Virus record (IMG/VR): IMGVR_UViG_3300021599_000893
Span: 1-23,717 of that record
From: a virus
Strand: one strand, 5' to 3'
DNA length: 23,717 nucleotides
Within the stretch, counting starts at the first letter, position 1. Each line of letters opens with the position of its first letter. Position numbers and translations under genes: made by a program. The notes under the pieces were generated by a model that had not been told where the DNA came from, did no database searches, and was given only the letters and a program-made list of their open reading frames with translations. Positions 1 through 23,717 of this stretch are shown here, piece by piece.

Positions 1-982
1 CTTCGAATTCTAATGTTTCATACACTCTGAAGTGTAAAACGAAGTCAGCAAGAGCGAATGTACTATTAAGTGTTGTGTTAGAGTAACCGGACACAGAAGA
101 ATAGTTTTGTAAATCTACTTGAACATAAATTGTTCCTGTTTCATCACAAATGTCATTATACTTAGCAGTACCACCCATAGCACCTGGGAAAGTAGCTGTT
201 GATTTTTGACCGTATTCAACAATACCTTTACCGTATTTTTGAGTTACGATATTGAAGTTTTTAGAAACACCACTGAATTTAATTTCAGCAGATGCTAAAA
301 ATTCTTCAGTATCCATAATCTGACCGTTAGGTCCAATTAATTTACCTTGACCGTCTTTAGCGAATCCGGTGAACGTAAGAATTAATGAAGGAACGCTTTG
401 ACTATTTAATGAACTTAATGGACTTACAGGTGTAGCCACACCGTTACTGAAATTAACTACACTAGCAGCATTCATTGTGATAGCACTGAATCTACCTTTA
501 GAATAATCGAAAAGTCCTGTGTCAGGTGCGTTACCGTCACCAGTCTCATAGAAACGATCATAAAGGTTTACTCCAGTATATCCATCATCAGCAGAACCTG
601 TTCCACCAGGAATACCATATGGTGTGTAGTGTGATCCACTGTTTCTTTCCTGAATTTTAGGAATGAAGTAGAATAATTTACCGATAGGTAAGTTCATAGC
701 TTGTACAGACACGATGTCATTAGCTAATAATTTAGAGAATACACGTCTGATGATTGGGAATACAACAGTTTCGAAAGAACCTGATGCATCCGCAACCGCA
801 GCTTCGTTGATTAAGTATGAAGCTTGGTTTTCATACAATTGTGCAATGTTATCTTTTTGGTGACCATCAAGACCTTCTAAAAAGCCTAAGTCATCCCATT
901 TTTTAATGGTATCTTCTTTGATAACACGAAGGTGCTTAAGACCGATGTTACCAACCATACCTGATTCTAATAATGCTCCCAT
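1..982 (-). CDS. gp23: Major capsid protein, T4 gp23-like (partial, C-terminus beyond window)
   Basis: The minus-strand frame opens at the ATG at 980-982 and stays open for 327 codons to the left edge, so the C-terminal part is missing. The product builds the hexameric shell of the phage head. Seen directly: the start MGALLESGMVGN; a T4 gp23-like segment KWDDLGFLEGL then NIAQLYENQ (residues about 28-53); and the RRVFSKLLANDIVSVQ block that characterises gp23 of T4-like phages. Residues 58-61 read INE|A, which fits the gp21 prohead-protease cleavage consensus (L/I)xE|(A/G/S), so a propeptide of about 60 residues is inferred, close to the 65 removed in T4. The gene follows the gp22-like scaffold gene with a 28-bp gap and no promoter motif between them, so the two are probably co-transcribed. 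The upstream sequence has no Shine-Dalgarno. Confidence 0.93.
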   Translation of the reverse strand, partial: MGALLESGMVGNIGLKHLRVIKEDTIKKWDDLGFLEGLDGHQKDNIAQLYENQASYLINEAAVADASGSFETVVFPIIRRVFSKLLANDIVSVQAMNLPIGKLFYFIPKIQERNSGSHYTPYGIPGGTGSADDGYTGVNLYDRFYETGDGNAPDTGLFDYSKGRFSAITMNAASVVNFSNGVATPVSPLSSLNSQSVPSLILTFTGFAKDGQGKLIGPNGQIMDTEEFLASAEIKFSGVSKNFNIVTQKYGKGIVEYGQKSTATFPGAMGGTAKYNDICDETGTIYVQVDLQNYSSVSGYSNTTLNSTFALADFVLHFRVYETLEFE

Positions 983-1010
983 TTTAGTTTGTTTTTATTT
1001 TTTTGGTTTA

Positions 1011-2297
1011 TTATTTTATTTTACTCATCAAATCTTTCATTCTCTTGAACTGTGGATTTTCGTATGCTTTTGATTCCGACAATACATTTGAAGAAGATGT
1101 TGATGGAGTTGAAGTGATTTTTTCTGAAACTGTTTCGGTTACTGGTTTTTTAGTTCCCAATTCAGATTTTATTGTGTTAAATAAGTTTTTAGACTCATTC
1201 ATAGTAGAAATCGAATCAAATCTCTTCATAATATTCAATTTCTCCTGTTTTGTTGTTGAATGTTCAGTGAACAAACGAGTAGCGTAAGCCAAATTAGCAT
1301 TGAATACCGCAACTTCATTTAATTTTTCCTTAAAAAGAACTAAAGCCTTTTTGTATTCTGCGTTTTGTTTTCTTAATTTAGAAACTTCTTCATTAATACC
1401 AAAAACACCTGAACCTGCTTTATATTTTTTCTTACTTGGTAATCCGGATCTGTCTAAACCACCTTTATTACCATGAGGATTTGATTTAGTTCTTGCGGCT
1501 TCAGTCGCCTCAATTGGTGTCCCATCTTCAGAACCTTCTGGTTCTTCGTATGTGAATGGTTCCTCTTCAGAAATATCTAATGTTGGATCTTCTTCATCAA
1601 GTGTTATTTCATAAACATTTTCTTCACCTAATTCAGGATCCATGTCCATTTCTTCTTCCAATTCAGGTTCCATACCCATTTCTTCTTCCAATTCAGGTTC
1701 CATACCCATTTCTTCTTCCAATTCAGGATCCATGTCCATTTCTTCAGAAAGATCTTCTGTGTATGGTGATTCTTCTTCTAGATCTTCGTCACCTTCACCA
1801 TCTAATTTAATGATATATTCATCACCGTCGATTTCAAGATCAAGTTCATCATCATCTTTTTTAACAATAATACCATCTTCAGGTTTCATTGCTTTAAAAA
1901 CTTTAAGAACTTCATCGTGAGAAGCGCCTGTCATGTCCATAACACCACTATCGTCAGATGGTTCGTCTTCATATGATGTTTCGTCTTCATCATCAGAAGG
2001 TAATTCTTCATCATCAGAAGTCTCATCATCAGAAGGTAACTCTTCATCATCAGAAGTTTCATCTTCATCGGAGGTTGTGTCATCACCAGCATCATCGGCT
2101 GTTACATCATCTTCCTCTTCTTCAGGATTGGGTTGTTCTTCAACATCCTTTTCCTCTTCTTCCAAACTTTCTTTAAGCAATTCGTTTAGTTCTTGTTTCA
2201 TTGTTGAAGCAAGTATACCTTTTGCATTTGCTTTTACTGCTTCTTCAAGATTTTGTACTTGAAGTAACGCTTGTTCTAAAACTGATTTTTCGGTCAT
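1011..2297 (-). CDS. gp22: Prohead core scaffold, gp22-like acidic protein
   Basis: This 428-residue protein lies between the protease and major capsid genes, exactly where T4 places gene 22, the main prohead scaffold. Residues 1-45 are helical, about 45-265 are extremely rich in Glu and Asp, a Gly/Lys-rich linker follows (about 270-300), then a helical segment and a Ser/Thr-rich tail ending in a basic stretch. The acidic part holds two tandem repeats: four copies of a 10-residue unit (EEEMGMEPEL and variants) and two of a 12-residue unit (ETSDDEELPSDD). It is longer than T4 gp22 (269 residues), mainly because of the repeats. Several candidate gp21 sites are visible (LKE|S, LSE|S), as expected for a scaffold that is degraded before DNA packaging. 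The function is inferred from position and composition; the sequence is too low in complexity for direct recognition. A GTATTTATAT motif lies 17 bp upstream of the start. Confidence 0.68.
   Translation of the reverse strand: MTEKSVLEQALLQVQNLEEAVKANAKGILASTMKQELNELLKESLEEEEKDVEEQPNPEEEEDDVTADDAGDDTTSDEDETSDDEELPSDDETSDDEELPSDDEDETSYEDEPSDDSGVMDMTGASHDEVLKVFKAMKPEDGIIVKKDDDELDLEIDGDEYIIKLDGEGDEDLEEESPYTEDLSEEMDMDPELEEEMGMEPELEEEMGMEPELEEEMDMDPELGEENVYEITLDEEDPTLDISEEEPFTYEEPEGSEDGTPIEATEAARTKSNPHGNKGGLDRSGLPSKKKYKAGSGVFGINEEVSKLRKQNAEYKKALVLFKEKLNEVAVFNANLAYATRLFTEHSTTKQEKLNIMKRFDSISTMNESKNLFNTIKSELGTKKPVTETVSEKITSTPSTSSSNVLSESKAYENPQFKRMKDLMSKIK
1631..1750. repeat. Tandem 30-bp repeat, four copies, inside scaffold gene
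   Basis: Four consecutive 30-bp units start at 1631, 1661, 1691 and 1721. The two inner copies are identical and encode MGMEPEL variants; the outer copies share a GATCCATGTC variant encoding MDMDPEL. The last unit diverges over its final 10 bp. The reading frame is kept, so copy number can change without a frameshift. Confidence 0.9.
1999..2070. repeat. Tandem 36-bp repeat, two copies, inside scaffold gene
   Basis: Two 36-bp units starting at 1999 and 2035 encode the 12-residue unit ETSDDEELPSDD. Shorter TCATCATCAGAA submotifs extend on both sides, giving a Ser/Asp/Glu-rich tract. Confidence 0.75.
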
Positions 2298-2314
2298 TTG
2301 CGAATTTTATTTTT

Positions 2315-2324
2315 ATATAAATAC
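2315..2324 (-). promoter_or_regulatory. Candidate late promoter motif upstream of gp22
   Basis: The coding strand reads GTATTTATAT, 17 bp before the gp22 ATG. It matches 9 of 10 positions of the GTATTTATAG motif found before gp21, gp17 and the 11780 gene. Confidence 0.45.
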
Positions 2325-2377
2325 TTTGATTATATAGAAAATTTACTTTTAAGATATTAATATCAATAAAAAATTTA

Positions 2378-3061
2378 CTATTTTGATAAAAATGTATCTA
2401 GTCTACCCATTAATTTTTTCATTCTATCATCAACAACAGGTTTTCTCTCAATTGTTTCTTGATATTGTTCTCTGTCTTTTAAATCACTAAACACATATGC
2501 TCCGGGAGTCGATGGTGAGGAGACTAAGTCAAAACACACTAATTCAAAATCATCTTGTACTATGTTTTGTCCTTTTATATTTTTCAATGATCCTACACCT
2601 CTTGATGAAATACCTAAAGTGGCACCATTCATAATTAACATTGCCGCTTGATCACCTCTTGTACTTACGATACCCATTTTTTTCCAACCTGGTGATGTAA
2701 ATAATTTAATTTTACCCATTAACATTTTACCATCCCACCATGTTTCAATGATTGAATGTGATACTCTATCTAAATCAATTAATGAAGATGAGGGGTGATT
2801 TAATTCATTTAAAGCACCACCTTTTTTTATTAAAGATTGATATTTTTCATTTTCTCTTTTTAATAAAACTTCAGGATAAATTCTACCATTTTTGTTTGGG
2901 GTATCGTATTTCTGTAAAACAGCAAAAAGGATAAGGTCTTGCGAAAAGTCCATATCCTTCATTTCTGAAATTATTTTTTTATTATCTTCTGGTGAGATAT
3001 GGCCGGCATCATATTCTATTAATATACCATGTCCGGTTTCTTTTGGTCCTAATATCTTCAT
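2378..3061 (-). CDS. gp21: Prohead core protease, T4 gp21-like
   Basis: This 227-residue protein is the serine protease that matures the phage head by cutting scaffold and capsid proteins at (L/I)xE sites. Its length is close to T4 gp21 (212). Visible hallmarks: the N-terminal region with PNKNGRIYPEVLL (residues 55-67); NELNHPSS (85-92) with the probable catalytic His89; LGISSRGVG (149-157) carrying the catalytic Ser (152 or 153); and FDLVSSPSTPGA (177-188), conserved in this protease family. Gene order gp20, small genes, gp21, gp22, gp23 matches T4. A CTATAAATAC motif on the plus strand (coding strand GTATTTATAG) lies 14 bp upstream of the ATG, which suggests a promoter of its own. The 80-bp gap to gp22 holds another such motif. 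Confidence 0.93.
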   Translation of the reverse strand: MKILGPKETGHGILIEYDAGHISPEDNKKIISEMKDMDFSQDLILFAVLQKYDTPNKNGRIYPEVLLKRENEKYQSLIKKGGALNELNHPSSSLIDLDRVSHSIIETWWDGKMLMGKIKLFTSPGWKKMGIVSTRGDQAAMLIMNGATLGISSRGVGSLKNIKGQNIVQDDFELVCFDLVSSPSTPGAYVFSDLKDREQYQETIERKPVVDDRMKKLMGRLDTFLSK

Positions 3062-3075
3062 TTATAGTTTTTATA

Positions 3076-3085
3076 CTATAAATAC
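3076..3085 (-). promoter_or_regulatory. Candidate late promoter motif upstream of gp21
   Basis: The coding strand reads GTATTTATAG, 14 bp before the gp21 ATG. It is an exact copy of the motif before gp17 and the 11780 gene. Confidence 0.5.
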
Positions 3086-3097
3086 ATCGATATCGTA

Positions 3098-3523
3098 CTA
3101 TTTTTTTGTTTTATAAAAATTAAACAAGTTTTTATCTACCAATGATTCGTTAATTATTGTTTTTATAATATCCGTAATTATTCTTTTTGTGTCTTTAGAT
3201 TTAACATCAAATTTATTTTCAACATATAATGTTATTTCTAAATTCATAAAAGATCTTTTTTCTTTTTTTATTCCTTTGGTTCTTATGTCTAAATCTACAA
3301 TAGATTGTGGTTTAAAATTTTGATGATTTAAATCGTATATTAATCTTTTTATATCTCTCCTTGTTTTAAAAATCACACTATCAAAGTCATCATTTTCATT
3401 ATTTGGTTGTAACCAAGAATTTAATTTTAAATAAATTGTTTTTAGATTTTTAAAATCTACGGTTCCATATCCGATCTTAACATCATCGTATGTTCCCAAA
3501 GGAATAAACTTTCCTGTCTTCAT
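3098..3523 (-). CDS. Conserved-type phage protein of unknown function, between portal and protease genes
   Basis: This 141-residue basic protein is not recognised. It starts MKTGKFIPLGTYDDVKIG and contains alternating charged and hydrophobic stretches consistent with a small alpha/beta fold (IVDLDIRTKG, then SFMNLEITLYV). There are no membrane segments and no signal peptide. It sits in the slot that holds the small prohead genes 67 and 68 in T4, between the portal side and gp21, so a head or neck assembly role is plausible by position only. It is divergent to the bS21 gene, with about 100 bp of very AT-rich sequence between the two starts. No Shine-Dalgarno is visible before the ATG. Confidence 0.75.
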   Translation of the reverse strand: MKTGKFIPLGTYDDVKIGYGTVDFKNLKTIYLKLNSWLQPNNENDDFDSVIFKTRRDIKRLIYDLNHQNFKPQSIVDLDIRTKGIKKEKRSFMNLEITLYVENKFDVKSKDTKRIITDIIKTIINESLVDKNLFNFYKTKK

Positions 3524-3610
3524 TATTTTTTACATATTAAAAATATTTTATGGTGTAAATAAAAAATATGAAAAATTATCCACAAAACCAAATTTTTTTT
3601 GTATATATGG

Positions 3611-3621
3611 GTATAATTATA
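3611..3621 (+). promoter_or_regulatory. Promoter-like motif upstream of bS21 gene
   Basis: GTATAATTATA ends 4 bp before the bS21 ATG. The genes starting at 14549 (GATAATTATAG) and 13194 (GTATATTATAG) carry very similar coding-strand motifs at 10-13 bp from their starts. It may be a variant of the GTATTTATAG late motif. Its function is inferred. Confidence 0.3.
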
Positions 3622-3625
3622 AAAT

Positions 3626-3817
3626 ATGATTATTATTGATTTAACTAAAGAAAAAAATTTGGAGTCTGCGTTAAGAACCTATAAACATAAAGTTCAAAAA
3701 ACAAAATTGATCCAAGAACTTAGAAAAAGAAAGGAGTTTGTAAAACCTTCGGTAGAAAAAAGAGATTTGAAATTAAAAGCAATCCACACCAGTAAAATTA
3801 AAAATGGTCTCGATTAA
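3626..3817 (+). CDS. rpsU: Ribosomal protein bS21
   Basis: This 63-residue basic protein matches the bS21 family along its length: start MIIIDLTKEKNLESALRTYK, then the hallmark ELRKRKEFVKPSVEKR (residues 31-46) and a basic helix. bS21 is the last small-subunit protein to join the ribosome and sits next to the 3' end of 16S rRNA. Phage-encoded bS21 copies are known and are thought to replace the host protein. In Flavobacterium, bS21 helps bury the anti-Shine-Dalgarno, with an aromatic residue near position 54; this protein has His54 and a short tail (63 residues against 71 in E. coli). It is the only plus-strand gene within the head module. Its last five codons (KNGLD) form one arm of the terminator shared with the convergent gene at 3814, and the two coding regions overlap by 4 bp. 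Confidence 0.9.
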   Translation: MIIIDLTKEKNLESALRTYKHKVQKTKLIQELRKRKEFVKPSVEKRDLKLKAIHTSKIKNGLD

Positions 3818-3832
3818 TCAAGACCATTTTTT
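3801..3832. terminator. Bidirectional terminator shared by convergent genes
   Basis: AAAATGGTCT (3801-3810) pairs with AGACCATTTT (3821-3830) around a 10-nt loop, with A-rich sequence on the left and T's on the right. It lies inside the 3' ends of both convergent coding regions; both stop codons fall in the loop. Confidence 0.85.
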
Positions 3833-4566
3833 AATTCTTTAAGTTTATAGTAACCGTACTTTGTGGTTTCCGTTTTCATCACTTCAGTTTTCACATTATT
3901 TAATTTAGTTACTAATTCAACATCATCTTTTGATTCAAGAATAGTTGAATCTATTTTAGATACTATGGATTCTTTTAAATTTTTAACTTTATCTTTAAGT
4001 TCATTTTCATTTAAAGAAACAATTTCTTTTAATTCTTTCTTTTCGTTTTCATTTAAAGAATTGTCAAATATAGTGTTAAAATTATTTGTCAATACGGCGT
4101 GTAGTAAATTTTGATTTTTAATAAAAATGGAAGATTTATTTTCATTTACTGTTTTGTTTTTTTTTCCAGTTAAAAAATCAATTAATTTTTTCTTTGCGGA
4201 TATTTTTTTGTCTATGTTTAATAGATTATCATTCTCAGACAATAGATCTAACATTTTATAAATCTCATTATTATCCTCAACTTGAACATCTTTTAATTCG
4301 ACATCCAATTCTTCCATTATTTTATTTAGACTTTTTAAATTTTTTGATTTAAGTAATGAACTTATTTGATCTACATATTCTTTAGCAACATCAAGATCTT
4401 CAATGTCTTTATTTTCGATGTCTTCATACAACAAATACAATTCCTTAAAATCTTTATTTTCTTTAATTGTACCTAATATGTCCTTTAATTCACCCTTGTT
4501 ATTTTTAATATAAGAGTCTGTTATTTTTTTTAACAACTTCATCTTTAATGATCCAAAATTTTTCAT
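3814..4566 (-). CDS. Unknown Lys/Glu-rich helical protein in the gp67/gp68 slot
   Basis: This 250-residue protein is almost entirely helical by composition, rich in Lys, Glu, Asn and Leu, with no Cys and no membrane segment. The start MKNFGSLKMKLLKKITDSYI and the following FKELYLLYEDIENKDI (residues about 40-55) look like a conserved N-terminal domain; the remainder is coiled-coil-like. It begins 4 bp after the portal gene stop, so it is in the same transcript. Between gp20 and gp21, T4 has the small prohead core genes 67 and 68; a core or scaffold role is inferred from position. LNENEK-type (L/I)xE sites occur but not with a clean Ala/Gly/Ser after them. The last residues, KNGLD, are encoded by the terminator arm and are identical to the end of the convergent bS21. 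Confidence 0.75.
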   Translation of the reverse strand: MKNFGSLKMKLLKKITDSYIKNNKGELKDILGTIKENKDFKELYLLYEDIENKDIEDLDVAKEYVDQISSLLKSKNLKSLNKIMEELDVELKDVQVEDNNEIYKMLDLLSENDNLLNIDKKISAKKKLIDFLTGKKNKTVNENKSSIFIKNQNLLHAVLTNNFNTIFDNSLNENEKKELKEIVSLNENELKDKVKNLKESIVSKIDSTILESKDDVELVTKLNNVKTEVMKTETTKYGYYKLKELKNGLD

Positions 4567-4570
4567 TTTT

Positions 4571-6412
4571 TTAATCGTTTAATATATCTTTTATTTTATT
4601 TTCTATTTCATAAATATTCTCTTGTGCCTTATTAAAATTAAATAAATCATTTAAATCTTTTTTTTCATCACCTAACATACTTAAAATTTTACTTTTTTTA
4701 CTTTTGTTTTCACCTTCGGATAGTGTCTCTCCTCCACCTCCACCGGCTGGTGGCGGCGGTGCTGCTGATGCTCCTCCACCCATATCCATTCCACCACCTC
4801 CAGGTGATTCACTACCCGCTGATCCAGACGCCTCTAATTTCTTCCTCTCTTCTTCCGGTATACCGTATTTTCTATCAACTTCATCAAACACACCCGAACG
4901 TTTTATTATGTTCTGTGTATTTGTTAATTCAAATCCGATCGCTCTTTCAAGACGTTGTTGTTCTAAGTCTAATATAACTTCATTATCACTAAAACCTAAA
5001 ATATTTTTCTTAGCCCAAGTATGTGAAACAGGTAAAATACCTATTTGTGATTGGTCGGATGTTGCATCTTTATAAAGAGTTATTTTTTCTTTCCATTGTT
5101 CTATTTTTAACAAATCAGACTGAGAGGAAGGATTTGTTAAAGATAATTGGAAATTATGTAGTTCATCCTCCAAACCCACAAGTGATAGGTGTATTAATGC
5201 AATTTTATTTAATTCTTGAATTAATGATTTCTGTATTTTATTAATTGTTCTGGCAAATCTAATATCCATTAATGCCAAATTCTTACCATCCCCAACAACT
5301 TCCTCAAAACCTAAAAACGCCTTAGGAATTCTAAGTGCCGCCAACATTTTCTTTTGAATATATTCAATATCGGCAATTTCACCTAAGTTCTGTGCTCCTG
5401 CCAATGTTTCAATTGGATTTGCGGCTGAAGGGTCACGAACGGGAATAAAATAATCTTGATCAACGGCCATTTGATTATATCTCATATCGACTTGACCGTT
5501 TTTAGGATCAGGTACCGCTTGTCTTTTAAATTTATTTGCAACTCTTTGTACATATGGTTCGATATCCTTATCATCCATATTACCAACAAATATTTTAAAT
5601 ACACGTCTCTCAGGTGCTCTTGATGTTCTATAAATTAACATTGCGTCTTCCGCTAATAGAAGTTGTTTCCAAATTCTTCTAATTTTATCTAACATAGAGG
5701 TACCATATGGTAATTTTCTATCGTCACCCAATAACCTAAAATGAGCAATTTCCCAGGCTTGGAATTCCATGTCTTTATTTTTCCACTGAAATCTTAACTC
5801 TCTTGTTGGTATTTTAATATCTCTTTGATTTGGTGTTTTAGAAGACGCGCCTTCAATTCTTTCTATCTCTATGTTTGGTAATTGTTGACAACCAACAATA
5901 CCATCTTTAGGGTCTATTTTAAGGTATACAAAATCATCACCATATTTACAAAGACCTCTCGTCCACATTTGTAGATTTGTTGCTATGTCTAACTTATTAT
6001 TGAATAGATCTTGTAGTATGGATTTAACTCTATCTGATTCTGAATATATTGTTAAAATTTCACCTTTTTCTGATGGTGTCGTACTTTCTTCTGCGTATAT
6101 ATCCAATGCCGCGGAAATTTCGGGTGTGAATTCCATTGATTCATAATCATAATATGCGGCCAATCTATTTGGTTCATAATAAACAGATTGATTATATAAT
6201 GATTGATCTAATTTAGCCCACTTATCTGCAATATATTGACTTTGTTGGGATTGTAATAAAGCCGAATCATATTCTTCTTTACTACTTGTTTTTAATAATT
6301 CTTCTTTAGAGAAATTAAATGACGGATTTTCTGGTTGAGTAGGTTTATTTTGACCAACAAAACCAAACATCTTGGTTAATTTCTGAAATACTGTAATATT
6401 TTGATCTGCCAT
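4571..6412 (-). CDS. gp20: Portal vertex protein, T4 gp20-like
   Basis: This 613-residue protein forms the dodecameric portal through which DNA enters the head and on which the prohead is initiated. Recognisable segments include YYDYESMEFTPEISAALD (about residues 86-103) followed by IYAEESTT, the MWTRGLCKYGDDFVYLKID block, RIWKQLLLAEDAMLIYRTSRAPERR split by the usual charged turn, and IPKAFLGFEE near residue 360. These are the conserved portal-core blocks of T4-like phages. T4 gp20 is 524 residues; the excess is a C-terminal extension (about 520-613) that includes a low-complexity Gly/Pro tract (GGGGMDMGGGASAAPPPP) and a charged helical tail. The gene lies directly downstream of gp17, with a 52-bp gap holding a CTATTTATAA motif on the coding strand 2 bp before the ATG. 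Confidence 0.95.
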   Translation of the reverse strand: MADQNITVFQKLTKMFGFVGQNKPTQPENPSFNFSKEELLKTSSKEEYDSALLQSQQSQYIADKWAKLDQSLYNQSVYYEPNRLAAYYDYESMEFTPEISAALDIYAEESTTPSEKGEILTIYSESDRVKSILQDLFNNKLDIATNLQMWTRGLCKYGDDFVYLKIDPKDGIVGCQQLPNIEIERIEGASSKTPNQRDIKIPTRELRFQWKNKDMEFQAWEIAHFRLLGDDRKLPYGTSMLDKIRRIWKQLLLAEDAMLIYRTSRAPERRVFKIFVGNMDDKDIEPYVQRVANKFKRQAVPDPKNGQVDMRYNQMAVDQDYFIPVRDPSAANPIETLAGAQNLGEIADIEYIQKKMLAALRIPKAFLGFEEVVGDGKNLALMDIRFARTINKIQKSLIQELNKIALIHLSLVGLEDELHNFQLSLTNPSSQSDLLKIEQWKEKITLYKDATSDQSQIGILPVSHTWAKKNILGFSDNEVILDLEQQRLERAIGFELTNTQNIIKRSGVFDEVDRKYGIPEEERKKLEASGSAGSESPGGGGMDMGGGASAAPPPPAGGGGGETLSEGENKSKKSKILSMLGDEKKDLNDLFNFNKAQENIYEIENKIKDILND

Positions 6413-6414
6413 GT

Positions 6415-6424
6415 TTATAAATAG
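6415..6424 (-). promoter_or_regulatory. Candidate late promoter motif upstream of gp20
   Basis: The coding strand reads CTATTTATAA immediately before the gp20 ATG (2 bp gap). It shares TATTTATA with the other late-gene motifs. Its closeness to the start codon implies a very short or absent leader if it is a -10-type element. Confidence 0.4.
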
Positions 6425-6464
6425 TCTTTTTATAAGATACGTGTTTTTTTTATCACTTTAAAGT

Positions 6465-8240
6465 TTATTTACGTTTAGTAAATAACCAAGAATATTCTTT
6501 ATATATGTCTTTTCCAACATTCATTGTGTTATCTTTGTGATAAAAACTATTATCCATTGCTAATGCACCTATTGGGTCTAAAGTTGTTCCATATGAATAA
6601 AAAGTTTTATTGGCTTCATATGTTCTTTCGGATGATACCCAAGATTCTAACATTGCTTTATTAGTTGAATCGGCTCTTTGTAATTGATTAAAACAAATTT
6701 CACCAGCATATAATGCCATGGATAGACTCATAATAGAATCATCGTGAGATCCCTTCATATGGTCTGGTCTACCGTTTATGTAAACAAATGTGTTTAATTC
6801 ATTTAGTAATCTATTTGATCTAACAATAAAACCTTTTCTTAGTTGTTCTTCAAATGATGCGACTATCTGGGTTCTTTTATTGTTAAAATTAATACCGGGA
6901 ATTTTTTCCATCGCTTTCTTATTGTATTCCCAAATATTTTGTGTATTAATACCGTCAATATAAATGTTTTTATAATTTAATTCTTGTAATTTTCTTGATG
7001 TTGCAACACCCATACCACCAGTTATATCCACAACCACAAAGGCGTTTCCATAAAGGATACCCCATTTATAAACAATTGACGCTAAATCATCTGGTGGTAT
7101 TTTACCAATATATTCTAACACCTGTTCTCTATCATCAAAATCAATAATATTGATCGAAGAAAAATCTTCACTATCACCTCTACTCACATCAACACCCATA
7201 ATATAACGATGACCCTCAACTGGTTCTTTCCATTGCCAAAGTGTACCTTGCATGTACTTTTCCATTGGTTGTCTGATCATATTTTTTGCAATATTTTCTT
7301 GGGTTTCACTTGGAATAACACCATCACCTGAACCTAAAAAGTCACACTCCAATTCCTGTGCAATTTTACGTCTATCATATTTGAATTTTTTAGACATTGA
7401 TTCAAACCAAGATGAAAATGGTTTATATCCTTGTTCTTCATATTCTCTATATTTTTCAACATCAAAATCATACATTACCACTTCATCATCATTATATTGT
7501 TCTCTATTCAACATATAATGACATATGTCAGCACATTTAACCCAACGTAAGTCTTTAGTGTAACGAGGGTCTTTAAACCATCTTAAATCTGTTATATGGA
7601 AATCATTTATACCACGTAACGCTTGGTCATAAACACCATAATAAATCGGATCATAACCATTTGGTGTTGATATAAGAATAATCTTACCACCCGTAGATAG
7701 TGACGCCATAGATGCCGCCCAAAAGTCTTCTCCCGCTTCAATATATGCCGCCTCATCAAATACAAGTATCGTTGGTGTGTAACCACGTAATGCATCCGCA
7801 GATGTCGCAACCGCTTTAACTTCACATCCATTATTTAATCTAAATCTACTTTCTGAGTTTTTATCAGGGTGAAAACCCACATTAATCCATTCTGGCCATT
7901 GATCCAAGAAATGTCTAACTTTATTGGCCATTTCAATCGCGGTATCTCTCTTATTCGCAATAATCAGAACCCTTTCAGGATTTTCGGGTTTTGCGGTTTG
8001 GAGTTTTTTTGAAATCCAAGCGGCTGTTACTGTAGATACACCCGCCTGTCTATATTTTCTTGTTATATTTTCATTATAAGTTTCATAATCCTTAATCAAT
8101 TGAACTTGATCAGGAAACAATTCTAAGGGTACGAATTTCTTTTGTGTATTATCATAAGTTGTTAAGTATGTTTTTAAGGCATACGGAGCATCTTTGATAA
8201 TCTTAGCGTATTCTTTTAACTGTTCAATCTTTGTGTTCAT
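6465..8240 (-). CDS. gp17: Terminase large subunit, T4 gp17-like
   Basis: This 591-residue protein is the packaging motor and headful nuclease; T4 gp17 is 610. N-terminal ATPase: an adapted Walker A RQAGVST (residues 64-70), Walker B TILVFDEA (157-164, Asp162 and Glu163), and a coupling motif ILISTPNG (188-195). C-terminal RNase H-like nuclease: GVDVSRGDSEDFS (349-361, Asp351), VVVDITGG (402-409, Asp405) and HDDSIMSL (499-506, Asp500/501), giving the three acidic metal-binding sites. It is the first gene of the head transcript: a strong terminator lies just upstream and a GTATTTATAG motif only 4 bp before the ATG. No small terminase (gp16) gene is recognised in the window. Confidence 0.96.
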   Translation of the reverse strand: MNTKIEQLKEYAKIIKDAPYALKTYLTTYDNTQKKFVPLELFPDQVQLIKDYETYNENITRKYRQAGVSTVTAAWISKKLQTAKPENPERVLIIANKRDTAIEMANKVRHFLDQWPEWINVGFHPDKNSESRFRLNNGCEVKAVATSADALRGYTPTILVFDEAAYIEAGEDFWAASMASLSTGGKIILISTPNGYDPIYYGVYDQALRGINDFHITDLRWFKDPRYTKDLRWVKCADICHYMLNREQYNDDEVVMYDFDVEKYREYEEQGYKPFSSWFESMSKKFKYDRRKIAQELECDFLGSGDGVIPSETQENIAKNMIRQPMEKYMQGTLWQWKEPVEGHRYIMGVDVSRGDSEDFSSINIIDFDDREQVLEYIGKIPPDDLASIVYKWGILYGNAFVVVDITGGMGVATSRKLQELNYKNIYIDGINTQNIWEYNKKAMEKIPGINFNNKRTQIVASFEEQLRKGFIVRSNRLLNELNTFVYINGRPDHMKGSHDDSIMSLSMALYAGEICFNQLQRADSTNKAMLESWVSSERTYEANKTFYSYGTTLDPIGALAMDNSFYHKDNTMNVGKDIYKEYSWLFTKRK

Positions 8241-8244
8241 ATAC

Positions 8245-8254
8245 CTATAAATAC
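8245..8254 (-). promoter_or_regulatory. Candidate late promoter motif upstream of gp17
   Basis: The coding strand reads TTTTTTGTATTTATAGG, then GTAT and the ATG. The motif directly abuts the T-tract of the preceding terminator, so it is well placed to restart transcription for the head module. Confidence 0.5.
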
Positions 8255-8282
8255 AAAAAAGGGAGGTAAAACCTCCCTTTTT
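8255..8282. terminator. Bidirectional intrinsic terminator between 8298 gene and gp17
   Basis: GGGAGGT (8261-8267) and ACCTCCC (8271-8277) form a 7-bp stem with a 3-nt loop, flanked by AAAAAA on the left and TTTTT on the right. For minus-strand transcription it ends the 11780-8298 gene group. Confidence 0.9.
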
Positions 8283-8297
8283 ATTATCTTTACTTGA

Positions 8298-9395
8298 TTA
8301 TGATAGATCAATACCTAAGCCACCAAGGAAATCTTTTAAATCATCATCATCAGTTTCATCTGAATCTTCTGGTATTTGACTTCTAATTCTATCCCATATC
8401 GCTGGACCCAATCTTAAATCCCAAATTTCTTTTTCCATTGTGTTTTCACTACTAATTACTCTTTGAGCAATTTCAGGATTACGCGATTGTCCTTTAATTG
8501 CAGCAATCACTTCAAAAGTACCTTTTATTAGTTCATGAACCAATATTGGGAAATTCAATCCTTGTGCCATTACTTTTGGTGGATTTGAATTAGGGTCAAT
8601 ACTTTCTTTACCTCCAACCATATTACCACCACCTCCACCACCCATGGAAGCTTTCATTTGTTGATCACTGACTTGCCAATATAATGTATCATTAATTGAC
8701 ATTAAAATACCATATTGATTAATTAATGATTCTGAACCGGTAATTTCTCTAATTTTATCTGTAACATAATGATACATATAATGACCTCTTTTCGATGCAC
8801 CTTGTATCATACTACCAATTAGTCTTGCTTTAGCTTTTTCTAAATTTAATGTTTGTAAATCATCAAATAATTCCTGTTCAATTTCGACCTCTTCCATTTC
8901 AGGTTGTTGTTGACCCGGTTGATCTCTATTAAAGTCCTGAGTATCAATTTCACCCATACCAACAATTTTTGCCTCAAACTCAATGTCACCTTCCTCAATT
9001 CCAAATTCTTTCATGACCAAATCAATTGCCAATCTTTCTAATTCTTCTCTATGTTCTCTTTCGGTTTGAACAATTTCATTATGTGCCATCATCATGGTTT
9101 GCATTAATGGCATCATATTTTGCATACCAACCATTGGTGTTTGAATGTTAGTATATTGTCTAACTTTCTGAACAACTTGTTTATATCTCTCTGAAGCCAA
9201 AAGTTCCTGGAAATTTTGATTTGGTTCATTACCTGTTTTAGGTAAGGGAATTTTTTTCAAAGGAGTTTCACCTTGACTAAGTTTAGACTGTACACCAGAA
9301 TCGGGCCTATCGGCAGAATCAAAATCCATTGCCATTTCTTCAATATTTTCTTTAACTAAAGATAGTAAATTTTTTTTGCTTATAACAATTTTCAT
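8298..9395 (-). CDS. Unknown, probably virion- or prohead-associated protein
   Basis: This 365-residue protein is not recognised as a named family. Its N-terminus, MKIVISKKNLLSLVKENIEE, is an amphipathic helix resembling capsid-targeting leaders of T4 internal proteins, although the residue after IEE is Met and not the usual Ala/Gly/Ser. Residues about 85-105 are very Met-rich (MVGMQNMMPLMQTMMMAH), a Gly-run (GGGGGG) occurs near 255, and the C-terminus is acidic (EDSDETDDDD). The rest is helical. It is the last gene of a four-gene minus-strand group and is followed by a strong terminator. The gap to the upstream gene is a single base. Position next to the head module suggests a structural or assembly role; this is inference. 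Confidence 0.8.
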   Translation of the reverse strand: MKIVISKKNLLSLVKENIEEMAMDFDSADRPDSGVQSKLSQGETPLKKIPLPKTGNEPNQNFQELLASERYKQVVQKVRQYTNIQTPMVGMQNMMPLMQTMMMAHNEIVQTEREHREELERLAIDLVMKEFGIEEGDIEFEAKIVGMGEIDTQDFNRDQPGQQQPEMEEVEIEQELFDDLQTLNLEKAKARLIGSMIQGASKRGHYMYHYVTDKIREITGSESLINQYGILMSINDTLYWQVSDQQMKASMGGGGGGNMVGGKESIDPNSNPPKVMAQGLNFPILVHELIKGTFEVIAAIKGQSRNPEIAQRVISSENTMEKEIWDLRLGPAIWDRIRSQIPEDSDETDDDDLKDFLGGLGIDLS

Positions 9396-9396
9396 T

Positions 9397-10314
9397 TTAT
9401 TTTTTCTTTTTCCCTTCTTTTATTGTTGATCCTGCTCTTGGACCGGGATTCGGAATCGGATTTGGGTCATCTTTTCTGAATGGATCTTTTCTTGGATCTT
9501 TTCTTGGTGGGGTTTTTTCACCCGGATCTTTTGTTGGTGTGGGTTTTGTTGAAGGTTCTTTTGTCGGTGCTGTTTCAGTTGATGTTATTGAATCATAAGT
9601 CATAAACTCAGGAATACCATTATGACCTTTATGACCTTTTTTAGCTTTTTTGGGCATAGGTATCATTGTTTCAGTTTCATTAAGTTTTCTTTGTAAAAGT
9701 TCCATGATTTCTCCTTTTGATGTGAATGGATGATAATTTGTTTCTGCTAAGTTATTAACCCATTCTGATATTTCATGATTTTCTTTTAACTTTTTTAAAG
9801 TCATAGCCAATTTTGCTCTTTGACCTAATTTACGACCTTCCTTAACTTCAGATTTTTTTGATCCTAACTTTTTAAAATCGGCAGAAGTTAATTTACCTTT
9901 AGGTTCAGCAACATCTAATTTTTTCCGATTACCTTTTAACTCTTCTTTAACATCTTTTTTATTTCTCAATAATTTGAAATCTTCTTTATCTATTCTCTTA
10001 TTTTTATTTTTATCTAAAGCAGATAATTGTTTTTGAGTAGGTTTCTTTTTCCCTTCTTTCATTTCTGTTTCCTTTGTTACTTGTATGTGACCTTGTTTAG
10101 AAATATCGGTAACTTTTTTAGGATCATTAATAATTGTATTAATTTCTGCGGCGTCACTTGGATTACTCATACTGTAAACTTTAACTTGTTTAACAAGTGC
10201 TTCATTTAACATTCTATCACATAGTGATCTAAGTTGATTATCACTAAAATTAACCAATGTTTTTGTGGAAAGACCCTCATTTACAAGTCTTTTAACCATT
10301 TCTGATCTTGTCAT
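9397..10314 (-). CDS. Unknown basic protein with an EF-hand-like loop
   Basis: This 305-residue Lys-rich protein is of unknown function. Residues 101-112 (DKNKNKRIDKED) fit an EF-hand/dockerin-type calcium loop, with acidic or Asn residues at positions 1, 3, 5, 9 and 12 and Ile at 8; a degenerate second copy may lie at about 134-147 (DVAEPKGKLTSADF). The N-terminal 40 residues are helical and end in LNE|A (36-39), an exact gp21-type cleavage site, so the protein could be a processed internal or prohead protein. The C-terminal 80 residues are Pro/Lys-rich and low in complexity (PTKDPGEKTPPRKDP). The gene overlaps the upstream 10311 gene by 4 bp (ATGA) and precedes the 8298 gene by 1 bp, so translation is coupled. 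Confidence 0.78.
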   Translation of the reverse strand: MTRSEMVKRLVNEGLSTKTLVNFSDNQLRSLCDRMLNEALVKQVKVYSMSNPSDAAEINTIINDPKKVTDISKQGHIQVTKETEMKEGKKKPTQKQLSALDKNKNKRIDKEDFKLLRNKKDVKEELKGNRKKLDVAEPKGKLTSADFKKLGSKKSEVKEGRKLGQRAKLAMTLKKLKENHEISEWVNNLAETNYHPFTSKGEIMELLQRKLNETETMIPMPKKAKKGHKGHNGIPEFMTYDSITSTETAPTKEPSTKPTPTKDPGEKTPPRKDPRKDPFRKDDPNPIPNPGPRAGSTIKEGKKKK

Positions 10315-10712
10315 ATTATTTTAATTTTTATTTCTTCATTTATTAGGTGATAACCTCTTTCTTTTATTTTTTTTGTTACACTTTCTAATGTTTCTCCAAA
10401 CTTAAATGTCAATCTTTCATCTTGACTTTCAGGATTGAATTTTTCCCAACCTAATGCAACTACACCATCCACAGCATCAATAACTCCGAAATAATCGGAG
10501 TTTTGAACAAGTTCTAATTCTATGTCTGAATTTTTTAAAAGACCAACTAAGTCAATATATTCAACATCGGGAGACTTAGATTGTGTTGAAATTGATGCCG
10601 GTATAACAAACCATTCCTCTATGTCAAGTTCTGTAGATTTACTGAAGATAAATTCATACTGTTTTTGACCTTTATAATCTGCACCAATTTCATTAACATA
10701 GATAAGTCTCAT
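10311..10712 (-). CDS. Unknown small protein in the putative virion operon
   Basis: This 133-residue protein starts MRLIYVNEIGADYKGQKQYE and has the composition of a compact soluble alpha/beta protein: alternating strands (YEFIFS, EEWFVIPA) and a C-terminal Lys-rich segment (LINEEIKIKII). There are no membrane segments or low-complexity tracts, unlike its neighbours. The ATG lies 3 bp from the stop of the upstream gene and the 3' end overlaps the 9397 gene by 4 bp, so it is embedded in one operon. I do not recognise a family. A tail, baseplate or neck role would be a guess from context. Confidence 0.75.
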   Translation of the reverse strand: MRLIYVNEIGADYKGQKQYEFIFSKSTELDIEEWFVIPASISTQSKSPDVEYIDLVGLLKNSDIELELVQNSDYFGVIDAVDGVVALGWEKFNPESQDERLTFKFGETLESVTKKIKERGYHLINEEIKIKII

Positions 10713-10715
10713 ATT

Positions 10716-11780
10716 TTATTTAAAATATTTACTCAACGTCTCACCAATACTTTTGCTTATGTCAGCTTTTATTTCATCCATATCAATTTCAACCTCTAAA
10801 AGATCATCACTTTCAGAAACACCTAAATCATTGTAATCATCTAAATTAACTTCATCTATTTCTTCATCAGTTGCGATCGGTGTATTTATGAAATTTTCTA
10901 ATTTATCCATTGTTTCACCCAATTCTTCTTCCCCACTTTCCGGTGCTTGTGGAATTTCTTCCCCACCTTCTGGTGTTTGTGGAATTTCTTCCTCACCTTC
11001 TGGTGTTTGTGGAATTTCTTCCTCACGATCGAATTTTTTAGATATTTCCTCGATATCTTCATCCTCTAATTTATCTAAATCAACTGCCGATATTATCATG
11101 TTTAAAACATATTTAATATCGTCACTTTCCATTTTTTGTTTTTGATCTCTTAATTCTTGACCAAGTTTCCCTGAAAATTTTTGTACTTCAGCCATGTAAT
11201 CTGAAGGTTTTCCTGATTCTCCACCTTCAGGTGCGAATGGAACTTCTTCTCCACCTTCTGGTGCCATTGGAACTTCTTCTCCGCCAGGAGTAGGTGCCCC
11301 ACCTTCTGGTGCCATTGGTGCTTCAGGTGCCCCACCTTCTGGTGCCATTGGTGCTTCAGGTGCCCCACCTTCTGGTGCCGCTGGTGCGGGTGCCATTGGT
11401 GCTTCAGGTGCAGGTGCCCCACCTTCTGGTTTTTGTTTTAAAACGTATTTTGTTGCTTCTTGTAAATTTTCTTGACCAACAAGTAAATCCATTCTTTTCA
11501 ACGCCTCAGCATATGAAGAAAATCTATTTTTGTTTTTCATGAACATTCCACCAATATAATCTAGTGAATTTTCATTTAAACCTTTTTTTACATAGTAACC
11601 GTCTCTTTCTTTTACGATACCATATACTCCATTACCAATAGATTCTTTAATCATTTCGGCTTTAGTGTTATTATTTGTTGATTTTTTGGGTGTACTATTA
11701 TAGTAGGTTAATTCGAGAATTCTTTTTAATTTGTCATCTCCATTTAACTTTTCACTACCCAATGGTTTTAAATCTCCCAT
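10716..11780 (-). CDS. Unknown protein with Pro/Gly/Glu tandem repeats, putative virion protein
   Basis: This is a 354-residue protein. Residues 1-115 form a conserved-looking N-terminal region (MGDLKPLGSEKLNGDDKLKR; later GIVKERDGYYVKKG and YAEALKRMDLL). Residues about 120-195 are Ala/Pro/Gly/Glu repeats (units of APEGGAPEAPM), then comes a helical segment, a second repeat block of EEIPQTPEGG-type units, and an acidic C-terminus ending in SIGETLSKYFK. IKE|S (44-47) and LQE|A (106-109) match the prohead-protease consensus. It is the first gene of the four-gene group and carries the strongest copy of the candidate late motif (GTATTTATAGG) 33 bp upstream of its ATG. A structural or scaffold-like role is inferred from context and composition. 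Confidence 0.78.
   Translation of the reverse strand: MGDLKPLGSEKLNGDDKLKRILELTYYNSTPKKSTNNNTKAEMIKESIGNGVYGIVKERDGYYVKKGLNENSLDYIGGMFMKNKNRFSSYAEALKRMDLLVGQENLQEATKYVLKQKPEGGAPAPEAPMAPAPAAPEGGAPEAPMAPEGGAPEAPMAPEGGAPTPGGEEVPMAPEGGEEVPFAPEGGESGKPSDYMAEVQKFSGKLGQELRDQKQKMESDDIKYVLNMIISAVDLDKLEDEDIEEISKKFDREEEIPQTPEGEEEIPQTPEGGEEIPQAPESGEEELGETMDKLENFINTPIATDEEIDEVNLDDYNDLGVSESDDLLEVEIDMDEIKADISKSIGETLSKYFK
10919..11028. repeat. Tandem ~30-bp repeat encoding EEIPQTPEGG units
   Basis: About three to four consecutive 30-bp units (GGAATTTCTTCCYCACCTTC and variants) encode 10-residue EEIPQTPEGG-like units in the C-terminal half of the 10716 gene. Confidence 0.8.
11220..11430. repeat. Degenerate tandem repeats encoding APEGGAPEAPM units
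   Basis: Repeated CCACCTTCTGGTGCCATTGG blocks, partly with a 33-bp period, encode Ala/Pro/Gly/Glu units. The codons are GC-richer than the surrounding phage sequence. The repeat keeps the frame. Confidence 0.85.
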
Positions 11781-11813
11781 GTTTTTTGTTTAATAAATAT
11801 AATTATTCTTATC

Positions 11814-11823
11814 CTATAAATAC
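11814..11823 (-). promoter_or_regulatory. Candidate late promoter motif upstream of 11780 gene
   Basis: The coding strand reads CCTTGTATTTATAGGAT, 33 bp before the ATG. The motif sits in a short imperfect hairpin (TATCCT ... AGGATA). Confidence 0.5.
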
Positions 11824-11848
11824 AAGGATATATTAAAAAAATTGTTGT

Positions 11849-12952
11849 TTATTGATTTGATAGAGATAATTTTTTATCGATTATCTTACTTTTTAAATCT
11901 AATATTTTTTCTATATACCCATTTCTTCTAAGTAACTTGAATGTTAAGTTTTCATATGAGTACTCACCACCAGATTCTAAACCACTCTGTCTAAAGTTTT
12001 TTATCTTCTTATATAAGTCTTTAGTTTCTTTTGTTATATCATCACCACTTTCCATTTTAGATAATAAATCATCTATTTGCTTTCCATATTCTTCACCCTT
12101 TTGTAATATTTTTTTATCATCTATTTTTGGATTTGTCTTTTCAGGTGTGACAACCCATTTGTTATTTAATATAGAGTAAACACCAGATGATACATGTTCT
12201 TGATGAATATCTTGAACGTATATTTCAAGATCAAAACCTTTTATTTTAATGTCGTGTTTCGATTTCCAAACTTTTTCTTTTGAATCAAAAAAATCTTGAA
12301 CTATTTTATGTAAGATAGTGGAATCTTCTTTTTCTTTATTATCAAATTCATCCATGTCAACTAATATGTGTAAATCAACATCTGAAAATTCCGACCAATT
12401 ATAGTTTGCCAAAGATCCGGTAAGAACTATATCGTGAATAAAAAATTCAACATCAATAAAATCTAAATATTCATTGGTGATTTCCAATAGTTTTTTTCTA
12501 ATGTCGTCTTTAATAACATATTCTTTCCCAACTCTACGAAATATGTTTGGACATAATGTATCTTTACTTCTAAAAGATTTAATTATCTTTTTATCAACTT
12601 CCTTGTCTTCAATTAGTTCTTCAAATAAAGATTTTTTTGGTTTTTTATTTAAAATATAATTAATCAAGTTAATCATATTTTCAGATGTAAAGCCCTGAGT
12701 ACCTATCGTACCATTTGGTCTTCTAAGTAATTCTATTGGAACCAATTTAAATTCACCATCAATAATTGATGGAATATTATCAACTTTTAAAAGATTAAGT
12801 AAATTCGACCTGTGATTACCATCTGATATGATATATGTATCGTCTGGCATTTTTGATAAAGTAACAGGATCTGTTTTTACGTATTCGTAAATTTTTTCAA
12901 TTTTATCGGGATCCTCTCTTAATTTAAAAATTAGTTCTTTAAATTCACTCAT
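11849..12952 (-). CDS. ParB-like domain fused to a nucleotidyltransferase domain
   Basis: This 367-residue protein appears to join two domains. The N-terminal part (about 1-90) has ParB/sulfiredoxin-type features: DDTYIISDGNHRSNLLNLL (residues 37-55) with the GNHR motif, followed by IPSII. The central part (about 150-250) is a polymerase-beta-type nucleotidyltransferase: VLTGSLANYNWSEFSDVDLH (177-196) gives the GS motif (179-180) and the DxD pair (Asp191, Asp193), and FDLEIYVQD (240-248) supplies the likely third Asp (241). Such folds transfer NMP to RNA, protein or small molecules; the substrate here is unknown. The C-terminal 100 residues are helical. The ATG overlaps the stop of the upstream KTSC gene by 4 bp, so the two are translationally coupled and may act together. 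The domain calls are by motif. Confidence 0.75.
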   Translation of the reverse strand: MSEFKELIFKLREDPDKIEKIYEYVKTDPVTLSKMPDDTYIISDGNHRSNLLNLLKVDNIPSIIDGEFKLVPIELLRRPNGTIGTQGFTSENMINLINYILNKKPKKSLFEELIEDKEVDKKIIKSFRSKDTLCPNIFRRVGKEYVIKDDIRKKLLEITNEYLDFIDVEFFIHDIVLTGSLANYNWSEFSDVDLHILVDMDEFDNKEKEDSTILHKIVQDFFDSKEKVWKSKHDIKIKGFDLEIYVQDIHQEHVSSGVYSILNNKWVVTPEKTNPKIDDKKILQKGEEYGKQIDDLLSKMESGDDITKETKDLYKKIKNFRQSGLESGGEYSYENLTFKLLRRNGYIEKILDLKSKIIDKKLSLSNQ

Positions 12953-13194
12953 TTTACCTTTTTGTACTTATAAGTTTTCGCAATATTTGCGTTAAAAAAC
13001 TTCCCTTGAGATTCCGCTAATCTTAATTTAGCAAAAATATCCCACGGTACTTTATTATACTCATAAATACCACCATTATTGAAAGTAATCGTCAAATCTT
13101 GACTTTCAGTATCATACAATGCTGATTTTAGATTTGATGAATTGATTTCAACTGTAATAAGTTTTCCTTCGATTTTTTCTGAAATGATTCCCAT
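12949..13194 (-). CDS. KTSC-domain protein
   Basis: This 81-residue protein is essentially one KTSC domain: INSSNLKSALYD (residues 17-28), TITFNNGGIYEYNKVPWDIF with the central YxY motif (Tyr44, Tyr46), and GKFFNANIAKTYKYKKV at the end. The KTSC domain is named after the C-terminus of some lysyl-tRNA synthetases and is suspected, not shown, to bind RNA; single-domain copies are common in phages. It is coupled by a 4-bp overlap to the ParB-like/nucleotidyltransferase gene. The coding strand upstream carries GTATATTATAG about 13 bp before the ATG, a possible promoter variant. Confidence 0.82.
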   Translation of the reverse strand: MGIISEKIEGKLITVEINSSNLKSALYDTESQDLTITFNNGGIYEYNKVPWDIFAKLRLAESQGKFFNANIAKTYKYKKVK

Positions 13195-13234
13195 AATATA
13201 GTTTTTACTATAATATACGAAATATATGGGAAAT

Positions 13235-13261
13235 AAAAAACCCCGAAAATTTCGGGGTTTT
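13235..13261. terminator. Bidirectional intrinsic terminator after hsp20 gene
   Basis: The palindrome CCCCGAAAATTTCGGGG (13241-13257) is flanked by AAAAAA on the left and TTTT on the right. It ends hsp20 transcription on the minus strand before the KTSC gene. Confidence 0.88.
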
Positions 13262-13264
13262 AAT

Positions 13265-13624
13265 TTAATTAAGAGAAATTAGTTTTTCCAAAGTTTTTTT
13301 CTTTGAAATTGGTAATGTTAATTCTAACACACCATTTTCGACCTTACCTTCAATTTGATTTTCATTTACCTCATCAGGTAAAGTGTAGGTTTTTGTGAAG
13401 TTTGGTACAAATGTCGAACCACCTTCTTTTTCAAAAGTGATTTTCAAAATACCATCTTTTGTGGTGATCTTGAGATCACTCTTGGTTAGTCCCGGTACAG
13501 GAATAGTTACAACATAACCTGTTTCATCTTTATTAACTTTGGTTTTCGGAACATTAAGTTCTCTTTCAAATTCAAACATTTTATCAAATGCCTGAAAAAA
13601 TGGGTCTTTAAATAATGTAATCAT
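13265..13624 (-). CDS. Small heat-shock protein, Hsp20/alpha-crystallin family
   Basis: This 119-residue protein consists of a short N-terminal arm followed by an alpha-crystallin domain: TGYVVTIPVPGLTKSDLKIT (residues about 36-55), then GILKITFEKEGG, YTLPDEVNENQIEGKVENGV and LELTLPISKKK at the end. The VENGVLELTLP segment and the IPVPG turn are family signatures; an I-x-I-like C-terminal anchor is not clear. Hsp20 proteins are ATP-independent holdases that keep unfolding proteins soluble; phage copies are known in T4-like phages and are thought to help protein folding during infection. The gene stands alone between a terminator and a leader of about 60 bp. The coding strand has a TATCTTTA element (13665-13672), but no clear TTG at the expected distance, so the promoter is uncertain. 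Confidence 0.93.
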   Translation of the reverse strand: MITLFKDPFFQAFDKMFEFERELNVPKTKVNKDETGYVVTIPVPGLTKSDLKITTKDGILKITFEKEGGSTFVPNFTKTYTLPDEVNENQIEGKVENGVLELTLPISKKKTLEKLISLN

Positions 13625-13688
13625 AATTATTAATTTTAGTAACCCATTTTCAATTTTTATACCATAAAGATACTGATGACATTTTGTC

Positions 13689-14549
13689 TTATCTTTTTAT
13701 TTTGATCGGACTATTTGTCATATCAGTATGGTCATTATTTCTAAATTTAATTCTCTTACGAACTGTAGATTGATGATTGACAGTAGTTTTTTTATTTAAT
13801 AATGAATTATTACTTATATTTTCTTTTAATGATTTCTGTAGAACATTTATAATATGGAATGGGAGATTCGTTTCAGATTGTTCTATTTTTTTATCTAACT
13901 GACTCCAATATGTTACCGAGTTATTCCTTAATAATTTATGTACTGCGGTCTTTTTACCTGTTTTCATATTAATAATGTAAATCAACATACCATTTCTACT
14001 GTAATCCTCAAAATATTGTGGAGCATCTTCCGATGCGGTACACCATTTTGTATTTGATCCATATTTTTTTGATGATTGATGTGTTAATGGTTTTAATATT
14101 AACCATTCTTCGTCTTTAAATAACACAACTATCTGACCCTCAAGTTCTTTTTCGTATTCTTTTATTTCTGCTAATGATATTGACGATTTAATCTGTGAAA
14201 AATTTTTATATGTACTTAAATCGTTTTTTGGTATTAGATTTTTTTCATTATATTCACAAAACCTTTGAAATGATTTTAAGTCATCGATACCAATCATATT
14301 TTCCATAAACGTATGATAAAACAATAAGTGATCTTCTGGAATATTTTTTATATCCTCTTCCGATATATTCAATTCATCATTTAAAAATTTTTTTATTTCT
14401 TTTATATGTTGTTTATGTTTTTTTTCATTTTTAATGATCCTCATCAACGTCTCAACATATTTTGTTTTTTTAACACAAAGAATAGATAAAAGATCAATAA
14501 TATTTATAATATTTTTTTCATCATTTTTTAATTCTTTTATTCTTGACAT
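13689..14549 (-). CDS. Unknown protein with KWCTA motif
   Basis: This 286-residue protein is not assigned. The central part (residues about 135-215) looks like a defined domain: WLILKPLTHQSSKKYG, then NTKWCTASEDAPQYFEDYS and NGMLIYIINMKTGKKTAVHK. The pattern of WCTA, then F-x-x-Y, then a hydrophobic strand before a GKK turn recurs in my memory in uncharacterised phage proteins, but I cannot name the family. The N-terminal 130 residues are helical and Lys/Glu-rich; the C-terminal 40 are basic and probably disordered. It is divergent from the ClpC-like gene, with about 90 bp between starts. The coding strand has GATAATTATAG about 10 bp upstream of the ATG. One or few Cys residues make Cys in WCTA a candidate functional residue. 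Confidence 0.72.
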   Translation of the reverse strand: MSRIKELKNDEKNIINIIDLLSILCVKKTKYVETLMRIIKNEKKHKQHIKEIKKFLNDELNISEEDIKNIPEDHLLFYHTFMENMIGIDDLKSFQRFCEYNEKNLIPKNDLSTYKNFSQIKSSISLAEIKEYEKELEGQIVVLFKDEEWLILKPLTHQSSKKYGSNTKWCTASEDAPQYFEDYSRNGMLIYIINMKTGKKTAVHKLLRNNSVTYWSQLDKKIEQSETNLPFHIINVLQKSLKENISNNSLLNKKTTVNHQSTVRKRIKFRNNDHTDMTNSPIKIKR

Positions 14550-14585
14550 ACGTTGTTTACTATAATTATCAATTTTTGTTAATAA

Positions 14586-14621
14586 TTGATTTTTTTTTTA
14601 ATTTAAAATAACGTATGTTTG
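14586..14621 (+). promoter_or_regulatory. Possible Bacteroidetes-type promoter for clp gene
   Basis: TATGTTTG (14614-14621) is an exact TAnnTTTG -7 element 18 bp before the ATG. The nearest TTG (14586-14588) is 25 bp away, longer than the usual 19-21, so the -33 assignment is weak. Confidence 0.4.
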
Positions 14622-14639
14622 TAGTAAAATAATTAAAAT

Positions 14640-16655
14640 ATGTCAGTAGATTTCATTGATGATGGGCAACCAACAAACCAAAATAAGAAAGGTAAGAGAA
14701 ATTCTAATACACCTATATTAGATAATTTCTCAAGAGATTTGATAAAATTAGCACAAGAAGGTAAAATAGACCCTATTGTTGGTAGAGATAAAGAAGTAAA
14801 AAGAATTGCACAAATTCTTTCAAGAAAGAAGAAAAATAATGTTGTTATTGTGGGTGATGCCGGTGTGGGTAAATCGGCATTGGTTGAAAAATTGGCGCTA
14901 TTGATTAATAAAGGTAACTGTCCTTCAAATCTTTTAGATAAAAGAATAATGTCATTGGATTTGACATCTTTAGTTGCGGGTACCAAGTATAGGGGTCAAT
15001 TTGAAGAAAGGATTAAAGCGATATTAAATGAATTACAAGAAGCACCGAATGTAATTGTTTTTATTGATGAATTACACACAATGGTCGGTGCAGGTAATGC
15101 CAGCGGATCAATGGATGCAGCCAACATATTAAAACCCGCACTTGCTCGTGGTGAAATTCAATGTATTGGTGCAACAACTTTTGATGAATACAAAAAGAAC
15201 ATCGAAAAAGATTCTGCGTTAGTTAGAAGATTCCAAAAAATAATCTTACCGGAACCAACAGAAAAAGAAACTGTTGAAATTTTGGAAAATCTTAAAACAT
15301 CATATGAGAATTTTCATAAAGTAAAATATGAAGATGGTGTTATTGATACTATTGTTAAAGTATCAAAAAGATTTATGACTGACAGACAATTTCCTGATAA
15401 GGCAATTGATATTATGGATGAATTAGGTTCAGAAAAGAAAATATCTAATAAAATACCTGAAAGTGTTGAAAAATTAAAACAAGAAGTTGAGGAAATAAAA
15501 CAAAAAAAATTAGATGTCGTTAAAACACAGAATTATGAATTGGCAGCTAAATTAAGAGATACAGAAAAAACTGTTCTATCAAAATTAGAACAAGAAAAAG
15601 AAAAATGGTTGATAAACCAACAAAATAATAAAACACCAATTAGTATTGAAGATGTTTACCAGATAATTTCAAATATTACTGGTGTACCAATTACAAAATT
15701 GGATTCAAAAGAAACAGAAAAACTTTTGAATTTAGATAAAATTTTAACATCTAAGGTTATTGGACAGAATGAGGCGATATCAATCATATCTAAATGTATC
15801 AGAAGAAATAGAGTTGGTATTAAAGATACAAATAAACCAATCGGATCATTTATATTCTTAGGATCAACTGGTGTCGGTAAAACATATCTTGCAAAATCAT
15901 TGGCTGAAATATTATTTGGTGATCCCGAAAAAATGATTCGTGTGGATATGAGTGAATTTATGGAGAAACACAATGTATCTAAATTAATTGGTTCACCTCC
16001 CGGTTACGTTGGATATGATGAAGGTGGTCAATTAACAGAAAAGGTAAAAAACAATCCATTTTCAGTTATATTGTTTGATGAAATTGAAAAGGCACATAAA
16101 GATGTTTTCAATTTGTTGTTACAAATTTTAGATGAAGGACACTTAACCGATTCTTTTGGTAGAAAAGTTAACTTCACCAATACTTTGATTATTATGACAT
16201 CAAATGTTGGGGCTAAAAAAGTTTCTGAATTTGGTGGGGGAGTTGGTTTTGAAACATCTTCAACAAATAAACAAAAAGAAGAAGTTAAAAAAACAATGAT
16301 ACAAAAATCATTGAAACAACAATTCAATCCTGAATTTTTAAATAGAATTGATGATGTAATCCTTTTCAATTCTTTAGACGAAAATGCACTAAAACAAATT
16401 ATTGGTGTTGAATTAAATAAATTAAAAAATAGATTAACTGAAAAAGGATACAAAGTTAATTTTGACGAATCAGTATCACAAAAGATATATGAATTAAATC
16501 AACAAGAAGAATATGGAGCGAGACCCATAAAAAGAATAATACAAAATCTTTGTGAGGATTTCTTAAGTGAAGAAATTCTAAAAGGTACTATAAAAGAAAA
16601 TGTTTTAGCAAATTTGAAAATTAAAGACGGAGAATTGGTAATTAGAAAAAAATAA
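14640..16655 (+). CDS. ClpC-like AAA+ unfoldase lacking the N-domain
   Basis: This is a 671-residue class I Clp/Hsp100 ATPase. D1: Walker A GDAGVGKSA (residues 72-80), pore loop GTKYRGQFEER (114-124), Walker B VIVFIDELH (138-146), sensor GATTFDEY (177-184). A short middle segment (about 285-325) contains a UVR-like motif (YELAAKLRDTEK), as in ClpC/ClpE and not the long ClpB M-domain. D2: Walker A GSTGVGKT (408-415), GYVGYDEGGQLTE (455-467), Walker B VILFDEIEKA (476-485), and FLNRIDD. Residues 535-537 are VGF in the position of the ClpP-docking loop. The usual N-terminal double Clp_N repeat is absent; only about 25 residues precede the D1 region. No clpP gene lies in the window, so partnership with host ClpP is inferred. 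The start is the first ATG after a TATGTTTG element. Confidence 0.93.
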   Translation: MSVDFIDDGQPTNQNKKGKRNSNTPILDNFSRDLIKLAQEGKIDPIVGRDKEVKRIAQILSRKKKNNVVIVGDAGVGKSALVEKLALLINKGNCPSNLLDKRIMSLDLTSLVAGTKYRGQFEERIKAILNELQEAPNVIVFIDELHTMVGAGNASGSMDAANILKPALARGEIQCIGATTFDEYKKNIEKDSALVRRFQKIILPEPTEKETVEILENLKTSYENFHKVKYEDGVIDTIVKVSKRFMTDRQFPDKAIDIMDELGSEKKISNKIPESVEKLKQEVEEIKQKKLDVVKTQNYELAAKLRDTEKTVLSKLEQEKEKWLINQQNNKTPISIEDVYQIISNITGVPITKLDSKETEKLLNLDKILTSKVIGQNEAISIISKCIRRNRVGIKDTNKPIGSFIFLGSTGVGKTYLAKSLAEILFGDPEKMIRVDMSEFMEKHNVSKLIGSPPGYVGYDEGGQLTEKVKNNPFSVILFDEIEKAHKDVFNLLLQILDEGHLTDSFGRKVNFTNTLIIMTSNVGAKKVSEFGGGVGFETSSTNKQKEEVKKTMIQKSLKQQFNPEFLNRIDDVILFNSLDENALKQIIGVELNKLKNRLTEKGYKVNFDESVSQKIYELNQQEEYGARPIKRIIQNLCEDFLSEEILKGTIKENVLANLKIKDGELVIRKK

Positions 16656-16667
16656 TTTATAAATATC

Positions 16668-16696
16668 TTGACTTTTTGTAAAATTATATATATTTA
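16668..16696 (+). promoter_or_regulatory. Bacteroidetes-type promoter upstream of candidate small RNA
   Basis: TTG (16668-16670), an 18-bp spacer, and TATATTTA (16689-16696), close to TAnnTTTG. It lies just after the clp stop codon and points at the hairpin-terminator region. Confidence 0.4.
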
Positions 16697-16701
16697 TATT
16701 C

Positions 16702-16806
16702 TCGGAGGTTCTCTTTGTCGATTACCTTTTCGTTTTTTTTCATAAGTAAATGGGGTTGAACCCATTGAAAGACCTTAGTCCCGACATATCGTTGGGACTT
16801 TTTTTT
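16702..16806 (+). ncRNA. Candidate small RNA of about 105 nt
   Basis: Between clp and the lipoprotein gene there is a non-coding stretch with a promoter-like element before it, an internal hairpin AATGGG/CCCATT (16749-16766, loop GTTGAA), and a strong intrinsic terminator at its end. No reading frame longer than about 25 codons is seen in it. An earlier T-run (16733-16740) could give a shorter product. It could instead be a clp 3' untranslated region. The function is unknown. Confidence 0.4.
16777..16806 (+). terminator. Intrinsic terminator
   Basis: AGTCCCGAC (16777-16785) pairs with GTTGGGACT (16791-16799), 9 bp with one G-T, loop ATATC, followed by eight T's. Confidence 0.9.
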
Positions 16807-16814
16807 ATTATATT

Positions 16815-16844
16815 TTGTTATTAAATTTATTTTTCGTATATTTA
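16815..16844 (+). promoter_or_regulatory. Bacteroidetes-type promoter for the lipoprotein gene
   Basis: TTG (16815-16817), a 19-bp spacer, and TATATTTA (16837-16844), matching seven of the eight TAnnTTTG positions, end 5 bp before the ATG. Confidence 0.55.
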
Positions 16845-16849
16845 CAGGT

Positions 16850-17029
16850 ATGAAAAAATATATGTTTATTTTTGTTGTTAGTGCAATAGTTGCATTAACA
16901 TCATGTGGGTCTGAGTCAACCACAACAATTGAAAGTATTGACTCTACGTCTGTTTCTGTTGATACTTTAGTACCAACAGGACAAGACACTACAGTAGAAG
17001 TAAAAACTGATAGTGCTGATGTAAAATAA
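16850..17029 (+). CDS. Small lipoprotein
   Basis: This is a 59-residue protein. Residues 1-15 form a classical signal peptide (MKKYMFIFVVSAIVA) followed by a lipobox LTSC with Cys19, so the mature product would be a lipid-anchored peptide of about 41 residues rich in Thr, Ser, Asp and Val, with no other Cys. The residues after Cys19 are GSES, not a strong surface-export signal of the Lys/Asp-Glu type, so periplasmic retention or surface exposure cannot be decided. Small phage lipoproteins often alter the infected cell surface, for example in superinfection exclusion; this role is inferred. The gene is a single unit with its own promoter and terminator. The minus-strand frame across it is a shadow. 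Confidence 0.85.
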   Translation: MKKYMFIFVVSAIVALTSCGSESTTTIESIDSTSVSVDTLVPTGQDTTVEVKTDSADVK

Positions 17030-17034
17030 AATTT

Positions 17035-17062
17035 GGGGGGAATATAAATTCCCCCTAATTTT
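17035..17062 (+). terminator. Terminator after the lipoprotein gene
   Basis: GGGGGAAT (17036-17043) pairs with ATTCCCCC (17048-17055) around ATAA, followed by TAATTTTG. The T-tract is short. Confidence 0.75.
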
Positions 17063-17084
17063 GTTAAACTAAAATTCCCATTAT

Positions 17085-17510
17085 ATGGAAGAAAAAAAAT
17101 ATGTCGGAGATTTAATTCTTTTAAGAGGAGTACCAGGTAGTGGTAAATCTACATTAGGTAAAACAATTTTAAGATGTTTAGCTTCAGATGATCCTGACGT
17201 TATTTCTGCGGATGATTTTTTTCTTGACGAAAAGGGTAATTATATTTTTGATTCCACAAAATTAAAAGAGGCACATGCACAATCACAACAAAGATGTGCA
17301 ACAAAAATGAAAAATGAATTTTCAAGAATTGTTGTCGCGAATACCTTTACACAGAAATGGGAAATGGACGCATATTACGAAATGGCGGAAAGATACAATT
17401 ACAGGGTTTTTAGTGTGATTGTTGAAAATAGACACGGAAATTTAAATATTCACGATGTTCCCGAAGAAAAAGTTGAACAAATGAAAAATAGATTTGATGT
17501 TTCTCTTTAA
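17085..17510 (+). CDS. P-loop polynucleotide kinase (predicted RNA 5'-kinase)
   Basis: This 141-residue P-loop kinase resembles the kinase half of T4 polynucleotide kinase and N4BP2-type kinases. Walker A RGVPGSGKST (residues 14-23); SADDFF (41-46) with the likely catalytic Asp43/Asp44; VANTFTQKWEMDAY (84-97), a typical third motif; and a C-terminal lid IHDVPEEKVEQMKNRF (122-137) with the conserved Arg. The predicted reaction is ATP-dependent phosphorylation of a 5'-OH end. It lacks the 3'-phosphatase domain that T4 Pnkp carries. Its TAA overlaps the ATG of the RNA ligase (TAATG), so the two are translationally coupled, which supports an RNA-repair role. DNA ends or small molecules remain possible substrates. 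No clear promoter is seen in the 55 bp upstream. Confidence 0.85.
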   Translation: MEEKKYVGDLILLRGVPGSGKSTLGKTILRCLASDDPDVISADDFFLDEKGNYIFDSTKLKEAHAQSQQRCATKMKNEFSRIVVANTFTQKWEMDAYYEMAERYNYRVFSVIVENRHGNLNIHDVPEEKVEQMKNRFDVSL

Positions 17511-18580
17511 TGTTAGATATATTAGAAAAATATCACAATGATGGTCTGTTATTAAAACAGACACACCCAACATTACCTTTAACAATTTGGAATTACTCAC
17601 CAAAAGTTCAATATGATAACTTATGGGATGATGTTATTATTCAATGTAGAGGATTAGTTACCGATGTTGATGGTAATATTGTTGCTCGACCTTTTCCAAA
17701 ATTTTTTAATTACGAAGAATTAAAACCCGAACAGATACCAAACGAACCATTTGATGTTTTTGAAAAATTAGATGGGTCTTTAGGTATATTATTTAATTAT
17801 GAAGGTCAATGGGTATTTGCAACTCGTGGATCATTTACATCCGATCAAGCAAAAAGAGGATGGGAACTTCTTCAAAAATATGACTACCAAAGATTAATTG
17901 AGGATAAAACATATCTATTTGAAATAATTTATAAAGAAAATCGTATTGTTGTTGATTATGATTATGAAGATCTAATAATGCTCGGTGTAATTGACAATAT
18001 CGATGGTTACGAATATAAAATATTTGACGAAAGAATCCATCTTGAAGGTGTTAGGTTCGTTAATATGTATAGAAATCTTGGATTTAAATTTGTTAAAAAA
18101 TATGATGGTATAAAAGACTATTCAACCCTAAAAGAAATAATCAAAGATAATGAAGAGGGATTCGTTATTAGATTTCAAAATGGGTTTAGAATGAAAATAA
18201 AAGGTGTAGAATATTGTCGTCTCCATAAAATCCTAACAAACATCTCAAATAGAGATATTTGGGAATCTTTAAAAAATGGAGAATCATTAGATAAAATTAT
18301 TGAAAAGGTACCCGATGAATTTTATAATTGGGTAAAAGAAACAAAAAATAAATTTGAGTCAGAATTTGATAAAATAAAAAAAGAATATGAATGGATATTC
18401 AAAGTTATTATGAGATCGGAAAATTCAAATGAAAGAAAAGTATTCGCACAATTTGCAATAAAATACAAATATTCTTCAATTCTATTTTCTATGTATGATA
18501 ATAAACCATATAATCAAACAATATGGAAAATCCTATATCCTGAGTATTCGAAACCTTTTAAAAAAAATGATAATGAGTAA
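17510..18580 (+). CDS. rnlA: RNA ligase, T4 Rnl1-like
   Basis: This 356-residue protein (T4 Rnl1 is 374) is an ATP-dependent RNA ligase of the covalent nucleotidyltransferase superfamily. Motif I is EKLDGSLG (residues 85-92) with Lys86 as the adenylated residue; CRGLVTD (46-52) carries the upstream conserved Arg; motif III is YLFEIIY (135-141); motif IV is EEGFVIRF (215-222); motif V is RMKIKGVEY (227-235) with Lys229 and Lys231. The PLTIWNYSPKVQY segment near the start is typical of this phage ligase group. The enzyme joins 5'-phosphate and 3'-OH RNA ends; in T4 it repairs host tRNA cut by anticodon nucleases. It is coupled upstream to the kinase and downstream to the cREC gene (8-bp overlap, ATGAGTAA). 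The C-terminal 100 residues are helical and likely set tRNA specificity. Confidence 0.92.
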   Translation: MLDILEKYHNDGLLLKQTHPTLPLTIWNYSPKVQYDNLWDDVIIQCRGLVTDVDGNIVARPFPKFFNYEELKPEQIPNEPFDVFEKLDGSLGILFNYEGQWVFATRGSFTSDQAKRGWELLQKYDYQRLIEDKTYLFEIIYKENRIVVDYDYEDLIMLGVIDNIDGYEYKIFDERIHLEGVRFVNMYRNLGFKFVKKYDGIKDYSTLKEIIKDNEEGFVIRFQNGFRMKIKGVEYCRLHKILTNISNRDIWESLKNGESLDKIIEKVPDEFYNWVKETKNKFESEFDKIKKEYEWIFKVIMRSENSNERKVFAQFAIKYKYSSILFSMYDNKPYNQTIWKILYPEYSKPFKKNDNE

Positions 18581-19001
18581 ATTAAAATTGTATTTAGACG
18601 ATGTTCGTGTTCCAAAAGACAATAGTTGGATTCTTGTAAAAGACTATGGTGAATTTGTAAGTACCATATTAAAACATGGTTTAGAAAGTTTTGATACCAT
18701 TTCTTTGGATCACGATTTGGGTGAGACTGCAATGGCTGAATATTTTAACAATGTTTACCCAAACTATGAACTGAACTACGATAACATAAAAGAAAAAACT
18801 GGATTGGATTGTGCGAAATGGTTGGTGAATCATTATTTGGAAAAACCAAAAGAAAATTTTACCTTTCCACTTGTTTATACTCATTCCGCAAACCCGATAG
18901 GTTCCGCAAATATTATGGGTTATATAAACAATTTTTTAAAAAACATGAGACAACCCCAAACATGTATTAGGGTACGTATTGATCACACAATAAACGAATA
19001 A
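18573..19001 (+). CDS. cREC-type protein (predicted cyclic-phosphate processing)
   Basis: This 142-residue protein matches the receiver-like family called cREC, proposed from genome context to process 2',3'-cyclic phosphates in RNA-repair systems. Hallmarks: LKLYLDDVRVP (residues 4-14) with the acidic pair Asp9/Asp10; SLDHDLGE (44-51) with Asp46, His47, Asp48; TGLDCAKWLV (76-85); and YTHSANPIGSANIMGYI (102-118) with His104. The start at 18573 (MSKLKLYLDD) is preferred; an ATG two codons earlier (18567) and a longer frame from 18495 exist, but the latter would lie within the ligase gene. It overlaps the ligase stop by 8 bp and its own TAA overlaps the next ATG (TAATG). The position suggests it supplies the 3'-end healing step missing from the kinase. 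Biochemical activity of the family is, as far as I know, predicted only. Confidence 0.82.
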   Translation: MSKLKLYLDDVRVPKDNSWILVKDYGEFVSTILKHGLESFDTISLDHDLGETAMAEYFNNVYPNYELNYDNIKEKTGLDCAKWLVNHYLEKPKENFTFPLVYTHSANPIGSANIMGYINNFLKNMRQPQTCIRVRIDHTINE

Positions 19002-19465
19002 TGAATATATTTTTTTTAGATAAAGATCCAAAAAAATGTGCAGAATACCATTGTGATAAACATGTTGTTAAAATGATATTGGAAACCGCACAATTATTAT
19101 GTTCCGCACATTGGGTAACAGGTTCACAAGCACAATACAAATTATCTCACAAAAATCACCCATGTTCAATATGGGTCAGGGAATCACTATCAAACTATTT
19201 GTACCTTTGCGAAATTGGATTGGAATTATGTTACGAATACACATATCGTTATGGTAAAAAACATAAATCACAAGAAGTAATTGAATGGTGTGTAATAAAT
19301 AAAGTAAAAATTTCTGACAAAGGTATTACAGAATTACCTAAAGCAATGCCAGATAAATACAAAGTTAGTTGTCCAATACAATCATATAGAAATTATTATA
19401 TTGGTGACAAAATAAATTTTGCATCTTGGAAAAATAGAGAGACACCTTTTTGGTTTTCCAATTAA
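19001..19465 (+). CDS. Conserved phage protein of unknown function, in RNA-repair operon
   Basis: This is a 154-residue protein. The N-terminal MNIFFLDKDPKKCAEYHCDK and following HVVKMILETAQLLCSAHW are a pattern I recognise from many uncharacterised phage proteins; I cannot attach a verified function. Conserved-looking polar residues are Asp7, His17, Asp19, His21, Lys24 and Glu28, followed by His38, which could form a metal or nucleic-acid site. The second half has KNHPCSIWVRES and a C-terminal FASWKNRETPFWF. It is translationally coupled to the cREC gene (TAATG) and is the last gene of the kinase-ligase-cREC unit; a new promoter follows at once. By association it may act in nucleic-acid repair, but that is inference. 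It is sometimes loosely annotated as a DNA glycosylase; the classical T4 DenV pattern is not present. Confidence 0.78.
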   Translation: MNIFFLDKDPKKCAEYHCDKHVVKMILETAQLLCSAHWVTGSQAQYKLSHKNHPCSIWVRESLSNYLYLCEIGLELCYEYTYRYGKKHKSQEVIEWCVINKVKISDKGITELPKAMPDKYKVSCPIQSYRNYYIGDKINFASWKNRETPFWFSN

Positions 19466-19480
19466 TTTTAAATATCTTTG
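19450..19480 (+). promoter_or_regulatory. Bacteroidetes-type promoter
   Basis: TTG (19450-19452), a 20-bp spacer, and TATCTTTG (19473-19480), an exact TAnnTTTG -7 box. It overlaps the end of the upstream gene and lies 12 bp before the ATG at 19493. Confidence 0.75.
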
Positions 19481-19492
19481 AAAAAAAATTTA

Positions 19493-19813
19493 ATGAAAAC
19501 ATACAGCAATGACATCGTGGTTGATTTGACTAAAAATTATCAAGATTTTCGCCATTTCTATGATGAAAATAAAAGTATAATTTATAAATCAATTATTGAG
19601 ATTTTCGAAAAATTTAAAACAACCAAGAAAAAAAATCTAAAACTTCTTGTTAAAGCAACAATCATGGATTTGGAATTTGAAACCGAATTCTGTTATCGTA
19701 AAAATGAGAATTTTGTATTAATGAGGGATCTAATGCCGTATTTTGAACAAATAGAAGATTTCGAGACTTGCACGAGAATAAGAGATTTAAGTAAAGAATT
19801 AAACACCATATAA
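19493..19813 (+). CDS. Small protein with C-terminal UVR-like motif
   Basis: This is a 106-residue protein starting at the ATG at 19493 (MKTYSNDIVVDLTKNY). A TTG 15 bp upstream could extend the frame, but it forms part of the -7 box and is unlikely to be transcribed. The C-terminal 23 residues (YFEQIEDFETCTRIRDLSKEL) resemble a UVR motif, the helical hairpin that mediates UvrB-UvrC contact and occurs in ClpC/McsA-type proteins. The rest is charged and helical with a Lys-rich centre (TTKKKNLKLLVKATI). The stop overlaps the ATG of the SLOG gene (TAATG), so the two are coupled. The role is unknown; the UVR motif suggests a protein-protein contact, possibly with the phage ClpC-like protein. Confidence 0.8.
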   Translation: MKTYSNDIVVDLTKNYQDFRHFYDENKSIIYKSIIEIFEKFKTTKKKNLKLLVKATIMDLEFETEFCYRKNENFVLMRDLMPYFEQIEDFETCTRIRDLSKELNTI

Positions 19814-20163
19814 TGAAAATAATCGTTGCGGGTGGTCGTGATTTTAGTGATTACGAACTACTAAAAGAAAAATTAGACGAATTGATTGGTGAAAATAAAG
19901 AGGATCTCGAAATAGTTTCAGGAATGGCTAGAGGGGCTGATACTTTAGGGGTACAATACGCGAATGAGAGAGGTTACAAAATTAAGAAGTTTCCAGCACA
20001 ATGGGATAAGTACGGAAAGAGTGCGGGTTATAAAAGAAATGAAGAAATGGCGAATTATGGTAATACTTGTATTTGTTTTTGGGATGGTAATAGTAAGGGC
20101 ACGAAACATATGATCGATCTATCAAATAAATATAAATTAAACACTATTGTTATTAGATATTGA
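19813..20163 (+). CDS. SLOG-fold protein, YspA/DUF2493-like
   Basis: This 116-residue Rossmann-like protein fits the DUF2493/YspA branch of the SLOG superfamily over its whole length. Signature segments: IIVAGGRDFSDYELL (residues 3-17), VSGMARGADTLGVQYANERG (35-54 region), FPAQWDKYGKSAGYKRNEEM and CFWDGNSKGTKHMI near residue 95. SLOG proteins bind nucleotide-derived ligands; some generate or sense such molecules in conflict systems, others act as lysine decarboxylase-like phosphoribohydrolases. The ligand of the phage versions is not known to me. It is coupled to the UVR-motif gene and followed by a strong terminator, so this pair is a separate two-gene unit downstream of the RNA-repair genes. 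Confidence 0.9.
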   Translation: MKIIVAGGRDFSDYELLKEKLDELIGENKEDLEIVSGMARGADTLGVQYANERGYKIKKFPAQWDKYGKSAGYKRNEEMANYGNTCICFWDGNSKGTKHMIDLSNKYKLNTIVIRY

Positions 20164-20190
20164 TCTATATTTAACAAAAAAATATTACAT

Positions 20191-20226
20191 AAATGTCAAC
20201 TAAAAAAAAGTTGACATTTTTTTTTT
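20191..20226 (+). terminator. Intrinsic terminator after SLOG gene
   Basis: AAATGTCAAC (20191-20200) pairs with GTTGACATTT (20210-20219), loop TAAAAAAAA, followed by a long T-run. Confidence 0.92.
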
Positions 20227-20244
20227 AATTATAAAACTTTTCAA

Positions 20245-20253
20245 GTATTTATT
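20245..20253 (+). promoter_or_regulatory. Possible late-type motif upstream of glycosyltransferase gene
   Basis: GTATTTATT lies 19 bp before the ATG on the coding strand. It resembles the GTATTTATAG motif of the minus-strand late genes and would be the only plus-strand copy noted. Confidence 0.3.
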
Positions 20254-20272
20254 GTTGATTCCATTTTAATAT

Positions 20273-21331
20273 ATGAATAAAAATAAAGTACTTTTCATCT
20301 TAAAAAGAAAAAATAATTATGATGGAATAAAGGATTCACATGTCGGTATGAGTACCGGATTGTACAATTCGGCATCTTTTATGAACGATATGTTAAATGA
20401 TTCAGGTATTGAGTCCCATATTTCAGTCGTGATTGATAATAATTGTATTGATAGGGAAGTTACAAAATACAAACCAACACATGTTATTATTGAGGCACTT
20501 TGGGTTGTACCGTCTAAATTTTATGTTCTATGTAAACTACACCCAAAGGTAAAATGGATAATTAGATTACATAGTGAAATACCATTTTTAGCAAATGAAG
20601 GTATGGCATTAGATTGGTTGGGTGATTATATATTTTATGAAAATGTTTATATTGGGACAAATGCACCCAGAGCAACGAGAGAATTGAGAGATTTCATAAA
20701 ACATAAAGTGAATTGGTCAAGTAAACAGATAAATGAAAAGATAATTTATCTTCCAAATTTTTATCCTCAAGAATATAAAATAAAAAAATACGATAGAAAT
20801 AAAGATACCATCGATATAGGTTGTTTTGGTGCAATTAGACCAATGAAAAACCATTTAATGCAAGCAATTGCGGCAGTTAAATTTGCTGAAAGTATAGGTA
20901 AAAAATTAAGATTTCATATAAATTCAGGTAGAGTTGAACAAAAAGGAGATGCAGTATATAATAATTTAAAAAGTTTTTTTGCACATTTATCCGATTCAGA
21001 ACATCAATTAATTAACCACTCTTGGGCACCGAGAGAAGATTTTTTGGAAATATGTGGTAAAATGGATATAGGTATGCAGGTTTCATTTTCAGAAACATTT
21101 AATATTGTTGCCGCGGATTTAGTTAGTCAGGGTGTCCCTGTAATTTCCTCGGATGAACTTCCTTGGATCAACCGTATTTTTACCGCAAAACCAACAGAAA
21201 CAAGAGATATATATTTAAAATTATTGTTAACACATTTATTACCAAAGGTAAATTTGATAACAAACCAATATTTATTAAGGGGTTATACCAATAAGACACG
21301 TAAAATTTGGGTAAATTATTTTAAAAAATGA
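20273..21331 (+). CDS. GT-B fold glycosyltransferase
   Basis: This 352-residue protein has the look of a GT4-type glycosyltransferase. The N-terminal half contains DSHVGMSTGLYNSASFMND (residues 21-39) and strands such as HVIIEALWVVP and WIIRLHSE. The C-terminal half begins with IDIGCFGAIRPMKNHLMQAI (180-199), the usual first strand of the donor domain, and has SFSETFNIVAADLVSQGVPV (271-290), the E-rich nucleotide-sugar motif, followed by SSDELPW. The sugar and acceptor are unknown; phage glycosyltransferases modify either phage DNA or host surface glycans. There is no signal peptide, so it acts in the cytoplasm. It follows a terminator and starts a new unit; its stop overlaps the next ATG (ATGA). 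Confidence 0.87.
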   Translation: MNKNKVLFILKRKNNYDGIKDSHVGMSTGLYNSASFMNDMLNDSGIESHISVVIDNNCIDREVTKYKPTHVIIEALWVVPSKFYVLCKLHPKVKWIIRLHSEIPFLANEGMALDWLGDYIFYENVYIGTNAPRATRELRDFIKHKVNWSSKQINEKIIYLPNFYPQEYKIKKYDRNKDTIDIGCFGAIRPMKNHLMQAIAAVKFAESIGKKLRFHINSGRVEQKGDAVYNNLKSFFAHLSDSEHQLINHSWAPREDFLEICGKMDIGMQVSFSETFNIVAADLVSQGVPVISSDELPWINRIFTAKPTETRDIYLKLLLTHLLPKVNLITNQYLLRGYTNKTRKIWVNYFKK

Positions 21332-21636
21332 CAAATAAAAAAGAAAAAAACAATAAAATGAAAAACTATTCAGGAAAAAAGAAAAAAGAAATTATAGAAC
21401 ACAAAACAAAAGAAAAAAATAAAGATTATTCTGTTATTATTTTTGATTGGGTTGATGGTGTTTTAGTAAAAACAGAAACATTTTTTAAAACAATAGAAGA
21501 AGCAAAAGAATTTGTTGAAACTAAAACAGGAGACATAAAAATATATAACATAGACAAACAAGTAATACATTCTGAAAAAAAAGAAAAGAAATATGCTAAA
21601 ATAAAAAATAAAGAAGATGACGATACTTACGCATAA
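21328..21636 (+). CDS. Unknown Lys-rich small protein
   Basis: This is a 102-residue protein. The first 34 and last 22 residues are Lys/Glu-rich and probably disordered; the middle (about 35-78) reads like a compact beta-alpha-beta unit: YSVIIFDWVDGVLVKTETFF, then EEAKEFVETKTGDIKIYNI. A start at the internal Met11 (MKNYSGKKKK) is also possible. The ATG overlaps the glycosyltransferase stop by 4 bp, so the two are coupled. I do not recognise a family. It ends before a strong terminator. Confidence 0.72.
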   Translation: MTNKKEKNNKMKNYSGKKKKEIIEHKTKEKNKDYSVIIFDWVDGVLVKTETFFKTIEEAKEFVETKTGDIKIYNIDKQVIHSEKKEKKYAKIKNKEDDDTYA

Positions 21637-21664
21637 TTTTAATAATTAAATGTAACGTAAAAAA

Positions 21665-21694
21665 AAATCTCTTAAAATTTTAAGAGATTTTTTG
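21665..21694 (+). terminator. Intrinsic terminator, perfect palindrome
   Basis: AAATCTCTTAAAATTTTAAGAGATTT spans 21665-21690 and runs into TTTTG. The T-tract also supplies the TTG of the following promoter. Confidence 0.88.
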
Positions 21695-21721
21695 TTTTAA
21701 GGAATATATTGTTTATCTTTG
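21692..21721 (+). promoter_or_regulatory. Bacteroidetes-type promoter for the tRNA locus
   Basis: TTG (21692-21694), a 19-bp spacer, and TATCTTTG (21714-21721), an exact match to TTG-N19-TAnnTTTG. It is followed 4 bp later by a boxA-like element and then tRNA-Leu. Confidence 0.8.
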
Positions 21722-21724
21722 TTT

Positions 21725-21736
21725 TGTTCTTTGACA
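21725..21736 (+). promoter_or_regulatory. boxA-like antitermination element 1
   Basis: TGTTCTTTGACA matches the E. coli rRNA boxA TGCTCTTTAACA at 10 of 12 positions. It lies between the promoter and tRNA-Leu, where a NusB/S10-binding boxA would act. Confidence 0.55.
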
Positions 21737-21751
21737 TTTTTGGAAATAGTT

Positions 21752-21840
21752 GCCCCGGTGGTGGAACAGGTAGACACGCAGGACTTAAAATCCTGTGGAC
21801 CGAAACGTCCGTGCGGGTTCGATTCCCGCCTGGGGCACCA
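21752..21840 (+). tRNA. tRNA-Leu (anticodon UAA)
   Basis: The 89-nt class II tRNA has a 7-bp acceptor stem GCCCCGG (21752-21758) with CTGGGGC (21830-21836), discriminator A and an encoded CCA (21838-21840). The anticodon loop CTTAAAA gives UAA. A variable arm GGACC...GTCC and a T-arm GCGGG TTCGATT CCCGC are present. UUA is a dominant Leu codon in the surrounding genes. Confidence 0.97.
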
Positions 21841-21858
21841 ATACTATCGTTCTTTGAC
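21840..21858 (+). repeat. Left arm of inverted repeat around the 21878 ORF
   Basis: AATACTATCGTTCTTTGAC pairs with 22251-22270 (one bulged A). It starts at the tRNA 3' end and contains the second boxA-like element. Confidence 0.85.
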
Positions 21859-21859
21859 A
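21848..21859 (+). promoter_or_regulatory. boxA-like antitermination element 2
   Basis: CGTTCTTTGACA matches CGCTCTTTAACA at 10 of 12 positions. The 12-mer GTTCTTTGACAT is shared exactly with element 1, 123 bp upstream. Confidence 0.5.
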
Positions 21860-21862
21860 TAT

Positions 21863-21868
21863 AAGGAG
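21863..21868 (+). promoter_or_regulatory. Shine-Dalgarno for the 21878 gene
   Basis: AAGGAG lies 9 bp before the ATG at 21878. It is the only clear Shine-Dalgarno I see in the window; it sets the start well downstream of the longer upstream frame that would run through the tRNA. Confidence 0.75.
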
Positions 21869-21877
21869 AAACAAATT

Positions 21878-22243
21878 ATGGAAATACTTTTCTTTATTTT
21901 AGGAATTACTTCCGTGGTGGTTATTGCGACCGCAATAGTTGCTGTGGTAAGTATTGTTAAGGTAACAAAGTTACAAACAAAAGTTAAAGATGGTTTTGAT
22001 GGTGTTTATCATTCAATTGATAATACACATACTTCCATCGATAACACAAAAAGAGATACTCACGATAACATCGGAAGATTAAATGAAGAAGTTAATCGTA
22101 GAGTTGATAACCTCGAAAGAGAAACCTTCTCACAGTTAGATTCTCGATTAGATAAGTTGGAAACGAAGTTAAAAACTTACGTTCACACTAATGCAACCAT
22201 GATGAAACTTGCATTAGATACACATAAAGCAACATCAAAATAA
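21878..22243 (+). CDS. Membrane-anchored coiled-coil protein of unknown function
   Basis: This is a 121-residue protein. Residues 3-27 are a single hydrophobic segment (FFILGITSVVVIATAIVAVV) fit for an N-terminal membrane anchor; the rest is hydrophilic, with a heptad-like charged stretch (about 65-100: LNEEVNRRVDNLERE, then LDSRLDKLETKLK). No catalytic motif is seen. The start at 21878 is chosen because of the Shine-Dalgarno; the longer frame from 21719 would read through tRNA-Leu. The gene lies between the two tRNA genes and is enclosed by a 19-20-nt inverted repeat. Its codons look slightly less AT-rich than those of neighbours. Its product could scaffold something at the membrane; the function is unknown. 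Confidence 0.82.
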   Translation: MEILFFILGITSVVVIATAIVAVVSIVKVTKLQTKVKDGFDGVYHSIDNTHTSIDNTKRDTHDNIGRLNEEVNRRVDNLERETFSQLDSRLDKLETKLKTYVHTNATMMKLALDTHKATSK

Positions 22244-22250
22244 AATAAAA

Positions 22251-22270
22251 GTCAAAAGAACGATAGTATT
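22251..22270 (+). repeat. Right arm of inverted repeat around the 21878 ORF
   Basis: GTCAAAAGAACGATAGTATT is the reverse complement of 21840-21858 apart from one extra A. It begins 7 bp after the stop codon. Confidence 0.85.
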
Positions 22271-22395
22271 AAGGTTGAACGGGGAATGAAGATTAAGACA
22301 CCTGTTGGTGGTTGGTGATTATCTTCGGAGTTGGAACCAACATAGTAATGCCGTTCGTAAAAGGGGATGTCCACTCGACCATCTTCCCCTTTCCT
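22271..22395 (+). ncRNA. Candidate structured RNA, segment A (between inverted repeat and tRNA-Arg)
   Basis: This non-coding, GC-richer stretch has nested complementarity: GAACGG (22277-22282) with CCGTTC (22351-22356) encloses GAAGAT (22288-22293) with ATCTTC (22321-22326), which itself holds CACC/GGTG (22299-22310), plus GTTGG/CCAAC (22330-22341). A second hairpin follows, AAAGGGGA (22360-22367) with TCCCCTTT (22385-22392). No tRNA cloverleaf fits. Only very short frames exist. The fold is by eye, and the function is unknown. Confidence 0.42.
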
Positions 22396-22399
22396 TCTT

Positions 22400-22470
22400 G
22401 GTCTCATAGTTTAAGGGAAAAACGGTAGCCTTCTAAGCTTCTGATCCTAGTTCGAGTCTAGGTGAGACTA
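22400..22470 (+). tRNA. tRNA-Arg (anticodon UCU)
   Basis: A 71-nt cloverleaf: acceptor GGTCTCA (22400-22406) with TGAGACT (22463-22469, G-U at the first pair), D-arm GTTT/AAAC with a GG in the loop, anticodon loop CTTCTAA giving UCU (22432-22434), and T-arm CCTAG TTCGAGT CTAGG. The anticodon stem has one T-T mismatch. CCA is not encoded, unlike tRNA-Leu. AGA is the main Arg codon of the surrounding genes. Confidence 0.93.
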
Positions 22471-22674
22471 CAAAGTTCCTGTAGGCCGCGGGATCGTAGT
22501 TCCTCTATTCCACTGACAAAAGTCAAGAAAAGAGCCAGATCGTAAGCTGGATGGGTTGACAACTTTCCCACTGACTCGGAAAAAAGTTGTAAATTTTAAG
22601 CGGGTCCTCGCTTCCCACGGTTTAATAGTACAAGGATAATGAAGGGAATAATACGACCCCTAAGACCTGCTTTT
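22471..22674 (+). ncRNA. Candidate structured RNA, segment B (after tRNA-Arg)
   Basis: About 200 nt without a plausible coding frame, GC-richer than the genome. Helices seen by eye: TGAC AAAA GTCA (22514-22525), CCAG/CTGG (22535-22550), ACAACTTT (22559-22566) with AAAGTTGT (22583-22590), and a 9-bp closing helix AAGCGGGTC (22598-22606) with GACCTGCTT (22664-22672, one G-U), followed by TTTTATT. GATCGTA (22492, 22538) and CCACTGAC (22510, 22568) each occur twice in the same order, suggesting a duplicated unit. I cannot match it to RNase P, tmRNA, SRP RNA or a group I intron. Confidence 0.42.
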
Positions 22675-22691
22675 ATTAAAAAAAATAAAAT

Positions 22692-23123
22692 ATGAATTAC
22701 AAATTAAAAGAAATGCCCGAAAAAGTATATTGGGCGGAAACAAAACAATTTACAGTTGAAAATGAAAATGGTGAAACATTTGATATTCGAATTGGTGAAA
22801 GTTCAAAATTTACTGAATATTGGATTTGGAAAGATCCGGGTGGATGGGAAGAAATTGATGATGATGATCTTATGGAGTATATAAATGAACAATTTGCCGA
22901 TGATGAATGGGAATTTGAACTTTCTGCACAAAAAGAAAGAGAAGAAAAAATGGATAAAATTATTGATGAATATATTAAAGAAAATGGTGATCAAATAAAA
23001 ATAGATGAATTAGTGTCTAAAATAAGTAGAGAAAATCTATATCCACGAAATATCACATTTTACGAAGAGTTTTATCACAACTATCATTATGTCAATAAAA
23101 AAATAAAACAACTTAATAAATAA
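22692..23123 (+). CDS. Unknown acidic protein
   Basis: This is a 143-residue protein. The N-terminal half looks like a small beta-rich domain (VYWAETKQFTVENENGETFD, then YWIWKDPGGWEEIDDDDL, rich in Trp and acidic residues); the second half is helical and highly charged (KEREEKMDKIIDEYIKENGD). There is no signal peptide or membrane segment. It starts 18 bp after the structured RNA region and is 2 bp from the next gene, so it heads a group with two membrane protein genes. I do not recognise a family. Confidence 0.75.
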   Translation: MNYKLKEMPEKVYWAETKQFTVENENGETFDIRIGESSKFTEYWIWKDPGGWEEIDDDDLMEYINEQFADDEWEFELSAQKEREEKMDKIIDEYIKENGDQIKIDELVSKISRENLYPRNITFYEEFYHNYHYVNKKIKQLNK

Positions 23124-23125
23124 AA

Positions 23126-23329
23126 ATGGAAAATTATAGAAAAGTATTAATTTTTGTGATGTGTTTTTTGGTCACATTTATCGGTGGCATTATTGTTACA
23201 GAATTATCCGCCTATCTTTTAACTTTACCAAATACAATTGCAAATATTTTTGGTTATATCATTTTAATCACTACCTTTGTATTGATCCTCTTATTAGGAC
23301 ATAAATTAGTAAAATCTTTAAACAAATAA
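23126..23329 (+). CDS. Small two-helix membrane protein
   Basis: This is a 67-residue protein with two hydrophobic segments, about residues 7-29 (VLIFVMCFLVTFIGGIIVTE) and 39-60 (ANIFGYIILITTFVLILLLG), and Lys at both ends, consistent with an inner-membrane hairpin. No motif reveals a function; the size would suit a holin-like protein, but there is no lysis gene next to it, so this is not claimed. It begins 2 bp after the 22692 gene and is followed 11 bp later by the SPFH-like gene. Confidence 0.75.
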   Translation: MENYRKVLIFVMCFLVTFIGGIIVTELSAYLLTLPNTIANIFGYIILITTFVLILLLGHKLVKSLNK

Positions 23330-23340
23330 AAAAAACAGTT

Positions 23341-23717
23341 ATGATTGGAATTATCACATTTACCTTATCGGTAGTAGTATTAGGAATTTTATTCGGAGTA
23401 TTTAACTTCAAAAATTATTTGTCAGAACCTGACAAGTACAATAATACAAAAATAAAAGCGAGTGCAGTTATTAAAGCGGTTGTTGTGTTTATTGTATCTA
23501 TTATCTTGGCAATCATCAATCCAATTTCAGTTGAACGAATTGATGTTGGACACGTAGGATTAAAAATCAACAACACCGGAGATGAAAAAGGTATCAGTAA
23601 GACCACATATGTAACGGGTTGGGTGTTTTATAATAGTTGGTTATCTCGTATTAAGGAGTATCCCGTGACCCAACAACATGTAGATTACGAAGAAACCGCA
23701 ATCATCACAAAAGGTGG
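23341..23717 (+). CDS. SPFH/prohibitin-like membrane protein (partial, C-terminus beyond window)
   Basis: The frame is open from the ATG at 23341 to the right edge (125 codons and 2 bases). Residues about 2-20 (IGIITFTLSVVVLGILFGVF) and 38-58 (SAVIKAVVVFIVSIILAIIN) are hydrophobic. The following region has the beginning of an SPFH/band-7 domain: ISVERIDVGHVGLKI, then TTYVTGWVFYNSWLSRIKEY and the characteristic VDYEETAIITK segment. SPFH proteins form large ring assemblies on membranes and affect proteases and membrane order; phage-encoded prohibitin-like proteins are known from T4-like phages, with unclear roles. It follows a small membrane protein gene by 11 bp. Confidence 0.82.
   Translation, partial: MIGIITFTLSVVVLGILFGVFNFKNYLSEPDKYNNTKIKASAVIKAVVVFIVSIILAIINPISVERIDVGHVGLKINNTGDEKGISKTTYVTGWVFYNSWLSRIKEYPVTQQHVDYEETAIITKG

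Follow-up and report, generated by a model that had tools for sequence, protein, structure and literature searches.

The window, the 23,717 nucleotides of DNA analysed here, belongs to a large phage sampled as environmental DNA. It contains a compact run of overlapping genes, which raises the question whether their products heal and seal broken RNA and, if so, which of them treats the 3' end. A preliminary description had proposed four genes coupled stop to start, and this arrangement was found in full: the plus strand holds open reading frames at 17085-17510, 17510-18580, 18573-19001, and 19001-19465, joined by a TAATG at 17508-17512, an 8-bp overlap at 18573-18580, and a second TAATG at 18999-19003. 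Pfam likewise returned significant matches to the expected families AAA_33, RNA_lig_T4_1, and cREC_REC. Judged from sequence, these three family identities and the recurring linkage of kinase and ligase make RNA end healing and sealing, as proposed, the best reading of the locus; we consider it reasonably probable that the unit is a phage cassette of this kind, most likely serving tRNAs cut in the anticodon by host defence nucleases.

The first gene (17085-17510, plus strand) encodes a polynucleotide 5'-kinase-like P-loop protein of 141 amino acids, which matches AAA_33 with an E-value of 9.8e-14, a family that is not specific to polynucleotide kinases. As had been stated, it is a kinase domain alone and matches no phosphatase family. 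Among the PHROG profiles it matches phrog_2071 ("ATPase", 1.3e-36) and phrog_505 ("polynucleotide kinase", 1.4e-7). The P-loop residues, D43, and R116 are nearly invariant across aligned relatives; we take D43 to be the catalytic aspartate and R116 the lid arginine, and presume the usual role for the P-loop. The best NCBIfam match is L-seryl-tRNA(Sec) kinase, at 23.4 bits far under the curated cut-off of 290.5; L-seryl-tRNA(Sec) kinases are also the best matches among sequences of solved structures (E-value 5.7e-4), bacterial Pnkp1 reaching only 0.019. These matches count against a polynucleotide-kinase role, which is putative. In the 286,785-bp contig that matches the window (G001), the phosphatase families PF25109 and PF08645 (HAD_PNKP / PNK3P) gave no match. 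A hidden 3' phosphatase of the 2H, PNK3P, or HAD_PNKP type was considered for this contig and found unsupported. Across 20 contigs, with 2H and HAD enzymes covered by these families alone, PF13563 and PF08645 occurred in none and PF25109 in two (one above cut-off).

The second gene (17510-18580, plus strand) encodes, in agreement with the preliminary assignment, a T4 Rnl1-type RNA ligase of 356 amino acids (RNA_lig_T4_1, 1.9e-20; phrog_562, 4.8e-71). Its PF09511 score of 74.1 bits exceeds the cut-off of 28.3, whereas the NCBIfam RnlA equivalog TIGR02308 gave 70.5 bits, below the cut-off of 242.25. By Pfam the protein is thus assigned to the T4 Rnl1 family; equivalence to T4 RnlA is not supported by TIGR02308. 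It aligns with the T4 RNA ligase 1 structures 9do4, 2c5u, and 5tt6 (E-values between 2.7e-11 and 1.2e-10), and the aligned parts include the stretches KxDGS, EGxV, and KIK, which we take to be the ligase motifs of those names. One further profile, phrog_8238 ("RNA ligase", 737 positions), is matched by the kinase at 4-109 (2e-6) and by the ligase at 428-729 (1e-23), while its middle part shows weak matches to one of two phrog_547 phosphoesterases tried (0.008) and to a phrog_1649 one (0.009). This profile hints that fused kinase/phosphoesterase/ligase forms may exist. Some related ligase genes are split; a known intron was considered as the cause, and no Rfam intron was present in L122, L184, L201, or L191.

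For the third gene (18573-19001, plus strand), the proposed assignment to cREC, the cyclic-phosphate processing Receiver, is confirmed by both profile and fold. The protein of 142 amino acids matches cREC_REC (PF20274) with an E-value of 8.2e-20 and 71.7 bits, the cut-off being 27, and its AF2 model (pLDDT 95.9) has a receiver fold: the top match is 3m6m (Z 9.3, rmsd 2.9, 96 aligned), and nearly all of the 50 listed VIA-align rows are receiver or response-regulator entries. A second in-frame ATG at 18495 would give a longer form; conservation begins near the ATG at 18573. In a 35-row alignment, L8, D9, D10, R12, P14, D46, H47, D48, E74, T76, G77, D79, H104, S105, N107, G110, and N113 are invariant; this set covers LDD, DHD, and HSxN, and its Asp and His residues look catalytic. 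The family is predicted to process cyclic phosphates and is, by the account of PMC9503650, experimentally uncharacterised.

The product of the fourth gene (19001-19465, plus strand), 154 amino acids long, had been listed as unknown. It matches Pyr_excise (PF03013, E-value 1.7e-6, 28.7 bits at a cut-off of 23) and phrog_624 (1.6e-57), and its AF2 model (pLDDT 92.7) superimposes on T4 endonuclease V (1enk and 2end) with Z 9.0, rmsd values of 3.5 and 3.7, and 117 aligned residues, the next unrelated VIA-align row having a Z of 4.2. A protein outside all known families is thereby ruled out. Note that the folds of both cREC and the fourth protein were assigned by VIA-align run on Foldseek's list; plain Foldseek with the two models gave nothing at an E-value of 0.001 or better, and when the two family alignments were searched by sequence against solved structures, the matches did not rise above chance level. 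Four relatives from named phages were compared with the Pyr_excise cut-off: one lies over it, two lie under it, and one is unmatched. The likeness to T4 DenV is in the Pfam match and the predicted fold; in contrast, hhalign detected no profile similarity between the fourth family and DenV (probability 1.3%), and the N-terminus differs. In T4 endonuclease V the N-terminal Thr2 provides the catalytic amine, and Glu23 is catalytic too. The fourth protein has no Thr2; its second residue is Asn throughout the 29-row alignment and in 56 of 57 rows of a larger one. The fold alignment starts at residue 1 of the model and residue 2 of the endonuclease V chain, so that Met1, if it is kept, could offer its amine in place of that of Thr2. 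Residue alignment to T4 is not reliable at Glu23; K24 and E28, invariant in the 29-row alignment, lie nearby. The gene of cyanophage S-TIM4 that is labelled denV does not look like DenV.

The unit had been thought to end at 19465, which is probably wrong. Only 12 bp further on begins a plus-strand reading frame at 19478-19813 (start TTG 19478 or ATG 19493), a probable fifth gene whose small product has no match in Pfam; homologues occur in 11 of 95 groups of related loci, with the ligase within 3 kb in 7 and cREC within 3 kb in 6. A probable sixth gene, overlapping it by TAATG, encodes a YAcAr-family SLOG protein (19813-20163, plus strand; PF10686, 1.1e-17). The unit therefore probably comprises six genes between two terminator-like hairpins on the plus strand, one upstream (17033-17058, 11-pair stem, T-rich tail) and one after the YAcAr gene (20191-20219, 11-pair stem, T run), both consensus matches only. 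Between 16500 and 20400 we counted 8 such consensus matches against 1.1 +/- 1.0 in shuffles, 4 of the 8 being versions of the single hairpin at 17033-17058.

Recurrence was counted per group of viral_contigs loci sharing DNA, a group being linked if any member locus is linked. The 95 groups come from 208 sources, among them the window and three loci of named phages, and retain some relatedness to one another; the peptide patterns for scanning were derived from the proteins of the window itself, so that the counts favour relatives of the window's phage. Of the expected recurrence of the gene order, the linkage of kinase and ligase held: of the 31 ligase-anchored groups with at least 3 kb on both sides, 21 have the kinase no more than 3 kb from the ligase. 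For the complete order it did not, since just 2 of the 95 group representatives show all four genes in order, and just 4 of the 31 groups have cREC at that distance from the ligase. The commonest neighbour of both kinase and ligase is instead a calcineurin-like phosphoesterase, found at 3 kb or less from the ligase in 27 of 42 groups, from the kinase in 26 of 35, and from cREC in 14 of 37. After clustering of proteins at 70%, and with a chance level of 5% that is an assumption, ligase and kinase were linked in 9 of 14 clusters, ligase and phosphoesterase in 8 of 14, and kinase and phosphoesterase in 7 of 7; the two genes of a pair always shared one strand. Vibrio phage Gary has the ligase-kinase-phosphoesterase core, Pseudomonas phage EM shares it, and Escherichia phage Murica combines it with cREC, a sirtuin, and 7 tRNAs close by.

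Two tRNA genes had been noted downstream, and both are present on the plus strand: tRNA-Leu(taa) at 21752-21840, the first of an array, and tRNA-Arg(tct) at 22400-22471 (ARAGORN, Rfam). This description understated the proximity, as 21 more follow past the window. ARAGORN and Rfam each count 23 tRNAs in the matching contig, all (ARAGORN) at window-equivalent positions 21.7-29.0 kb, a span 2.3-9.5 kb past the fourth gene. In 11 contigs the anchor genes lie nearer the listed tRNAs than random points do (Fisher p 0.007; 150 listed of 233 tRNA matches, with G016 left out, its single tRNA being unlisted). In G013, G015, G018, and G020, 4 of the 11, a distance of 34-117 kb separates the anchor gene from the closest listed tRNA; in G019 the distance is 16 kb.

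These neighbourhoods bear most directly on the 3'-healing step, which the preliminary description had given to cREC. That assignment is weakened, because the phosphoesterase that most often accompanies kinase and ligase is also encoded in the window's contig (phrog_547, 193474-194130, minus strand, about 114 kb from the operon), and cREC hence need not be the sole 3'-healing enzyme. In bacterial Pnkp a metallophosphoesterase performs this step. It is a serious possibility, to which we give somewhat less than even weight, that 3' healing is really the work of the phosphoesterase, with cREC as a regulator or sensor that has no catalytic action on RNA. However, in the window's operon it is cREC, not the phosphoesterase, that is adjacent, and its invariant Asp and His residues would suit an enzyme; moreover, 6 of 13 cREC clusters have the phosphoesterase within 3 kb, which suggests that the two take different steps rather than replace each other. 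The kinase, counted separately, is also within 3 kb in 6 of the 13, which speaks against a further alternative that we regard as rather unlikely: cREC, together with the YAcAr-SLOG protein, would degrade ADP-ribose-type signals of host immunity (1''-2'' cyclic phosphate or cyclic ADP-ribose) instead of healing RNA, and its adjacency to the ligase would be secondary. PMC9503650 does place cREC among ADPr-processing domains, a YAcAr gene closes the window's unit, and 13 of 18 cREC-anchored groups lack ligase, kinase, and Pyr_excise within 3 kb. Yet YAcAr homologues occur in merely 2 of 95 groups, and sirtuin (PF02146), KptA (PF01885), and Macro (PF01661) each in none of 20 contigs, the window's included; many of the 20 are fragmentary, and ADP-ribose enzymes were covered by these three families.

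The fourth gene was proposed as a new member of the RNA-repair pathway, which our results do not clearly uphold. A role as repair partner of cREC, for example in trimming or deglycosylating a damaged RNA end, seems to us distinctly improbable. Among Pyr_excise-anchored groups, drawn from the best 80 of 317 relatives, cREC lies upstream within 3 kb on the same strand in 12 of 26 (within 100 bp in 6), but 13 of the 26 have none of the other three genes within 3 kb, and after collapsing to protein clusters cREC is near in merely 2 of 4. Locus L022 has the suggestive order cREC(-31)PYR(-8)phosphoesterase-kinase-ligase with 14 tRNAs upstream, and in Vibrio phage pv27 the relative stands a few genes past a tRNA nucleotidyltransferase. 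Against this, the predicted fold is that of a DNA-repair enzyme, and in 3 of 8 named phages examined the gene stands among DNA-replication genes: between gp45 (sliding clamp) and gp44 (clamp loader) in the cyanophages P-HM1 and S-TIM4, and between two DNA polymerase parts in Acj61. Given the clamp and clamp-loader setting in the two cyanophages, an RNA-repair role of the fourth gene is conjectural. In a narrow literature search no earlier link between Pyr_excise and RNA repair came up, although one may appear in the neighbourhood figures of PMC7824862 and PMC9503650. These three alternatives each concern a single gene and are compatible with each other and with the healing-and-sealing cassette. 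A combined scheme for this branch of large environmental phages is very unlikely: an endonuclease V-fold enzyme recruited from the DNA-replication block would work with cREC as a pair on damaged tRNA ends, its invariant Met-Asn-Ile terminus supplying the amine catalyst, within a six-gene unit that protects the almost full tRNA set of the phage and senses or removes a matching NAD-type alarm signal. Most improbable of all is that the Rnl1-type protein is a tail-fibre attachment factor among unrelated auxiliary genes. The label of phrog_562 reads "RNA ligase and tail fiber protein attachment catalyst", and T4 gp63 has both activities; the retained ligase stretches and the recurrent linkage with kinase and phosphoesterase argue otherwise.

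Compared with T4, the window has the counterparts of Pnkp and Rnl1 in its 5'-kinase-type protein and Rnl1-type ligase, but its kinase has no fused C-terminal HAD phosphatase. The bacterial Pnkp-type system consists of kinase, metallophosphoesterase, and ligase; the same three parts apparently occur in the one phage profile phrog_8238 (its middle part weak), whereas in the window's phage they are separate genes accompanied by cREC, and the ligase is of Rnl1 type. Clusters of ligase, kinase, and cREC, sometimes with a calcineurin-like enzyme, are already on record in PMC7824862 and PMC9503650; the latter, in its account of V5-type phages, gives a neighbourhood of sirtuin, T4-like tRNA ligase, cREC, nucleotide kinase, MazG, and an occasional calcineurin-like phosphoesterase. 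The window resembles it in the clustering of T4-like ligase, cREC, and stand-alone kinase, in a phosphoesterase within the same phage, and in nearby tRNAs, a likeness we checked in Escherichia phage Murica. It differs in that its contig has no sirtuin match, that its genes form one co-directional unit with the phosphoesterase not adjacent, and that this unit adds Pyr_excise, the small protein of 19478-19813, and the YAcAr SLOG protein.

In the healing-and-sealing cassette, the 5'-OH end would receive its phosphate from the kinase. On the other side of the break, opening the 2',3'-cyclic phosphate and taking off the 3' phosphate would fall to cREC, to the phosphoesterase encoded elsewhere in the phage, or to both, and the Rnl1-type ligase would use ATP to join the two ends. 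Likely clients would be host tRNAs and the phage's own 23-gene array just downstream. The endonuclease V-fold protein would be a nucleic-acid enzyme on the same transcript, probably acting on DNA or another substrate. The operon is a small, tightly coupled set in which the cyclic-phosphate prediction for cREC meets a phosphoesterase of the same genome as competitor, and a natural comparison is offered by phages in which kinase and ligase are accompanied by one of the two, by both, or by neither. Should cREC prove to heal RNA ends, RNA repair would include an enzyme with a receiver fold; should the fourth protein have a share in the pathway, a fold known from DNA repair would have passed over to RNA.

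The four open reading frames of the preliminary description were found at 17085-17510 (kinase), 17510-18580 (ligase), 18573-19001 (cREC) and 19001-19465 (fourth protein); the junctions TAATG, an 8-bp overlap and TAATG are all present. The first three Pfam assignments agree with those proposed: AAA_33 (9.8e-14), RNA_lig_T4_1 (1.9e-20) and cREC_REC (8.2e-20). The fourth protein, previously regarded as unknown, matches Pyr_excise (1.7e-6; 28.7 bits, cut-off 23). The corresponding PHROGs matches, in gene order, are phrog_2071, phrog_562, phrog_1479 and phrog_624. The unit, initially taken to consist of four genes, probably comprises six, because genes at 19478-19813 (without Pfam family) and 19813-20163 (YAcAr SLOG, Pfam profile 1.1e-17) follow closely, and terminator-like hairpins, identified by consensus match only, flank all six at 17033-17058 and 20191-20219. 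Homologues of the fifth-gene protein occur in 11 of 95 groups of loci sharing DNA; in 7 groups a homologue has the ligase, and in 6 cREC, no more than 3 kb away. This protein is perhaps a better candidate for a new cassette member than the fourth. The YAcAr gene, last of the unit, is present in only 2 of the 95 groups. Upstream of the unit lies a ClpB/ClpA-like AAA+ ATPase (14640-16655; phrog_4871, 'ATP-dependent protease'), whose cluster was seen among the neighbours in 8 groups.

Linkage was counted per group of loci sharing DNA. Of the 31 groups that are anchored on the ligase and have 3 kb to either side of it, 21 contain a kinase at most 3 kb away, 4 contain cREC, 1 contains Pyr_excise and 9 contain none of them. 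Around cREC (18 groups), the kinase was found within this distance in 5, the ligase in 3, Pyr_excise in 2 and none in 13. The 26 groups anchored on Pyr_excise (best 80 of 317 matches scanned) have cREC within 3 kb in 12, always upstream, the ligase in 7, the kinase in 3 and none in 13. When proteins were collapsed at 70% identity, ligase-kinase linkage was strong (9/14 clusters), ligase-cREC linkage weak to moderate (3/14) and Pyr_excise-cREC linkage weak (2/4). The exact four-gene order was seen in two of the 95 group representatives, one from the window itself and one from locus L200. Kinase, ligase and cREC without Pyr_excise occur in loci L009, L149 and L184.

Clustering of neighbours within 4 kb gave as the most widespread family a calcineurin-like phosphoesterase (PF00149/phrog_547), present in 49 groups. 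At a distance of up to 3 kb, it accompanies the ligase in 27 of 42 groups, the kinase in 26 of 35, cREC in 14 of 37 and Pyr_excise in 8 of 30; all counted pairs share a strand. In locus L022 the order is cREC, Pyr_excise, phosphoesterase (10973-11635), kinase, ligase. Ligase, kinase and phosphoesterase also form the core in Vibrio phage Gary, Pseudomonas phage EM and Escherichia phage Murica, the last with cREC, a sirtuin and seven tRNAs nearby; the tRNA array of a Streptomyces phage encloses a ligase, a polynucleotide kinase and a distant cREC. In the 286,785-bp viral contig G001, part of which the window matches at 99.7-100% identity over aligned pieces (all four proteins being 100% identical), the phrog_547 homologue (193474-194130, minus strand) is about 114 kb from the operon, and a distinct phosphoesterase, phrog_1649, is located at 90092, after the tRNA array. 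The 3' phosphatase candidates PF13563, PF08645 and PF25109 gave no match in this contig.

The kinase has a P-loop, and D43 and R116 are conserved in the aligned relatives. Since AAA_33 is a broad family and both NCBIfam and the sequences of solved structures gave seryl-tRNA(Sec) kinases as best matches, with scores well under the cut-off, the proposed substrate rests on context and a match to phrog_505 'polynucleotide kinase' (1.4e-7); the solved-structure sequence search gave E 0.019 for Pnkp1. The ligase could be aligned with structures of T4 RNA ligase 1, but its score falls short of the NCBIfam RnlA equivalog cut-off. The ligase gene is split into two ORFs in loci L122 (14925-16873), L184, L201 and L191; in L122 a homing endonuclease (phrog_314) fills the gap, and Rfam found no introns at these four split genes.

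Profile and predicted fold both place the third protein in the cREC family. Its model (35 aligned relatives) has a pLDDT of 95.9 and falls among receiver domains by VIA-align (top Z 9.3); Foldseek alone gave no significant match. LDD.R.P, DHD, E.TG.D and HS.N..G..N are invariant in the 35-row alignment. Its activity is predicted only (PMC7824862, PMC9503650). The chief rival to a role at RNA 3' ends is that cREC acts on ADP-ribose signals. The YAcAr gene of this unit counts in favour of that rival; the finding that sirtuin, KptA and Macro had 0 matches in 20 contigs counts against it.

The fourth-protein family is wide among phages: of 50,697 phage records, 621 have a match, and these belong chiefly to cyanophages, vibriophages and Acinetobacter phages. 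The model (29 relatives; pLDDT 92.7) aligned by VIA-align with T4 endonuclease V (1enk, 2end) at Z 9.0 (rmsd 3.5 and 3.7, 117 aligned), although a Z under about 13 between helical proteins can reflect a common arrangement. Here, however, the match stands clear of the next unrelated row (Z 4.2), extends over the greater part of the protein and is consistent with Pfam. In contrast to T4 endonuclease V, which uses Thr at residue 2, all 29 rows have Asn there. Three of eight named phages place the gene among DNA-replication genes: between sliding clamp and clamp loader in P-HM1 and S-TIM4, and between two DNA polymerase parts in Acj61. In pv27 a tRNA nucleotidyltransferase precedes it by a few genes; its surroundings are mixed or lack annotation in Cr30, MA9V-1, Deifobo and Aeromonas phage 1233. 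No annotated RNA ligase lies beside it within the stretches shown of these eight phages. Chryseobacterium phage MA9V-1 encodes a second, divergent and longer member (371 aa; L003:3370-4485) near the normal one. In cyanophage S-TIM4, a gene annotated denV (L231:5436-5951) is unlike T4 DenV by eye, and Pyr_excise is matched (2.5e-15) by the adjacent gene, which carries the label 'DNA binding protein'; a misannotation is possible.

The record of the window itself extends no further than its 23,717 bases; in G001 the unit occupies 77.1-80.2 kb. ARAGORN finds the two tRNAs of the window and 21 more at 85.5-89.0 kb (L216:2569-5990); the total of 23, also given by Rfam, lies at about 81.7-89.0 kb, directly downstream of the unit, and serves 19 amino acids, alanine being absent. 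In 11 contigs with relatives of these genes, the anchor gene is nearer to tRNAs among the matches listed than random points are (Fisher p 0.007), but the distance is 34-117 kb in four of them and 16 kb in one more. Among the matches listed, the closest named relative of cREC is Flavobacterium phage immuto (58%), which is also among the best for the terminase (28%), beside a Microcystis phage and one unnamed phage; those closest to the fourth protein are Aeromonas phages, a Chryseobacterium phage ranking sixth. A host in Bacteroidota is possible.

The core set of ligase, kinase and cREC has already been published for V5-type and jumbo phages (PMC7824862, PMC9503650). Added here are the six-gene version without sirtuin and with a tRNA array alongside, the strong link to the phosphoesterase among these environmental phages, and the recurring cREC-Pyr_excise pair. 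Gene identities, their order, the predicted folds and the recurrence are results of the analysis; for all reactions and the substrate we infer that the kinase would treat the 5' end, cREC and/or the phosphoesterase the 3' end, and the Rnl1-type ligase would seal; tRNAs are the likely clients.
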